Source: a virus. From it: 64,000 bases of DNA. The stretch covers positions 28,213 through 92,212 of the IMG/VR virus record IMGVR_UViG_3300036985_002432. One strand, given 5' to 3'. Shown here piece by piece: positions 1 to 64,000 of this stretch. The translations under genes were made by a program, and so were the position numbers. Every line of letters starts with the position of its first letter. The stretch's first letter is position 1. A model generated the notes under the pieces. It worked only from the letters and a program-made list of their open reading frames with translations, had not been told where the DNA came from and searched no databases.

Positions 1-2
1 CT

Positions 3-3000
3 ACTGAACTAGATTGTAATGCAATTAGATTAGCTAGACTAATGACAACACCATGTATTAAAGTTAGTAATGCTGTTGGTGCAGGAACTTTATTAAATGG
101 ATCTTACTCAGCAACTATTGCTTATACAATCAATGGACAAAAAGTAACTGACTATTTTTCAGCAAGTAATATACAACCAATATTTCATCCAGATAATTCA
201 TTAGGTTCAATTAGTATTCAAATAGATGCTGACACAGTTAACTTTGATGAATTTGTATTAGTAATAATTCAAACAGTCAATCAGGGGACAATTGCTAAAG
301 AAATTGGATACTATTCTACTAGAACAACTAATATAGAATTAGATCAAATTAAATTAGATTTAATTAATATACCTATTAAACAAATACCAATACAAACTCC
401 AATCTTTGAGAAATCAGATCAAATGATTGAGATAAATAATTATTTATTAAGAGTTGGTCCTACAGCAAAATTTGATTTTAACTATCAACCTTTAGCTAAT
501 TTAATTCAAGCAGAATGGGTATCAGTAGAATATCCTGCCAACTATTATGTTAATGGTGGTTCTAATACAAGTTACTTAAGAGATGAAGTATATGCTTTCT
601 TTATTAGATGGGTATATAATACAGGAGATAAATCATCTTCATATCATATTCCTGGTAGAGCTCCAATAAATTATAATGGTGACTTTGAAACAGATCCTTA
701 TTTTGATATAAATACTTTACAAGGTGACACTGATTTATTTCAAACAGTTAATACTGCAATACAAACAAGTAGTGTTCAATCAACTTTGCCTGATGGAGGA
801 TTAGTAGTGGCTAGAGGGAAAATGGGATACTGGCAGTCTACGGAAATTTATCCTGATAATAGACCAGACATATGGAATTCTTCATCTCAATGTTGGACAG
901 CTGTTTCTGTTCCACTTCCTGGTCAACCTGCACCTTTTGATTTATGTGGTAAACCAATTAGACATCACAAGTTTCCTGATAACCGTACAAACAATCATTT
1001 TAGTAATGGTGGTCAGAATATAAGATTAATGGGTGTTGATTTTAAAAACATTATATACCCTAAAGACAATGATGGTAATGATATAAGAGGTATTGTAGGA
1101 TATGAAATATTAAGAGGATCTAGAGAAGGTAATAAAACTATTATTGCTAAAGGTATGATTAATAATCTTAGAGACTATAATATTAAAAATGGAACTAATA
1201 GTTCAGTAGGTCAACCAACAGGATTATATCCTAACTATCCGTTTAATACTATTAGACCAGTAACTAACTCTAATAATCCAAATGATAATAATTATAATCT
1301 TAATGACCCTTATATAAAGTTAACAGATGAAAATGGTAATATAGTAGATCAAAATGTTCCTATTAACATGACTACCTTTCATTCACCGGATACTAATTTT
1401 AGAACACCTTTTCTTTCTAATTCAGAATTAAAGTTATATGGTAACTTAAAAGGAATAAGTACTCAACAATTTATAGTACCTGCACAACATCCTCAGTTTA
1501 AGTTATTAGGAAATTTAGTTATCTTTCCAATGTTTGTAGCTGGTATTATTGAAGCTCTTATATCTATGGGTGGTGAATTTACTATAAATAAACAACCAAC
1601 TACAGCAGGTTATAATCCTATTGCTTCTGGAACTAGTACTACAGCCGCAACAGGAGAAGCTGTTATGGGAGCAGCTGTTACGGCTTACAATACTGCTATT
1701 GCTACATATTTTTCATCAGGTGCATCAGTTGCTGATGCTTTTGTAGGATATACGGCTTTAGATGCAATCAATAGTACTTTTCAAGGATTTATAAATACAG
1801 CAGCAGCTTCTGGTACAGTTCAACATGGATATCTAACTTATCAACGTTCATTTGGAAAAACTGAATATCTTGGTCCAATATTAGGTACTATAGCTAACAT
1901 ACAACAATCTGTATATTATTTTTGTGAAGGAGCTGAATTAGCATTAAGATTAATGTATGCTTTAGCACCTTATGATGACTATGCCTTACAATCAATTGCG
2001 CATGGTTTTTATGATACTTATTTTACACCACTAAACACAAGTAGAGTAAGATTTAATCTAGCAGATAGTTTTTATTTAAAAGATGCTTTACAACAAGTAT
2101 CACAATTTCCAAATCCTGGTAATAAAAGATATCTTGTTAATAATCTTAAAAGATCAAATACAGTTGTATTAAGAACAACTAATAATCTTGGTGTTAATGA
2201 TGGACCTAGATTTATTAATAGTCCAAGTGATATTGCTAATAGTTCTGTAGATAATTCATTAGTTACATTAGGTACTGCTAATTTAGCAGGTATGGGTGTT
2301 AATACAGATGACAATCCATTTGATTCTTTTAATACAACTATTGCAAGTCATTATGCTGGAGTTAAAGTAAGAATAGATAATCAATATGGTCAACTAAATT
2401 CTATTAAACAAATTATAGTTACACCATGTGAACAAAAAATATCTGATTCAGGAATACAGACAATTACAACAAGTACATTTTGTCAAGGTATTGGTCAGTT
2501 ACTTCAACAAGTAATTTCATCTACTCCAGTATTTTTTGGAGGAGATACATATATAAATAGATATACAGAAAAAAATACTATGTTCTTTTTCTATGATTGG
2601 TTATATGGTCAACCAGATGGATTTGAATATAATTACTATTTAAGAAATATGATTGGTGCTCCAAGATTTTGGGCTAACAGTCAAAGATATGATGTAAATA
2701 ATTTAGGTGAATTATTTGATATTGGAAATCTTGAAAATTTACTTGAAGATATTGATGACGGTATAGGACCTTTTCCAACAAATTTTTATAATTTAGATCA
2801 AAGGAATTATAATTATAATGATGACTCACATGGTGATTATCCTGGATTGTTTAGAGTTAAAAAATCTTATTTTTATTTAAATAATTCTTCAGTAAGAGAT
2901 TTCTTTGTAGAGAGTGATGTAATAGTAGATTTTAGAGAAACAGGTATTCCTATATATGAAAAGGTTTATAACCCAAATACATATACGGATCTATTAACTA

Positions 3001-4604
3001 TGTTTACTAATAATCCGGAAACTATTACAAGAGGAAACTATTATGCATATGACTATTCACTAAGTGTATCTAAAATATTTACACAGTATTTTTCACAAGC
3101 AAGTTTGCAAAGTAGATATTATGATCCTAATGTATCTAAGTTATGTTTTACTTATTATCCTGATAGAATAATATATTCATTACCTCAACAACAACAATCA
3201 TTTAAAGATAGTTGGTATGTGTATTTAGCTAATAACTATAAAGAGTTTAAGAATCAAATTAGTGGAGTTAAAAACTTTGCTAAGACTGGTATCTTTATTA
3301 CATTTAAAAATGCAAGTCCTTTAGTTATACAAGGTGTTGACCAATTAGAAACTGAATCAGGTACTAAGATCACAATTGGTGATGGTGGATTATTTGCACA
3401 AACTCCTCAAAGTGTTATAATTGCAGATGATGCATATGAGTATGGTTCTTCTCAAAATAGAAGAAGTGTTATATCCACTCCTGCAGGAATGTTTTACATG
3501 TCACAGAATCAAGGTAAAATATTTCAATATACTCAAGGTATAACTGAAATATCTTCTGAAGGATTAAAGTGGTGGTATACTCTTTTCATGCCATATAAAC
3601 TTACTGAAGATTTTCCAGACTATCCGCATCAAGATAATCCAGTAGCAGGTATTGGATGTCAATCAGTATTTGATAATCAAAATAGTGTATTGTATTTCTG
3701 TAAAAAAGATTATAAGTTAAAACCACAATATAAAGATTTAGTAACTTATAATACTAATACTGATGCATTTATGTTAGGTCAAACACCATTTGCATTAGGT
3801 AATCCAATTTTATTTGAAGATGCTTCATGGACAACTAGTTATGATCCTAAAACTAAATTCTGGATTTCATTTCATGACTGGCATCCTGATTTAGTAATGC
3901 CTTCTAAGCATACATTTATGACTACAAAAGAAAATGGAATCTGGAGACATAATGATTCATGTAATTCTTATTGTAATTACTATGGAGCAGACTACCCATT
4001 TGAAATAGAGATACCAATGGTAACAGGGCAAACTGTTACTACTGTAAAATCTATGGAGTATTTATTAGAATGTTATAAGAGATCAGAGTTTAATTGTGTG
4101 GATCAATTCCAAGTGTTAGACTTTAACTTTGATAGAGCTGTAGTATTTAATGCAGAACAAGTATCAGGATATCTTAACTTAAATATATTTCCTAAAAATA
4201 ATATTACATTAAGTTTAGACTACCCAAAATATAATCCGGGTAATCCTTCTTATGATATATTATTTAGTAAAGAAGAAAACAAATATAGATTTAATCAGTT
4301 TTGGGATATAACAAAAGATAGAGGAGAGTTTCCTATTGGTTCAGTATATCCAAATACTACACCAGTAATTGCAGGTACTACAATTCTACCGGGTGCACAT
4401 ACACAAGAAAATCTTTGGGTAACTCAATCTAATGGATATATTAAAACACTTAATCCTGTTAATCTTGATTACGCTAAAGATCCATTACAAAGAAAAAAGA
4501 TGAGACATTATTTAAATTTATTACATTTGAGAAAAGATGTTTCAGGAGATATCAATATGATATTAAAAATAAGTAATAGTAAAAATCAAATATCACTTAG
4601 GTAA
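3..4604 (+). CDS. Tail stabilization (muzzle-type) protein, 5'-partial
   Basis: The frame is open from the first full codon of the window at base 3, so the gene begins upstream; the first ATG at 42 is internal or an alternative start. About 1,533 residues are visible. The product looks like the large crAss-phage 'stabilization' protein that builds the distal tail (muzzle): it is long, Asn/Tyr/Gly-rich and beta-like, without signal peptide or catalytic motif. One hydrophobic Ala/Gly/Ser-rich stretch (about residues 500-600 from the ATG at 42) could be buried or membrane-active. The stop overlaps the ATG of the next gene (TAATG), so translation is probably coupled. Family assignment is from remembered sequence character and gene position, not from a search. 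Confidence 0.7.
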   Translation, partial: TELDCNAIRLARLMTTPCIKVSNAVGAGTLLNGSYSATIAYTINGQKVTDYFSASNIQPIFHPDNSLGSISIQIDADTVNFDEFVLVIIQTVNQGTIAKEIGYYSTRTTNIELDQIKLDLINIPIKQIPIQTPIFEKSDQMIEINNYLLRVGPTAKFDFNYQPLANLIQAEWVSVEYPANYYVNGGSNTSYLRDEVYAFFIRWVYNTGDKSSSYHIPGRAPINYNGDFETDPYFDINTLQGDTDLFQTVNTAIQTSSVQSTLPDGGLVVARGKMGYWQSTEIYPDNRPDIWNSSSQCWTAVSVPLPGQPAPFDLCGKPIRHHKFPDNRTNNHFSNGGQNIRLMGVDFKNIIYPKDNDGNDIRGIVGYEILRGSREGNKTIIAKGMINNLRDYNIKNGTNSSVGQPTGLYPNYPFNTIRPVTNSNNPNDNNYNLNDPYIKLTDENGNIVDQNVPINMTTFHSPDTNFRTPFLSNSELKLYGNLKGISTQQFIVPAQHPQFKLLGNLVIFPMFVAGIIEALISMGGEFTINKQPTTAGYNPIASGTSTTAATGEAVMGAAVTAYNTAIATYFSSGASVADAFVGYTALDAINSTFQGFINTAAASGTVQHGYLTYQRSFGKTEYLGPILGTIANIQQSVYYFCEGAELALRLMYALAPYDDYALQSIAHGFYDTYFTPLNTSRVRFNLADSFYLKDALQQVSQFPNPGNKRYLVNNLKRSNTVVLRTTNNLGVNDGPRFINSPSDIANSSVDNSLVTLGTANLAGMGVNTDDNPFDSFNTTIASHYAGVKVRIDNQYGQLNSIKQIIVTPCEQKISDSGIQTITTSTFCQGIGQLLQQVISSTPVFFGGDTYINRYTEKNTMFFFYDWLYGQPDGFEYNYYLRNMIGAPRFWANSQRYDVNNLGELFDIGNLENLLEDIDDGIGPFPTNFYNLDQRNYNYNDDSHGDYPGLFRVKKSYFYLNNSSVRDFFVESDVIVDFRETGIPIYEKVYNPNTYTDLLTMFTNNPETITRGNYYAYDYSLSVSKIFTQYFSQASLQSRYYDPNVSKLCFTYYPDRIIYSLPQQQQSFKDSWYVYLANNYKEFKNQISGVKNFAKTGIFITFKNASPLVIQGVDQLETESGTKITIGDGGLFAQTPQSVIIADDAYEYGSSQNRRSVISTPAGMFYMSQNQGKIFQYTQGITEISSEGLKWWYTLFMPYKLTEDFPDYPHQDNPVAGIGCQSVFDNQNSVLYFCKKDYKLKPQYKDLVTYNTNTDAFMLGQTPFALGNPILFEDASWTTSYDPKTKFWISFHDWHPDLVMPSKHTFMTTKENGIWRHNDSCNSYCNYYGADYPFEIEIPMVTGQTVTTVKSMEYLLECYKRSEFNCVDQFQVLDFNFDRAVVFNAEQVSGYLNLNIFPKNNITLSLDYPKYNPGNPSYDILFSKEENKYRFNQFWDITKDRGEFPIGSVYPNTTPVIAGTTILPGAHTQENLWVTQSNGYIKTLNPVNLDYAKDPLQRKKMRHYLNLLHLRKDVSGDINMILKISNSKNQISLR

Positions 4605-7600
4605 TGAGTTATAATAGAAAAGTACTTAAGACAGCTACTAAAGAATTAGGAAAAGCTAAAGCACCAGCTAAACCAAAAGATATTATTATTGATCCAATGG
4701 GTCAATGGAAATATCCTGGACAAAATACTAGAATACCTGGTAGTAATATTACTATGCAAAATGTTTCTTATCCTGTATGGGCACAACCTAATGTAGGACC
4801 TGGTGCAATGATGTATCCTGAACAAGAATATCAATTTCCAGGAGCAGATTATGTAGATGAATTTCCTCAAGGTAGTAATGAAGATTATTATGAAGATGAA
4901 CTTGATGAAGAACAAATAGCAGAGTTAAGAGCAGGAGGATATACAGTAGAAGATATATCTGTACCTTCTGTAGGTAATTACAAACAAGGTGGTTCTTTAC
5001 TTACTAAGAAAGTAGCATGTAAAAAATGTGGTTGGAAATGGGATGCTGCAGATGGTGGTGATGATGTTACTACATGTCATAAGTGTGGTGGTGAAGGATT
5101 AATACATGCTCAAACTGGTTTCTCAAGTCCTTATTATTCATATGGTGACAAAAAGTATATGAAAAAAAGTAATGATTGGTTAGTAGATTATAATGGTAAA
5201 TATGTTCCTCTATCTAAAAATGTTGCTGCAAGAAGTACTGAATTAAATAAAAATGCTAAATACGTTCCTGCCAAAACATTAGAAAAATCTCCATATCAAT
5301 TACAACAAGAAGCTAAATTAAAGTCAGGTCAATCTAATTATGATATGATGGCTAGTAATAAACCTCAAGTAGCTGATAATACAAAAGTTGTTAAAAATAA
5401 AATTGCAAGCTTAAGTGAACTTGCTGCAGCAGAAGCTATAAAAAAAGAATTTGTAGAAACTGAAAAAAAAATAAAAAATGATTTTAATAATACTACTCAG
5501 TATTATGAAGATTATCATAAATCGCCAATGTATAAAAGTATGCTTAACAATAGTATGCGAGATTGGGGATGGGCAAAAGAAGATCCTTCTAATATTAGTG
5601 AAGGCAGATCTCAAAATTTAAAAAGTTTAGAATCACCTACTGTTTTAAAGGTTCAACCAACAGGAGAAGATGAAAATACAGGTGGATGGTCTTCTGGTAG
5701 TACAGGTAATATAACTGTTACACCACTAGGGTATAAAGTACAAGGAATACTTCCTCATGAAATATCACACAGTATAGATAGGCCTCTACATAGGTGGAGT
5801 GATAGATTGATACCTACTAAAGATATAGCCGCTATTAATAAATTTAAACCTAAAAATTTTATAACTTCTTTAGAATTTCAAAATTTATCTTCTTCTGACC
5901 AAAAAATGATATTAAATAATCCAGAAGACGAATATGTAAAAGAATATGTAAAAAATAAAGAAGAATGGAATGATTATGTTGGCACACCTACAGAAACAAG
6001 AGCTAGATTAAATGATATTAGAATGCAATCAAAATTTAAAGGTGTATATGATCCTTTTACTCAAAAAGTATCTCCTGATATTTATAAAAAACTTTTAAAT
6101 ACACCTTTTGAAAAAGATAAAAATGAAGGGTTTGATGCTTTAAAACAACTTAAAGGTATTTATACGGATAAACAAATTCAATGGATGTTAAATAATATCT
6201 CAAAAAATCAAGAACAAAATCAAGAAAATATTGAGCAAGGTGTTGCAAGAAAAGGTGGTAGTCTTAAAAAGTATTCTAGAAGTTTAGAAGCTACTAATAA
6301 ATTATTTCATGTATCACCTTTATTAAAAAAAGCAAAGTCTAAAAAGAAAAAAATATTTGATCCTAGTTCTAGTTATTTTCAAGATGGTGGTTTTCTTCCT
6401 CAAGCACAATTTGGACTAAATGTAGATGAGAATGGTAAGCCTATCTATTATACTGAAGAAGAATACAGACATATGTCTGAAGCTAATCAAAGAGGAGATG
6501 TAGGTACAGAAAGTAATCCTACTGTAACAGATGAAGTTACAGTAAAAGCTCAAGGTCCTGATTGGGCTAAGTATGAAAAAGAATATTTAAGTAAACAAAG
6601 TAGAGATCAATTTATTGCAGATAAAAAAAGAGAGTATATTAAAAGACAAAAAAATCTTAATAGACTTGCTGGAGTTACAATGGATAATTTTCCAGAAGAA
6701 GTAGAAAGAAACTTTGGTAACCGCTTTGATTATAATAAAAATAGTTATATAACTAGAAGACTTGGTAAACAAGATCATTTTAATCCAAAACGTAGAGGAG
6801 AATGGATTGATGAATTAACTCCAACAGAAAGAAAAATAGTTGCAGACTCAAAGTATGGTAGTAAACTACAACCAAATCTTTGGAAAACATCACTTGCAGG
6901 ATTACAAGAACTTGGTAATGCTGCTATTAAAGCAAGTACATTTGGTATTGTAAATAAAGATGTATTAAAAAATAGAATATCAGGATTAACAAAAAAAGAA
7001 CAAGCAGAAATTGCTAATTCAAATACTGGTGCATTAAGCACAATGGATTTTATAGATCTTGCTGGAGCTGGTATATCTAATTTTGGATTTAATAGAGGAC
7101 TAAGTACTGGTTCTGACTATAAAGAGTTACCTTCATGGAGTTCAGGAGAATTAATGCCTAATGTAACTAGAACACATGCAACGTTAATGAATCCACTTAA
7201 TCTTATTGCACTGGGAGAACTAACGGCAGGTAAATCTTTATTAGGTTTAGGAGCAAATCAACTTAAGCAATTTGGAAAAACTGCTCCTGGTCTTATGAAA
7301 GAAGTACCTACAATAGTTAAATCTGTTGCAGATGCAAGTTATATGGGTATGAGACCAAGAAAACTTTATAGTCCTTTAAATTTAATTTCTAGATATGGAA
7401 AAAAAGTAGAGGGTAACATAACACCACTTGGTAATGTATTAAAAAGAACAATTCATAATGATGCTATTGGAGAACCTATTTCATGGGGAAACCGTACATG
7501 GAAATCAGTAACTGGAAAACCAATAGCACAAAATTTACTTAAGGAAAGACCAGGAGCTACAAATAATATTTTTTCAATGCAAGTAGATCCTACAATTGCA

Positions 7601-8176
7601 GGATCAAATATATCAAAAGGTGCAACTGAACTACCAAATAAATTAAAAAATCTTAATTGGAAGCCAACAACTGAACTTAATTATATGGGTAAACCAACAA
7701 CTTCAATACCTTTAAATGATGCAGGTCTTTCAATAAATAGAAGACTTCCTTTTTCTAATAGATATGTCTCTGTAGATCCACAAAAATTAATGAATAATAA
7801 ATTTCAATGGTCAACTGCAGGTTCAGGTGTTCAAAATTTAGCAGAAAAATATGCAAGTACAAACGGAATCTTTGGTGGTATTGGATTAGGAGCAGTGGGT
7901 TATGGAGCTCTTAAAGAAGGTCAAAATCCAATTAGTGTTTATAATACAGTAAATCCACTTACAGGTAATAAAAAAGGATATGATGCCTATACATTAATGG
8001 GAGAAAATACTTTTAAAAAATATATATCTAAACCAAATCCTTATTTTATTAGAGATATTGGTCAAGGAACAGGTTTAATTGAAAAAGCTGATGGAGGTTC
8101 AATTGAAATGGATGTAGATGATGATATGATACAATATCTATTATCACAAGGATATGATGTAGAAGACATTTACTAA
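4604..8176 (+). CDS. Internal virion protein with zinc ribbon and HExxH metallopeptidase domain
   Basis: A 1,190-aa protein with mosaic structure. Residues 1-120 are Pro/acidic-rich and end in an EEQIAELRAGGYTVEDIS segment. A zinc ribbon follows (C139-x2-C142 ... C158-x2-C161). A zincin-like site HEISH lies at 385-389, with a plausible downstream ligand in ETRAR at E464. A DGGFLPQAQFG segment is near 594-604. The second half is Ala/Gly-rich with possible hydrophobic helices. The C-terminus repeats the acidic motif (DDMIQYLLSQGYDVEDIY). Position among virion genes suggests a packaged cargo or maturation protein. Protease activity is inferred only from HExxH and could be degenerate. The start codon overlaps the previous stop. 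Confidence 0.6.
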   Translation: MSYNRKVLKTATKELGKAKAPAKPKDIIIDPMGQWKYPGQNTRIPGSNITMQNVSYPVWAQPNVGPGAMMYPEQEYQFPGADYVDEFPQGSNEDYYEDELDEEQIAELRAGGYTVEDISVPSVGNYKQGGSLLTKKVACKKCGWKWDAADGGDDVTTCHKCGGEGLIHAQTGFSSPYYSYGDKKYMKKSNDWLVDYNGKYVPLSKNVAARSTELNKNAKYVPAKTLEKSPYQLQQEAKLKSGQSNYDMMASNKPQVADNTKVVKNKIASLSELAAAEAIKKEFVETEKKIKNDFNNTTQYYEDYHKSPMYKSMLNNSMRDWGWAKEDPSNISEGRSQNLKSLESPTVLKVQPTGEDENTGGWSSGSTGNITVTPLGYKVQGILPHEISHSIDRPLHRWSDRLIPTKDIAAINKFKPKNFITSLEFQNLSSSDQKMILNNPEDEYVKEYVKNKEEWNDYVGTPTETRARLNDIRMQSKFKGVYDPFTQKVSPDIYKKLLNTPFEKDKNEGFDALKQLKGIYTDKQIQWMLNNISKNQEQNQENIEQGVARKGGSLKKYSRSLEATNKLFHVSPLLKKAKSKKKKIFDPSSSYFQDGGFLPQAQFGLNVDENGKPIYYTEEEYRHMSEANQRGDVGTESNPTVTDEVTVKAQGPDWAKYEKEYLSKQSRDQFIADKKREYIKRQKNLNRLAGVTMDNFPEEVERNFGNRFDYNKNSYITRRLGKQDHFNPKRRGEWIDELTPTERKIVADSKYGSKLQPNLWKTSLAGLQELGNAAIKASTFGIVNKDVLKNRISGLTKKEQAEIANSNTGALSTMDFIDLAGAGISNFGFNRGLSTGSDYKELPSWSSGELMPNVTRTHATLMNPLNLIALGELTAGKSLLGLGANQLKQFGKTAPGLMKEVPTIVKSVADASYMGMRPRKLYSPLNLISRYGKKVEGNITPLGNVLKRTIHNDAIGEPISWGNRTWKSVTGKPIAQNLLKERPGATNNIFSMQVDPTIAGSNISKGATELPNKLKNLNWKPTTELNYMGKPTTSIPLNDAGLSINRRLPFSNRYVSVDPQKLMNNKFQWSTAGSGVQNLAEKYASTNGIFGGIGLGAVGYGALKEGQNPISVYNTVNPLTGNKKGYDAYTLMGENTFKKYISKPNPYFIRDIGQGTGLIEKADGGSIEMDVDDDMIQYLLSQGYDVEDIY

Positions 8177-8190
8177 ACATTTAAAGTTTA

Positions 8191-8202
8191 TAGTTTAAAC
8201 TA
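8191..8202 (+). terminator. Perfect 12-bp palindrome after the 1190-aa gene
   Basis: TAGTTTAAACTA lies 14 bases after the stop at 8176 and is followed by AAATTTATT. It could form a weak hairpin terminator or processing site, and it is immediately followed by a promoter-like motif. A larger palindrome occupies the equivalent place before 15083. The stem is entirely AT apart from one G-C pair per arm, so termination is uncertain. Confidence 0.35.
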
Positions 8203-8210
8203 AAATTTAT

Positions 8211-8225
8211 TATATTTATAATATA
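8211..8225 (+). promoter_or_regulatory. Candidate late promoter, TATATTTATAATATA
   Basis: This 15-mer differs by one base from TATATTTACAATATA at 15054-15068, and each copy lies 10-14 bases before a late-gene ATG, after a palindrome. The core TATATTT also matches most of the Bacteroidota -7 box TAnnTTTG. Whether host or phage polymerase reads it cannot be seen. The gap 8177-8235 holds nothing else. Confidence 0.45.
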
Positions 8226-8235
8226 AAGTATACTT

Positions 8236-11200
8236 ATGAAAAGACGTGTAAGAATATATAAAGCTGGAGGACAACATGGTTCTTATATAAATAAGACAGC
8301 TCAATATTTCCAAGAAGGTGGTATGCAGATGCAAGAAGAAGTTGCACCTGAAGAACAACCTGCTCAAGAACCAAGTGATGAACAAGTTATTACATTCATT
8401 ATGCAAACTCTATCACAACCTAATGGTAGTATAGAACAAGCTAAGCAACAACTTGTACAAGCAAATATAAATCCTGCACGTATTACACAATTATCAGAAG
8501 CTGCATTAGAGTATATTAATCAACAACAAGATATAGCATTAGCTGAAGCAACTGGTAATGAAGAAGATGCTGCAGCAATGCAATTAGAACAAGATGCTAA
8601 TGATAGAGCAGTTGCTGAAGAAGAACAAGCTGCTCAACAAGCTGCACAGAATCAAGAGATGTATGCACAATCAGAAGAAAGTGCTGTAGATCCAAATGAA
8701 AATGATGACAGTAGTGCTGCTTATATGCGTAGTGGAGGTATGCCTAATAAAAGAGCATACATAAGTAACTTTATAAAACTTGCCAAAAAACAAGAAGGTG
8801 GAGATACAGAAGAATCTAAATCAGATATTAAAACAGATATCCCAGTAGGAGGTAGAGTAGAGAAAGTAAGTAAATTTCATAATGCATTAAAAAGTACTGC
8901 AAATAATGTTGCACTTAAAGAACAAGCAGAGAAACAATATGAGCAACAGATGCAACAAATGCAGCAGATGCCACCACAAGGTTATGCACAAGATGGTGGA
9001 GACACTGAATCTGGTGTATCAGATTTTGACCCATATCATAATTTAGAACATTATAGTGGAGCTTTTGAACATTCAATGCCTTTTAATGCATTAACTGAAG
9101 CACAGTTTGGTGGATGGGGTCATGGTAGAGAAAGACGTGCAGCAAGAAGAATGAATAGAATGATGCCACAAGGATTTAATCAAATGGCTAATATAATGGG
9201 TAATATGGGTAATCAAATGATTAATCCCTTTATGCAACAACAAATGAATTCTCTTGCACAGTTTATGCCTAATCAAGGTAACTTAGGTTTAGCTAATATT
9301 GATGTACGTAGAACCGGTATATTTGGTAGACCAAAAGAATATACTATTAATTTTAATACAGCATCTCCTGTAACTATTAAAGATGTTGCAGATACAAAAA
9401 AGCAAGAAATTAATAATGCAGAAACAACTAAAAAAGAAGTTGAAGAAACAGTTAAAGAAGAAGAAACTAATACAGCAACTACTAAGAATGCTGAAGTAGA
9501 AAAAACAGCAGATGAATTACCAGAAGAATCAGATATAACAGTTACTACAAATGAAGTAAAAAGAAACAGTGGTAAAAATTTATCAGGTGGAAATGAAAAT
9601 GTAAATGTTATTGGAAATGGTACTGGAATTATGCCAATACCGGAACAACAACCAATACAAAGTAAAGGTGTAATTCAAAATGCAATTAATAAAGCAAACC
9701 AATACCCTAGTATAGGAACTAATCAAAATATTACTCCAATTACCGGTGCAAAAGTTGGACCATTTGATTTTACAAAAATAGCAAATGTAGGACAAGGTAT
9801 GGGTAATGTCCTTGCACAAACTGTTCAAGATAAAGCTAAAGCTGAAAAAATAGCTAAGTGGAAAGAACATTTAAGACAAGAAAAAATTAATGCATTACCA
9901 TTTTTAGAAAAACAAATGTGGTATGCACAACATCCAGAAGATAAACCAAAAATTAAACCAGGTAAAAAACCAATATCTACAAGTAATAATGGAGTTATTA
10001 AATGGCAACAAGGTGGATTTACAGATCCTAATTCTGGCTTATATAAATTCATGGGTGGTGGAGAAGACATGGATCAAGCTAACTTAGATTATTCTGATTC
10101 TAAAAATATATCAACTCCATATTTTTCAAATGGTGGTTTATATAGATTTCAAAAAGAAGGTGAAGTTACTGATGAGAATACATGTCTTCCAGGTATGACT
10201 GGTTGTTTCCCACAAGGATCTGCAGGAAATAAAGAAGTAGTAGAATTAACTGAAGATGAAAAAGCAGCTAAGGTTATTGCAGATAAAGAAGCTGCTGATA
10301 AGCTTGTAGCATCTAAAATAGCTTCTGATAAACTTGCTGCAGAAACAGCAAGAAATGCTTACATTGATGAGCAAATGAAAAAAGGAAATAATACAAATGG
10401 TAATATAGACTATGAAAACTTTAATTATGCACAACAGTATTTGCAAAATCTAGGTTTAGGAGCAAATAATCCTTTTTCATTTATATCCCGTGGAAACAAC
10501 TGGAATAAAGCAATAGGAAGTCCTTATGGTACAGGAACACTTAATCCTATTAGTGGAATGATTGGACCTAATGCACAAGTAAGTAGTATTAATGTAGATA
10601 AAACTAGAATGTTTGGCCCTAATAAAGGAGCTCCAAAAAAGTTTACAGTAAATTATAATGTACCAGGACAACCAGGTATTAATGCATCAGGTACACCACA
10701 AAGTTATGTAGGATCAGATGGACAAACACATTGGATGAATAATGGTAATCAATCTTCTAAAGGTAATCAAGAAACAGGTAGAAAAAGACCAGTAGCAGAT
10801 ATGTTACTAAGATCTAGAGTTCCTGGTTTACAACAATTAGGTGCAAAAATGTATCCATGGGAAAATAATAATACATCAGAATCTATGTCAGGATTACATG
10901 ATAAAGGTGATGAAGCTTATAAAGAACATTTTGGACATTATCCAGGTGAAGAAAAAATTAGTACAAAATTTATACATCCTACTCAAGATCAATTAGAAAA
11001 TGAAACATATGGACCAATTCCTGGATCAACTCCAGAAACTGATTCAGGATATCAACTTGATGCTGAAGGTATGAGAGCAATACCACAATATGAATCTCCT
11101 TATAGTAAATTACAAACTAGACCACTTGAAAGATTTACCAATACTCCAGAACTTGTACCAATGAATTTCCCAGGTGTTGGTTCTAATTATAGAGAAAGAC

Positions 11201-12705
11201 AAGAAGAACCTAATACAGAAGAAATGCCACCAATGGTAAATACTGCTGGACCAATGATTGGTGCTGAAGATATGGTACAAGAATATGAACAACCTTTTTC
11301 AGAAAAAGTTGATTTAATGAATTCTCAATTACAAGTTCCTGATTATTATCCTAATTCAATGGGTGATAGATTAACTCAAGAACAAGTAAGTCAAAATTTA
11401 AATGAAAATTTACAAGGTGTAGGATATATGCCGGAAAATGAATTATTAAATTATGATCATTATGATTCATCAAATGATTTTAAATTAGATCCAATTACTA
11501 ATAAACCAGTAATTAGACAAAGAATTAATAGACGTAATACAAATCCATCTAGTAATAATAGAGTAACTACTAATAATAATAATAATAATAATAGAGCAGT
11601 TAATAATAAATCTGATGATGCACCTATTGAAAAAGTAAATTCAAATGTATCAAAAACAACTTTAACACCAAAACAACAAAAAGCAGATCAAGAATATAAA
11701 AGAAAACAAGTAGAACAAGAAGCAAGATCATATATAGTTCCTGAAGGTTCTAATCCTATTTATAATAATTCTGATGAAGTAATTTCAGATGTAGCTAAAC
11801 GACAAGAACAAGCTCAAAAAAGTTTTAGACAAGCTCAAGAAAAGTTTAAAAAAACATATGGTATTGATCAATCTACATTAGAAATGTATTTAAATGTAGA
11901 AAATACAGATCAAGCTAGATCAATGGAAAAAGCTTACCCACAATTAAAACAAGCAGCTATTAAATATAAACCAGTATATACTAGACAAGCTCAAGAAAAA
12001 GCTGTACAAGATATTTTTAATAGAGCAACAACAATGTTCCAACGTCAATATGGTGGTAATGCACTTCCTAAAGCTCAATTTGGCCCTCCTGAAGATATAC
12101 CATTTGGATATTTTAAAGATCCTAATGGAACAGGAGTTTATAGAAATTTAGCCGGTGAAATTTATAAACCTAAAACTAATCTTGAAGGTAATACAGATAA
12201 GTTAATGGGTAATGAATTTACTCAAGAAGGTAATGGATTAACTACAGACAAATCTATGGGTTTTGATTCATCTGGTACTGGTTATAGAAATGAAGGTTTA
12301 TTATCTGATGAAGAAAAACAAGCAGGTGCTATGAATAAAGTATCTCAAAAGTTTAAGAATAAACAAGAGTGGAATATAGATGCTAAAGGTGCATTAGATT
12401 TTGGTAATATGGCTGGTAATAAACTAGCTGGATTTTTAGAAAGATCTCAACAAGCTAAACAAAATAGAAACATGGGTAGTAAATATGATGCTTCTAATTT
12501 GTATGCACAAACAGATGAAAGAGATAGAGGTACCTATGGTCAAGAAGGTGATTTTAAACCAAATGAAACTGGATTTAAAGGTGTAGTTAAGTATGGTGGC
12601 TACATGGAAGAAGGTGGTAGTTATGAAGAAGGTGGTGACACTTGGATGTCTGAAGAACAAATACAACAGTTCTTGGCTGAAGGTGGTGAATTAGAATTTG
12701 TTTAA
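8236..12705 (+). CDS. Large Gln/Asn-rich internal virion protein
   Basis: A 1,489-aa low-complexity protein, rich in Gln, Asn, Glu and Gly, with long acidic and coiled-coil-prone stretches (Gln/Glu-rich around 30-150; Glu/Lys-rich around 390-440 and 670-710) and a run of Asn codons near residue 1115. Gly-Gly-centred motifs recur: YFQEGG near the N-terminus, EAQFGGWG near 288, SNGGLYRF near 635 and GGNALPKAQFG near 1272-1285. The C-terminus ends EEQIQQFLAEGGELEFV, matching the acidic end motif of the upstream 1190-aa protein. No enzyme motif is visible. It lies between virion proteins, with its own promoter-like motif upstream, so it is probably a virion cargo or structural protein. Confidence 0.55.
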   Translation: MKRRVRIYKAGGQHGSYINKTAQYFQEGGMQMQEEVAPEEQPAQEPSDEQVITFIMQTLSQPNGSIEQAKQQLVQANINPARITQLSEAALEYINQQQDIALAEATGNEEDAAAMQLEQDANDRAVAEEEQAAQQAAQNQEMYAQSEESAVDPNENDDSSAAYMRSGGMPNKRAYISNFIKLAKKQEGGDTEESKSDIKTDIPVGGRVEKVSKFHNALKSTANNVALKEQAEKQYEQQMQQMQQMPPQGYAQDGGDTESGVSDFDPYHNLEHYSGAFEHSMPFNALTEAQFGGWGHGRERRAARRMNRMMPQGFNQMANIMGNMGNQMINPFMQQQMNSLAQFMPNQGNLGLANIDVRRTGIFGRPKEYTINFNTASPVTIKDVADTKKQEINNAETTKKEVEETVKEEETNTATTKNAEVEKTADELPEESDITVTTNEVKRNSGKNLSGGNENVNVIGNGTGIMPIPEQQPIQSKGVIQNAINKANQYPSIGTNQNITPITGAKVGPFDFTKIANVGQGMGNVLAQTVQDKAKAEKIAKWKEHLRQEKINALPFLEKQMWYAQHPEDKPKIKPGKKPISTSNNGVIKWQQGGFTDPNSGLYKFMGGGEDMDQANLDYSDSKNISTPYFSNGGLYRFQKEGEVTDENTCLPGMTGCFPQGSAGNKEVVELTEDEKAAKVIADKEAADKLVASKIASDKLAAETARNAYIDEQMKKGNNTNGNIDYENFNYAQQYLQNLGLGANNPFSFISRGNNWNKAIGSPYGTGTLNPISGMIGPNAQVSSINVDKTRMFGPNKGAPKKFTVNYNVPGQPGINASGTPQSYVGSDGQTHWMNNGNQSSKGNQETGRKRPVADMLLRSRVPGLQQLGAKMYPWENNNTSESMSGLHDKGDEAYKEHFGHYPGEEKISTKFIHPTQDQLENETYGPIPGSTPETDSGYQLDAEGMRAIPQYESPYSKLQTRPLERFTNTPELVPMNFPGVGSNYRERQEEPNTEEMPPMVNTAGPMIGAEDMVQEYEQPFSEKVDLMNSQLQVPDYYPNSMGDRLTQEQVSQNLNENLQGVGYMPENELLNYDHYDSSNDFKLDPITNKPVIRQRINRRNTNPSSNNRVTTNNNNNNNRAVNNKSDDAPIEKVNSNVSKTTLTPKQQKADQEYKRKQVEQEARSYIVPEGSNPIYNNSDEVISDVAKRQEQAQKSFRQAQEKFKKTYGIDQSTLEMYLNVENTDQARSMEKAYPQLKQAAIKYKPVYTRQAQEKAVQDIFNRATTMFQRQYGGNALPKAQFGPPEDIPFGYFKDPNGTGVYRNLAGEIYKPKTNLEGNTDKLMGNEFTQEGNGLTTDKSMGFDSSGTGYRNEGLLSDEEKQAGAMNKVSQKFKNKQEWNIDAKGALDFGNMAGNKLAGFLERSQQAKQNRNMGSKYDASNLYAQTDERDRGTYGQEGDFKPNETGFKGVVKYGGYMEEGGSYEEGGDTWMSEEQIQQFLAEGGELEFV

Positions 12706-12715
12706 AAATATAGTT

Positions 12716-15019
12716 ATGTATCATAAAGTAAGAATAACCAAATTACCAGGTAAAGCTAGAGGTGGTAAAATTAATGGTAATAGAATAGTACCAAATCAAT
12801 CACTTAGTTTTGGTGGAGCAGATATGAAGTCTGGTCCTAAAAATATTAGTGTAGCTAATACTATCTCAGCAGTACCACGGAATCAAGCTAATTTAGAGGC
12901 TGAAGGAGGGGAAACTGTTTATGGTGACATTAATGGGGATGGTATGGCAGAACACCTTGTGATTAAAGGGCCAAGACATTCATCCGGTGGTGTTCCATTA
13001 AATCTTCCTGATGATACTTTTATCTTTAGTGATACTAGAAGTATGCGTCTTAAAGATCCTAATATGTTAGCACAATTTGGTAAGAGTGTAAAAAAAGGTC
13101 AGTCATATACTCCAGCAGAATTAGCTAAACAATATGATTTAAGTAAGTATAGAAAAATGTTACAAGATCCTGAGTCAGGTGATCTTGAAAGAAAAACTGC
13201 AGAGATAATGATCCGTAACTATACTATGAAGTTAGGAGCATTAGCATTAGCACAAGAAAGTAAAAAAGGCTTTCCTCAAGGTATACCAGAAGTGGCTAGA
13301 CCATACATGGATGCTAATGATATTAAAGATGAAGACTTAATACCAAAGTTAGCTCAAGAACAAGAACAACAATCTGCTGAAGAAGAAGGTGCTGAGCAAG
13401 GTGAAGAACAGAATCCAGAAGAAGAAATGATGGAAGCTCCAGAGCAAATGCCTAATGGAGAACAAGTTGCTATGCCTCAAGAAATGCAACAACCAATGGC
13501 TCAATATGGATATCAAATGACTGAAGATACAATGCCTTTTAATCCAGGTTATATGTATCCAGAATATGAAACATATGAGCAAACACCAACTCAATATGCT
13601 AGAGGAGGTTCTTTGCCTAAAGCACAGGATGGTGCAGCAACTCCTCCATATGGAATGGATGAAGCATATACTCCTAAAGGTGTAGTAAGATTAAATCAAT
13701 ATAGAGTTAAATACGGTCTTCCTCCAATTGGTGGTAAAGGTAAACCACTTACTAAAGCAGATATTAAAAAAGCTGCAGGTGAAATGCAACAAGTTATTAT
13801 TGAAAAAAATCCTGAGTTAGTATTACACTATATTCAAAATAAAAGTCATGCACCAAGTAATGCTATTAAGCAAAAATTAGGTGTAAAAACAAATGCTGAT
13901 ATTGCTAAAAAATTAAAAGAAGGAAAAATAAAAGCTTCTGATATTACCAGTGCATATAAAGATGACCAATGGTGGTACCGTGCTATTGATACTCAATCTA
14001 AAGTTTTATCAAAGGCTGACTATGAAGCAAAAATGAAACAAGAAAATGCAATTTTACAAGGTGATAAAAAATATTTTAATGAAGATCCTAGTAATCCAGA
14101 AATGTATACTGAATATACAATGGCTGAAGATGCACCTATTGTAACTGAAGAAGAAAAAGATATTGAAGTTATTGATAGAGGAGATGATGCTGAAGAACTT
14201 GATATAGAAGACGCACCAAGAAACGTTGATGCTCAATGGATGACACCAGATAAAATAAATTTTTATGGTGCTATGAAAGATAAGTCAAGAATTAAAAAGT
14301 TTATGCCTTGGGCTCCAAGAACAGAGTTAGAAGTACCAACTATGACTTACTTAGATCCTACTAGAGAGTTAGGTCAACAAAGTGAATATGCAAACTTAAT
14401 GGCACAGCAATTAGGTCAGTTTACAGGACCTCAAGCTTTTGCATCTAATATGTCTAGTATTCAAGGAACTGGTGCTGAACAAGCAGCAAATACTTTATCA
14501 AGAATTAATAATGCTAATGTATCTGCATCTAATTCATTTGCACAAAATGCTGCCAATATTAGAAACCAAGAACAAGGTATTAATCAAACTTCAGCACAAA
14601 CATTATATGATCAGAATACAATGGCTGATCAACAATTCTTAAATGCTAAAATTGCAGCAGATCAAAATGTAAGACAAGCATTTGGAACTGGTTGGAAAAA
14701 TGCATCTAACTTAGCTTTAACTAATGGATTGTATTCACAATATGATATAGATCCTAGAACTGGTAACTTATGGTTTGAAGGTGGTAAAGATATTGTACCT
14801 ACTCATTCACAAGCAATTTCAGAAAGAGCAATGGAAATACATGATGGTGGAGTAGATGATTGGAAAATTGCATATCAAATGGCTAAAGATGAATATAATC
14901 AAAATGATGTAGCTGCAGTTGATATGGAAGAAATCATGAATAACACATTAAAAAAAGGTGGTCAAGCAAACATGGGTTATGTTATGGGGTCAAATGTATT
15001 TCCCTTTATGTTTTACTAA
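12716..15019 (+). CDS. Conserved Bacteroidota-phage virion structural protein
   Basis: ATG at 12716 is chosen over an in-frame TTG at 12698 that would overlap the previous gene; this gives 767 aa. The N-terminal 200 residues hold the most conserved-looking segment (NLEAEGGETVYGDINGDG, then KGPRHSSGGVPLNLPDDTF), a signature I associate with structural proteins of crAss-like and other Bacteroidota phages. A Glu/Gln-rich acidic stretch (about 210-260) and the motif ARGGSLPKAQDG (about 295-306) follow. A helical, Ala/Gln-rich segment lies near 540-660. There is no catalytic motif. Neighbours suggest it is part of the capsid cargo or tail. The stop is followed by a perfect palindrome. Confidence 0.6.
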   Translation: MYHKVRITKLPGKARGGKINGNRIVPNQSLSFGGADMKSGPKNISVANTISAVPRNQANLEAEGGETVYGDINGDGMAEHLVIKGPRHSSGGVPLNLPDDTFIFSDTRSMRLKDPNMLAQFGKSVKKGQSYTPAELAKQYDLSKYRKMLQDPESGDLERKTAEIMIRNYTMKLGALALAQESKKGFPQGIPEVARPYMDANDIKDEDLIPKLAQEQEQQSAEEEGAEQGEEQNPEEEMMEAPEQMPNGEQVAMPQEMQQPMAQYGYQMTEDTMPFNPGYMYPEYETYEQTPTQYARGGSLPKAQDGAATPPYGMDEAYTPKGVVRLNQYRVKYGLPPIGGKGKPLTKADIKKAAGEMQQVIIEKNPELVLHYIQNKSHAPSNAIKQKLGVKTNADIAKKLKEGKIKASDITSAYKDDQWWYRAIDTQSKVLSKADYEAKMKQENAILQGDKKYFNEDPSNPEMYTEYTMAEDAPIVTEEEKDIEVIDRGDDAEELDIEDAPRNVDAQWMTPDKINFYGAMKDKSRIKKFMPWAPRTELEVPTMTYLDPTRELGQQSEYANLMAQQLGQFTGPQAFASNMSSIQGTGAEQAANTLSRINNANVSASNSFAQNAANIRNQEQGINQTSAQTLYDQNTMADQQFLNAKIAADQNVRQAFGTGWKNASNLALTNGLYSQYDIDPRTGNLWFEGGKDIVPTHSQAISERAMEIHDGGVDDWKIAYQMAKDEYNQNDVAAVDMEEIMNNTLKKGGQANMGYVMGSNVFPFMFY

Positions 15020-15022
15020 ACC

Positions 15023-15045
15023 TTATAAGTTTAGTAAACTTATAA
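15023..15045 (+). terminator. Perfect palindrome, possible terminator
   Basis: An 11-base arm (TTATAAGTTTA) is repeated inverted around a single G, starting 3 bases after the stop at 15019, and AATTTTAATATATTT follows. It occupies the same place relative to a promoter-like motif as the palindrome at 8191-8202. It may terminate the upstream transcript or stabilise its 3' end. The low GC of the stem makes efficiency doubtful. Confidence 0.4.
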
Positions 15046-15053
15046 AATTTTAA

Positions 15054-15068
15054 TATATTTACAATATA
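15054..15068 (+). promoter_or_regulatory. Candidate late promoter, TATATTTACAATATA
   Basis: This is identical in 14 of 15 positions to the motif at 8211-8225. It sits 14 bases before the ATG of the GIY-YIG gene. If the endonuclease gene is an insertion, this promoter would originally have served the 1012-aa virion gene that now starts at 15721. Confidence 0.45.
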
Positions 15069-15082
15069 GATAAAGATTAATT

Positions 15083-15718
15083 ATGGCAACGTATTTACAG
15101 TCAAGTCCCGGAATATATAAAATCACTAGTATGACTAATGGTAAGATATATGTTGGTTGTGCTTCTAATGTAAGAACTAGAATAAATGGACATCTTTATG
15201 ATTTAAGAAGAGAAAAACATAAAAACAGTTATTTACAAAAAGCATGGCTTAAGTATGGTGAAGAGAGTTTTGTTTTTGAAATAATTGAAAAATGTGATAT
15301 AACTGATTTACATGTTAGAGAACACTATTGGGTTAATAAATTTAATTGTCTAGATAGATCTATTGGTTATAATCTAAAACCAACAGATCCTAATGGGTGT
15401 TCTATTCATTCTGAAGAAACAAAAGAAAAATTAAGACAAGCTAATAAAGGTAAAAAACCTTCAGCACTATGTATTCAAAAACTTAAAGAAAGAACTCTTT
15501 CTTCAGAACATAAAGAAATAATGAGAAAGTCAAGAGAAGGTATAGATTATACAAAATTACATAGAGAAAAAAGAGGAAAAAAGGTTATAGACCAATCAAC
15601 AGGAATTATATATACTTCATTAGCTGAAGTTTGTGAATTACTTGGAATAACTAAAGGTTCTTTTTCAAGAATACTATTAGGAAAAAGAAAAAATAAAACA
15701 ACTTTTAAATACTTATAA
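15083..15718 (+). CDS. GIY-YIG homing endonuclease with NUMOD domains
   Basis: A 211-aa free-standing homing endonuclease. GIY is at residues 10-12 and the YIG equivalent, YVG, at 23-25. R33 and E80 fit the catalytic Arg and metal-binding Glu of the family. A NUMOD3-like segment (about 103-125, EETKEKLRQANKGKK) and a NUMOD1-like C-terminal DNA-binding helix region (about 165-205) complete the SegA/I-TevI-like layout. It sits between two virion genes with only 2 bases before the next ATG. Its first five residues, MATYL, are the same as those of the downstream 1012-aa protein, which suggests insertion at that gene's 5' end. Likely a selfish element that spreads by cutting uninterrupted relatives. 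Confidence 0.88.
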   Translation: MATYLQSSPGIYKITSMTNGKIYVGCASNVRTRINGHLYDLRREKHKNSYLQKAWLKYGEESFVFEIIEKCDITDLHVREHYWVNKFNCLDRSIGYNLKPTDPNGCSIHSEETKEKLRQANKGKKPSALCIQKLKERTLSSEHKEIMRKSREGIDYTKLHREKRGKKVIDQSTGIIYTSLAEVCELLGITKGSFSRILLGKRKNKTTFKYL

Positions 15719-15720
15719 CC

Positions 15721-18700
15721 ATGGCGACCTATTTAAGTGGTGTGACAGATTATATACCACAGTTTCAACCCTTTCAACCGGATTTGAATTTCTATAATAA
15801 TGTGTTACAAACAAAGCAAACACAATATGATAGTAACTATAAACAATTAAATAAAATTTATGGTAACTATTTTTATGCTGATTTGACACATGGAGATAAT
15901 ATTCAAAGAAAAGAAGAACTGTTAAAAAATATTGATGTCAGCCTTAAAAAAGTATCTGGCCTTGATTTATCATTGGAACAAAATGTAACTCAAGCAACTC
16001 AAGTTTTTAAACCATTTTATGAAGATCAATATCTTATGAAAGATATGGCCTTTACAAAAAACTATACAGCACAAAGAAATAGAGCTGAAGGTTTAAAGAA
16101 TTCAACAGATGAAGAAAAACGTGGGATGTATTGGGCTGATGGTGTTGCTGCATTAGATTTTCAAAGAGAAGAATTTAAAGAATCTAATATAGGAGATACA
16201 CTTAATATGGCAAATGCTAGTTACACTAACTATATTAATGTTCAAGAAAAAGCAATGAAGTTAACTAAAGAAGCTGGTTTATCAATTGAATCAGTAGACT
16301 TTAGTACAGATGGTAAATATATTGTTACAACTAAAAATGGTGAACAGTTAATGGAACCATTAAGTAAATTACTTGAATCTCAATTAGGATCAGATCCTGC
16401 TATTCAAGAAGTTTATAGAACACAAGCCTATGTAAATAGAAAAACATATGCTGCAGGTAATGCTGCTCAATTTGGTGGTGATAAGAATGCTGCTGAAATG
16501 AAATATCTTGAGACTAACTTTAACATGCTTAAAGCTCAACAACAAAAAAGATATGAGTCATTACAAGATGATTCAAAATCATATGAATCTAGAATTAAAG
16601 ATATACAAAAACAAATTGATGCTGGTAGTAAAAATCCAGACTTACCTAAATCTTTAGCAAGTTTACAACAGGGTAAACAAATAAATGATGATGTACTTGC
16701 AAGAATACAAAAAGATAATGACTCTTTAAAGACAGATGAAAAAACTGCTACTACAACTACTGGATTTGTAAATCCTTATGGTGATATTAAATCATTAAGA
16801 TGGAAAGTAGATAATGCTATGGCATCAATTTTAATGGAAAAAGATCTTGATGAGTCAGCTCAAATATTTGCTTTTAGAGATGCTAAACAAAGTATGGTAG
16901 CAGATCCATTTGCAGTAAGTGCACAGAATCATTCATATAGAATGCAAGAAGTTGCTTCTGCTAATGCAAGTAGAGAAAGAGTTGCTGCTATTAATAATGC
17001 AGCTGCTGATAAAAGAGCAAAGAATACATGGGATTTAAGTACAGGTGCATATCATTATGATACAGAAAAATATATTAAAGATGCTAATGGTGATGATATA
17101 TTAAATCCTAATTATAATCAAGTTGTACCAAATGAATCTTATAGTAATACATTTAGTGAGTTTGAAGATAAAGATATTGCAACTGGAGAGATAAATGTTA
17201 AAAATTTAAGTAGAACAATTTCTCAAAGACAAACAGATCAATATGCTGTACCTTATATGCAACAGTCATTAGCTTTATTAGATAAGTTAGTAACAGAAGG
17301 TGTAATGACTAAAGATCAAGCTAACAAAATATTACATACTGAAAAAGATAAAACTATGACAATTGAGAAGTTCAATAAAGGACTTCAAGGTAATTCAGAA
17401 TATTTTTTAAGAAATACAGTAGGTACAAATAGTTTAACTTGGATTAATAAAAAATTAAATTGGTGGGTAAAAAATAATAAAAGTGTAAGTGCTATTACTA
17501 AAGATGGTATTCCTGGTTATTCAAAAGCAAATGCTGACTTTAATAATTACATAGGTTATCTTGATGAAGATAAGAAATGGAGAAAAGACAGTTCAAAATT
17601 AGTTGAAGATAAACTTAAGTCTCAAGGATTAAAAAATGCACAATATTTATATAAACCTGATGGAACATTAAGAAGTGAAGCTGAATTTATGAAAGTTCTG
17701 CCTAAAGAAAGTAGAGAAGCTATAAATAACAAAGCAAACAAAGCTGCCGTAGATTATCTTACAGGTTTTTCTTTTGATAAAACTTGGACAGGTATTAAAG
17801 AAATATCTAAAATAGCACTAGCTACAACTACTATGAATACAGCTCCAGCAGAACTTGCTAAGGCACTTGCTAATTTACCGGTTGCTCAGCGTGAAGCATA
17901 TAAAAGAAAAATTGAAGAAGCTAAAAAAGAAGCAGGAGGTTATGAAGCTTTACTAAGTGCAGCTGGTAAATCATATTCATCAGCAACTATGAAAAAAGTT
18001 CCACCAGGTATAAGTAGTATTGGTGAAATGAGTGGAGCTGGAGTATTTACTCCAAGTAGACAATCTATTAATGTAGCTCCATTAGCATTTGGTACTAAAG
18101 GAAATGGTTACTTTCATGAATTTGCAAGAGACTTTAGAAAAATAGATTTTGCAACATCTGGTATTAGCTTCCATGGAACAAGTAGTACTAAAGATACTGA
18201 TGCAGGTAAAGCAATGATAAATGCTATGATTTCAGCAATGAATGATACTAAAAGTAAATTTAAACCCTTTAAAATGAGTAGTCAAGCAATTGCTGGAGGA
18301 TCAAGTAATAAAGGTGCAATGATATTACATCCTGATGCCGAATGGTTACAAAATTATATGAAAAGTGAAAAAGGTACAGCTGGACTTATAACTGCAGATG
18401 ATTATAATGCCATATTAACAAATGGTATTAGTGTTGTAAGTGATTCAAAAAACTGGACAAATGGTTTATATACTTCATCTTATTTAGATCCACTTCAATC
18501 TGTTGTAGAATCTAATCCTAATGGTTATGAATGGAATGATCCTTATGGTAACTATAATATGAAGATTAAAAAGAATACAATGGGCACTGGTGATTATAAT
18601 ATTCAAAGAACTTATAGATTATTAAATCAAGAAACAGGACAATATGAAGAAGTTTCAACTTTAAATAATACTAGTGTAATTGGTAATAATTTATCTAATG

Positions 18701-18759
18701 TTCAAAGAGGTATGTTTAATGAATCAGAAGAAGTAAGAACATATAATCAAGGATACTAA
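15721..18759 (+). CDS. crAss-like virion protein, function unknown
   Basis: A 1,012-aa protein starting MATYLSGVTDYIPQFQPFQP. It is largely alpha-helical and charged, with probable coiled coils near 255-330 (KAQQQKRYESLQDDSKSYES onward) and an Ala/Arg-rich helix near 410-440. There is no signal peptide or recognised enzyme motif. It directly precedes the giant RNA polymerase-region genes, and its stop overlaps the ATG of the next gene, so it is probably translated with them and packaged as a cargo or ejection protein. ATG 15721 is supported because the short gap after the endonuclease leaves no better start. Confidence 0.55.
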   Translation: MATYLSGVTDYIPQFQPFQPDLNFYNNVLQTKQTQYDSNYKQLNKIYGNYFYADLTHGDNIQRKEELLKNIDVSLKKVSGLDLSLEQNVTQATQVFKPFYEDQYLMKDMAFTKNYTAQRNRAEGLKNSTDEEKRGMYWADGVAALDFQREEFKESNIGDTLNMANASYTNYINVQEKAMKLTKEAGLSIESVDFSTDGKYIVTTKNGEQLMEPLSKLLESQLGSDPAIQEVYRTQAYVNRKTYAAGNAAQFGGDKNAAEMKYLETNFNMLKAQQQKRYESLQDDSKSYESRIKDIQKQIDAGSKNPDLPKSLASLQQGKQINDDVLARIQKDNDSLKTDEKTATTTTGFVNPYGDIKSLRWKVDNAMASILMEKDLDESAQIFAFRDAKQSMVADPFAVSAQNHSYRMQEVASANASRERVAAINNAAADKRAKNTWDLSTGAYHYDTEKYIKDANGDDILNPNYNQVVPNESYSNTFSEFEDKDIATGEINVKNLSRTISQRQTDQYAVPYMQQSLALLDKLVTEGVMTKDQANKILHTEKDKTMTIEKFNKGLQGNSEYFLRNTVGTNSLTWINKKLNWWVKNNKSVSAITKDGIPGYSKANADFNNYIGYLDEDKKWRKDSSKLVEDKLKSQGLKNAQYLYKPDGTLRSEAEFMKVLPKESREAINNKANKAAVDYLTGFSFDKTWTGIKEISKIALATTTMNTAPAELAKALANLPVAQREAYKRKIEEAKKEAGGYEALLSAAGKSYSSATMKKVPPGISSIGEMSGAGVFTPSRQSINVAPLAFGTKGNGYFHEFARDFRKIDFATSGISFHGTSSTKDTDAGKAMINAMISAMNDTKSKFKPFKMSSQAIAGGSSNKGAMILHPDAEWLQNYMKSEKGTAGLITADDYNAILTNGISVVSDSKNWTNGLYTSSYLDPLQSVVESNPNGYEWNDPYGNYNMKIKKNTMGTGDYNIQRTYRLLNQETGQYEEVSTLNNTSVIGNNLSNVQRGMFNESEEVRTYNQGY

Positions 18760-21700
18760 TGGCAGAATCAAATACTCCTTTTAGTTCACTAGATGCATTA
18801 GGTTCTGGCTATGGTGGAATTGAAGCACCAAATTTAGATGAAAAAAGTTTATCTCCTTTTGAAGGTGAAAGACTATCTATGCCTACACCTGATTTTTCTA
18901 AGAGTCAACACTTTGTTCCAGTAGTACCTGGTTCAGATAATCTTGATAACAAACAACAACCTATTCATCAAGTTGTTGGAAATCCAGCACAAAAGCCAGC
19001 TACAAGTAAAAGATTATCTCCAAAAGAATTTGGTAAAGCTCTTGCAGCTAAAGGTGATGCTGTAATTCAAGCAAATCAAGATAAAAATGAATACTCAAGA
19101 ATTTATTCTTATGATGCAGGTCCTGGTGGAAATGCATTCTATGATAGATATAAAGCATATGGTCAAGAGACTTTTGATAAAATAGGGTTTCATCCTTTCA
19201 GAGATAATGAGGCTATATTTAATGCTGGTACATCTGGATGGCAAGATACTAAAAGAATGATGAGTCATGCTTTTTGGCCTTTATTTTCAAGAGGTTTTGT
19301 ATCAGGACCTAAGAGTTTAGCTAAAATGTTTCAAGGAGATTTTTCAGCTGATACAGAAGATGCTGAATTTTATTCTAGAGCAGCTGCAATTGGTAACTCT
19401 ACTAAAGGTGGTGTTGGTGGATTCTTAAATAATACAGCAATGAGTTTTGGATATACAGCAGGTATTATAACAGAAGCTGTACTTGAAGAAGCTTTAGCAA
19501 TTGGAGTAACTGCTGTAACCGGTGGTGGTGCTGCCCCAGCAGCATTTGTAGCAACAGCTAATGTTGGAAAAAATTTAGCAAGAGGTCTTAGAGGACTTGA
19601 ATATGCAGCTGATGGTATGAAAGCTGTTAATGCTACTATTAAAGGAGTAGAAAGTGTTGGTGCTGCTAGAAGATTTTGGAATGCAGCAAGAGAAAGTACT
19701 GCTATTACTAAAACTGCAAGATTTTTAAATCCATTAGAACATCTTACTGATGCTGCAGTTAAGATTGCTAAAAATGAAAATAACTTAACAGGTTTAGCAA
19801 GATTAACAGATGCTGGTAGAAAAACTGTTGGAGGATTCTATGGTGAAGTAAGAGGAATTAACATGGCTTTATCTGAAGCTAGGTTAGAAGGTGGAATGAA
19901 ACAAAATGATGTTTATAATAAGTTATATGATACTTATTATGCTAAACATAAAGAAGCACCATCTGATGCTTTACAACAAGACATGATGAATACTGCTAAA
20001 GAAGCAGGTATAAGTACACTACAATGGAATACTGCATTAATATTTATGTCTAATAAAATTGTATTAGATAATATTGTTGGTGTTAAAGGTAGAGGAGCAA
20101 GTTTTTTAGCTGCTAAAACAAAAGATGTATTAAACTTAGAAGGTGGTAAAATTGCAAGAACAACTGTAAAACAAACTTTAAAAAGTGGTAAAAAAATATT
20201 AGCACCTGTATTAAATTGGAGAAAACAAACATTAGTAAATACACTTAAATCATTTGCTAAAGATCCAATTAGAAAAAGTGTTACAGGAGGTATATCATAT
20301 TTTAAAAAAAATATAACTGAGGCTTTACAAGAAAATGCACAAGATGTTATAGCACAAGCTACAGAAAGTTATTATATTGATTCTTTTTCAAATGATAAAC
20401 TAGCTACATATGACTATGCAATGGGTCTTACAAAATCTGCTATCAAAGGTCAATTTACTGGTCAAGGTTTTGAAACATTTGCATCAGGTTTTGTAATGGG
20501 TATGTTTGCTGCACCATTAAACGGTGTACCACATTTATTAAATATTGGATATAATAAAGTTAAAAATCCTAAAGAATATGCTAAGTATGCAGCTATAAGA
20601 GATACCTATGGAAAAAACTTAGTTAATGAATTAAGTAATGTAGATATGGCAGATTTCTGGAATGCAAATGCTATTGGATTAGGTATGCAAGCTGGAGCAG
20701 AAACTGTAAGATTAACAGGTACTGAAAAACAATCAAGAGATGCAGCTGATGCTTCATTTAATAAAGCAATGATTAGAGCTGCAGATAATGATATGTTATT
20801 TCATTATAAAGAGACTTTAGAATCATATAAAGATTTAACAGCAGAAGAATTTGAAGAAGCTGTACCAAGTATACCAGCTGGAGAAGGTGCTAAGTATTTA
20901 GAAAAATTAGATACAGTTATTAGTAAGATTGATAGGATAGAACAAAAGCATGAGTATTATAAAAAGAATTTTCCTAATCCAATTAACTTAAGTCAATTAA
21001 ATAAAAATAGTGCAGATTATAATGATGCCGTAACAACCCATCATGCATGGAATGTTGCAGTAGGTAATGCTGTATTTTTAAATGGGTCTTTTGATAATAC
21101 AATGGAAAGGATGTCTAGTATTGTTAAAGATATTACATCTAATGGCCCACTTAAGAAAGCTACATTTAATGATATTAATGTTTTATTTGATAATAAAAAA
21201 TTAATCAATGAAGTTGATATGCTTGAGACTAATATAGAAAGCTTAAAGACATTACCAAAAACTGCAGAAAATACAAGTAAAATAGCAATACAAACTAAAA
21301 AATTAGAAACACTTAAAAACTATAGAGATGAATTAAATGTATATCTTCAACTTGATAGAAATAAAAAGAATATAATTGATAAGTTTAAAAAAGAAAATCC
21401 AGATGCTTCAATTGAAGAACTGGAAGAAGAATATGATGAAGTACATAGTGAACAAAAAGATAAACTAGAAGCTGTTTATAAAGATTACTTAAAAGTATTA
21501 GCTAAAGAATCTAATGATCATATTTTTAATAAAGATATTGATGAATCTTTTGTAAAGTTAATTGACTTCCATTCATTAGAAAATGAGTCACAAGCACTTG
21601 TTGAAAATATAAATCTATTACATAATCCAAAAGAATTTGTAGAACATGTACAAAGAAATAAAGTTTGGATGAAAGATTTATATGATAACCGTAGAGAATA

Positions 21701-24560
21701 CTATGAAGCATTAAAAGATCAAGAGTTTGATAAAAAAGAAGATAATGATTTACTTAATGGTCTAGCTAGTAGAGGTTTATATATTAGTGTAGATGATTTT
21801 CAAATGTGGCAACAGTTTGGTATCACACCAGAAGAGATTTATAATGATGTAAATAAAACTGTTATTAAAAGATCACATCCAGATTATAATGAGATTATAG
21901 CACCATTTGTAAATATTGCACAAATGAGATCTAAAAAATCTAATACAACTGTTAATAGTGAAGGAGTACAAGCTGAGTTAGATAGACTTGAGCAAATGGA
22001 AGCTGCACGGATTAATGAACTAGAAACTTTTGAAGTAAAAACAGAAACAGGTACTTTAACAGATGTAACTATTAAAGAACTTAATGATAATTTAGAAGCA
22101 GGAGAATATGCTGATACAGAATATACATCAGAAGAAGATGTACCAGGTAATCTAACTTTATATAAAGACATAGATATACTTAAAGTAGAAAACATTGATG
22201 GTGCTCCAATTGATATTAAAAGCTTTAGAGCACTATATGGTATTAATAAATTTGATAAAGTAACAACTTATACATTATCAAATCAACCAAATGCTGATGA
22301 AGTTGAAATTATTAAAAATGAATTTAATAAGTTAAGACAAGATGTAATTAATAAAAGTATTCAAAAAGGTACTCAAGACATGGAACCAATACTTGAAAAA
22401 CCTATTGAACTTATTACTAATGAAACTCCATTGTCATCAATGCCTGTAGAGTTAAATAATAGTTTAGTAGCAGCTTTTGAAGATTTTGCTACATACAATG
22501 ATATTGATATTACAAATCAAGATGACTATGATGCAGCAATTGAATCTTATATAAGATCAAATTTTGAAGCAGCTTCCATTATTGAAGAGTATAATAAGAA
22601 TCAACAATTAGAAAAAGCTACTAAGTCTACAGATGAAGGTTATGAAATACCAAGATTAAATATTGGTAATGAACTTGTAAGTGCAGAAGACTTATCTGAA
22701 TCTGTTTTAAGAGGATACTTAAAAAATCATGAAGTAGGGTTAGCAGAACTTGAAGCTAAGCCAGATAAAACATCTGAGGATGATTTACAAATTAGTCAGT
22801 ATAAATTATTTATATCTAGATTAACTGATTACTTAGATAGAAGAGCTCAAGAAGGTTTTTCACCTGAACAAAAAGTTACTGTAGATGCAATACAAAAAAT
22901 AATTACAGAAAATGCTAAAATAAAACGTACTCCACTAGGATATGAATTAGATGGTGTTGTAATGGAAAGAGTTACTAATGTAATTAATCAATTTAAAGAA
23001 AAGTATCAGCATGTAAATACAGATGAGATAACTATAAGTTTTAAAACTACATTACAAAAAGAAGGACTTACAGCAGAATCAATAAAAGCTTTTATTGACA
23101 ATCTACGTGTACAAAAAGGATTAAGTGGATTTAGTGAATTTACATATACTGAAGTAGAAAAAGAATTAACAAGTATATTAAACAAAGGAGAAGAAATAAG
23201 TAATGAAGAATTACTAACTACAGTATTAGGACTTGTTGCTGAAAAAACTAATGAAGCCTCAAGAATTGCAGGTAACTATTTAGATGACCAGATAAGAAAT
23301 TTATTTGATAATAAAGCTACAGTATTTAATGAAGATAACATAAGTAAAGAAGCTTATGATAATCTATTTAATACAGATCCTGATAATCAAGGTTACTTAG
23401 TTGATATAAAAGAATTAATAGATAGTAAAGGATTACATATTATATCTAGAGGTTATGGTAATAATGGTGTTATCTTATATGATAAAGAAGCTAAAGTGGC
23501 AGGTGAGGTAGATTTACTTGCTGTAGATAGATCTGGTAAAGTATTTATTATTGATGTTAAAACCGGTAAAGCTAGTAAGTGGAATAACTTTAATAATGAA
23601 AATGCTAAGTTCCCACAAAAGCCTGGGTACACTTTACAGCAATTAGCATACTCTAACTTGTTATTTAATTTAAGTGGCCTTAAAGCTAACATAAGTATCT
23701 TACCTGTTGAGATTGATTACAACAAAGAAACTGGTAAAGTTACTGATGCAAATAAACCAAAGTCAAAAACTTTATTAGAACCAGGTTCATATAGAATTCC
23801 TTTATTCCCAACTCAAGAACAAATAGATCAAATTGATTCTGTTATACCTAAGAAAGCTGAAGCAAAAACTGAAGATGATGTACAAAGAGAAACTTCTGAA
23901 GAAGGAACATCTCCTGCAGTAACTGCTCAACAAGAAGGTGCTCCAAAAGAAACTGAAACTGGTGTTGAACCAGAATTAGCAAAAGCAATTAGTGTAGCTA
24001 GTGTAGAACAGTTAGCTGTATTTAAACTAGCCATTGCAAAAGCAATTGCAAAGAATGCATTTACTAGTGAAGCTGTTAAAGAACTTCAAGATTTACTTGA
24101 TATAAGAGAACAAGAATTAGCAGAAGGTGCTGTTACTAAATTAACTGAAAATAATATTGAAGTTGATACAAGACTTATTTCAAAAGAAGTTATCTTTACT
24201 GGTAAAACAAATACAAATTTATTTGCTAGTCAAGGTTCTGAAGTAAGAGTTGTCTCAATTAATCAAGATAAAGAAACAGTATTATTAAAAAGTATTGGAG
24301 CAGTAGTAAGACAGAAGACAATAAGTTTTGCAGAGTTAGATAAATTGTTTATATTAAAACAAACAGTTATGGAAGGTACAGAAACACCTATAGTTAAAAC
24401 TACAGAGAAAGAAAAAGAATTTATTGAAGAGTCTTCAGATAATGTTAAAAATCTTTTAGTAGATTCTGCAAGAAAAACTGAATTAAAGAATGAAATAAAA
24501 GGTATGTCAATAGAACAATTAGACACTGCCTTATTTGAAGATATAACATCAGACTGTTAA
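18759..24560 (+). CDS. Giant virion protein with C-terminal PD-(D/E)XK nuclease domain
   Basis: A 1,933-aa protein of the giant-ORF cluster. The first 650 residues contain Ala/Gly-rich hydrophobic segments (about 240-275 and 580-605) that could cross or disturb a membrane during DNA ejection. The middle (about 650-1500) is helical and charged. At about 1560-1660 there is a PD-(D/E)XK nuclease core: GEVDLLAVD with D1585, then FIIDVKTGK with D1599 and K1601, followed by a QLAYSNLLF helix like the RecB-family QxxxY motif. The C-terminus is acidic and probably a linker. The next gene starts 10 bases downstream. The nuclease might act on host DNA after injection or in packaging; this is inference. 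Confidence 0.65.
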   Translation: MAESNTPFSSLDALGSGYGGIEAPNLDEKSLSPFEGERLSMPTPDFSKSQHFVPVVPGSDNLDNKQQPIHQVVGNPAQKPATSKRLSPKEFGKALAAKGDAVIQANQDKNEYSRIYSYDAGPGGNAFYDRYKAYGQETFDKIGFHPFRDNEAIFNAGTSGWQDTKRMMSHAFWPLFSRGFVSGPKSLAKMFQGDFSADTEDAEFYSRAAAIGNSTKGGVGGFLNNTAMSFGYTAGIITEAVLEEALAIGVTAVTGGGAAPAAFVATANVGKNLARGLRGLEYAADGMKAVNATIKGVESVGAARRFWNAARESTAITKTARFLNPLEHLTDAAVKIAKNENNLTGLARLTDAGRKTVGGFYGEVRGINMALSEARLEGGMKQNDVYNKLYDTYYAKHKEAPSDALQQDMMNTAKEAGISTLQWNTALIFMSNKIVLDNIVGVKGRGASFLAAKTKDVLNLEGGKIARTTVKQTLKSGKKILAPVLNWRKQTLVNTLKSFAKDPIRKSVTGGISYFKKNITEALQENAQDVIAQATESYYIDSFSNDKLATYDYAMGLTKSAIKGQFTGQGFETFASGFVMGMFAAPLNGVPHLLNIGYNKVKNPKEYAKYAAIRDTYGKNLVNELSNVDMADFWNANAIGLGMQAGAETVRLTGTEKQSRDAADASFNKAMIRAADNDMLFHYKETLESYKDLTAEEFEEAVPSIPAGEGAKYLEKLDTVISKIDRIEQKHEYYKKNFPNPINLSQLNKNSADYNDAVTTHHAWNVAVGNAVFLNGSFDNTMERMSSIVKDITSNGPLKKATFNDINVLFDNKKLINEVDMLETNIESLKTLPKTAENTSKIAIQTKKLETLKNYRDELNVYLQLDRNKKNIIDKFKKENPDASIEELEEEYDEVHSEQKDKLEAVYKDYLKVLAKESNDHIFNKDIDESFVKLIDFHSLENESQALVENINLLHNPKEFVEHVQRNKVWMKDLYDNRREYYEALKDQEFDKKEDNDLLNGLASRGLYISVDDFQMWQQFGITPEEIYNDVNKTVIKRSHPDYNEIIAPFVNIAQMRSKKSNTTVNSEGVQAELDRLEQMEAARINELETFEVKTETGTLTDVTIKELNDNLEAGEYADTEYTSEEDVPGNLTLYKDIDILKVENIDGAPIDIKSFRALYGINKFDKVTTYTLSNQPNADEVEIIKNEFNKLRQDVINKSIQKGTQDMEPILEKPIELITNETPLSSMPVELNNSLVAAFEDFATYNDIDITNQDDYDAAIESYIRSNFEAASIIEEYNKNQQLEKATKSTDEGYEIPRLNIGNELVSAEDLSESVLRGYLKNHEVGLAELEAKPDKTSEDDLQISQYKLFISRLTDYLDRRAQEGFSPEQKVTVDAIQKIITENAKIKRTPLGYELDGVVMERVTNVINQFKEKYQHVNTDEITISFKTTLQKEGLTAESIKAFIDNLRVQKGLSGFSEFTYTEVEKELTSILNKGEEISNEELLTTVLGLVAEKTNEASRIAGNYLDDQIRNLFDNKATVFNEDNISKEAYDNLFNTDPDNQGYLVDIKELIDSKGLHIISRGYGNNGVILYDKEAKVAGEVDLLAVDRSGKVFIIDVKTGKASKWNNFNNENAKFPQKPGYTLQQLAYSNLLFNLSGLKANISILPVEIDYNKETGKVTDANKPKSKTLLEPGSYRIPLFPTQEQIDQIDSVIPKKAEAKTEDDVQRETSEEGTSPAVTAQQEGAPKETETGVEPELAKAISVASVEQLAVFKLAIAKAIAKNAFTSEAVKELQDLLDIREQELAEGAVTKLTENNIEVDTRLISKEVIFTGKTNTNLFASQGSEVRVVSINQDKETVLLKSIGAVVRQKTISFAELDKLFILKQTVMEGTETPIVKTTEKEKEFIEESSDNVKNLLVDSARKTELKNEIKGMSIEQLDTALFEDITSDC

Positions 24561-24570
24561 TAAAAGAATT

Positions 24571-27500
24571 ATGATAAATTGTGCTCTTTCCACAGAAACT
24601 GTAGAGAAATTATATAAAAATATTTTTGGCCATATGCAAGATGCTGCATCAAAGGGTAATGCATTTGATGTAAATAAATATATTAAACATATTTTTAATG
24701 GTAAAGCTGATAAGTCTAGACCAGAAATAGCAGCAAAAATTGTTCAGCATATACCAAGAATGGTTATTGATATTACTAATACTGATTTCTTTGAAGTAGA
24801 AGACTTTGTTGACTTAAAAGTATTGCATAAATTAGGACAAGCATTTATGAATCCTAATAAAGGAATACAAAAAATTATATCTGATTATACTCCAACAACT
24901 GATAACAAAATACTTAAAAGTGTAGCTGAAACTAAACTAGAAGAAGCATTTAATATTGAAGAATTTGATGCTGAAGAAGGTGAGTTTAGTGAAAGATTTA
25001 AACCATATAGTTCTCTTACTAGTACATTTCAAGAATTTTTAGCAGTTGATCCTACTTCAAAAAATATTACAGATGTTGAGCAAATTGATGAATCTAAAAA
25101 AATAATATACACTACTCTTAGTGCTATTAAAGAAACAATGAATCCACAGCAAACTGTTGCTGATGATTTAATATATGAAGGAGTAAGTATTAAAGTTAAG
25201 GCTATTCCTTTATCTTCTATACCACAAGCAGAACTAGATGACTATACTAGAAATTTAGTTGTAAAATCAAAATCAATAAAAAAACAAGGTACCAATCTTG
25301 AGGGTGTAACTCCAACAGATAACATGGTTGCTTTAGTTATTTCAAATGCAAATGGAGAATCTTTATATTTTGATTCTGAAGGGCACATAAGTTCAAAAGA
25401 AGAAGGTGGAAAACTAGTGTATCAGTTTTTAAGAGATGCTAGAAAAAAAGGAAATGCATATACAGTAACAGATATATATGGTAAAGAAGATCAAATTCTT
25501 GATCCATATGAGATTGCTGTTAATACATATGACAAAGCTATAGATGGTACTTTTACTAACTATTATAACTCAATAAAAGTATCACAACAAGAAGACTTTA
25601 AAAAAATATATGAATTTAAAGAGTCTGTATTAAAAGATAAGAAAGGTGTACTAATACCACTTTTAGGAATCAGTGATGGTTTACCTGAATCAATAACTGG
25701 TAGTAAGTTGATGTTAAATAAAATTACTTCACTATCCGGAGTTAACCGTAGTACATTTAAATCTATAAAAACTATTCAACAGAGTAGAGGTATTTTTAAG
25801 AAAGGTTATGCAAGCATAATATTAAATGGTAATGAATTTATTGTTGATAGAGCTGATGTACCTAGTGAAATTGCATTACAAGTATCACAAGTATTGACTA
25901 GTAAAGATTTTACTTTCTCAGAAAGAATGGATTTTTACAAACAATTTTTTAGCAATGACTTACAGGCAACTACAAGAAGACATGAGACTGCAGGTAAAAT
26001 AGAGAATAAAGAATTTTGGTTTAACTATTCTGATGAAACATCACAAGAACAAAAGCAAAGAAACTTTCTTGAAAACTCAATTAACTTATCACAAGAATCT
26101 GTAAACAATAAAACTGTAGATGAGTTAGCAGCAGATGCCGCAGCAATCTATGATGTATTAATGTCAGGTAAAGGTGCTAAAAAAAGATACCCGGCTAAGA
26201 TGAATTTTAATTCAGACTTACTTAAGGATGAGCGTTATATGACATATAATGTTGATACTAATAGTATTGAGTTTAAAGATTACATTGATTTTATTAAAGA
26301 TTTAAAAACAGAAATAAGTATTAATAGTGGAGATCCTGGTGTATTTAATACATATATGGAGTTTGCTTTACCTTCTAAATTTCTTAGTACAGTTGATAAA
26401 GTTAAAGAAGAATTAAAAGAAGATACAAGTTCTGATACAAAAAAAGTAAAAGATAGTATAGTAGAAGTATTAAAAGAATCTGGAGGAGTAATTGATGCTG
26501 ATGTAGCTTCTGTTAAAAAAGGTTTTTATAAAGTACACTATGCAAACTTTAAAGTTAATGTACCGGGTGTTACTGAAGAAGCTAAAGTTTATTTTCATAA
26601 TAAAACTGCATTGATTTCAGTTGGTGGTAAAACTTATCAAGATCCTACATGGCCAAAAGAAGGTAACTTAGTAAGATTAGTATTAAAGCCAGAGTTAACT
26701 ATACCGTCCGGAGAAATAATTACAAATGTAATTGAAGTATTTGCAGTTAATGAAGACGGGACACAAGGAGCTTATCTTGGTTCTGTTGCAGAAACTGAAT
26801 ACAATACAAAGAATGAAACTCCAAAGTTAGAAGATGAAGTTGAAGAACAAGAAGTTATTGCATCAGAGGAAAAAGAAACAATACCTGAACTTGAAGATGC
26901 AGTTATCTTAACTAGTCCAATTAAACCTACTAGTAAAACATCAAGAGCTGCTTCATTACTTAATCAAAATATTGCTGGATTAGATAGATCAACAAAATTA
27001 AGTGGAGATGTAACTGTTGAAGATGTAGAAAACGCTAATAACTGGTGGAATAGTTCACCTTTAAATAAATATATTACACTTGATCATGCAGCTAATTTAG
27101 TTAACTCAGATGCATTTGCAAGATTTACAGTAGCTGGAGCAACTCTAATAGATTCAAATATACTAGGTAATATATCTATTTATCAAAAAGGTAGTATGGT
27201 TGATGTATACCATGAGGCATGGCATGGATTTTCTCAATTATATCTTACTCAAAAAGAAAAGCTTAAATTATATAATGATATAAGAGAATATAAAGATAAG
27301 TCAGGTAATACACCTTATGCAAATAAATCATTCTTTGAAGTTGAAGAAATGATTGCTGAAGACTTTAGAACTTATGCAAAAGATCCAAAAACATTTAAAG
27401 CAAAAGTACCTGTTCAAAAAACTATATTTCAAAAGATACTAGATTTTTTATATAAACTATTTGGAGGTAAGATTAATACAAAAGATGTTGTAGTAGGTAA

Positions 27501-30500
27501 TTACCCAGTATCAGTAACTGAAATGTTTGATGCATTATATCTTGCAAGTAAAGACCCAAGTCTATTAAATAAGTATAGTCCTTCTATAGACAATGTAATG
27601 TGGGATTTACTTAATAGAGGTGTAGAAAAAGTAAATGATAGAGATATAGATGTATTAACTAAACAAGAAGCCAACCTTATATCTAATAGTATTGATTCTA
27701 TTCTATCTGATTATGTAGATGCAAATCATGATGCTAGAGTTAGTAATGGTAAAGAAGTTACTAAGTCAGGTACATTAGTTTTATTATCAGAAGAAAAAGA
27801 TGCGGATGGTATTACTAATAGAAGCAAAGCCTATGGTTATGTTAAAGCTGTATTAGAAGATAAATTAGATGAGCTTAATGATGAGTTAGGTACAATAACA
27901 GATAAATCATTTAGTGAAATTAAAACTATAGAAGATCTAGAAGGTGAATCTATTGCTGTTATCCGTAGTAAATCAGGAGAAGATAAATATATATTCTTAA
28001 ATAGTCAAGTTGAAAACTTTAACAATTTAACTCCAGATATAAAACAAGGAGAAAGAGTTAAAGGAGAAAAGTATAAAGGATCAATTGAAATTATATCAGA
28101 TTTTTATAAGCATAATAATATCATAATAAATGATAAAAATGTAAGTATAATAGTTGTTAATGATGTTAGAGATGCTAAAGCTCAATTTGATAACTATGTA
28201 AAAGGTGGAGCTAAAGATTTTGTATCAATTGAAATAAAAGAAGATGGTCCTGTATATACAGACTTAACTTCTGACCAAGAAGATTTACTTGACAACATTA
28301 GAATCTTACAAAATACAATTAATAACTGGGGAGATGAGAAATCCGGAGTTATGAAATACCATGCTGATAATAGTAGATTTGACTTAATCCGTGAAAAGTA
28401 TATTGATGTAAACTATGGTGATGAAGAGTTAGATGAAGATGGTAATATTATAGATGAGACAGATGTTACAGATGGTAAAGATAGTGCTGGTATAGTTGAT
28501 AAAGCTGTAGGTAAAAAATCTGCTGAACAGTTTGCAGGTAAAGAAACATTATATATTGTTAAGAGTTTATTTAAAATTACAAATGGTAAAACAGTAGATA
28601 ATAAATTAGGCTTTAAAGAACTTGTAGATTTTAATAAAATTTGGGGAATACTATTAAGAGAAGTTGGTGGTGTTAAAAATAGAGAAGTTGCCTTTAATAA
28701 ATTAAAAGAAGCTTCAGTAACATATGCACCAGAATTAAAACAATTAGTAGAAAAGAAATTACCGGATCCAACTAAAATTAAACATACATCAGAATTTAAT
28801 GTAAGTGCTGCTTTCTGGCAAGATTTAAGTTTATCAGATATACCTTATACTCAATTAACTGCATTCCCTGTAAAAGAAATGCTTATAAATGAAGATACAG
28901 GATATCCAGAATCTACAATAACTGGGTTTACTATGGAAGTAACAGATGCTTCTATTGAACCAAGTAATGTTATAAGGGGTTTTCAAGCTACATTTAAAAC
29001 TATACAACCTGAAGATAATCCATACATCACTAAAGTAGATAACATAACTATGTTAACTAAACTAAATGCTTTAGTAAAAAACTATGAAGACAAACACAAT
29101 CCAGGTTCATTAAATATTAAAGGTTCTCTTGGATTTGCAAGATCAATTGGTGTATATTTAGATAACTTAGATGAAATAAAAAATGAATTAGAAACTAATT
29201 CTGAGTATTATGGTCTTCAATATATCTATCAAATTGTTAAAGATTTAGCTGATATACAAGCAAAACCATTTGGTGCTAGTGCAGATGCACAAAAAGTATT
29301 AAGAGACTTTGTAATTGATCCACTTGCTGTACTTAAAAGTAAAATACCAAAAGGTGTTATTAAAAGTCTAAAAGGTGTTGAAGTATATCAAAAAAATATA
29401 CTTGACAGACTAGCTGGATTACAAGCACAATTTGGATTAGAAACTAAAGGTAAAGGAGTATTTAATGCTGCTGGAGATATGGTCTTTCCTTTTGTACAAG
29501 ACTTTTCAGTATCAAGAAAAATTGATGCTTTAAACAGTGTTGAAAATCTTACTGATTGTTGGATTAAAGATGAGTTTAAATATATGAGATATTTAAATCC
29601 AACAATATCTAGCTTTACTAACTATTCTCAAATATTAAAAAGTGTATTTAACTATGAGACTGGTAAGATAGATGAAGGCCAAAAAGATAGAAGAAATGAA
29701 AGGTCATTAGATTTAAGCATGGTGTCAGGAACACAGGTTGCTGAATTTAATGAAGGTACAAATACATCTGACTTAGATAAATCAAGTAAGTTTTTACAAG
29801 AAATGCACACTATGTTAAAGGGTGGACTTCAAGAATTTATTAGAGCTGCAGGTAAGAAGACATCTATTGGTGTAAGAGTAAAAGGTGGTCTTATTAAAGA
29901 TAAAGGAAAAGACAGTAACTTGTATGTTGATGTTGACATGTTTGACAGTGAACAAACTGGAGACATCTATGCTGCAAATAAAATCCTTATGCCTTATATT
30001 GCTTCTGAGTTTGAAAGAATTCAAAAGTTTAAAAACAATAGAGAAGAATTTAAAAAGTATACAGGATACAATAGAAAAGTTGGAGGAACAAAAGAAAATC
30101 CTATATATGCAGGAGAAGTATTTACAGCATTTGATAAAGTATTAAAAGAAAAAACTAAAGAATTATTACTTAGTGAAGCTACTGTAAAAGGAGTAAATGA
30201 AACTCCAGGAGGATTAACAATTTATTTAAGAAAAAATACTGAACTAAGACAAAAAATTGAGAGTGATATCTTAGAATACTTTAATGAGCAAACATCAAGT
30301 AACTTAACTAATTTAGTAAACAATAAATACATTGATAAATCTTTAATTGAAAAAACTAATTCTCCAAATTTAACAGAACAAGAACAAGAGTACATGTTAG
30401 TTAAAGCATTTACTTATAATTCTTGGATACATAACTTTGAAACTGTAAATCTATTTATAGGTGAGATGTCACAGTTTAATCATGATAAAGAAAATCTACA

Positions 30501-33500
30501 CAAAAGAAATACTGGAGCACAATCTGGTGGTAGAAAAATCTTAACTGATGAATGGGCTCAAAATTTTGTTAATGATGTTTTAAATAAAAAAAGTTATGGT
30601 GTAAAATTAGCTAAAACTCTTGGAGAAGATTATAATCAATTCTTTTATGATGGTACATTTAATACAGCTATACTTAAGGATGTAGAGAGACCTTCTATTT
30701 ATTTAGATGATATAGAAGCTGGATTAAGAAAAGACTATGCATTAAGTTTAAAGGGTTCAGGTAAATCTAAAGAAGAGATACAAGAAATTATAGATAACAA
30801 TATTAAAAAAGACCGTAAAGCTTATGAAGAAATGAATGAGGCTGACGGTGCAGGATATATTACTATTGATGCTTATAGAACTCTTAAAACATTAGAAAAT
30901 AATTGGTCTCATAAACAAGAAGCTTTATATCAAGATGAAATAAATGGAAGAGAGATAACTTCATCACAAATAGAAGAATTTTTCCCGGTGTATAAACTAC
31001 AGAATTATGGAGAATTAGCAAATAAAACACTTGCTCCTGTAACAGCAATGCATAAATTTGCACTTTCACCACTTATCCCATCTGAAGTTAAAGGTTCTGA
31101 ATTAGAACATTTGCATAAAGAGATGATGAGAAACAATATTCAGTATGCAACATTTGAATCTGGATCTAAAGTAGGAAATATTACATCTAATGGTGAACCT
31201 GATCAAATATTTACTGATGATACTCAAACTAAACTAAAAGATAAATTAACTCTTACAAAGAATACTATATATTTAGAATATCTTAAAAATGTTACAGAAG
31301 TAAATAATAAATTTAAAGGTAAAATTACTTTCCCAACTCAATTAAGAGGTTTAATACTTGATGGTTTATATGAACAAGGAGCACTTGCTTATGATAAACA
31401 TGCTGCATTAGCTAAAACATATCATGATGACGTTGCTAATTACACTGAATTATTAAAGATTGAATTACTTGATGAGATTCAATGGGAAGAAAAGAATGGA
31501 AAATATACAGGAGAATTTACTAAGTTATTATCTCTAGTACAAAAAGAATTATCAAAAAGAGATATGCCAGAACATCTAGTTAAGATGATTGGTGTTAATG
31601 ATGATGGTAGTCTTAAAACAGATTTATCTTTACATCTTGAAGCTGATACAATTGAAAAAATATTATTATCAGTAATTAATAAAAGATTAATTAAACAAAA
31701 AGTTAAAGGTGAAGCTTTTGTACAAGTTCCATCAAGTATGTATAATGGCTTATGGGATACTAAAGCAAATCTTAAAACTGCTACAGAAGCAGAAAAAAAG
31801 AAATATTTAGGTTCAAACAACTTACCATTTTATAGACCCGGAGAAAATGGAAATACAGATGCAATGAAAATTGCTATTGCTTTCCAAGGAGACTTCATTA
31901 ATTTATTAAATGTTAAATTTAATGAAGAACAAATTGGTACTCTAGAAAGATTAAATGAAGCTATTAAAGATGATAACTGGTTAAACACTGGAGACAATAG
32001 AAAATTAATTACATTATCAGGAGCACGTATTCCAATTCAAAACTTAAACTCATTAGAATTTGCTGAGGTATATCATTTCATGAATCCTTCAGCAGGTAAT
32101 AAGATTGTTGTACCATCAGAAATTGTTGCTAAATCAGGATCTGACTTTGACGTTGATAAGCTTTATTTCATGATGCCGCACATTGATGGTAGAGGAAATT
32201 ATGTTAAATCAAGTAAGACTAATACAGAATTATCAAAGGAACTTGCTTCTTTAAAAGGGAAACTGGTTACTGATAAGACTGCGCCAAATGCAAAGGGACT
32301 TATAGGTAAGCAAAAAGCTGCATTAGAAAACAAAATTATTGAGACAACTGCAGAGTTACTTGCAATACCAGAAAACTATGCATCATTAGTAAGACCAAAT
32401 GATACATATTTATTAAAACTTATTGCTGATGACATTCAAAAATATGTTACAGAATATAATAGATACAATGTAGCACATGGTGAAACAGAAAGAGTTAATG
32501 CAAAAGATGATACTAAAAGAGCAATATCTCCTAGTACAACATTAGAGATTGGATATAATCTTGATAAGCATGATAAAAATATGACAGCAAAAGCTGCATT
32601 AGGTATTGATGCTCAGGATAATAAACAACACCCAATATGGAACTCTGTTGGTGCTAAAATGCCAGCTACATATAAAGAATCAGACTTTGATGATGTAACT
32701 AATACAGCAGTAGAAGGTGAAGATGATTATGATGTACGTTTACTTGTAAGACATAACACATTGATAAACAAGAAAGGCCAAAAGGTTATTTCTTTATCAC
32801 ATAGATATGACCAGGATAATGTACGTATTGCTGATACAAGATCACATAAAATGAATGGTCAACTTGATGCTGAGGCAGACCCATGGGTAGCTGATGTTCA
32901 AGCAGATCTTGAGACTACACCTGTATTAAATTATTTAATGAACGCAGGAGTACCATCAAAAGATGCTATATATTTTGTTGCTAATCCACTAGTAAGAGAG
33001 TATGGCCTTCAACAAAAATTATTAAAAAGTACATTCTCTACTATTATTAATAAAGCAGTTACAGAAGAAAATTTTGTTCAGTATAAAGCTGCAGATGCAG
33101 TAGTTACTAAGTTTATACCTTTTGGGATACAAGCACAAATACTTTCACAAATAGCAAATATTAAAATTGATAAGTTTTTAAATAAACTTAAAAACAATGA
33201 TACAGTATATGTAAATACAAGTTTTAAACAACCAAATTGGAAAGAAATAAGTGTTAAAGAATTAAAAGCATTACTTAATACAGATAGTAAACTATATGAT
33301 AAAATTGCTGGATTAATTAACAAGTCAACTCATTCAGTTTATAAAGCTTCAAGATCATTAATAACTAATGGTAACTACTATTATGCAGCTAAAATTGCAT
33401 CTGAAATGGCTGGTATTAAACCAGGTCAATCATTTAGTACAGAAGACATGATATCTATTGTTGAGAAAGGTGCTATTAAAGAAAATCAAATGAAATCAAT

Positions 33501-36500
33501 TGCAATGTTCTTGCATTTTATTGAGATTCAAAAATACATTAAAGGTATTGGTGCAGTTATGCGTCAAGCAAATCCGGATACTAAAATATCTAAGACTGTA
33601 CAACAAATAAAAAAGAGAGATGCAAACTATGAGATTGCATTAGCATCATCAAAGTCTGATGAAGATCTATTAAAAGATTTAAAAGAAAAATCTATCTTAA
33701 GTTCATTCTATCTTAATGATTTATCAATTGATATTATTGAACCATTATTTCCATTAAGATTAAATAAAGATATCTCACAATACATTAGTGATAGATTAAC
33801 TTTAAGCAAATCTACAATAGCAAAGAAATTTGGTAAAGGTGCAGATGGACAAGAAAAGTTTAGTAGTCAGTTTAATAATGGAGTTATACAGTATATTTTT
33901 CAAAATTACATGTCAAACTTTATTAATGCTAATGGAGATGTAGTTACTATACCTGATACCTACAGAAGTATGAAAGTTGTTAAAAGTAAAAATTTAACAA
34001 GAGGTATTGAAATAGTTAATGGTCAGATACTTATAGATGAAAAAACATTAGAAAAAGACTTTAAAGATAAACTATATATAAAAGAAGTAGAGGATACAAA
34101 TAATTATGCAGCAAGAGGTTTACAACCTTTTACAATAGCAGATGATCCATTTCCATCACAGTCTTCTTATAATAGATATGTATTTGAAAGAGAGTTTTTA
34201 AGAACTAAATATCCAGAAGTAACAGAATTTTACTTAAATCAAAGAGCATTAACAAATGTATTTAATGCTAAAGCAATTATGGGTACAAATGAGTACTCAT
34301 ATACTGATCAAGTAATGAGTATTATTAATTCATTTCCTAAATTAAAAGATAAATTTCCTGTGCTAGCTCAAATAGCACCTGCACCATATAAAAATAAAGT
34401 TGGAGAAAATATTAAAGTACTTCAACTTAATGATAAGAAGATGGCAGTTGGTGAATTGGCAGAAATATATAATCAAAATCTTAAACAACTTGCTGATGTA
34501 AATATTAGAAAAGTAAAAGATATAGTTGAGAATCAAAAAATTAGTGATGTATTTAAAGTATTCTCATTAATGATGATACATCAACATGGTGTTGGATTTA
34601 GTAAGTATGGTTTCCCTAAAATATTAGATGAAGCTATATATGTAGATGTAATGAGAAATGCTTCAACTAATTTTATGGCAAATCACATTAATGCACCTAC
34701 TCTAAATACTATATTTAATAAAGTTGTTAGTACTGATCAATTTCAAAACTATGTTGCTGCTCCTGCAGATTATAATAATCCAACAGCCGGAGTATATAGT
34801 AATGACATTACTACAGAAGTAAGAAATGAATTAAATAAATATAAAGATAATAATGAAGTTGGAAAAGTAACTGAATTATTTGCATCATTAGAAGATATAC
34901 ATATATTACGTATACCAAAAGATGCAACTAATGGGTTGTATTTAGACAATGCTTATAATGTATATGCACCATTGAGTCCAGGTAACTTTAAAGAAGCAAT
35001 TACTATGCTTGAAAGTATGGGAACTGATATAGATGCAATGCCAGATCTATTCTATGATTTTGCAAATGATATAGAAGTTAGTATATCTGATTTTTATGAT
35101 ATGATTAAACCTCAATTAGAAGGTGATCCTATTATTGAAGAAGTAGAAATAGGTATGACTACTGGTGTACCATTAGGTCTTAAACTTTCAATAGATAAGA
35201 AAGGTAAAGATCAAGGTAAAGCTGATTTAGTTAATGCTGTAATTTCATATCCAAATCCAAACACATCTAGTTATCAATATCTAGTAGATGCTATGAACCA
35301 AAAAGTTCCGGTAAATGAACAAATTGTAAATGGTCCAGATGTAATAGCTATGGTATCTGTAAATGGTAATGGTAAAGCAACAGAAGATCAAATTGAATAT
35401 ACTATATCACATGCACAAGAAATCTTGGATGCAGGTGGTACTATTATAATGGATTCAACTTTTGATGCTACTAGACCATGGAATAAAACAGGTGAAGCAT
35501 TAGTACAAGAAGGTATTGGAAACCCAACAGGTCAAACATCTTTAGGATATAACTATTGGGGACCTAATCCAGAACCTACTACTCAACCATCTGCTAGTGT
35601 TAAACCTACTGTTAAGGATCTTTCCAGATGGGCTGATATAAAAGATGCTACAACACCTTATACAGATAAAGGTATTGTTGTAACAAGAGTCGGTACTACA
35701 GATAACCAATTTGGAAATCCTTTTATAGGTTCAAAACGTAGAGATAAGCAAGGTAATCTTGTAGAGTCTAAAGTAGATAACATTACTGTATTTAATACTA
35801 TTGATGAAGCTGACCAAGCATATAGAGATTGGTTAGAAGGTACTAAGCATCAGAATATTGAGCCATTAAGAAGAAAATGGATATTAAAACAAATTGCTGA
35901 TGGTAAGCTTGATGGTAAAACATTATTGTACTATAAACCTATGGAGGTTACAAACAATGATGGAACTATTGTAAAAGGTGGTTATCACTCTCATGCTGAT
36001 ACACTTGCTGAAATAGTAGAGGAATTAAGATCTACTCAATCATCTACTAGTGTTAAAGAAGGAGTATCAGAACTATTTGAATCTACTCCTGAATTAGCTA
36101 ATGCTGTATATGAAGCTTTAGGTATATATAATGTATGGCACGCATCTGATAAAAAAATAGATAAATTTATTTCTGAAAATGTAGAAGGCTATTTTGCTAA
36201 TGTCAAAAAAGGATCTCCAAAAGCTGTATTCTTTACAGCTGATAAGGCTCCTCAAGAATCCTTTTTATCTAAAAGAGAATATCAAGAACAATTTGCAGTT
36301 AAAATGGATAACCCTTTAGTTGTTGATACTAAAACTGGTTATTCTAGAGATACTGAAAGTTTTAAAGAATTAGTAGATAGAGCTTTATTAAATAATTATG
36401 ATGGTGTAATTGTTAAAAATGTTGATGATAATGGATTTGTTGGAGATGTTTATATTTCTCTTAACGCAGAGAAAATTAGTAAAATAACCCCACAACAAAA

Positions 36501-36771
36501 ACAACAAGCTCAACAACAATATTCAAATTATCTTGAACAAAACCCCAATGGTAATATAGAAGGATTTAAAAAATTTGTTACTCAATCATCTACTAGTGTT
36601 GAAATAGAACCTACACAAACTGTTATATCTAATTTTTATTCTAACTTAACAGAAAAAGAAAAAGAAAAATTAGGTAACTTAGATGAATTAATTGATGATT
36701 ATGTACAAATGTATGAAGGTACTATGTCTGAAGAACAATATATTGAAAACGTATTAAAATGTAATTTATAA
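24571..36771 (+). CDS. Giant virion RNA polymerase polyprotein-like protein (DFDVD motif)
   Basis: At 4,066 aa this is the largest gene of the window. SGSDFDVDK at 2523-2530 (D2525, D2527, D2529) is the DxDxD metal-binding loop of the double-psi beta-barrel in YonO/crAss-type RNA polymerases. Flanking segments (HKMNGQLDAEADPW about 100 residues on) fit that family. An HEAWH site at 881-885 with MIAEDF about 45 residues later looks like a gluzincin-type metallopeptidase. C-terminal modules include a SLOG-like region (3530-3665, tentative), a DUF4326-like region (about 3694-3820) and an ADP-ribosyltransferase-like region (YNVWHASDKKIDKF, about 3852-3975), separated by TQxSxSV linkers. Probably injected with the DNA to transcribe early genes, as known for the phi14:2 polymerase. 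Confidence 0.8.
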   Translation: MINCALSTETVEKLYKNIFGHMQDAASKGNAFDVNKYIKHIFNGKADKSRPEIAAKIVQHIPRMVIDITNTDFFEVEDFVDLKVLHKLGQAFMNPNKGIQKIISDYTPTTDNKILKSVAETKLEEAFNIEEFDAEEGEFSERFKPYSSLTSTFQEFLAVDPTSKNITDVEQIDESKKIIYTTLSAIKETMNPQQTVADDLIYEGVSIKVKAIPLSSIPQAELDDYTRNLVVKSKSIKKQGTNLEGVTPTDNMVALVISNANGESLYFDSEGHISSKEEGGKLVYQFLRDARKKGNAYTVTDIYGKEDQILDPYEIAVNTYDKAIDGTFTNYYNSIKVSQQEDFKKIYEFKESVLKDKKGVLIPLLGISDGLPESITGSKLMLNKITSLSGVNRSTFKSIKTIQQSRGIFKKGYASIILNGNEFIVDRADVPSEIALQVSQVLTSKDFTFSERMDFYKQFFSNDLQATTRRHETAGKIENKEFWFNYSDETSQEQKQRNFLENSINLSQESVNNKTVDELAADAAAIYDVLMSGKGAKKRYPAKMNFNSDLLKDERYMTYNVDTNSIEFKDYIDFIKDLKTEISINSGDPGVFNTYMEFALPSKFLSTVDKVKEELKEDTSSDTKKVKDSIVEVLKESGGVIDADVASVKKGFYKVHYANFKVNVPGVTEEAKVYFHNKTALISVGGKTYQDPTWPKEGNLVRLVLKPELTIPSGEIITNVIEVFAVNEDGTQGAYLGSVAETEYNTKNETPKLEDEVEEQEVIASEEKETIPELEDAVILTSPIKPTSKTSRAASLLNQNIAGLDRSTKLSGDVTVEDVENANNWWNSSPLNKYITLDHAANLVNSDAFARFTVAGATLIDSNILGNISIYQKGSMVDVYHEAWHGFSQLYLTQKEKLKLYNDIREYKDKSGNTPYANKSFFEVEEMIAEDFRTYAKDPKTFKAKVPVQKTIFQKILDFLYKLFGGKINTKDVVVGNYPVSVTEMFDALYLASKDPSLLNKYSPSIDNVMWDLLNRGVEKVNDRDIDVLTKQEANLISNSIDSILSDYVDANHDARVSNGKEVTKSGTLVLLSEEKDADGITNRSKAYGYVKAVLEDKLDELNDELGTITDKSFSEIKTIEDLEGESIAVIRSKSGEDKYIFLNSQVENFNNLTPDIKQGERVKGEKYKGSIEIISDFYKHNNIIINDKNVSIIVVNDVRDAKAQFDNYVKGGAKDFVSIEIKEDGPVYTDLTSDQEDLLDNIRILQNTINNWGDEKSGVMKYHADNSRFDLIREKYIDVNYGDEELDEDGNIIDETDVTDGKDSAGIVDKAVGKKSAEQFAGKETLYIVKSLFKITNGKTVDNKLGFKELVDFNKIWGILLREVGGVKNREVAFNKLKEASVTYAPELKQLVEKKLPDPTKIKHTSEFNVSAAFWQDLSLSDIPYTQLTAFPVKEMLINEDTGYPESTITGFTMEVTDASIEPSNVIRGFQATFKTIQPEDNPYITKVDNITMLTKLNALVKNYEDKHNPGSLNIKGSLGFARSIGVYLDNLDEIKNELETNSEYYGLQYIYQIVKDLADIQAKPFGASADAQKVLRDFVIDPLAVLKSKIPKGVIKSLKGVEVYQKNILDRLAGLQAQFGLETKGKGVFNAAGDMVFPFVQDFSVSRKIDALNSVENLTDCWIKDEFKYMRYLNPTISSFTNYSQILKSVFNYETGKIDEGQKDRRNERSLDLSMVSGTQVAEFNEGTNTSDLDKSSKFLQEMHTMLKGGLQEFIRAAGKKTSIGVRVKGGLIKDKGKDSNLYVDVDMFDSEQTGDIYAANKILMPYIASEFERIQKFKNNREEFKKYTGYNRKVGGTKENPIYAGEVFTAFDKVLKEKTKELLLSEATVKGVNETPGGLTIYLRKNTELRQKIESDILEYFNEQTSSNLTNLVNNKYIDKSLIEKTNSPNLTEQEQEYMLVKAFTYNSWIHNFETVNLFIGEMSQFNHDKENLHKRNTGAQSGGRKILTDEWAQNFVNDVLNKKSYGVKLAKTLGEDYNQFFYDGTFNTAILKDVERPSIYLDDIEAGLRKDYALSLKGSGKSKEEIQEIIDNNIKKDRKAYEEMNEADGAGYITIDAYRTLKTLENNWSHKQEALYQDEINGREITSSQIEEFFPVYKLQNYGELANKTLAPVTAMHKFALSPLIPSEVKGSELEHLHKEMMRNNIQYATFESGSKVGNITSNGEPDQIFTDDTQTKLKDKLTLTKNTIYLEYLKNVTEVNNKFKGKITFPTQLRGLILDGLYEQGALAYDKHAALAKTYHDDVANYTELLKIELLDEIQWEEKNGKYTGEFTKLLSLVQKELSKRDMPEHLVKMIGVNDDGSLKTDLSLHLEADTIEKILLSVINKRLIKQKVKGEAFVQVPSSMYNGLWDTKANLKTATEAEKKKYLGSNNLPFYRPGENGNTDAMKIAIAFQGDFINLLNVKFNEEQIGTLERLNEAIKDDNWLNTGDNRKLITLSGARIPIQNLNSLEFAEVYHFMNPSAGNKIVVPSEIVAKSGSDFDVDKLYFMMPHIDGRGNYVKSSKTNTELSKELASLKGKLVTDKTAPNAKGLIGKQKAALENKIIETTAELLAIPENYASLVRPNDTYLLKLIADDIQKYVTEYNRYNVAHGETERVNAKDDTKRAISPSTTLEIGYNLDKHDKNMTAKAALGIDAQDNKQHPIWNSVGAKMPATYKESDFDDVTNTAVEGEDDYDVRLLVRHNTLINKKGQKVISLSHRYDQDNVRIADTRSHKMNGQLDAEADPWVADVQADLETTPVLNYLMNAGVPSKDAIYFVANPLVREYGLQQKLLKSTFSTIINKAVTEENFVQYKAADAVVTKFIPFGIQAQILSQIANIKIDKFLNKLKNNDTVYVNTSFKQPNWKEISVKELKALLNTDSKLYDKIAGLINKSTHSVYKASRSLITNGNYYYAAKIASEMAGIKPGQSFSTEDMISIVEKGAIKENQMKSIAMFLHFIEIQKYIKGIGAVMRQANPDTKISKTVQQIKKRDANYEIALASSKSDEDLLKDLKEKSILSSFYLNDLSIDIIEPLFPLRLNKDISQYISDRLTLSKSTIAKKFGKGADGQEKFSSQFNNGVIQYIFQNYMSNFINANGDVVTIPDTYRSMKVVKSKNLTRGIEIVNGQILIDEKTLEKDFKDKLYIKEVEDTNNYAARGLQPFTIADDPFPSQSSYNRYVFEREFLRTKYPEVTEFYLNQRALTNVFNAKAIMGTNEYSYTDQVMSIINSFPKLKDKFPVLAQIAPAPYKNKVGENIKVLQLNDKKMAVGELAEIYNQNLKQLADVNIRKVKDIVENQKISDVFKVFSLMMIHQHGVGFSKYGFPKILDEAIYVDVMRNASTNFMANHINAPTLNTIFNKVVSTDQFQNYVAAPADYNNPTAGVYSNDITTEVRNELNKYKDNNEVGKVTELFASLEDIHILRIPKDATNGLYLDNAYNVYAPLSPGNFKEAITMLESMGTDIDAMPDLFYDFANDIEVSISDFYDMIKPQLEGDPIIEEVEIGMTTGVPLGLKLSIDKKGKDQGKADLVNAVISYPNPNTSSYQYLVDAMNQKVPVNEQIVNGPDVIAMVSVNGNGKATEDQIEYTISHAQEILDAGGTIIMDSTFDATRPWNKTGEALVQEGIGNPTGQTSLGYNYWGPNPEPTTQPSASVKPTVKDLSRWADIKDATTPYTDKGIVVTRVGTTDNQFGNPFIGSKRRDKQGNLVESKVDNITVFNTIDEADQAYRDWLEGTKHQNIEPLRRKWILKQIADGKLDGKTLLYYKPMEVTNNDGTIVKGGYHSHADTLAEIVEELRSTQSSTSVKEGVSELFESTPELANAVYEALGIYNVWHASDKKIDKFISENVEGYFANVKKGSPKAVFFTADKAPQESFLSKREYQEQFAVKMDNPLVVDTKTGYSRDTESFKELVDRALLNNYDGVIVKNVDDNGFVGDVYISLNAEKISKITPQQKQQAQQQYSNYLEQNPNGNIEGFKKFVTQSSTSVEIEPTQTVISNFYSNLTEKEKEKLGNLDELIDDYVQMYEGTMSEEQYIENVLKCNL
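35581..36600 (+). repeat. Linker repeat within the giant RNA polymerase gene
   Basis: A 21-base segment encoding TQSSTSV occurs identically at 36034-36054 and 36580-36600, with a diverged copy (TQPSASV) at 35581-35601. The copies fall at the borders of the C-terminal modules, so they look like linkers used in domain shuffling or duplication. Confidence 0.75.
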
Positions 36772-39700
36772 TGGCACGTTGTATAATAACTAGCTCACCA
36801 CAATTTAAATCACTTGAAAAAGTGTATGGAACTAAACTTGCTCAAAGTTTCATTATCAATTACTCAATTGATGTAATGAAAGTAGCAGCAGATGAAGACT
36901 ATTATTATCCTTCTAAAATAGAAATAAGAGATTGGTTGACTGCTACAAGAAGTAAAATTATTAATAATGTTACAACAGCTTTAAGAGTAAATCCATATTT
37001 AAATGAGCATGCTATTAAGTCTTTATTAAAAGGTGTTATACATCAACTTGACGGTAAACAATATATAACAAGAGGTACTTCTAACTATGGTTCTACAGTT
37101 GAAACTGCAGCAGCATACAACTTAATATTTAAACCTAATTTAGATTTACTTACAGGGTTAGCAAAAAGATTTCCAAATATTTTTGAGATCACAGATAGAA
37201 CAGATAACTTATATACTAAAGAAGTTATAATTAATCCTATTAATGATAGAGATGAAGCATATGCAGTAGAAGATAGAGCATCAACTATTGAAAGTTTTAT
37301 GAATTCATATCCTGAAGCTAGAAAAACATTAGAGAATGAAAGAATACTTGAGGTTGCAGATAAGTTAGCTCAAAAATTACAACAAGCAACTGGTGTACCA
37401 TATGAATTTATTAAACCAGAAGATGCATATGAAATTTTATTAGATACTAAAACACCATATGATAGTCAAGCTGCATTTTATTTTAATAATAAAATATATT
37501 TTGTTGGAGATTATTTAACTCCGGATAGTGTACTACATGAATATGGACATCCATTAATAAAAACATTATCTATATCTAATAGACCTTTATTTGATAATTT
37601 ATACAGACAATTAGAAGCAGATACAACTGGAGCAGCTATTATTGCTGAAGTAAAAGCAAAGTACCCTGAACTATTTAATGCAGAGAATGATTCAGAAAAT
37701 GATAGATTTAAAGAAGAATGTTTAGTAACTGCACTTGCAAGAGATGCAGAATCTAAAGTTGATAAATTGATTGAAACTGAATCAGGTTTTAGAAAGTTTA
37801 TGACAAATCTTATATATGCTATTAAACAAGTTTTAAAATCTATTGTAAAAAAAGTTAACTTAAAAACTTTATCCTCATCAACTACATTAAAACAACTATC
37901 TGATATGATAGTAAGTGAAGACTTTGTTGTAGATAAAATTGTATTTGATGAATCTGATTTTGCTGAATTTAAAAAAGAAATAGATACTATAAATCAACAG
38001 TTTAGTAAAGTTACCCCGGAAACATTAACTAAAACAGTTAATGACTTCTATAATAGAATACTAGTAATAGCTGAAGCTGTAAAAAAATCTCCTAATGTTC
38101 TTAAACAAGAATTAAAAGGTAAAGATGGTACTAAGATATTTAATTATATTAAAGGGTATATGCGCAGAACTGGTGCAGTTACAGCTAATATAAATAATAT
38201 TGAAGTTGAAGATGTAATAAATGCATCAGTAGACATGAACCTTAAATTTAGAAATCAATCACTAGCACTATATAATTCTATAAATGAAATAAATATGTTT
38301 ACAGAAAATGTAGACAATATATTAGACTCATTTAATAATTTAGAAAACTATACAGCAAATGATGTAATACCAAAAATTAATTACTACTCAAATATTTTAT
38401 CTGCTAATAGTGATCTTGTTCAAAGTATAAAGAAAACAATAGGATTAAGTAAAAATAATGAGTTTATTAAAATTTTAAATGGTATCAGCCATACTATAGG
38501 AGAATCACAAGATAAAATTAAAGCTCTTCAAAAAAGATTTATAGTTGAGTTTTATGGTGAAGAAACTGAAGGTATGAATCAAAGTGTAGAAGAAAGATTT
38601 AAAGCTAATGTAACTCAGTTTCTTAAAACAGAACAAATTGATGATGCCACTATTGAAGCATTTATAAATAAAATTATAACTAATCCTGATGGTTTAGTAT
38701 TTTCAATTGAAGAAGTAGGTGTACCTGTATCTAAAGGCGTAGGTAGAGAGATAGTAGACTCAGTAAGAGAATATTATTTAAAAAGATTAGGTGAAAGTAA
38801 TTTAACTTCATACCTATCTGGTGAAAAGAAAGATGTAAATTACTTTGGCTCTATGTTTGCACCATATATGTATATGAATGACCCTATTATTGCAGGTGGA
38901 GCTAGAAGTTTAAACAATGCATTAGCCGGTGTACAAAGAGCTAATCTTAAACAAAAAGATCAAAATGCTAATATATTAGTACCAAAATTAAAAGCAGTTA
39001 ACTATACAGGTAATAATGTATCTGCAGTTGCTAATAAAATATTATTTACAGATAAAATTGGATACAAGAATTCTAAGACTGGTGAGTTTGAAGAAAAAGA
39101 AGTACTTGCATGGCATCAGTTACATAAGAACTATAGATATGATAGAAATAAACTTCAGTTTGAATATGAACAAGCTTTAGAAAAAAATGATCCTATAGCT
39201 ATTAAGGAAGCATTTCAAGCAGCTGAAAAGTTCCAAGAAGATTACATGTATAGAGAATTTAAAAAAGAAGTCTATGATGTAAAAAAAATGTGGACACAGT
39301 CAAATGAAGTAATACATCCTGAAACAAAACAAGCATTTATTGTTGATGCAGAAACTTCTTTTGAAGCACAAAGAGAAATGCAAGCACAAAGAGAAAATCT
39401 TAATGCTTTAAGTGCAAGTGATACAGATGAGTTAGCTGACATGCAAAAAATGACTCAGTATACTATTGCTAACATGGAATATAAAAAATTATATGATGTT
39501 AGAAATCCTGATGGTACATTAAAAACTGGTAAAGAACTTGAAAAAGTATTAGTAAGAAAAAAATATAGAACAGAGTCTGGTAAATTTTATGAGTCATTTG
39601 TTGACCAAGATAGAATACAAAAAGATTTTGATAACTATATATCTAGACTTGCTTCAGTAGGTATTACTTTAGAAGATACACCTGATGAATTTGATGAAGA

Positions 39701-42700
39701 GATTAGTAAATGGGAAAAGCAAAACTTTAGAACAGCTTATACTCAAGAATATTATAATGCTAAAACAAGGGCCCAAGAACAAATAAAAAGTATTCTTAAT
39801 AAGCCAGGTGCTAAGAAAACTGAAGTAGCACAAAAACTTGCTGATTTATATACTGATAGATCTCAATTAGTAAATCAAATTACTGATAAGAATGGTCAAG
39901 CAAATGGACTACAAGTTGCACCTGAAACATTAAAAAGACTTAAAAAAATAGAAGAAGATATTGTAGGTTTAGAAGAAAAGTATGATAAATATACAGGTTT
40001 AACAAAAGCTGAGTCTTCTTTATTACAGTCATATAAAAATAAATTAAAAAATGATATTGCATTAACTCAAGAAGAATCTGATGAATATAATACATTATTT
40101 AATACTGTAAATGAAATGGGACTTGGTGCCCTTGAACAAGAACAACTAAGTACACAATACAAAATATTAGGTGCATTAAATTCTAAAGAACCAACTGAAT
40201 ACTATATTGAAGCTATCAATTATGTATTAAGAGGTTTAGACATGGATGAGATTACTATAGATAATGCAGATGACTGGATTAATTCACCTAAACTTATTGA
40301 GGCTATGGGTAAAAGTGAAGACTTTAGAAATTGGTTTTTACTTAATCATTATGAAAAAGAATCTTGGGATTCAGCATACAAAACTAAAAGCCCTAAACTA
40401 TTTAGAACTGCAGTATGGACAGTATCAAAGCCTAATGACGATGCTAGTTATAAAACTACAACTCTTATAAATCCTATAACAGGAAAAGAGATGGTAATTA
40501 AAGGTGTTCCGGGATCAAAGTATATCTATAATAATGTTAAGAAAGAATATAAAACTGGATATAATCCTGTTACAGATACTGTAGATTTAATAGTAGGTAA
40601 ACACATTACTAATATAAGTAAAAATGATTTTCTACCAAGAGACTATAATCCTAGAGAAGCAGATAGTGCAGTTGATAATAAATATATAAACCAAGAGTAT
40701 GTAGCAATGAAAAATGCTAATACACCTGAATTTCAATTAGTAGATTCTATTACTAAGTTAATTCTTAGTGGACAAAAAGATTTTTTAAAAGGTGGTAAAT
40801 TATATTTAGATTATCCTAGAATGTATCATAGATCTAATCTTGAATTGATACAAGCTGGAAAAGTAGGAGAAAAATTTAATATTGTAAAAGAAGCTGCCTT
40901 AAGATTAGTTGATAAAACTAAAAGACCTGATGCTCAAGCACAAGGATTTAACTTTGATGTAGATCAAATATTAGTTACAACAGATTTATCCGGTGAACCA
41001 ATATCTAGAATTCCTATTGATGGTTTATCTAACCTTGATAAAAAAGATGTATCACTTGATTTCTTAAGAGCTTTTGAAGATTACCTAGCTTCAGGTAATG
41101 AGCAAACTGCTAAAAATGAATTGCTTCCTTTATTTCAAACTATATCTGATGTTATTAATGATCCAGATAATGCTAATAAAGATATTAAATTAGCTAGTAG
41201 ACAAGTTAAAAAAGCAACAGGTTTACTTTCATTAGTAAAAACTAATAGTGCTAGTAAAAGAGGTAAAGCATTTGATTATCTTTTAGATAAAATATTCTAC
41301 GGTAAAAAGAATAATCAATACATGGATGAACATGTCATGGTAACTAAAATTACTAATATGATAATGAGTGCATCTAGTAGATCTATTATTGGTATGGATA
41401 TGGTTTCTGCAGCTAAACAAAGATTTGGACAAAAATGGCAAAATATAATTGAAGGTGCTGGAGGTGATTCAGTTACTTATAAATCATTAGCATTAGGAAA
41501 AGCAAAATCATTAAAAACTATATATGAGTTAATGTCTGGTGGAGTATATAGTGTGGGCCCTAAAAGTTTAAATATTCAGATGATGGAATATTTTGATCCT
41601 ATTACAGGTAAAACTGATAAAGATTTTAGTAAATCTGCATCAAGAACTTTTACAAAAGATATGCTTGACATGACTTTTATGTATGACATAAGAAGAATGG
41701 CAGAACTTGAAGGTGGTTTAGCTTTGTATGAAGGTATGATGCATAACAAATGGATTGATCAAACTCAACCTGATGGTTCTGTAAAAAAAATACTTTATGC
41801 TACAGCATTTGAATTAGATGATAATAATATTATTAAGTTAAAAGATGGTATAAATCCTGAATGGGGGTTACATGCAATTAAGCATGAGTTTGCAGCAGGA
41901 GATACTCTAGCATCTATTGCTAAAAAATATAATACTACAGTAGAAGAATTAAAAGCTAAAAATAAAATTATTAATGAATCTAAGTTAACAGAAGGAGATA
42001 CTATTCAAATTTCTAATAGTGTTTTATTTAATGATTTTAGATTAAAAATACAAGATAGAGGTTATAAATTAAATGGTTTAATAGATGACTTTAACTCACC
42101 ACAAGCTGGTCAGTATTTAGGATGGAAATTTTTTACTTTTTATAAAAACTTTGCTGGAGGTTTTCTACTTAATAGATTCCAAATGGATATGTCAAAAGGA
42201 AACATAGGAGGAGCTGTTTATAACTTTGGAAGTAACACTTTAACTAAAGGTTATTATATATCTGCTTATCAAGGTATGTTAAAAATGATTAAAAACTTAC
42301 ATAAAGGTTGGCCATTACTTACTAAAGAAGAAAAAATGGGTATGGCTAAAACATTAATGGAAGGTGCACTTATTGCTCTATCTGCTATAGCAATCTATTT
42401 TATATTTGGTTATGACCCAGATGATGAAGAAAGATTTAAAAAATTAAAACAACGGGAACTTGACTATGGTTATGCGGGAGTAATGTCTAATCATTTATTA
42501 TATCAAGTAATGGCTGTTAAATCTGAGAATGAGGCTTTCTTTCCAGTTCTTGGTATTGATGATATGTTATCTTTAGTACAAAATACATCAATAGCTTTTG
42601 GACATGTTAAAAATTTATATAAAATAGGTGCAGATTTAGGTAACATGATGATAGGTGATGATGCTGCTAGATATAAATCAGATGTTGGACCATATCCATG

Positions 42701-42839
42701 GCAAATGAAAAATGAAGATGGCACATTTGATTACAAATTATGGAATCATATTGGAGCTATATGGGGTGTTAAAGGTAAAAACTATGATCCAATAACAGCT
42801 ATTAAGTCTAAAGAGACTGCAGAAAATTTAGGAATGTAA
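36771..42839 (+). CDS. Giant virion protein with HExxH zincin site and LysM repeat
   Basis: A 2,022-aa protein, third of the giant cluster, with its ATG overlapping the previous stop. HEYGH at 256-260 follows a predicted strand (PDSVLHEYGH), with FKEECLVTALARD about 50 residues later offering the third ligand: a gluzincin-like metallopeptidase. The middle is long, helical and charged. A LysM-type repeat lies near 1704-1752 (AAGDTLASIAKKYNTTVEEL, then EGDTIQISN), suggesting peptidoglycan contact. A single hydrophobic helix is near 1863-1881 (LIALSAIAIYFIFGY). Together these fit a packaged protein that crosses the cell wall during genome delivery; it may also hold part of the RNA polymerase machinery, which I cannot show. 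Confidence 0.65.
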   Translation: MARCIITSSPQFKSLEKVYGTKLAQSFIINYSIDVMKVAADEDYYYPSKIEIRDWLTATRSKIINNVTTALRVNPYLNEHAIKSLLKGVIHQLDGKQYITRGTSNYGSTVETAAAYNLIFKPNLDLLTGLAKRFPNIFEITDRTDNLYTKEVIINPINDRDEAYAVEDRASTIESFMNSYPEARKTLENERILEVADKLAQKLQQATGVPYEFIKPEDAYEILLDTKTPYDSQAAFYFNNKIYFVGDYLTPDSVLHEYGHPLIKTLSISNRPLFDNLYRQLEADTTGAAIIAEVKAKYPELFNAENDSENDRFKEECLVTALARDAESKVDKLIETESGFRKFMTNLIYAIKQVLKSIVKKVNLKTLSSSTTLKQLSDMIVSEDFVVDKIVFDESDFAEFKKEIDTINQQFSKVTPETLTKTVNDFYNRILVIAEAVKKSPNVLKQELKGKDGTKIFNYIKGYMRRTGAVTANINNIEVEDVINASVDMNLKFRNQSLALYNSINEINMFTENVDNILDSFNNLENYTANDVIPKINYYSNILSANSDLVQSIKKTIGLSKNNEFIKILNGISHTIGESQDKIKALQKRFIVEFYGEETEGMNQSVEERFKANVTQFLKTEQIDDATIEAFINKIITNPDGLVFSIEEVGVPVSKGVGREIVDSVREYYLKRLGESNLTSYLSGEKKDVNYFGSMFAPYMYMNDPIIAGGARSLNNALAGVQRANLKQKDQNANILVPKLKAVNYTGNNVSAVANKILFTDKIGYKNSKTGEFEEKEVLAWHQLHKNYRYDRNKLQFEYEQALEKNDPIAIKEAFQAAEKFQEDYMYREFKKEVYDVKKMWTQSNEVIHPETKQAFIVDAETSFEAQREMQAQRENLNALSASDTDELADMQKMTQYTIANMEYKKLYDVRNPDGTLKTGKELEKVLVRKKYRTESGKFYESFVDQDRIQKDFDNYISRLASVGITLEDTPDEFDEEISKWEKQNFRTAYTQEYYNAKTRAQEQIKSILNKPGAKKTEVAQKLADLYTDRSQLVNQITDKNGQANGLQVAPETLKRLKKIEEDIVGLEEKYDKYTGLTKAESSLLQSYKNKLKNDIALTQEESDEYNTLFNTVNEMGLGALEQEQLSTQYKILGALNSKEPTEYYIEAINYVLRGLDMDEITIDNADDWINSPKLIEAMGKSEDFRNWFLLNHYEKESWDSAYKTKSPKLFRTAVWTVSKPNDDASYKTTTLINPITGKEMVIKGVPGSKYIYNNVKKEYKTGYNPVTDTVDLIVGKHITNISKNDFLPRDYNPREADSAVDNKYINQEYVAMKNANTPEFQLVDSITKLILSGQKDFLKGGKLYLDYPRMYHRSNLELIQAGKVGEKFNIVKEAALRLVDKTKRPDAQAQGFNFDVDQILVTTDLSGEPISRIPIDGLSNLDKKDVSLDFLRAFEDYLASGNEQTAKNELLPLFQTISDVINDPDNANKDIKLASRQVKKATGLLSLVKTNSASKRGKAFDYLLDKIFYGKKNNQYMDEHVMVTKITNMIMSASSRSIIGMDMVSAAKQRFGQKWQNIIEGAGGDSVTYKSLALGKAKSLKTIYELMSGGVYSVGPKSLNIQMMEYFDPITGKTDKDFSKSASRTFTKDMLDMTFMYDIRRMAELEGGLALYEGMMHNKWIDQTQPDGSVKKILYATAFELDDNNIIKLKDGINPEWGLHAIKHEFAAGDTLASIAKKYNTTVEELKAKNKIINESKLTEGDTIQISNSVLFNDFRLKIQDRGYKLNGLIDDFNSPQAGQYLGWKFFTFYKNFAGGFLLNRFQMDMSKGNIGGAVYNFGSNTLTKGYYISAYQGMLKMIKNLHKGWPLLTKEEKMGMAKTLMEGALIALSAIAIYFIFGYDPDDEERFKKLKQRELDYGYAGVMSNHLLYQVMAVKSENEAFFPVLGIDDMLSLVQNTSIAFGHVKNLYKIGADLGNMMIGDDAARYKSDVGPYPWQMKNEDGTFDYKLWNHIGAIWGVKGKNYDPITAIKSKETAENLGM

Positions 42840-42858
42840 TACAATAAATTAAATAATC

Positions 42859-42999
42859 ATGGCAAAGGCTACGTCAGCAACAACAAAAACCTACAGTAGA
42901 CCAAAGGTATCAAGACCGGGTATACATGGTAAGTCTAAAAGTTCTAAGTTAAAAAGCTCTAAGAACTATAAAAAGGCATACGGAAGACAGGGTAGATAA
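42859..42999 (+). CDS. Small very basic protein (46 aa)
   Basis: ATG at 42859 lies 19 bases after the last giant gene and the frame ends TAA at 42999. The product (MAKATSATTKTYSRPKVSRP...) is about one third Lys/Arg with many Ser, ends KKAYGRQGR, and has no hydrophobic core. It is the last gene before a strong hairpin at the strand switch. A nucleic-acid-binding or DNA-condensing virion peptide would fit its charge. Support for coding: position, TAA usage like its neighbours, and amino-acid composition unlike the surrounding AT-rich noise. Confidence 0.7.
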   Translation: MAKATSATTKTYSRPKVSRPGIHGKSKSSKLKSSKNYKKAYGRQGR

Positions 43000-43005
43000 A
43001 AAAAA

Positions 43006-43031
43006 GGGGACTCACAATTAAGTGAATCCCC
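43006..43031. terminator. Bidirectional terminator at the strand switch
   Basis: A ten-base stem, GGGGACTCAC (43006-43015) and GTGAATCCCC (43022-43031), with one mismatch and a 6-base loop. On the plus strand TATTTTATTTTAT follows; on the minus strand a run of eight T follows. It therefore can end both the plus-strand virion transcript and the minus-strand transcript. Confidence 0.85.
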
Positions 43032-43035
43032 TATT

Positions 43036-43212
43036 TTATTTTATAAACTTTTTTAGTTTACTTAAATTTTTTTCATTTAAGCCTGATAAATCTGTTAAGT
43101 TTACTTTAAACAATCCAGATTCCTTTTTCTTATCTTTTGTTACTAATACATAGTTAGTATCATCACATAAGTAAGTAGCATACACTATTTCTCCTTGATA
43201 ATCTACTTTCAT
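43036..43212 (-). CDS. Small hypothetical protein (58 aa)
   Basis: Reads from ATG at 43212 to TAA at 43036. The product starts MKVDYQGEIVYATYLCDDTNYV and ends KNLSKLKKFIK: a short beta-rich N-terminus and a basic helical end. Its ATG overlaps the TGA of the upstream 53-aa gene (ATGA), which supports translation of both. It ends 5 bases from the bidirectional terminator. Function not recognised. Confidence 0.6.
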   Translation of the reverse strand: MKVDYQGEIVYATYLCDDTNYVLVTKDKKKESGLFKVNLTDLSGLNEKNLSKLKKFIK

Positions 43213-43370
43213 TTTTGTTGCATTACAAAGTTAATAGCTGCTTGTAACTGTGCTACATCATCTATTTGACATGTCACATCCCCTTCTTCAGATTGAATAG
43301 TGATAGAAAGAGTACCTTCATCATTTGTTAATGATAAATTTGAATCTTCTGTGCTAATTGTTATTGTCAT
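43209..43370 (-). CDS. Small acidic hypothetical protein (53 aa)
   Basis: Reads from ATG at 43370 to TGA at 43209, with a 4-base ATGA overlap with the next gene. The product (MTITISTEDSNLSLTNDEGT...) is acidic, predicted beta then a C-terminal helix (VAQLQAAINFVMQQK). A TATATTTG promoter box lies 17 bases upstream, after the terminator of the preceding operon, so this pair forms its own transcription unit. One of the few genes here ending in TGA. Function unknown. Confidence 0.6.
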   Translation of the reverse strand: MTITISTEDSNLSLTNDEGTLSITIQSEEGDVTCQIDDVAQLQAAINFVMQQK

Positions 43371-43387
43371 AATATATTATTTAATTA

Positions 43388-43395
43388 CAAATATA
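43388..43395 (-). promoter_or_regulatory. TATATTTG promoter -7 box
   Basis: On the minus strand the sequence reads TATATTTGTAATTAA, matching the Bacteroidota TAnnTTTG -7 element, 17 bases before the ATG at 43370 and directly after the T run of a terminator. The location between a terminator and a gene pair makes promoter function likely. No clear -33 element was identified. Confidence 0.6.
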
Positions 43396-43400
43396 AAAAA

Positions 43401-43428
43401 AAAGGAGACAACCTAAGTCATCTCCTTT
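43401..43428 (-). terminator. Intrinsic terminator after the 475-aa gene
   Basis: AAAGGAGA (43401-43408) and TCTCCTTT (43421-43428) form an 8-bp stem with a 12-base loop. On the minus strand a run of nine T follows. It ends the operon that carries the DNA polymerase and the 475-aa gene. Confidence 0.85.
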
Positions 43429-43474
43429 AATTGATTATTTATTTATTTAACCTGTGGTCTAACCACAAGTATTT

Positions 43475-44902
43475 TTACAGAAAATAACCATCTGTAGTAG
43501 GTTGTTCATCATCATCAAGATTTAAATCAAAGTCATTACTAGGAGTTATTTCCATTTTGGAAACATCAAATAAAGCTTCTTCTTCAATTATTTCTTGATT
43601 AATCTCTGCTTCAATTATTAAAAATTCTTCAGGAGTTGGTGTTAAAGTTGTTTGATCTACTATAGGAGCTTCAAATGTATTACCAACTGGATCAGTATAA
43701 TGAATTACTTCATCAATAGGAACATTTTTTACTTCATTTTCTGTAACTTCAATACCAGATATTCCATAGATTAACTTTTCTTGAAAAGATTGAATCAATA
43801 CTTCTTCTATTGCAATATTACGATCAAGCACTTCTTCAAGTTCACCTTCAATGTCAGCTACTCTTTCTAAATACTCTTGATCAGATTCTACATGAATAAC
43901 AATATCTTCAGGTGCTTTAACACCTGCAAATTGAGCCATAGCAAAAGTATCTGCTTCAAGTTCAAGTTTAAGTTCAACTTCTCTAGCATTCATAAAAGTA
44001 GTTTCAGCTAATTCTAGTTCAGCTGCTAACTCTTTTGTTACATTTGCATCATATCTAATATCTTCATCCATTTGATCTGCTTCCATATCAGCTAATTGAT
44101 GCAATAGATTAGTTTGATTATCCGGTTGACCATAGTTTAATGCTAAGGGATCTTGAATAAACAAATCTTCAAGTGTTTGAAAATTCTCTAAATCAAATTC
44201 CATGCTTAAGAACCAGTGCAACTTTCTTTGATCTTCCATCCAATTTTTTGGGTGAGATTTCTTAAGTGCTAAAGTAACATGATTATAGAAACTCCACAAT
44301 GAATTTACATCACCATTATAAAAGAATGATGGCTTATCCATTTGTTGTTTTACTAAACTCATTTGTTCAGTAGTAAGAATTTCATACTCAGCAAACAATA
44401 CTCCTAGTAATTCAGCTTGTCTTTTAGTATCAATAATAACTTCTTTCATGATATTCTTGTCAGTTACAAGTCTATCATAATATACCTGAGCATTTGATAT
44501 CTGATCAGCAATTGTTTTTTGAGCTTCTATATCTGCTGTCCCTGTATGCTTTCTTCCCCATGAACCCATGTCACCACAGATCATACCGTTTAAACATACA
44601 AATACATATCCTCCAATAGCACATTTAAAACGTACTTGTTTATTATAACTGTTTGACCAAGCAAACATCATCCCTATTTCTTCATCCCCATCATAATTTA
44701 AATAATAGGTTCCTTGTGCTATATTTCCATCTGCAGTGCATCTAAAAGATTCACTCTTAACATTAAACCCAAACTGTGTAAGTTGGGCTAATGTATAATC
44801 CATAACTGATTCATGTGATATTACTGTATATGAGTCTTCAAATACAGGTAACGGAACACTACATAGATATTCTCTTGTAGCTTCTTTAATTCTTACTGCC
44901 AT
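43475..44902 (-). CDS. Conserved phage protein, DUF932-like, acidic C-terminal tail
   Basis: A 475-aa protein. Residues 85-125 (FAWSNSYNKQVRFKCAIGGY, then LNGMICGDMGSWGRKHTG) resemble the conserved core of DUF932 phage/plasmid proteins, where a beta segment precedes a cysteine and an asparagine-glycine pair. The second half is strongly acidic and helical, ending NLDDDEQPTTDGYFL, a tail reminiscent of SSB tips and shared in style with the 397-aa protein (DESTDYFAL). The ATG overlaps the stop of the DNA polymerase gene (TAATG), so the two are co-translated, which hints at a replication-linked role. Exact function unknown. Confidence 0.55.
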   Translation of the reverse strand: MAVRIKEATREYLCSVPLPVFEDSYTVISHESVMDYTLAQLTQFGFNVKSESFRCTADGNIAQGTYYLNYDGDEEIGMMFAWSNSYNKQVRFKCAIGGYVFVCLNGMICGDMGSWGRKHTGTADIEAQKTIADQISNAQVYYDRLVTDKNIMKEVIIDTKRQAELLGVLFAEYEILTTEQMSLVKQQMDKPSFFYNGDVNSLWSFYNHVTLALKKSHPKNWMEDQRKLHWFLSMEFDLENFQTLEDLFIQDPLALNYGQPDNQTNLLHQLADMEADQMDEDIRYDANVTKELAAELELAETTFMNAREVELKLELEADTFAMAQFAGVKAPEDIVIHVESDQEYLERVADIEGELEEVLDRNIAIEEVLIQSFQEKLIYGISGIEVTENEVKNVPIDEVIHYTDPVGNTFEAPIVDQTTLTPTPEEFLIIEAEINQEIIEEEALFDVSKMEITPSNDFDLNLDDDEQPTTDGYFL

Positions 44903-46896
44903 TAAAATAATTTTAATTGGTTAATTCTTGGTTGTAGACTATTGATTTCTTTCTCAATCTTCTCTAAATAGTAATCATAATTAATTTCATACTCTGAAAA
45001 TGGTAACTCAACATAATTAATAAATGTATTCTGTAACCACTTGCCTGCTTCTACTTGTATTTCCCGGTTATCTAAAGTGTTCTTTTTAATAATCTTAGAA
45101 CCCTTTTTAGACATATAATATCTTATTGTGTGTTGTAATGGTGTTATAGTATGTACACCATCTGTAATTGTTTCTTCATTGAATCCCCAATCACCTTTAA
45201 TTTTCTTACCACCACAAAAATCAAATATATTAGATTGACTCATAATATATTCTTGTGGGTCTTTATCATGTACAAAATAATTATACACGGCTTTAGGTAC
45301 TACTAAGAAACTTTTGTTTTTATGTAATGCTAGATTATGAAACTCAAATCTACCTTTACACTTTGTTGCACTATATTCATATACATCCGTGGATATTTTT
45401 TTGAATACATAATGCGGATTCTCTGCTTTAATACTTAATACAGTATCATAATTAACTTGCTTTGGTGAACTAACTGCAATATAGTTATTTACATCACCTA
45501 GTATAATCTTACTATAGGCATCATGCTCTAGTTGAAGATTAGTAATCTTTTCCCATTGAGCACATATCTCCATATACTTATCTTGATACTTTCTTGGTAT
45601 AATAGTTTCAAGACCATCAGTATTCTGCATTAATGGTATAGCTTCCGGAATTGCTTCCATAAGCATTTCATATAGCATAGCCAAAGATAACTGACCATTA
45701 ATAGTAATTCTCATAGTAAATTCTGGATCATATAGAAAACAGTTTTTATCATTACTTAATCCATAAGTTGAATTAAGAATAATCTTATATACATAATTTC
45801 TAATATCCTTTTTACTAATCTTTCTTCTTTCATTAAAGAACCATTCATACTGGTCACAGAATTCTTTTTTAGGAAGATGAGCTGGGGCCCATTTATTTCT
45901 AATAGCTAAGTTAGGATAATATGAAACAACATCACTAGACATTATTACCATTTCATCATCTGACTCATATACGCATTTAGTTCTTGCACCATGAATACCG
46001 CCAAGACCAAAATCAGTCTTAACTCCTCTATATTGCACAGAATACTTAAAGGCATTTTTAGTTTCATCCGGATATACAATTGCTTCATTGAATTTCTCTA
46101 ATAGTTTTTGAAATGGTGCAGTAGTAAATGATATATAATCAAGTATAATATCCTTTACTATAATTTGATCTCTAATAGTTCTTAGTTGTCTTAATTCATA
46201 TTTTTTAATACCAGTTTTTTCACTCAAGAAATGCATGAATAATTCTTTAGAAATTCTTGGTTCAGAAGCACTGAATAAGTTAATTCCATACTCATCTGTC
46301 AAAGTCTTTCTTAAAGCTATCTGATCCTTGCTTAACTGCATTATTTTTTTAGTAGAAAGCACATCATTAAGACAATAAGATATAATCTCATCAACTTCTT
46401 CTTGTGTAGTGATTGCTTTACTATGATGAATAGGCATATCTTTGATATTGGCCCAATCCATACTATACTGTATCCACTTTAATGAACTTCTCTTAGCAGG
46501 ATTATCCCAGTGATTTAGTTTAAATACATCTACCTGGCGGATCTGCATTGTTCTATCACTAAATTCTAGAAACTCTCCTGTATTTTGTACTTCAATAATA
46601 TTTTGTGCTTTACCATATATCCATTCTGCAATATCACCTCCAAACATTTCACGGAGTTGATCTGCATTTCTAAGTATATATTCAGTAATTTGACCATCAA
46701 AGCCTAAACCATTAAATGACACATGCCATTCATCTAGTTGTATATTGTGTTCTAAAAAATCTAGAAAGTCTTCTAAATCATTTTGCATAGTTGAGATTAC
46801 AAATACTCTTGTATCATCTGATTTTACATCCTGAAACACGCCTAGGAAACAATTGGATAATGTTTCATAGTCCATGACGTAGTGGGTTCTATTCAT
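44902..46896 (-). CDS. Family B DNA polymerase
   Basis: At 664 aa it is compact for the family. The 3'-5' exonuclease shows D9-x-E11 (MDYETL), SFNGLGFD at 60-67 and YCLNDV at 174-179. The polymerase shows motif A SDVVSYYP (D322), motif B KIILNSTYG (K371, N375, Y378) and motif C QNTDGLE (D427), where the usual DTDS is NTDG. A GGIHGA segment near 299-304 fits the link between the two domains. No terminal-protein-priming insertions were recognised; a DnaB-type helicase and primase nearby suggest conventional priming. The transcript probably starts between the hairpin at 46944-46961 and the ATG, where TATATTTTAATTAAA occurs (46928-46942, minus strand). Confidence 0.92.
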   Translation of the reverse strand: MNRTHYVMDYETLSNCFLGVFQDVKSDDTRVFVISTMQNDLEDFLDFLEHNIQLDEWHVSFNGLGFDGQITEYILRNADQLREMFGGDIAEWIYGKAQNIIEVQNTGEFLEFSDRTMQIRQVDVFKLNHWDNPAKRSSLKWIQYSMDWANIKDMPIHHSKAITTQEEVDEIISYCLNDVLSTKKIMQLSKDQIALRKTLTDEYGINLFSASEPRISKELFMHFLSEKTGIKKYELRQLRTIRDQIIVKDIILDYISFTTAPFQKLLEKFNEAIVYPDETKNAFKYSVQYRGVKTDFGLGGIHGARTKCVYESDDEMVIMSSDVVSYYPNLAIRNKWAPAHLPKKEFCDQYEWFFNERRKISKKDIRNYVYKIILNSTYGLSNDKNCFLYDPEFTMRITINGQLSLAMLYEMLMEAIPEAIPLMQNTDGLETIIPRKYQDKYMEICAQWEKITNLQLEHDAYSKIILGDVNNYIAVSSPKQVNYDTVLSIKAENPHYVFKKISTDVYEYSATKCKGRFEFHNLALHKNKSFLVVPKAVYNYFVHDKDPQEYIMSQSNIFDFCGGKKIKGDWGFNEETITDGVHTITPLQHTIRYYMSKKGSKIIKKNTLDNREIQVEAGKWLQNTFINYVELPFSEYEINYDYYLEKIEKEINSLQPRINQLKLF

Positions 46897-46943
46897 AATA
46901 AATTTATTCAGTTAAGCTGTCTCCCCGTTTAATTAAAATATAA

Positions 46944-46961
46944 AGGGGCTTTTACACCCCT
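46944..46961 (-). terminator. Probable intrinsic terminator upstream of the polymerase gene
   Basis: AGGGG (46944-46948) and CCCCT (46957-46961) pair around an 8-base loop. On the minus strand the stem is followed by TTATATTTTAATT. It separates the 121-aa gene from the polymerase gene. The stem is short but is among the few GC-rich spots in the region. Confidence 0.6.
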
Positions 46962-46967
46962 GTATAT

Positions 46968-47333
46968 TTATTTTGTAGTAAAAGGTGTAATGTCAAACTC
47001 TTCAGAGTTAATACACATTAATTTTATGATATACTTAATAGCATCCATATCTTCAATATAATATTCTTGAAAAGTTTCAATTGACTTCTTCTCTTCTTTA
47101 ATCATTCTACCATTTGGCCTTTTAGTCTTTGTAGGCATTGGATCACCATTGTCATCAAGTTTAGGTAACATATGCATAGCAACTTTAGTTACTTTACTAA
47201 TTACTACAAATACTTTTTGTTCTGGATCCCAAATGCATTCTACATATGGACAGTTTTCACTTATTGGTAAAGTTCTAAAAGTTTGTTGATCATTCCAAGT
47301 AGATTTTACTAGGATCATTGAATCTTTATTCAT
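46968..47333 (-). CDS. Conserved hypothetical protein (121 aa)
   Basis: ATG at 47333 is preferred: an upstream in-frame start at 47438 would overlap the preceding gene by 79 bases and add a basic stretch without conserved character. The product (MNKDSMILVKSTWNDQQTFR...) is beta-rich at first (CPYVECIWDPEQKVFVVISK) and ends with an acidic helical part (YYIEDMDAIKYIIKLMCI). A basic insert lies near 78-95 (KTKRPNGRMIKEEKK). Nothing identifies its function. It is the last gene before a terminator and lies beside replication genes. Confidence 0.65.
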   Translation of the reverse strand: MNKDSMILVKSTWNDQQTFRTLPISENCPYVECIWDPEQKVFVVISKVTKVAMHMLPKLDDNGDPMPTKTKRPNGRMIKEEKKSIETFQEYYIEDMDAIKYIIKLMCINSEEFDITPFTTK

Positions 47334-47359
47334 TCTTTGGTTTTTAATGTTAATACAAA

Positions 47360-47926
47360 TTAATCTAAAATTTTTGTTATTTGCAAATCTTGCACCTTTT
47401 GATATAGTATTTCTTTTTCTAGATCTGGTTTGCTGCACAATTCTCCTACCTCTTTTAATAAACTTTCTTCACATTGCAATAGCTCAGAATATATAGCAAA
47501 ATAATCACTTGGAAACAAGTAACTATTTATATATACATGGTTAGCTGGATTGTTCTGAAAATAATTTGAAATTTTACGCTTTACATTTGGAGTTAATTTA
47601 CTATACTTACCTTGAATAAGGTTATGCCAATCATCACTTATATCTGAAAAATCAAATGCTACTAGCATTTCATCATCATTAATTTTCATTAAATCAGCTA
47701 ATCTTGAATGCTTTAACAGTATATTTTTTTCAAAATTTATATACTGTGCATCTTCTCTTGACTTGTATATTGTAATCAACTTTACATCCTCGGGAGTATA
47801 ATAGCCATCCCAACCTAAATAGGTTTGAATTGGAGTTACACTACTACCTTTTTTGATATCTAAGAGTGGATATAAAAATATCTTAGACTTTTGAAAATAT
47901 TGCCCATAAAGCGCATTAATTGCCAT
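47360..47926 (-). CDS. Conserved hypothetical protein (188 aa)
   Basis: Starts MAINALYGQYFQKSKIFLYP. It mixes beta segments with aromatic-rich helices (YFQNNPANHVYINSYLFPSDYF) and ends with a Glu/Leu-rich helix that may form a coiled coil. No catalytic motif recognised. It lies 4 bases downstream of the RecB-like nuclease gene, so it is co-expressed with it and may be an accessory replication or recombination protein; that is only context. Confidence 0.65.
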   Translation of the reverse strand: MAINALYGQYFQKSKIFLYPLLDIKKGSSVTPIQTYLGWDGYYTPEDVKLITIYKSREDAQYINFEKNILLKHSRLADLMKINDDEMLVAFDFSDISDDWHNLIQGKYSKLTPNVKRKISNYFQNNPANHVYINSYLFPSDYFAIYSELLQCEESLLKEVGELCSKPDLEKEILYQKVQDLQITKILD

Positions 47927-47930
47927 AAAC

Positions 47931-48980
47931 TTAAAGTATTACATTACCTTTTGCTAAATCATATGGTAGTGTAAAGTCTTTGTCTGTATAGTGATAATCT
48001 AATACCTCTAACATACTCAAGAAATCTTCTTGCCATATGGATAGTGTTTCTTTTGATACCTGAAATGGATATATCTGATTAAACTTATCTATTACAATAA
48101 ATGTTATCACTATTTGCCATTCAGCAATATCTGGTACTTCCTTTAAATAATTAAACCAAGCTAGTTGTTGATACATGACGGCCTGTATCCAATATTTATA
48201 ATATCCAACTGCATCTGGAAAATCCTGTAAGGCTTTACCCGTTGTTTTTAAGTCATTTATAAATAATATTTTTTGGTCATAGTCAATGACTACATTGTCA
48301 AGTATACCTTTAAATCCAAACTTGTATCTACCTGGTTCAACTTTTAAAGCTACTTCATTTAATATCTTGACATTAGGGTTGTTAACCGTGTCAAGTTGAA
48401 GTAAAGATCTAACTGATTTGTGTTCTCTTAACAATTCTACAGATACTTTACAGCCATCTAAAGTTTGTTGGTCAATCACAGTTTTATCAGCTTTCTTCTT
48501 AAGAAAGTCAAAGTATTCTTTGTTTTGTTCTGTAAGTACTTTTTCAAGTCTTTTTGAGTCTCCAGTTTTAGTTAGATCTTTTTTGTCATCTACTAAGCTT
48601 TGGTGTAAGTTGAGGGATAAGAGTTGTATAAGTATGTCATCTGAGAAGTCCTCCAAAGATAATGAATTATTATTTAATGGCATGTAACATTTATTGAAAA
48701 TATTTGTTACAATTATTAAATTATTATCTGTAGGAACTTTACCTGGCATAACTATGAATTGTTTATCAAAGTTTTCAGGTTCTAATAACAAACAATGTAG
48801 TGCTCTACCTGTTACCAGGTGAGCATCTATACTGTCTTCTTTTTGTTTTAGTATATAATGATCATAAAACATTCTAGGTGAGAACAATAATTTATTTATG
48901 CTGCTGTAGCTAAAATAAAATGTTTCATCATAAAACTTGTTTAATTCTTCATTAAAGGGCAAAATAGTCTGTAGACTCAT
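47931..48980 (-). CDS. RecB-family PD-(D/E)XK exonuclease
   Basis: A 349-aa nuclease. The family pattern is complete: an N-terminal FSYSSINKLLFSPRMFY segment, H62 in TGRALHCLL, D228 in FKGILDNVVID, then D243 and K245 in FINDLKTTGK, and WIQAVMYQ with Q266 and Y270 as the QxxxY motif. This layout is typical of phage exonucleases in the RecB/Cas4-like group, which trim DNA ends for recombination or repair. No four-cysteine iron-sulphur cluster was seen, unlike Cas4. The start overlaps the end of the upstream 397-aa gene by 29 bases. Confidence 0.85.
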   Translation of the reverse strand: MSLQTILPFNEELNKFYDETFYFSYSSINKLLFSPRMFYDHYILKQKEDSIDAHLVTGRALHCLLLEPENFDKQFIVMPGKVPTDNNLIIVTNIFNKCYMPLNNNSLSLEDFSDDILIQLLSLNLHQSLVDDKKDLTKTGDSKRLEKVLTEQNKEYFDFLKKKADKTVIDQQTLDGCKVSVELLREHKSVRSLLQLDTVNNPNVKILNEVALKVEPGRYKFGFKGILDNVVIDYDQKILFINDLKTTGKALQDFPDAVGYYKYWIQAVMYQQLAWFNYLKEVPDIAEWQIVITFIVIDKFNQIYPFQVSKETLSIWQEDFLSMLEVLDYHYTDKDFTLPYDLAKGNVIL

Positions 48981-50145
48981 CTTTTATCTCTATTTCAATT
49001 ATTTCCGGAACCATTTCCTCTTCAATCATCACTGTTTCTTCTATTTCAGGGGAGGCAACTTCAAATACATGCTCTTCAATCATAGTATAAGTATAGTCTT
49101 CTTGCATTATGTCTAATACATCAGAATTAACTGTTATAACTTTTACTTTAAAATATCCTGAATCACCTCCGTTTTGAATTACATCCCCGTGTAGCTTTAG
49201 TATTATGTCCAAGTTTTCTTTAGTAAACTTATTATGTTTCTTTAAGCTACTCATAATATCATCAACATTAGTACTATAGCCATATGACTTACCTAAGAAG
49301 CTTAATAAACTTTTAAAGTTTACATGACTTTTAGTTTTTGTATCATTTATCTTATATGAGTGATCACAAAATAACAACTCAAGATAAAGTAAACTTTTAT
49401 CATAATGACAATTAGCCATAATCTCCATTGCCAGTGTCCAGTTATCTCTATCTGTACTAGCAAACATTTCATTTAGACTTTCAAACATTTGATTATCAAT
49501 CTCAATAGCTGCATCACCATTTAAATGTAGTAATAAAGCTGACTCATCATAAAGTGTTTTATTAATTATGAATTCATAATTATTTATTTGATCAGCACTT
49601 AATATTACAAATCTTTCACTGTATCTATAATATTTTTCAAAATCATATGTATAATCAAATGGTAAAGAACTATTAGAAATAATATTATGCAATGTATTAT
49701 GGTCCGTTAATATTTCAGGAAGTGTATAAAACTCTAATGCTGTTTCAATTCTTTCATATTTAAAAACATCCATATAATCTTTTGCAAGAAGCATGAATGC
49801 TTTAAATTCTTCAGTATTAATTTTATATTCATAAATACTATCTGTTATTTTATCAAATGAATTGCTAGATCCAAATATATGGGTTGCTTCATTTATATCT
49901 CTTACAGTTTTAATTTTATAATCAACTGCTAAGTTTTTCATTTTTACTCTAGGAATAGTAACTCCTTTTAAAAAATATAACTTATCATTTAAAGAAGGTG
50001 TATATACAGTTTCAAGATTTGATAATGTATTATTATATCCAAATGCCCCAGTACAAAATTCTATTTGTGATGCAAGATTTAAATCTAGAGCATTATCATA
50101 AAATTTATCATTGAGAGCCATGGTAATTTTTAAATATGTATTCAT
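48952..50145 (-). CDS. Conserved hypothetical protein with acidic tail (397 aa)
   Basis: Starts MNTYLKITMALNDKFYDNAL; MALNDKF (ATG at 50121) is an alternative start. Asp/Asn/Tyr-rich with no recognised motif. The last 40 residues are strongly acidic (EETVMIEEEMVPEIIEIEIK) and end DESTDYFAL, comparable to the acidic aromatic tip of the 475-aa protein. The gene follows a hairpin terminator, so it probably opens a new transcription unit that continues into the RecB-like nuclease. A role in replication is suggested only by neighbours. Confidence 0.6.
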   Translation of the reverse strand: MNTYLKITMALNDKFYDNALDLNLASQIEFCTGAFGYNNTLSNLETVYTPSLNDKLYFLKGVTIPRVKMKNLAVDYKIKTVRDINEATHIFGSSNSFDKITDSIYEYKINTEEFKAFMLLAKDYMDVFKYERIETALEFYTLPEILTDHNTLHNIISNSSLPFDYTYDFEKYYRYSERFVILSADQINNYEFIINKTLYDESALLLHLNGDAAIEIDNQMFESLNEMFASTDRDNWTLAMEIMANCHYDKSLLYLELLFCDHSYKINDTKTKSHVNFKSLLSFLGKSYGYSTNVDDIMSSLKKHNKFTKENLDIILKLHGDVIQNGGDSGYFKVKVITVNSDVLDIMQEDYTYTMIEEHVFEVASPEIEETVMIEEEMVPEIIEIEIKDESTDYFAL

Positions 50146-50159
50146 TTTAATTAGTTAAA

Positions 50160-50181
50160 AAGCCGGCTATTACACCGGCTT
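50160..50181 (-). terminator. Probable terminator after the MoxR-type gene
   Basis: AAGCCGG (50160-50166) and CCGGCTT (50175-50181) form a perfect 7-bp stem with an 8-base loop. On the minus strand TTTAAC follows directly. It lies 58 bases after the stop of the AAA+ gene. The T run is short, so termination may be partial. Confidence 0.65.
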
Positions 50182-50238
50182 ATATTTGTATTATATTTAT
50201 TTATTGTTCCATTTATTGGGAAACTGTTTAATGTGTGA

Positions 50239-51414
50239 TTACTTGACAGCCATTTTTACAACTGCGTTGTCTCTCATCATTGCTGCAAATTTTACTTTAT
50301 TGCCATTAACAATTTCTTTAACCATGAAATATCTCAAGTCATTAGTAAATGCATCACAATCTGTAGTAAGTTTTACTAATCTATCAATCATTGGAGCTCC
50401 AATTGCATTCTTTTCTGCATGAGTCAAACAATAGTTTACAATTCTAGTTGCAATTACACTTGATATATCTGCTCTAAATTCATCTCCAGAACCAACAGCA
50501 CTTGTTAAAGCACCTAAAACATAAGCTTCATTAACATTTGTTACTGCATCTTTTGGAGATATAATTTTATCAAGTTTATTATTGATAAACATAGTAAACA
50601 TACTTGAGAATTCTGGTCCAACAGAACCTTCACCAATCATTTGAATTAATGGTAACTCATCTTCAAACTTTTGAATAGAACTAATAGAGTTAAAGAAAGT
50701 AGTAATACTTCTTGGATTAACTCTTTGAGTTACTAATTCAGGATTCATCAATAAGAAATTTATACATCTACCATCAATGTTTACTGCTTCTGCCCATCTT
50801 GCCCATACATTAACATCAAATTTAACCTCAACTGAAACAAATCTAGTTTTCTGTGCAACATCTAAAGAAGTTACATTATAATCACCATTGTCTGGATTAG
50901 AAGTTAAGATTACATGCCAGTTTTTTGGAAGACTCCAAGAAATATATTCTTGTCTGTCTATTAATTCCATTGTAGCTTGCATAAATCTATGATCAGCTCT
51001 TGTATAATCATCTAGGATAAGAAATCCACCTTCTGTTTGACCTTGAATCCATTCAGGAGCAGCATGTGACATACGGCTTTGATTAGTAGGTCTATATTTA
51101 TTTTTGATATAAGTTTCCATTAAAGTTTCTTGTACCCAAGTTACTTTACCATCTTCTCTAATCATCTCAAATTCTTTAAACGGGAAACCAATTAAGTCAC
51201 CCAACTCTTCTATCTGTGATAGATTTAATTTTACAACTGACATACTAAGTTCATTAGCAAGTTGCATTAAAGATGAAGTCTTACCAAGACCTGCATCACC
51301 TTCAATATTTACTGCAACTGGCACTTTACCTTGTGCTTGAATATACTGGTTATTATTAACCATGTGCTTTAAATAACCTTTTAATTCATCTACGTTTAAT
51401 TGTACTTGACTCAT
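50239..51414 (-). CDS. MoxR-type AAA+ ATPase
   Basis: A 391-aa ATPase. Walker A GDAGLGKTS is at 39-47, Walker B-like LILDD with YTRADHRFMQATMELID follows, and sensor-1 is seen in HVILTSNPDNGDYNV. An arginine after the sensor (QKTRFVSVEV) fits the MoxR/CbbQ lineage. Proteins of this group work with VWA-domain partners to remodel or activate target proteins, and such a partner (52212-53408) is encoded just upstream, split from it only by a homing-endonuclease gene. The phage target is unknown; a role in replication complex or host-protein remodelling is plausible. Confidence 0.82.
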   Translation of the reverse strand: MSQVQLNVDELKGYLKHMVNNNQYIQAQGKVPVAVNIEGDAGLGKTSSLMQLANELSMSVVKLNLSQIEELGDLIGFPFKEFEMIREDGKVTWVQETLMETYIKNKYRPTNQSRMSHAAPEWIQGQTEGGFLILDDYTRADHRFMQATMELIDRQEYISWSLPKNWHVILTSNPDNGDYNVTSLDVAQKTRFVSVEVKFDVNVWARWAEAVNIDGRCINFLLMNPELVTQRVNPRSITTFFNSISSIQKFEDELPLIQMIGEGSVGPEFSSMFTMFINNKLDKIISPKDAVTNVNEAYVLGALTSAVGSGDEFRADISSVIATRIVNYCLTHAEKNAIGAPMIDRLVKLTTDCDAFTNDLRYFMVKEIVNGNKVKFAAMMRDNAVVKMAVK

Positions 51415-51424
51415 CTTTCTTTTT

Positions 51425-52165
51425 TTATAGTTCTAATTTAATTACTTTTCCCTTACACTTAAATCCATGTGTAAGAGCTTTTCTAACTGTGCCTTCATTG
51501 GCATTAATATATACAGCTGCTTCTTTTATACTATTAACCTTAATCTCAATTCCTTGATCAATAATTATAAGATTTTTAACAGTCCGGGGATTTCTTTGTC
51601 TTTTAGAAATACATTGAATTGTATTTAGTTTTTCTTTTTTCCATTGATATCCACTAGCAGATTTAATATCTCCTTTTGCAGCATCTCCTATAGATGTAGC
51701 ATTTCCATTAATAGCTAAAGCAGCTTTTCTTATTGTATCATATTCATTTACATAATTACCATCCAAAGTATACTGATATACTTTTATTGAAGCATGATTT
51801 TCTTTACCTAACCTTTTATTTGTGTTAGCCATACTTAACTTTTTTCTTGTTTCAACACTTTTTGCATGTGTTACAGGATTCCTTTCTACATTTACATCAC
51901 AATTATAGTATTCAATATAATAAGCTTCTCTTTCTATGTAATTATCACAAATTTCAATAAGTTTAAAACTAATATCATTGGGATACTTATCATAAATTCT
52001 TTGTAAAAAACTATTATAATGTTTTCCTTTTCTTAATACAAGTACATGTTGCTTATACCTTTCATATAAACTAATACTGCTTCCAATATATTTGTGAGAA
52101 TTACACTCAATAATATATACCCCAGATTTTCTAACTAAATCTTCTTTTAATGTTAATAATTTCAT
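51425..52165 (-). CDS. GIY-YIG homing endonuclease between the VWA and AAA+ genes
   Basis: 246 aa from ATG at 52165 (an in-frame TTG at 52171 overlaps the promoter box). GVYIIE (15-20) and KYIGSS (25-30) form the GIY-YIG pair, R36 (YERY) and E80 in IEREAYYIEYYN fit the active site, and NUMOD-like repeats follow at about 125-175 and 200-240. The last residues, GKVIKLEL, are the same as the last residues of the upstream VWA protein. The gene has its own TATATTTG box 3 bases before the ATG, implying a leaderless transcript, and lies between perfect 17-bp inverted repeats. Likely a selfish insertion that splits a functional gene pair. Confidence 0.88.
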   Translation of the reverse strand: MKLLTLKEDLVRKSGVYIIECNSHKYIGSSISLYERYKQHVLVLRKGKHYNSFLQRIYDKYPNDISFKLIEICDNYIEREAYYIEYYNCDVNVERNPVTHAKSVETRKKLSMANTNKRLGKENHASIKVYQYTLDGNYVNEYDTIRKAALAINGNATSIGDAAKGDIKSASGYQWKKEKLNTIQCISKRQRNPRTVKNLIIIDQGIEIKVNSIKEAAVYINANEGTVRKALTHGFKCKGKVIKLEL

Positions 52166-52211
52166 ATACAAATATACATATAAAAAATGTGATCAAGTAA
52201 TTAAATTAGAA
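51431..52211. repeat. Perfect 17-bp inverted repeat flanking the GIY-YIG gene
   Basis: TTCTAATTTAATTACTT at 51431-51447 recurs as its exact reverse complement at 52195-52211. The first copy encodes the end of the GIY-YIG protein on the opposite strand; the second follows the VWA stop. The coordinates given span the element between the arms. Confidence 0.8.
52169..52176 (-). promoter_or_regulatory. TATATTTG promoter box, leaderless arrangement
   Basis: Minus-strand TATATTTGTATATG, with the ATG of the GIY-YIG gene beginning 3 bases after the box. A start site about 4-5 bases after TAnnTTTG would fall on the ATG. A TTG lies 17 bases upstream of the box as a possible -33 element. Confidence 0.55.
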
Positions 52212-53408
52212 TTAAAGTTCAAGTTTTATAACTTTTCCCGGAAGTTCCGTGTTTAATTCTGATTGTTCAGAAATTACCCATAATACGGGTGCTTTTGGTT
52301 TAACATCTGCTGTACATTCACCATCAGTAAAATATACTAAACTTGTATATTTCCGCAGATTCTCATTATAATATTCCAAAACTGGATCAAATTCAGTACC
52401 GCCTCTGCCAGATATAGCAATGCCTCCAAATTTACCAGTATATTCTTTTATACTTTGTATTACAGTATCACATTGAATTATAGTAATACCAACTCCAGAC
52501 TTATGAATATGATGTATCTCATTCATAAATTCTTTAAGTTCTTGATCACTTACAGATCCAGAAGTATCAATAGCCAATAACATATGTTGCCTCATCTTAA
52601 TCTTAAGACCCGGATTATCTGTATATCTTCTATTTTCTTTTCTTCTAATCTTCTTAGTAAATACTTTTGTGCTAACACCAGTAAACCTACGGATATAACT
52701 TTTCCAGTCAAACTTAGGCTTTTCAATCTTATCCATTTCAAGTAGATAATCACTCAATTCTCCAGGTATATTACCTCTTTTCTTTTGAGTCATTTCTGCT
52801 GCATGTTTTAACAGAGTATCTACTTGTTTATTAATTAACTTTTGCTCAGCTTCAGATAAATTAGCAAACTCATCCCATGTAGGATGATCTGATGGGTATC
52901 CATCTTCAGAATCCATTTGATCACATAATTGATCAAAGTTTGCATCTCCAGATGTACCATTTTTATCTTTTTCTTCTTTAGCTTCACTAAGTTTATCATA
53001 ATAATATCTAGTACCTGCTTTAAGATCAAGATTAAGATCTGGATAATCTTCAATCATAATACCACCTTCAGGTAGTAAGTGAGATAGAATATACTGATTA
53101 ATCTCCATATCCATAGCTGTATTAGCTAATTTTCTATCAGAATACTTATGGTGTTCTGTAAGATGAAAGAAAGCAATATGTAATAGCTCATGTTTAAGTA
53201 ATCCAAATTTATGGTCATCACTAAGTGTTTCCCAAAACTCTGGATTTATAGCCAACTGGTAATTAATACCATTTTTACTTACTCCGGCTGTAGGAACAAC
53301 TCTTTTGTTCCATATTTTATTTAACATTATCAGTAAAAAACCATAAAATGGCTCAGCCAAAATAAGATTTTTACTTATCTTGGCTAAAGAATCTTCTTTA
53401 CTCTGCAT
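52212..53408 (-). CDS. VWA-domain protein with DUF2201-type HExxH N-terminus
   Basis: A 398-aa protein. The N-terminal half shows HELLHIAFFH (H73, E74, H77) with NTAMDMEIN about 25 residues later, the pattern of the DUF2201/'putative metallopeptidase' domain. The C-terminal half is a VWA-like domain with MIDAS start DTSGS (281-285), a GGTEF segment supplying the conserved Thr, and YFTDGE for the last metal ligand. Such proteins partner MoxR-type ATPases, and one is encoded downstream (50239-51414) beyond an inserted GIY-YIG gene. The last eight residues, GKVIKLEL, are repeated at the end of that inserted gene. The start overlaps the previous gene by 11 bases. Confidence 0.83.
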   Translation of the reverse strand: MQSKEDSLAKISKNLILAEPFYGFLLIMLNKIWNKRVVPTAGVSKNGINYQLAINPEFWETLSDDHKFGLLKHELLHIAFFHLTEHHKYSDRKLANTAMDMEINQYILSHLLPEGGIMIEDYPDLNLDLKAGTRYYYDKLSEAKEEKDKNGTSGDANFDQLCDQMDSEDGYPSDHPTWDEFANLSEAEQKLINKQVDTLLKHAAEMTQKKRGNIPGELSDYLLEMDKIEKPKFDWKSYIRRFTGVSTKVFTKKIRRKENRRYTDNPGLKIKMRQHMLLAIDTSGSVSDQELKEFMNEIHHIHKSGVGITIIQCDTVIQSIKEYTGKFGGIAISGRGGTEFDPVLEYYNENLRKYTSLVYFTDGECTADVKPKAPVLWVISEQSELNTELPGKVIKLEL

Positions 53409-53826
53409 TATCTTTAAGTTTTGTAATTATTTCAAACTTGTCAGTAGGATATCCCCATGCATCCATAATAGACATCAAGTGTTTATTATGAAAATCTAAA
53501 AACAATAACATAACTTCTTTATTAGCTTTGTGAGTAATTAGTTTATGAAATACTACAGGCATACTTGGTGTACCAATATTTTTTAAATCTGAGCTCTCTA
53601 ACATTTTAATTGACTCAAGATATTTTATCATCTTTGGACAATTTTGTTTCCATTCTTCTGGAGTTACATTTACAAATTTATACAATACATATATTGCATC
53701 TGAAGATCTTTTAATATCAGAATTTTCAATGGCCATAAAAGCCATATTTCTATTATCTTCTTCTTGTGAATTTAGCATCATTCTTAAGTTTATTACTTCT
53801 TCAGTTCCTATTATTACTTTACTCAT
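53398..53826 (-). CDS. Conserved hypothetical protein (142 aa), helical
   Basis: Starts MSKVIIGTEEVINLRMMLNS. Predicted nearly all alpha-helical, resembling a small repeat-helix scaffold (NRNMAFMAIENSDIK, then IYVLYKFVNVTPEEW), without cysteine pairs or catalytic motif. Its ATG overlaps the stop of the 63-aa gene (TAATG) and its end overlaps the start of the VWA gene, so it is translationally coupled to both and may assist the MoxR/VWA system. Function is not recognised. Confidence 0.65.
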   Translation of the reverse strand: MSKVIIGTEEVINLRMMLNSQEEDNRNMAFMAIENSDIKRSSDAIYVLYKFVNVTPEEWKQNCPKMIKYLESIKMLESSDLKNIGTPSMPVVFHKLITHKANKEVMLLFLDFHNKHLMSIMDAWGYPTDKFEIITKLKDNAE

Positions 53827-54017
53827 TAGTCTTCAATTTTTAATCCTTCTTCATCTAAATAATATAAATCCATTAATGTACCATTTAAGTCCATCATAAC
53901 CATATATGCAGGATTATCTGTATCAACAGCATCCATGTCATAATTACTTTCTAAAAGTTCTATAGCTTCATTAATTAAAGCTTCTACTTTTTCTCTAATT
54001 TGTTCTACTCTTTCCAT
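53826..54017 (-). CDS. Small acidic hypothetical protein (63 aa)
   Basis: MERVEQIREKVEALINEAIELLES forms an amphipathic helix; the rest is acidic and ends DEEGLKIED. The C-terminal KIED is shared with the 33-aa product upstream and the DUF6915-like protein. Start and stop both overlap neighbours as TAATG, which strongly supports translation. Function unknown. Confidence 0.65.
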   Translation of the reverse strand: MERVEQIREKVEALINEAIELLESNYDMDAVDTDNPAYMVMMDLNGTLMDLYYLDEEGLKIED

Positions 54018-54118
54018 TAGTCTTCTATTTTTAGTGTTTTAATCATCCATTCTGTGGGTGTATTTATATTATCCACCCATCTTATTCTGATTTTATCCAC
54101 ATTGATATTGTTCTCCAT
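54017..54118 (-). CDS. Tiny ORF (33 aa) ending KTLKIED
   Basis: ATG at 54118 lies inside the end of the 74-aa gene and TAA at 54017 overlaps the ATG of the 63-aa gene, so it bridges the two. The product (MENNINVDKIRIRWVDNINT...) ends EWMIKTLKIED, close to SWAIKTLKIED at the end of the DUF6915-like protein 1 kb upstream. It is either a real small coupled gene or the residual 3' end of a duplicated DUF6915-like gene. Confidence 0.5.
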   Translation of the reverse strand: MENNINVDKIRIRWVDNINTPTEWMIKTLKIED

Positions 54119-54317
54119 TTTGTGCAATAGCATCTAATACTCTAAATAAAGGAACCAATACAGTACCATTGGTATAGACTTCTTCTTTATCTTTAAAGCT
54201 ATAATTAATTATAAAATCAATAATCTTAAGTTGATCATCTGTCATACCAACTAATCTGCTTTTTACAGATATATCATTTTTTATTTCTTCTTTTTCCATC
54301 TTATTCTGATTTATCAT
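54093..54317 (-). CDS. Small hypothetical protein (74 aa)
   Basis: Starts MINQNKMEKEEIKNDISVKS; ATG at 54299 (MEKEEI) is an alternative. Helical and charged, with a hydrophobic middle (DDQLKIIDFIINYSF) and a C-terminal FRVLDAIAQNGEQYQCG. It lies directly downstream of the HNH gene and overlaps the next tiny ORF. No function recognised. Confidence 0.6.
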   Translation of the reverse strand: MINQNKMEKEEIKNDISVKSRLVGMTDDQLKIIDFIINYSFKDKEEVYTNGTVLVPLFRVLDAIAQNGEQYQCG

Positions 54318-54334
54318 TTCTATTTAATATTATT

Positions 54335-55087
54335 TCAAAATAAATTATCATGAATAGCCTTTATCCATGTTTTAAATTCTGCAAGTGTCATCTTACCTTT
54401 ACATCTATTACATTGTTTACAACAAGCAACACAGTTTTCCTTATTATATCCAATAGTATTATCTACTCTATCTATCCCATTATAATAAAACGGAACACCT
54501 GATCTAACTTTTTTAGTTCTAGCATCTAATATTTGATATAACTGAGAAGGTTGTCTATTACAATAAGTACAATTATTAGAACTGATATTAATTAATTCAT
54601 CAAGTGTTAATTTAAAATCAAGTTCTCTTTCTTTTGCATGATAAACATATGATCTATACAAACCTTTATAACCAGTAAGTATGTTTTTTTTATTTTCAAA
54701 AGGAAAACATGGAGATTTACCACAAGTTCTTGTATTCCCATTTATAACAGCACTGTAAGGAAGCCATTTTTGATCTCCACATTCACATTGCACATGTAAT
54801 AAAGTGGATGTCTTATTATCTTTTTTAACACTTTTTCTACCAAGATATATAAACTTTGTAGGATCTCCATGTTTACTATAAAGTTTTTGATTTAATTCAA
54901 ATTCTTTTCTAGTAACTGCAGCTTTACCTTTCTCATATATCTTATTAAGATTATTTCTTTTAACAACTCTTTCAATGATACCTCTTTTTAAACTTTCTTG
55001 TTTTGCAAATGCCAACATACTAAGTGAACTGTTTAAATATTTGGTAATCAACTGTTTTTCTTGCTCTGAACCAGGAAGTATTTTCAT
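54335..55087 (-). CDS. HNH homing endonuclease
   Basis: 250 aa from ATG at 55087; an in-frame extension to 55129 runs through the promoter box and is rejected. An N-terminal helical region (1-70) precedes a Cys cluster (C101, C103, C122, C127) that could bind zinc, then the HNH core: NNCTYCNR (C173, C176), YNGIDRVDN (204-210) and ENCVACCKQCNRCKG (219-231). This is the layout of phage free-standing HNH endonucleases with a structural zinc. It has its own TATATTTG promoter box and interrupts a run of tightly coupled small genes. The genes on both sides share the ending KTLKIED, which suggests insertion at a duplicated boundary. Confidence 0.82.
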   Translation of the reverse strand: MKILPGSEQEKQLITKYLNSSLSMLAFAKQESLKRGIIERVVKRNNLNKIYEKGKAAVTRKEFELNQKLYSKHGDPTKFIYLGRKSVKKDNKTSTLLHVQCECGDQKWLPYSAVINGNTRTCGKSPCFPFENKKNILTGYKGLYRSYVYHAKERELDFKLTLDELINISSNNCTYCNRQPSQLYQILDARTKKVRSGVPFYYNGIDRVDNTIGYNKENCVACCKQCNRCKGKMTLAEFKTWIKAIHDNLF

Positions 55088-55118
55088 AATTGTAATTGTT
55101 ATATATTTATATTTTATA

Positions 55119-55126
55119 CAAATATA
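55119..55126 (-). promoter_or_regulatory. TATATTTG promoter box of the HNH gene
   Basis: Minus-strand TATATTTGTATAAAA, 31 bases before the ATG at 55087. A TTG lies 19 bases upstream of the box, a plausible -33 element. The same extended TATATTTGTA sequence precedes the GIY-YIG gene at 52169. Confidence 0.55.
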
Positions 55127-55148
55127 CAAATAAATATAACTAAAACAA

Positions 55149-55496
55149 TTAATCTTCTATTTTCAAGGTCTTTATAGCCCAAGATTCAAGTTTTCCTGAA
55201 GCTATCATCGTAACCCATTCTTTAGCAGTAGGGATATAGTTATTACAATCCTCTTTTACATGTTGTTCTCCAATATATCTGACATATACATCTTTACCAT
55301 CACAATTAGTAATAGTCATACCAAATCTTTTCTCACATTCAAATATTCCCTCACTGTGGTGACGGAACATTCTATGTTTACTGTGTCCAATCCATGCTTT
55401 AGTTTCATCAAACCATTTATGAATCTCTATATAATCTATTGCTGAACCACCAAACTTTCTAGCTGATGATATAGCATGTTGCCAAGGATGTGCCAT
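55149..55496 (-). CDS. DUF6915-like conserved phage protein (115 aa)
   Basis: The product has the character of the DUF6915 family: HPWQHAISSARKFGG at the start, IHKWFDETKAWIGHSKHRM, RHHSEGIFECEKRFG, then VYVRYIGEQHVKEDC. Many conserved His, Glu and Cys residues suggest a metal-binding fold, but its biochemical role is unknown. It ends ESWAIKTLKIED, repeated in part at the 33-aa ORF at 54017-54118. ATG at 55496 overlaps the stop of the previous gene. Family naming is from memory. Confidence 0.65.
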   Translation of the reverse strand: MAHPWQHAISSARKFGGSAIDYIEIHKWFDETKAWIGHSKHRMFRHHSEGIFECEKRFGMTITNCDGKDVYVRYIGEQHVKEDCNNYIPTAKEWVTMIASGKLESWAIKTLKIED

Positions 55497-55894
55497 TATT
55501 CTAAAGTTTTATTAATTAAATCTCCTTCATGTTCATAATCTTCAGTATGTGTTATATTAATACTATTAAATATTTTATATTCTCCTGAAGGTACTTTTAT
55601 ACATAAATAGCCCTGACCACCTTCATTATTCCACCAATCTTCAATACTATCAAGTATTTTTTCTTGAGCAAAATCTTCTAAATCACCATATATACTTGTA
55701 CTTAATGTTTCTAATTGATTTTCACCCCAAACATTAATATCATGTATATCTTCCCAAGTCATATTTGGCGTTTGTGAATATACAATTCTTTCAATTGCAC
55801 CACTATCTCCGCCACCTTCATAATATACATTAAGTGCAGTAATACCAAGATCAGTCAGCCCTACTAGTAGAGTCTGCATTTTTAATTCATCCAT
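55496..55894 (-). CDS. DUF6878-like conserved hypothetical protein (132 aa)
   Basis: Contains VYYEGGGDSGAIERI near 24-38 and DWWNNEGGQGYLCI near 87-100, a combination I associate with DUF6878-type proteins of phages and bacteria. Acidic and probably a single compact domain. It is translationally coupled to the following DUF6915-like gene and starts 2 bases after the upstream gene. Function unknown. Confidence 0.6.
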   Translation of the reverse strand: MDELKMQTLLVGLTDLGITALNVYYEGGGDSGAIERIVYSQTPNMTWEDIHDINVWGENQLETLSTSIYGDLEDFAQEKILDSIEDWWNNEGGQGYLCIKVPSGEYKIFNSINITHTEDYEHEGDLINKTLE

Positions 55895-55896
55895 AA

Positions 55897-56322
55897 TTAT
55901 TTTGTTTTATAAAACCTACCTAAGATATTTCCATTAAGGAATTCTTCTTTCTCAAGCACTTCATATTTAAATTGGTGCTTTACTTCTTGATAAGTTAATT
56001 CAGTTGCTGAATAGCAAATTACTAAAATTTCTCTTTTAATTTTACATCCAGCTTTATGAGCTTCTTTTAATTGTTGATTACTACTATAGTAATTTTCAAA
56101 ATTAGGTTTTAACTCTCTAGTGTATTTCTTTAATCTTTTGTCTGTAACTAAAGCAAGTGCTTTTTTACCTATAGGTTTTTTAACATTAGCAAAAAAATTC
56201 TTTTTACCAATGTATGCAACAGACTTGTTCTGTATTATTGCAGTCATACGGTAAATAAATCCAATACTACCGTTTGGTATACAGAATTCATCAAACTCTT
56301 TTCCTTTATATATCCAACTCAT
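55897..56322 (-). CDS. Phage GIY-YIG-like putative endonuclease (141 aa)
   Basis: IPNGSIGFIYRMTAII followed by SVAYIGKKNFF (about 17-45) resembles a diverged GIY-YIG pair. FENYYSSNQQLKEAHKAG, then KREILVICYSATELTYQEVK, matches the remaining pattern of the small 'putative endonuclease' family of T4-like and other phages, where E in the last segment would bind metal. It is embedded in the operon with overlapping ends and lacks NUMOD domains, so it looks like a resident nuclease rather than a recent homing insertion. Substrate unknown. Confidence 0.65.
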   Translation of the reverse strand: MSWIYKGKEFDEFCIPNGSIGFIYRMTAIIQNKSVAYIGKKNFFANVKKPIGKKALALVTDKRLKKYTRELKPNFENYYSSNQQLKEAHKAGCKIKREILVICYSATELTYQEVKHQFKYEVLEKEEFLNGNILGRFYKTK

Positions 56323-57290
56323 ATTATTTTTTTTATTAGTTTTAATAATACATCTTTAGTAAAATCAACACCATATGCTTTTACAGTATCAGATAAATCT
56401 TTTTCAAATCCTAAATTAATAAAATCTAAATCATATCTTTCTTTATACCTAAGCATAGCTTTTATACCTGCTTCATCATTATCAAATAAAACTATTACTT
56501 TTTTATATTTTGTTTTTAATTTTATTATTATACTTTCTGCAATCATACTATTCTCACTGTCTGGTGCAATAGATTCTATATTATCAATACCAAGTCTAGT
56601 AAAACACATTAAGTCCTTTAAAGATGATGTAATGAGCAAATAATCCTTACCAACAAGTTGATCAACACCTTGTATGTAGTTTTCTACTTTAACAAATTTT
56701 TTATCCGGAGTTTTAGGAAGATAGATTTTATATAAACTACCATCATTTCTAAAATATCCATACAAATAATTACGTGATGTAGTTATTACACTTTCAGTAC
56801 CATCTGGTTCTTCTTTAGTCATTGTAAAATAAGCTAGAGGAGATACATTATAATAAGCTAATAGATTTGAATTAATCTTAAAGCCTCTCCAAAATGATTC
56901 ATCTAAATTATTCCAGTGTCTGATTTGAAAATCAGTAACTTTAAATCTATCATATACTTTTATTTCAGTTGCTGTATGAGATACATTATACTTTGTAAAT
57001 TCAGCATAATCATTTTCAATTTTTAATACGCAATCACGGTACTCTATGTTAAACAAATACATCACTAAGTTGATGCTATTGCCTTGATAACCAGATGAAA
57101 AATCCTTAAATCTATATTCAGAATTATGAACATCATAGTACACACACATAGAAGGTGTTTTTTCTGATTTAAATACAGAACTTATTTTTATATCTTGACC
57201 ATCAAGTTTTTCATTTAAGTTTAGATAATATTCAAATATCCATTCAATGGGTATGTCTTTAATGCCATATATATTTTTTGTAGAAATCAT
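56319..57290 (-). CDS. DnaG-like primase with Toprim domain
   Basis: A 323-aa protein. The first 100 residues resemble the primase N-terminal fold (FKSEKTPSMCVYYDVHNSEYRF, then DFSSGYQGNSINLVMYL) but lack the CHC2 zinc-binding cysteines. A Toprim domain covers about 215-300: YLLITSSLKDLMCFTRLG, where the usual catalytic Glu position carries Ser, then VLFDNDEAG (D270, D272) and KDLSD. The missing Glu also occurs, as I recall, in other phage Toprim proteins. Likely supplies primers for the helicase and family B polymerase encoded nearby. The gene is the last before the upstream terminator's next unit and its end overlaps the following ATG. Confidence 0.83.
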   Translation of the reverse strand: MISTKNIYGIKDIPIEWIFEYYLNLNEKLDGQDIKISSVFKSEKTPSMCVYYDVHNSEYRFKDFSSGYQGNSINLVMYLFNIEYRDCVLKIENDYAEFTKYNVSHTATEIKVYDRFKVTDFQIRHWNNLDESFWRGFKINSNLLAYYNVSPLAYFTMTKEEPDGTESVITTSRNYLYGYFRNDGSLYKIYLPKTPDKKFVKVENYIQGVDQLVGKDYLLITSSLKDLMCFTRLGIDNIESIAPDSENSMIAESIIIKLKTKYKKVIVLFDNDEAGIKAMLRYKERYDLDFINLGFEKDLSDTVKAYGVDFTKDVLLKLIKKII

Positions 57291-57309
57291 ACTAATTTTA
57301 TTAAATAGA

Positions 57310-57338
57310 AAAGGGAGACCATTTTCAAATCTCCCTTT
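57310..57338 (-). terminator. Intrinsic terminator between SSB-like and primase genes
   Basis: AAAGGGAGA (57310-57318) pairs perfectly with TCTCCCTTT (57330-57338) around an 11-base loop. On the minus strand TTTTCTATTT follows. It ends the transcript of the helicase to SSB-like unit, 14 bases after that unit's last stop. Confidence 0.85.
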
Positions 57339-57351
57339 AGCTAAATATTAA

Positions 57352-58029
57352 TTAGTCTAAACTGAAATCTGAAGATGCTCTTGGTGGTACAGAAAAGTCA
57401 TCTGCATCAAAAGCTGTTACTGGTTTTACTTCCATTTTCTTAAGGTGTTCTGCTTCTGAATATTTCATAACATTACCACCTTCTTCTGTATATGCATAAC
57501 CACTTTTGCTTCCTTTTGCAATCCATAAATCATGATTAATATATCCTGATTTACCTTCATACTCTTTACCAGCAATGCAAATATCTAAAAATATATCTTT
57601 AAATGGTGCATCATTGTTAAAAGCTTCAATAAAATCTTCAATTGTATCATGTTTATCATTCTGTGCAAGGAACCAATCATAAGTACCTAATGTCATGTTA
57701 AAGTTTTTAAGAAATATCATCAAAGATTTATCTCTAAAAATTTCAACACCTGACTTAGTCTTACCATCAGCAAATGCATATTGACTAGCTTTTAATCTAC
57801 CAATCTGACCTTCATAATGTCCTTTACTTTCATCATCTTTATCAATCATAAATCCTTCAAACCCTTCAATTGGTTTAGTTTCTACATTTAACATAAGATG
57901 TTTTGCACCCGGTATAAATTTAAAATCATCAAGATATACATTGTTAATTCTTACTGTATGATTGCCTGGTGCAATTGTTTTTGGTAATCCTCCACCACCT
58001 TCTGGTAAATCTGTTGTGCTTAAAGCCAT
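57352..58029 (-). CDS. SSB-like replication protein (225 aa)
   Basis: MALSTTDLPEGGGGLPKTIAPGNHTVRINNVYLDDF starts a beta-rich domain (strands to about 130) that resembles an OB-fold single-stranded DNA-binding protein of Bacteroidota phages. The C-terminus is flexible and ends with acidic and Phe/Ser residues (FDADDFSVPP, SDFSLD), like the protein-interaction tips of SSBs. The Sak4-like ATPase gene lies 26 bases upstream, which fits a single-strand annealing pair. A terminator follows the stop. The SSB call is inferred from fold character and context. Confidence 0.55.
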   Translation of the reverse strand: MALSTTDLPEGGGGLPKTIAPGNHTVRINNVYLDDFKFIPGAKHLMLNVETKPIEGFEGFMIDKDDESKGHYEGQIGRLKASQYAFADGKTKSGVEIFRDKSLMIFLKNFNMTLGTYDWFLAQNDKHDTIEDFIEAFNNDAPFKDIFLDICIAGKEYEGKSGYINHDLWIAKGSKSGYAYTEEGGNVMKYSEAEHLKKMEVKPVTAFDADDFSVPPRASSDFSLD

Positions 58030-58055
58030 TTTATTTATTTTTTATTTGTTATTAA

Positions 58056-58808
58056 TTAATCTACAAAAACTTTTTCCCAGTAAGTTTTATACTCACCGTT
58101 TTCATCTATTTCTGCTATTACTATTTCTTCATTTCTAAGATGTTCTGGTCTTGCACCGCAAGAGATATCATCATTAGTCTTAAAGCTTAAGATATTCTTG
58201 TTACCTTTTCTGTACAAGTATCCAATTGCATCTGAGTTAGAAGTAGTAATCCTTTTTAATTTACCCGTTAAGTCTAAGTCCATGGATGTAAATGTTCCAC
58301 CTGCTTTTTCTAACTGAGTATCTTTTACGTGACCAACAAAGATTACATAGGGAGCCCATGTTCTTATATAATCAATCACTTTAGTAAAAGCTTGTCTTGT
58401 CCAATAGTAACCGGCACCTTCAGGCAAACCTAAAATAGTACCATACTTTACTTTACCACCTGTTTCAGGAGTAAACCAGTTTTTACCCATTGGAGATTTA
58501 GAATACATAACTTCTGCATATGGAATAATCATTTCTTCCAATGCTGTTATAGTATCTACAGCTACATATTTGTAAGGATTTCCTGCTTCTTTGATAGCTT
58601 GGCCTATTTCTCTGATTTCCTCAAAGGTTTTAGCTTCTACTTTCATAGCATTTAAATACTTTGAACCTCCTTCTAAATCTAAGATTAAACAATTATCTAG
58701 TGTAGATAATAAACTTGTTTTACCTATTTTAGGTTTAGAAAAGATTATTAAGTTAGTAGGGCTCTTATGACTTGGAGCAACTCTACTTGTTGGTAATACA
58801 ATTCCCAT
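58056..58808 (-). CDS. Sak4-like RecA-family ATPase (AAA_24)
   Basis: A 250-aa ATPase. Walker A SKPKIGKTS covers 24-32 with K30-T31, then NCLILDLEGGSKYL, the conserved acidic strand of phage nucleotide-binding AAA_24 proteins, and YKYVAVDTITALEEM as Walker B. VIFVGHVKDTQ carries the sensor segment and the C-terminus is rich in Asp/Glu. Members are Sak4-like recombinases that work with SSBs in phage recombination and replication, and the SSB-like gene follows immediately. Confidence 0.8.
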   Translation of the reverse strand: MGIVLPTSRVAPSHKSPTNLIIFSKPKIGKTSLLSTLDNCLILDLEGGSKYLNAMKVEAKTFEEIREIGQAIKEAGNPYKYVAVDTITALEEMIIPYAEVMYSKSPMGKNWFTPETGGKVKYGTILGLPEGAGYYWTRQAFTKVIDYIRTWAPYVIFVGHVKDTQLEKAGGTFTSMDLDLTGKLKRITTSNSDAIGYLYRKGNKNILSFKTNDDISCGARPEHLRNEEIVIAEIDENGEYKTYWEKVFVD

Positions 58809-58811
58809 TAT

Positions 58812-59348
58812 TTAAGATTTTATTAAATCATTTAACCATTTCTTTTGACTCACTGGCTTCTGCAACATAATAGCTGCAAGATCTCTAATAGTTAAACTAG
58901 ATAGAGGAGCATCAGTATTTGGATCCATAAGCTCATCAAAATCAGGAAATAGTTCTTGCTGTTCAGGAAGAGAATCTTCTCTAGCAATTTCTATTTTAAT
59001 CAATTCAGCTACAGGAATAAGATATCTTACATCTCCTTTAGCATTTGGTTCTGTAGTATCATACTCTGTATCATAGTGAGGATTATATCTCCACTTATAT
59101 AGGGTACGGTTTACATCTTCCGGGTCAAGTTCAATACTGACAAATTCAGTATAAATATCTTCACCTTTTTTTACTTCACTTAGAAAAAATCCAATCACAT
59201 GTTCTGCACCTCCATATGGCTTATATGCACATTTTGGTATAAACAATGGATTTTCAATTTCAAGTAGTTCAAACTTATGCATGTGTTCTTTGAACAAATC
59301 CATAGTCTTCTCTTTCCTATTTAAAGGATCTTTAGTTGATAAACTCAT
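58812..59348 (-). CDS. Conserved hypothetical protein (178 aa)
   Basis: Between the helicase and ATPase genes with gaps of 3-6 bases. A beta-rich middle (LFIPKCAYKPYGGAEHVIGF, then YTEFVSIELDPEDVNRTLYKW) and an acidic C-terminus (PEQQELFPDFDELMDPNTDA) ending with a helix. No motif recognised. Constant company of replication genes suggests an accessory replication protein; this is inference from position. Confidence 0.65.
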   Translation of the reverse strand: MSLSTKDPLNRKEKTMDLFKEHMHKFELLEIENPLFIPKCAYKPYGGAEHVIGFFLSEVKKGEDIYTEFVSIELDPEDVNRTLYKWRYNPHYDTEYDTTEPNAKGDVRYLIPVAELIKIEIAREDSLPEQQELFPDFDELMDPNTDAPLSSLTIRDLAAIMLQKPVSQKKWLNDLIKS

Positions 59349-59354
59349 TTTTTA

Positions 59355-60359
59355 TTATTTAGTTCCTATTCTTTTTTCTTGTTGAGGGGGTGTATTCATC
59401 TCAACAATCCGCATCTTTTCAAATTCAGCTCTGAAGAAACTTAATCTAGTATCACCATTTCTACATTTAAGAAAGTGTAATACCATAACTCTGTCATCTT
59501 CAATAATAAATCTATCAGGTCCATAGAATCTTATCTTCTGTTTTCCTGGTCTATTAATTCCTATTACAGTATCAGCATGTTGGAGAAGTGCATCAGCACC
59601 AAAAATATCAGATTCTAAAACATAATTGCCATACTTGCCGTCTTCAGCTCTGTCCGGATGGTCAATATTTCTATTTAACTGACTTAACACTATGAATGCA
59701 ATAGGATATATCCTCTTTAATTCAGTAAGGGCTTCCCCTAAGTTGTTTAGTGTATCATGTTTCTCTTTCTCATAGGCTGCTTTTTTAAATAATAGTGAAT
59801 GATCAATTGTTATTAATGTTTTTGTAAATACCTTTCCTGTATCTGTTATTTCAGAATGCATTTCCATATAGTTATGGATTATTCTTCTAAAATCATCTAT
59901 GGTACATGGTTTTTCAACTACATCAATAGGGTGTTTAACTTTTTGTTTGGCATATTCATAACACTTTCTTAAATCATCATCAGATAATTTTCCGTCTGCA
60001 CTACATAAATACTTATAAGATCTACCAATAACACTAGAGTATTCTCTAATAGCTGATGATCTTGCAAGCATCTCAAATTGAAACTGTAGTACTCTAAAGT
60101 TTTCTCCGGGATTAAGATTAAAAGATTCTCTTGTAATTTGTTCTGCAATCAATGTTTTTCCACTTGCCGGCCTTCCACCAATAACAGTCATAGTATTCCA
60201 TTCAATACCATCAGTCATTGCATCATTAAATTTAGGCCAGGGTGTCCTAAGACTTTTTATCTCACCATTCATTCTACCTTTTAAGTAGTGAAGTGAATCT
60301 TGAAAGCCCTCCTTTTGACTCTTCCATTCTGTTGGGAGAGATTTAGGTTTGTTGCTCAT
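59355..60359 (-). CDS. dnaB: DnaB-type replicative helicase
   Basis: A 334-aa superfamily 4 helicase consisting of the RecA-like ATPase core; the usual N-terminal primase-interaction domain is absent or reduced to about 30 residues. Walker A GGRPASGKT (61-69), FQFEM as the H1a-H2 region, ITIDHSLLF as Walker B, and FIVLSQLNRNID (H3/H4 region) are all visible, followed by ADTVIGINRPG and HFLKCRNGDT. It unwinds DNA at the fork with the Toprim primase and the family B polymerase. Short gaps to neighbours indicate an operon. Confidence 0.9.
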   Translation of the reverse strand: MSNKPKSLPTEWKSQKEGFQDSLHYLKGRMNGEIKSLRTPWPKFNDAMTDGIEWNTMTVIGGRPASGKTLIAEQITRESFNLNPGENFRVLQFQFEMLARSSAIREYSSVIGRSYKYLCSADGKLSDDDLRKCYEYAKQKVKHPIDVVEKPCTIDDFRRIIHNYMEMHSEITDTGKVFTKTLITIDHSLLFKKAAYEKEKHDTLNNLGEALTELKRIYPIAFIVLSQLNRNIDHPDRAEDGKYGNYVLESDIFGADALLQHADTVIGINRPGKQKIRFYGPDRFIIEDDRVMVLHFLKCRNGDTRLSFFRAEFEKMRIVEMNTPPQQEKRIGTK

Positions 60360-60372
60360 TTATACGGAGTTA

Positions 60373-60555
60373 TTAATTACTTGATTTTATTTCAATATTA
60401 TTTTTGAGTACATTATACAAACTATGAAAGAATGTAATAATAGTTTCAATTATTAAATATTGAAATATAGTTACTGGCATTAGAAATACATTAATGATAT
60501 AGTATGCTAATATACTACCAAGAATAGCAGCCAGTAATAATTTAAGTTTAATCAT
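60373..60555 (-). CDS. Small membrane protein (60 aa)
   Basis: MIKLKLLLAAILGSILAYYI forms a first hydrophobic helix with a basic start, and VTIFQYLIIETIITFFHSLY a second. The remainder is a short polar tail (NNIEIKSSN). Start overlaps the previous stop by 4 bases. A phage inner-membrane protein of unknown role, for example in membrane association of replication or in host takeover; neither can be shown. Confidence 0.6.
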   Translation of the reverse strand: MIKLKLLLAAILGSILAYYIINVFLMPVTIFQYLIIETIITFFHSLYNVLKNNIEIKSSN

Positions 60556-61154
60556 ACTACTTTTTCTTTGAATTTAAAATCATTATAAGTTTCAGTTCCA
60601 TTATTCAGTAAATCACAGTAATTAGCTAGTTCAGATTCAAAAGATTTTTCAGCTGCATTTTGCTTCCGGATAAAATATTGAGAAGTCCTCATATACTTAA
60701 AACCATTTGCTTCATATTCATCTACATACCGTCTTGTTGATTCTAATACAGTTTCCCAACTATAGTTATGGTTATCAAAAAACCATCTAAAGTTATTTTC
60801 TAAGTTCTTTTTATCTGACCTAGCATATTTACCACTTGGGAGTTTAAAGGTAGGAAATATTTTTAAATATTCCTCTATTTTTTCCATATAATTTTCTCCC
60901 ATTTTAGATACAGATGTAGTCTTTTTGCTTGTTTTAAAGTAAGCATCAATCCCTTGTACAAATGTAATAGCTTTTGGAGTTAAATTGTTATTTACATCAA
61001 GCCACTCATCATTTTGCAACTTTTTGCTTTCTATTGCTGCATTAACATATTTGTTTGGTGCAACATTTTGACTGATACTATACAAATAATAAAAAGAATT
61101 TGGTGTTAGGTCAGCTTTTATAAGTTTATTAAATATTTCATTCATACTTACCAT
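60552..61154 (-). CDS. Conserved hypothetical protein (200 aa)
   Basis: ATG at 61154 overlaps the end of the uracil-DNA glycosylase gene; ATG at 61145 (MNEIFNKL) is equally possible. Helical, with a polar linker near 75-85 and a second helical domain (YMEKIEEYLKIFPTFKLPSG, then NFRWFFDNHNYSWETVLEST, RYVDEYEANGFKYMRTSQYF). The second half resembles in style small phage replication or helicase-loading proteins, but no motif decides this. It precedes the membrane protein and helicase genes in the same operon. Confidence 0.6.
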   Translation of the reverse strand: MVSMNEIFNKLIKADLTPNSFYYLYSISQNVAPNKYVNAAIESKKLQNDEWLDVNNNLTPKAITFVQGIDAYFKTSKKTTSVSKMGENYMEKIEEYLKIFPTFKLPSGKYARSDKKNLENNFRWFFDNHNYSWETVLESTRRYVDEYEANGFKYMRTSQYFIRKQNAAEKSFESELANYCDLLNNGTETYNDFKFKEKVV

Positions 61155-61864
61155 ATTATTGTTTGGTTATAATTCTTTTGTATTATTTCTGTAGTTTTGA
61201 CAAATACATCACCACAATCCCATTCTTGCTCATAATTAAATAATGCACTGGCTGGGTTACTAACTAAGAATTTATAGTTGTTATCATTTACTGCATCTAC
61301 CCATTGTTGAGCAGTTTTACCCATATAGATATATACTAACCCCGGACAATGCCAAGTTAAAAAATCAAATAAATATGCAATAAAAGTTTGCCAAATAAAT
61401 TGATGTTGTCCTGTTTTACCAATAGTAGTAGTTAATGCTGTATTAAGTAATAATATACCTTGGTTACTCCATCTTTTAAGATCCATGTCTCTGTTGACTA
61501 AGTTATTACCATTATATACAGTTCTATCAATACTATCTAATAAACATTTTTGTACTGTTATTAATTCTGTTGAGTTACTTAAACTAAACGGAATCCCATC
61601 AGCTTGGTGAATTCCGTGAAATGGATCTTGACTTACTATAACAACTTTAATTTCACTATAGGGACATTCTTCAAATGCTCTAAACCAATTTTTAAGTGTA
61701 GGTGTAAATCTTTTACCATCTTGAGTTTGTTTAATTAGTTTCTTGATAATATCATCAAATTCTTTACTAAATATAAATCCTCTAAGTTTAATTGCCCATC
61801 CTGATGCTTCTAATTTAGCATACATTTTTTCTTTTATTTCTTCTATATCAAGTGTTTGTTTCAT
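61148..61864 (-). CDS. ung: Family 1 uracil-DNA glycosylase, catalytic His replaced
   Basis: A 238-aa member of family 1. Motif 1 VIVSQDPFHG (Q79, D80, P81, F82, H83) corresponds to GQDPYHG and keeps the catalytic Asp. NQGILLLNTALTTTIGKTGQH (134-154) is the uracil-recognition Asn segment. The last motif, HPSPLS in E. coli, reads VSNPASALF (201-209), so the position of the transition-state His carries Asn (N203). It would remove uracil from DNA, perhaps against dUMP incorporated in phage DNA; the replaced His suggests lowered or altered activity. Divergent from the plus-strand gene at 61885 with only 20 bases between. Confidence 0.85.
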   Translation of the reverse strand: MKQTLDIEEIKEKMYAKLEASGWAIKLRGFIFSKEFDDIIKKLIKQTQDGKRFTPTLKNWFRAFEECPYSEIKVVIVSQDPFHGIHQADGIPFSLSNSTELITVQKCLLDSIDRTVYNGNNLVNRDMDLKRWSNQGILLLNTALTTTIGKTGQHQFIWQTFIAYLFDFLTWHCPGLVYIYMGKTAQQWVDAVNDNNYKFLVSNPASALFNYEQEWDCGDVFVKTTEIIQKNYNQTIIW

Positions 61865-61872
61865 TTTTTATA

Positions 61873-61880
61873 TATATTTG
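61873..61880 (+). promoter_or_regulatory. TATATTTG promoter box, leaderless arrangement
   Basis: Plus-strand TATATTTGTATC followed by ATG at 61885, 4 bases after the box. A start site at the usual distance would be the ATG itself. The box lies in the 20-base gap between divergent genes. Confidence 0.55.
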
Positions 61881-61884
61881 TATC

Positions 61885-62199
61885 ATGGCAATAAAAGTTA
61901 AAGAACTCAAAGATGACATCATATTAGATGTTAAAGTAAACAAAGCATACTATATGATGCTTAAGTCTACCTTATTTTATTTATTTCAACAACAGTCAGA
62001 TGAGGCTTTAAGAGAAGAATCTCTTAAAAGAATCATGACTGGTAAGTATGAAGATATGAATGACTTAGAAAGATCATTCTATACTATAACTATCATGCTT
62101 GCTGAGATTGAAAAAGTAGCTAAAGAGAAAGATGCATATGATGAGAAAGAAGTATTAGAACCAGGTGATGAGGGCTATATAGCCCCTACTCTAGGTTAA
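61885..62199 (+). CDS. Small helical protein, lone plus-strand gene in the early block (104 aa)
   Basis: ATG at 61885 is preferred to a GTG at 61852 that lies inside the glycosylase gene on the other strand. The product (MAIKVKELKDDIILDVKVNK...) is helical with an acidic middle (SDEALREESLKRIMTGKYED) and ends DEGYIAPTLG. It is the only plus-strand gene between 43036 and 64000. Its 3' end overlaps the convergent 127-aa gene by 14 bases, so the two transcripts would be complementary there. Function unknown; it may be an early regulator, since it has its own promoter. Confidence 0.7.
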   Translation: MAIKVKELKDDIILDVKVNKAYYMMLKSTLFYLFQQQSDEALREESLKRIMTGKYEDMNDLERSFYTITIMLAEIEKVAKEKDAYDEKEVLEPGDEGYIAPTLG

Positions 62200-62569
62200 T
62201 ATTATATATTTCTCCTATCTCAATACAGGCTTGTATAGCCATTGACAATTCATCTTTAGTACATTCTCCAAAAGATTTACATATCTCTTGGCCTACTCCT
62301 CCTTCTGTAAATACTAAACAAAGACCTGATCTCTGTTTAACTAAAAGTTTCATTTCTTCAAATGTATAACCTGCTTCTTGAGCTAGTATTCTAATACATG
62401 TATGTACTTTAGATATCTGTGCTAAAGAACCATTATCAGTTATAATATTCATAAACATCTCAACTTCTACACCTTCTGGTAATAACTTTACAAACTGCTC
62501 ATATAAGATTTTATTCTTATCTGGCTGTATAAGCTTACCATTAACTTTTTTAAGTTTACTTGTATACAT
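62186..62569 (-). CDS. Conserved hypothetical protein (127 aa)
   Basis: Starts MYTSKLKKVNGKLIQPDKNK, then LLPEGVEVEMFMNIITDNGS, a helix, and GYTFEEMKLLVKQRSGLCLV, ending CTKDELSMAIQACIEIGEIY. The alternation of helices with conserved Cys and Gly resembles small phage recombination accessory proteins, but I cannot name the family. Its 3' end overlaps the convergent plus-strand gene by 14 bases. Confidence 0.6.
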   Translation of the reverse strand: MYTSKLKKVNGKLIQPDKNKILYEQFVKLLPEGVEVEMFMNIITDNGSLAQISKVHTCIRILAQEAGYTFEEMKLLVKQRSGLCLVFTEGGVGQEICKSFGECTKDELSMAIQACIEIGEIYNINLE

Positions 62570-62578
62570 ATTTAAAGT

Positions 62579-62830
62579 TTAAATTACTTTCCATTTTTTA
62601 AATAATGCTATTAAAACTTGGATATCTTCAATATCTGTGATATTATCTGAAAATTCATCAAAGTGTACTCTCCATTTATTGCCTGGTGAATCAGTATTTT
62701 CTGAACTATACAAACTAAAACCACTACCTAATGAAAATATGTAATAATGATAATCATTTTTATCACCACTTTCTTCTATTAGGATATCAATTCTAGTGAA
62801 ACCTTCTTCAATTAATTCTTCTTCTGTCAT
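62579..62830 (-). CDS. Small hypothetical protein (83 aa)
   Basis: Starts MTEEELIEEGFTRIDILIEE, followed by beta segments (YHYYIFSLGSGFSLYSSENT) and DIEDIQVLIALFKKWKVI. The pattern 'EELIEEGFxRxD... YYxFxLGxGFxL' is common in small phage proteins of Bacteroidota phages. Compact, acidic, no motif. Spacing to neighbours is a few bases, so it belongs to a small-gene operon. Confidence 0.6.
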   Translation of the reverse strand: MTEEELIEEGFTRIDILIEESGDKNDYHYYIFSLGSGFSLYSSENTDSPGNKWRVHFDEFSDNITDIEDIQVLIALFKKWKVI

Positions 62831-62833
62831 ATT

Positions 62834-62947
62834 TTAATTATTATATTCATTATGATCCAAATCATCTTGATCATCCATTATCTTTTTTACTAATATACCT
62901 ACAAATACAAGGATTATTGCTACTATTATTAAACAAATTGTTATCAT
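62834..62947 (-). CDS. Tiny single-span membrane protein (37 aa)
   Basis: ATG at 62947, TAA at 62834, fitting exactly into the gap between the 83-aa and 57-aa genes (3 bases each side). The product starts MITICLIIVAIILVFVGILV, a single hydrophobic helix, then KKIMDDQDDLDHNEYNN, an acidic tail. The TM plus acidic tail and the tight fit support a real small gene. Function unknown. Confidence 0.55.
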   Translation of the reverse strand: MITICLIIVAIILVFVGILVKKIMDDQDDLDHNEYNN

Positions 62948-62950
62948 AAT

Positions 62951-63124
62951 TTATTTTTGTTTAGGTAAAAAGTTAATATAACTCTGTGCTTTTCTTCTAC
63001 AATCCCATATAGAGATTAATGCAGGATTCTTTTTACTCCTAACATACTTCCATCTTGTATACCATGCTTTCTTGTACATCACAGTGTACATCATATTATT
63101 TTCTGTAACTACTTTATACTTCAT
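62951..63124 (-). CDS. Small basic hypothetical protein (57 aa)
   Basis: ATG at 63124 preferred to a TTG at 63145 that overlaps the lipoprotein gene. The product (MKYKVVTENNMMYTVMYKKAW...) is aromatic and basic (WYTRWKYVRSKKN), ending YINFLPKQK. It lies in the small-gene operon between the membrane peptide and the lipoprotein. Function unknown. Confidence 0.55.
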   Translation of the reverse strand: MKYKVVTENNMMYTVMYKKAWYTRWKYVRSKKNPALISIWDCRRKAQSYINFLPKQK

Positions 63125-63138
63125 AATCTTTAATTTTA

Positions 63139-63369
63139 TTACCAAGATGTGGTATTAGTAATACAATAATTAGTTCCAGGATGTGCATTCATCCAATCAC
63201 CTTCTGAAAGGTAAAAAGTTTTATTATTACCTGAGCAATCATTTTTAATTACTACTGAATAGTCAGTAATATTATCACTTTGTATAACTCCACAATTACA
63301 TGGTGTTACTTCTTTCTCACAAGACATTGCTAATAAAGCAACTGCCATAATCATTATTACTTTTTTCAT
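63139..63369 (-). CDS. Predicted phage-encoded lipoprotein (76 aa)
   Basis: MKKVIMIMAVALLAMSCEKE is a typical lipoprotein signal with lipobox LAMSC, so C17 would be lipidated after cleavage by signal peptidase II. The remaining 60 residues hold three more cysteines close together or apart (C24, C26, C45, C69 region), suggesting disulfides in the periplasm or on the surface. Phage lipoproteins often block superinfection or receptor use; that role here is inference. It is flanked by a basic small gene and a membrane protein. Confidence 0.75.
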   Translation of the reverse strand: MKKVIMIMAVALLAMSCEKEVTPCNCGVIQSDNITDYSVVIKNDCSGNNKTFYLSEGDWMNAHPGTNYCITNTTSW

Positions 63370-63370
63370 A

Positions 63371-63598
63371 ATCTTATTTCTTTTTAAATTGTTTTAAACA
63401 CTCTATTACACACACAACTAATGCAATTAACCAAATAGTTGTAACTAATGTAAATATCTTCCAATCAAATACAGGTTGATTGCATATACTTAAAATTATA
63501 ACTAACCCAAATGGTAAATAACAAAAACAAGACCATATAAAAAATCCCTTCAATATATAAAAAATACCTTTAATCATCTTATTTCTTTTTAAATTGTT
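63371..63598. repeat. Direct 23-bp repeat at the ends of two small genes
   Basis: An identical 23-base segment (ATCTTATTTCTTTTTAAATT plus GTT) occurs at 63371-63393 and 63576-63598, at the 3' end of the 67-aa and 126-aa minus-strand genes and reaching just past their stops. A shortened version lies at 63965-63980 at the end of the next gene. The coordinates span both copies. Confidence 0.8.
63374..63577 (-). CDS. Small membrane protein (67 aa)
   Basis: ATG at 63577 chosen over a TTG at 63601. MIKGIFYILKGFFIWSCFCY and LPFGLVIILSI form a first hydrophobic region, TLVTTIWLIALVVCVIECL a second, and the end is LKQFKKK. The 3' end shares a 23-bp identical segment with the end of the neighbouring 126-aa gene. 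Probably a two-span inner-membrane protein of unknown function. Confidence 0.6.
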   Translation of the reverse strand: MIKGIFYILKGFFIWSCFCYLPFGLVIILSICNQPVFDWKIFTLVTTIWLIALVVCVIECLKQFKKK

Positions 63599-63959
63599 CA
63601 AATAATTTTTTAGATAACTCCCAGTCTTTTAAGTTATCTTCATGTTCAGGATTGTTTTCAAACCAATAGCTATTAAAAATTTTAATTATAAATTCTACTT
63701 CTTCCTCACTATAACTTCTTTCTTGTTGCCATTTAGCACCTTCAATAAATGCATCTTCATTGTAAGGTTGTTTAACCCAATATCTTTCAGCAGCTTCTTC
63801 AAGTGTTTCTTGTTTAGTAAAGTATTTTCTATCTAATACTACTTTAAAAGTTTCACCATTAATACCTGGTAAGTCTTGTTTAGGTTCTTCTTTTTTCTTA
63901 TTCTTTTTTACTAAGGCATCCCATTCTTCAGGTGTACCGTTAAATTGTATATCTCCCAT
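63579..63959 (-). CDS. Conserved small phage protein (126 aa)
   Basis: MGDIQFNGTPEEWDALVKKN starts a helical Lys/Glu-rich segment, and the middle holds EEAAERYW, then FIEGAKWQQERSYSEEEV, a segment frequent in small proteins of Bacteroidota phages. The C-terminus ends KLFEQFKKK. No enzymatic motif. The stop region carries the repeat shared with the 67-aa gene. Function unknown. Confidence 0.65.
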   Translation of the reverse strand: MGDIQFNGTPEEWDALVKKNKKKEEPKQDLPGINGETFKVVLDRKYFTKQETLEEAAERYWVKQPYNEDAFIEGAKWQQERSYSEEEVEFIIKIFNSYWFENNPEHEDNLKDWELSKKLFEQFKKK

Positions 63960-63961
63960 AA

Positions 63962-64000
63962 CTATTTATTTTTAAATTGTTTTAACAGCACGCACATAGT
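63962..64000 (-). CDS. Partial gene at the window edge (C-terminal 12 residues)
   Basis: From the right edge a frame reads TMCVLLKQFKNK and stops at TAG (63962-63964), 2 bases before the next gene's ATG. The ending LKQFKNK matches those of the two downstream small genes, which supports it as the tail of a real gene extending beyond the window. Confidence 0.45.
   Translation of the reverse strand, partial: TMCVLLKQFKNK

Follow-up and report, generated by a model that had tools for sequence, protein, structure and literature searches.

The window analysed here, meaning the whole stretch of DNA under study, covers 64 kb out of a virus record of 92,212 bases, and a Crassvirus muzzle protein marks the phage, on sequence, as Crassvirales-like. 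DNA relatives of the window were not found in public phage records, nor were relatives of the homing endonuclease gene (HEG) described below in the genome contigs collection searched. The locus comprises the following features, all on the − strand.

52212–53408 (−): VWA/metallopeptidase-like target gene (DUF2201/DUF2201_N; Pfam PF09967, E 4e-20, and PF13203, E 5e-18), with homologues in 224 classified loci.
52212–52244 (−): re-spelled VWA tail, codons −11 to stop, assigned to the element by a codon test of 17 occupied against 117 empty alleles and by the left unit edge in L078 versus L102.
52195–52211 (−): inverted arm, on arm comparison a reverse-complement copy of the native VWA tail and a putative operator; CNNNG absent at the equivalent position in 17/17 alleles.
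52169–52196 (−): promoter-like TTG-N17-TATATTTG of putative function; TATATTTG is kept in 16/17 leaders and the element overlaps the arm end.
51425–52165 (−): GIY-YIG/NUMOD1 HEG, 246 aa (Pfam GIY-YIG, PF01541, E 2e-6; NUMOD1, PF07453, E 3e-11); its model matches the I-TevI catalytic domain.
51425–51451 (−): captured native VWA tail and stop, forming the last 8 HEG residues (last beta strand, 240–244 in the model); 26–27 of 27 positions agree with the nearest empty sites in the clearest pairs.
50239–51414 (−): gene for a MoxR-like AAA ATPase, lying downstream of the junction (phrog_1297, E 1e-30).

The HEG is likely to start at the ATG at 52165 rather than the TTG at 52171, and its above-cut-off matches to PF01541 and PF07453 correspond to a GIY-YIG catalytic domain and a separate DNA-binding (NUMOD) domain. 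Both the HEG and VWA proteins end GKVIKLEL, as the first-pass annotation had observed; direct repeat D2 (51425–51452 versus 52212–52239) is identical at 23 of 28 positions, and the 17-nt inverted repeat TTCTAATTTAATTACTT (51431–51447 and 52195–52211) is exact, with 95% identity over 20 nt.

Occupied and empty alleles at the VWA–MoxR junction

Loci were gathered by searches with three VWA proteins and the HEG, yielding 224 that were classifiable and 141 that were distinct, the latter comprising 17 loci occupied by this HEG family, 117 simple empty sites (<30 nt between VWA and MoxR) and 7 with other inserts. The anatomy was the same at every occupied locus. VWA genes in the empty sites inspected end LPGKVIKLEL or a close variant, so that this ending is ancestral to VWA, and one locus (L001) is empty though it shares 93% identity with the window over the VWA DNA and 94.5% over MoxR. 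The comparison bears out two earlier proposals, namely that homing targets the VWA 3′ end, given that KVIKLEL is retained as the ending in empty relatives and that the junction lies at VWA codons −10/−9, and that the duplicate ending belongs to homing. The idea of a palindromic VWA 3′ end had to be abandoned: empty alleles are not palindromic, and their spacers to MoxR lack the inverted arm, which moves with the element. Insert-free relatives thus carry the anticipated KVIKLEL-like ending at the VWA–MoxR junction but not the inverted arm.

Between occupied alleles the HEG is consistently closer than the VWA gene, identities being 97.1 versus 73.3% for L078/L102, 90.3 versus 70.2% for the window and L083, and 100 versus 91.3% for L098/L100. 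Near-identical elements in diverged phages indicate that the unit moves, and the presence of occupied and empty alleles at one site (17 versus 117), together with the horizontal spread of a gene far closer than its flanks, is as expected of a homing endonuclease. The L078/L102 pair also places the edges of the unit: on the left, identity is complete from CTTCC at VWA codon −11 through the re-spelled tail, the arm and the HEG, whilst on the right it falls right after TGTAAA, ahead of the native tail. From these edges, the transferred unit consists of the re-spelled tail, arm, promoter and HEG body, and the last eight HEG residues and stop are supplied by the recipient, not by the unit. In a different pair, the window and L078, the ~75 nt with which the HEG body ends, next to the captured tail (within 51425–51510, −), are nearly identical, synonymous sites included, despite HEG proteins that are merely 63% identical overall, which suggests recent conversion or DNA-level constraint.

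A further short insert of ~180–190 nt, apparently a small ORF, lies at the same VWA–MoxR junction in L021, L027, L069, L071, L155, L197 and L231, and group I introns with GIY-YIG ORFs interrupt the MoxR genes of L090, L014, L020 (two introns) and L029; the VWA–MoxR locus is a hot spot for homing elements. Given that the GIY-YIG genes within MoxR of these relatives do sit in group I introns, the insert of the window might itself be thought a group I intron or an intein that is spliced out. This is extremely improbable, as VWA is terminated by a stop of its own ahead of the insert, each of the two ORFs is complete, and no Rfam group I intron was found in the window, which sets this HEG apart from intron-encoded endonucleases.

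Exchange of tails between the VWA gene and the HEG

The VWA tails of occupied and empty alleles differ in codon use. At codon −9, GGA occurs in 17/17 occupied versus 29/117 empty alleles; at codon −6, an Ile codon other than ATT in 15/17 versus 17/117; and CTT encodes Leu at codon −4 in 17/17 versus 4/117 (Fisher p 4e-18) and at codon −2 in 17/17 versus 20/117. Because the near-identical alleles L095–L100 are not independent, identical tails were also collapsed, giving CTT at codon −4 in 11/11 occupied versus 3/69 empty. The HEG tails, by comparison, resemble the empty tails at codons −7 to −2, with TTA at −4 in 16/17 and ATT at −6 in 15/17. Taken with the spacer, the HEG tail agrees with the nearest empty relative at 27/27 positions in L088/L154 and L083/L074 and at 26/27 in L097/L110 and L102/L202. 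In L084 the HEG ends GKVIKLEI with a spacer of the empty-relative type, this being the ending of the empty class of L016, its nearest MoxR relative, whilst the L084 VWA protein ends KLEL like those of all other occupied alleles. On this sequence evidence, with L084 taken as decisive, the HEG tail is the original native VWA tail, displaced, and the present VWA tail of occupied alleles is a synonymously re-spelled copy carried by the element; the earlier interpretation of the duplication as a repair footprint is accordingly replaced. The native end forms the in-frame HEG C-terminus in 17/17 alleles.

An AlphaFold model of the HEG, built from an alignment of 11 homologues (pLDDT 72 on average and near 60 in the tail), comprises a GIY-YIG domain, a linker, a NUMOD1 repeat (127–179) and a second repeat (199–244) whose last strand is VIKLE (residues 240–244), from the borrowed tail. 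The best PDB match was the I-TevI catalytic domain, followed by I-HmuI. With moderate confidence, the borrowed VIKLE is predicted to be the final strand of the HEG DNA-binding domain. NUMOD-like repeats often finish with a short strand after Gly, and a similar peptide could evolve at such a repeat end, so that the shared GKVIKLEL might be ascribed to coincidence or to convergence on a common C-terminal motif. We give this next to no weight, as the nucleotide match and the spacer are common with empty relatives, the agreement of up to 27/27 nt between HEG tails and nearest empty-site VWA tails rules out chance for the direct repeat, and the L084 HEG tail follows the host allele (KLEI) and not the element. 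A coincidental shared peptide was therefore refuted by the empty-site nucleotide comparison.

It is a separate question why the VWA tail is spelled as it is. The tail of occupied alleles could be a foreign one from a distant phage, its spelling reflecting divergence and not adaptation against recutting or recombination; for fungal mobile ORFs the inserted C-terminus is likewise described as foreign (PMC3630166), and all changes here are synonymous or conservative. Yet the changed codons are almost invariant across elements with HEG proteins down to ~61% identity, including both CTT Leu codons (−4 and −2, 17/17), and we regard simple divergence as possible but rather doubtful. Common descent of the elements could partly account for the constancy of the re-spelled tail. 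Within an allele the Q/K/H residues agree between VWA and HEG tails, implying that conversion tracts vary or that VWA function constrains the tails. Four empty sites (L002, L015, L124 and L126) have, like occupied alleles, CTT at codon −4, followed by native-type ends; recombination between the two tails might have left these as scars when an element was lost, or the alleles may be resistant.

Inverted arm, junctions and proposed mechanism

The arm starts directly past the VWA stop in every occupied allele, and its reverse complement reads GTAATWWAATTRGAA in most of them. Over 14 distinct allele sets it matches the HEG tail of its own allele at 202/238 positions (85%), the adjacent VWA tail at 167/238 (70%) and the HEG tail at all other offsets at ≤52%, whilst none of 91,272 control 17-mers exceeded 13/17, which rules out chance for the arm as well. 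Because the native tail is matched better than the adjacent VWA tail, the arm is read as an inverted copy of the native target and not as half of a VWA hairpin, and by the same allele comparison it belongs to the element. The imperfect pairing of arm and VWA 3′ end reported in the first-pass annotation holds as a match of 13/17 in the window but does not amount to a structure: an RNA hairpin of VWA tail and arm was rejected, with z-scores of −0.7 to +1.3 versus shuffles in six alleles. Transposon terminal inverted repeats were likewise rejected: on the left the re-spelled tail lies beyond the arm, and on the right the arm consists of host sequence.

Just ahead of the HEG ATG the arm overlaps the TTG of TTG-N17-TATATTTG, an element that resembles the consensus of Bacteroidota promoters. 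Where the cut motif would fall, the arm reads TGTGA or TGTAA, not CNNNG, in 17/17 alleles, so that a homing-site-like sequence stripped of its cut motif stands at the putative HEG promoter. I-TevI, from the td intron of phage T4, is likewise a GIY-YIG nuclease with a CNNNG cut motif at a distance from its bound site, and has a homing-site-like copy overlapping its own promoter without a suitably placed CNNNG, this operator being cut less because CXXXG is missing (PMC2988022). It differs in being encoded in a group I intron and in having a tested operator (PMC2988022), whereas in the phage no intron is present, the copy runs in the opposite orientation and repression is suggested by analogy. 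We slightly favour the arm as an I-TevI-like operator for autorepression. It is quite conceivable, though not our first choice, that the arm has no regulatory role and is a leftover inverted duplication, of a kind that repair could generate, or pairs with the VWA 3′ end as a terminator hairpin; its position immediately after the VWA stop and the 13/17 pairing would suit this. The folding result, the closer match to the native tail, the overlap with the promoter-like element, the missing CNNNG and the retention of the arm in 17/17 alleles, although the HEG proteins differ by up to 40%, argue for the operator instead.

The HEG is inserted ~27–30 nt ahead of the VWA stop, at CCN/GGN (the slash marking the junction) between codons −10 and −9. 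CCNGG is present in 117/117 empty sites, a count that proves little as LPG is also a protein constraint, and it fits the CXXXG cut preference of I-TevI (PMC2988022). In occupied alleles the left junction retains CCNGG with its downstream half re-spelled, whilst the right-junction pentamer is AARGG or AAAAR and has no C. Neither junction would be a full target, should the native tail be the binding site of the enzyme and CCNGG its cut site.

We propose, with a probability of roughly 0.85 for the explanation as a whole, that this is an end-swapping free-standing homing endonuclease gene at the VWA 3′ end. On this view the native tail (GTNATNAARTTAGAA...) of an empty allele would serve as the binding site and CCNGG, which has the form CNNNG, as the site of cutting; repair would then copy the unit into the cut allele, placing the free-standing GIY-YIG HEG inside the VWA coding sequence at CCN/GGN. 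Both genes stay intact through an exchange of ends: the displaced native VWA tail and stop complete the HEG ORF in frame and provide the predicted last strand of its DNA-binding domain, whilst the element's synonymously re-spelled tail restores VWA. After insertion the left junction keeps CCNGG with a re-spelled binding half and the right junction keeps the binding half with CC changed to AA, probably rendering both resistant; the arm overlapping the putative HEG promoter would present a binding half lacking the cut motif, through which the enzyme probably represses itself as I-TevI does. The allele comparison demonstrates the mobility, the junctions, the exchange of ends, the re-spelling and the identity of the arm, whereas the place of cutting, the resistance and the autorepression are inferences drawn from it.

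A second site in the same phage and known systems

A mirror-image case lies elsewhere in the window, with the following features.

15083–15718 (+): second GIY-YIG HEG (HEG2; PF01541, E 2e-8; phrog_314, E 1e-35), with 15 distinct occupied alleles.
15049–15100 (+): start region of HEG2, captured from the downstream gene: its native leader, start codon and codons 1–6 (MATYLQ); (near-)identical to empty sites, e.g. L278 versus L274.
15721–18759 (+): site 2 target gene, 1012 aa, with codons 1–6 (15721–15738) re-spelled according to allele comparison.

The HEG2 protein starts MATYLQ, and the product of the gene behind it starts MATYL. We compared the 15 distinct HEG2-occupied alleles with 52 other alleles, among which L240, L296 and L327 seem to carry other or partial HEGs. 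The leader and first six codons of HEG2 are those of empty sites (34/34 leader and 18/18 codon positions for L278 versus L274, and likewise for L286 versus L297), whilst behind HEG2 the target gene begins with re-spelled codons and has hardly any leader. Over the 15 alleles, HEG2 starts agree with the empty gene of nearest leader at 241/270 positions, as against 177/270 for the adjacent gene starts. Once more the junction is within a CNNNG, which is CAAGG or CAGGG in 44/52 of the non-occupied alleles. The same phage thus harbours an unrelated insertion that captures a native start and leader. L240 has an HNH-type endonuclease gene, unlike HEG2, at the site of HEG2, and here too the site 2 gene start, ATGGCGACC, departs from that of most empty sites; the leader of L296 ends like the L240 HNH gene. 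In the window, an HNH/endonuclease VII-like gene (54335–55087, −) has a TATATTTG box upstream, and three ORFs nearby end LKIED, two of them IKTLKIED. A third end swap was sought at this gene: LKIED endings are common to its neighbours, but capture could not be demonstrated.

That an endonuclease ORF can carry a replacement gene end is already known from the mobile ORFs of Allomyces (atp6) and Glomus (atp6, atp9, cox2 and nad3) mitochondria, the closest precedent, in which the ORF brings a foreign copy of the host gene C-terminus, the native C-terminus persists downstream and matches relatives, and the changes are largely synonymous (PMC3630166). The phage HEG does likewise: a substitute end arrives with it, and the native one is retained past the ORF. 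The fungal cases differ in being mitochondrial and, apart from atp9 (GIY-YIG), of the LAGLIDADG type; their native end is described as a leftover and not as the endonuclease's own C-terminus, and the text consulted mentions neither an inverted operator-like arm nor a gene-start mirror case (PMC3630166). In the phage the native end is no separate remnant but the in-frame HEG C-terminus. The free-standing GIY-YIG endonucleases of the T4 seg family are also intergenic, phage-borne and mobile without an intron, but cut hundreds to thousands of bp from their insertion (PMC2988022), whereas the phage HEG lies at the target itself, within coding sequence and with an exchange of ends. In mobE of Aeh1 nrdA and mobA of T4 gene 60 the endonuclease gene likewise lies within a host coding sequence, but the host gene is split into two polypeptides (PMC2988022), whilst here it is restored in one piece. 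No phage example of such an end exchange was found in the open-access literature searched, which is weak evidence as most subscription papers lie outside it. We read the locus as an end-swapping free-standing HEG of a phage, a variant of this known principle, and the genome holds its mirror-image counterpart at site 2.

We consider it somewhat probable that Crassvirales-type phages carry a general kind of free-standing, end-swapping HEG that its own insertion site completes. At a 3′ end such a gene would take over the stop and last strand of its target, and at a 5′ end the leader, start and first codons; in return the target would receive a re-spelled end, and the HEG would regulate itself via an inverted target copy. 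The case shows how a selfish gene with neither intron nor intein can enter an apparently conserved coding sequence and leave it unbroken, by trading ends. Whilst free-standing endonucleases of phages have been described as cutting far away, here insertion and target coincide, with gene-end and gene-start forms in one phage, connecting phage biology to the mobile ORFs of fungal mitochondria. The native tail, the re-spelled tail and the inverted arm provide short testable sites, and such genomes call for caution, since a gene may begin or end in codons that are replaced sequence.
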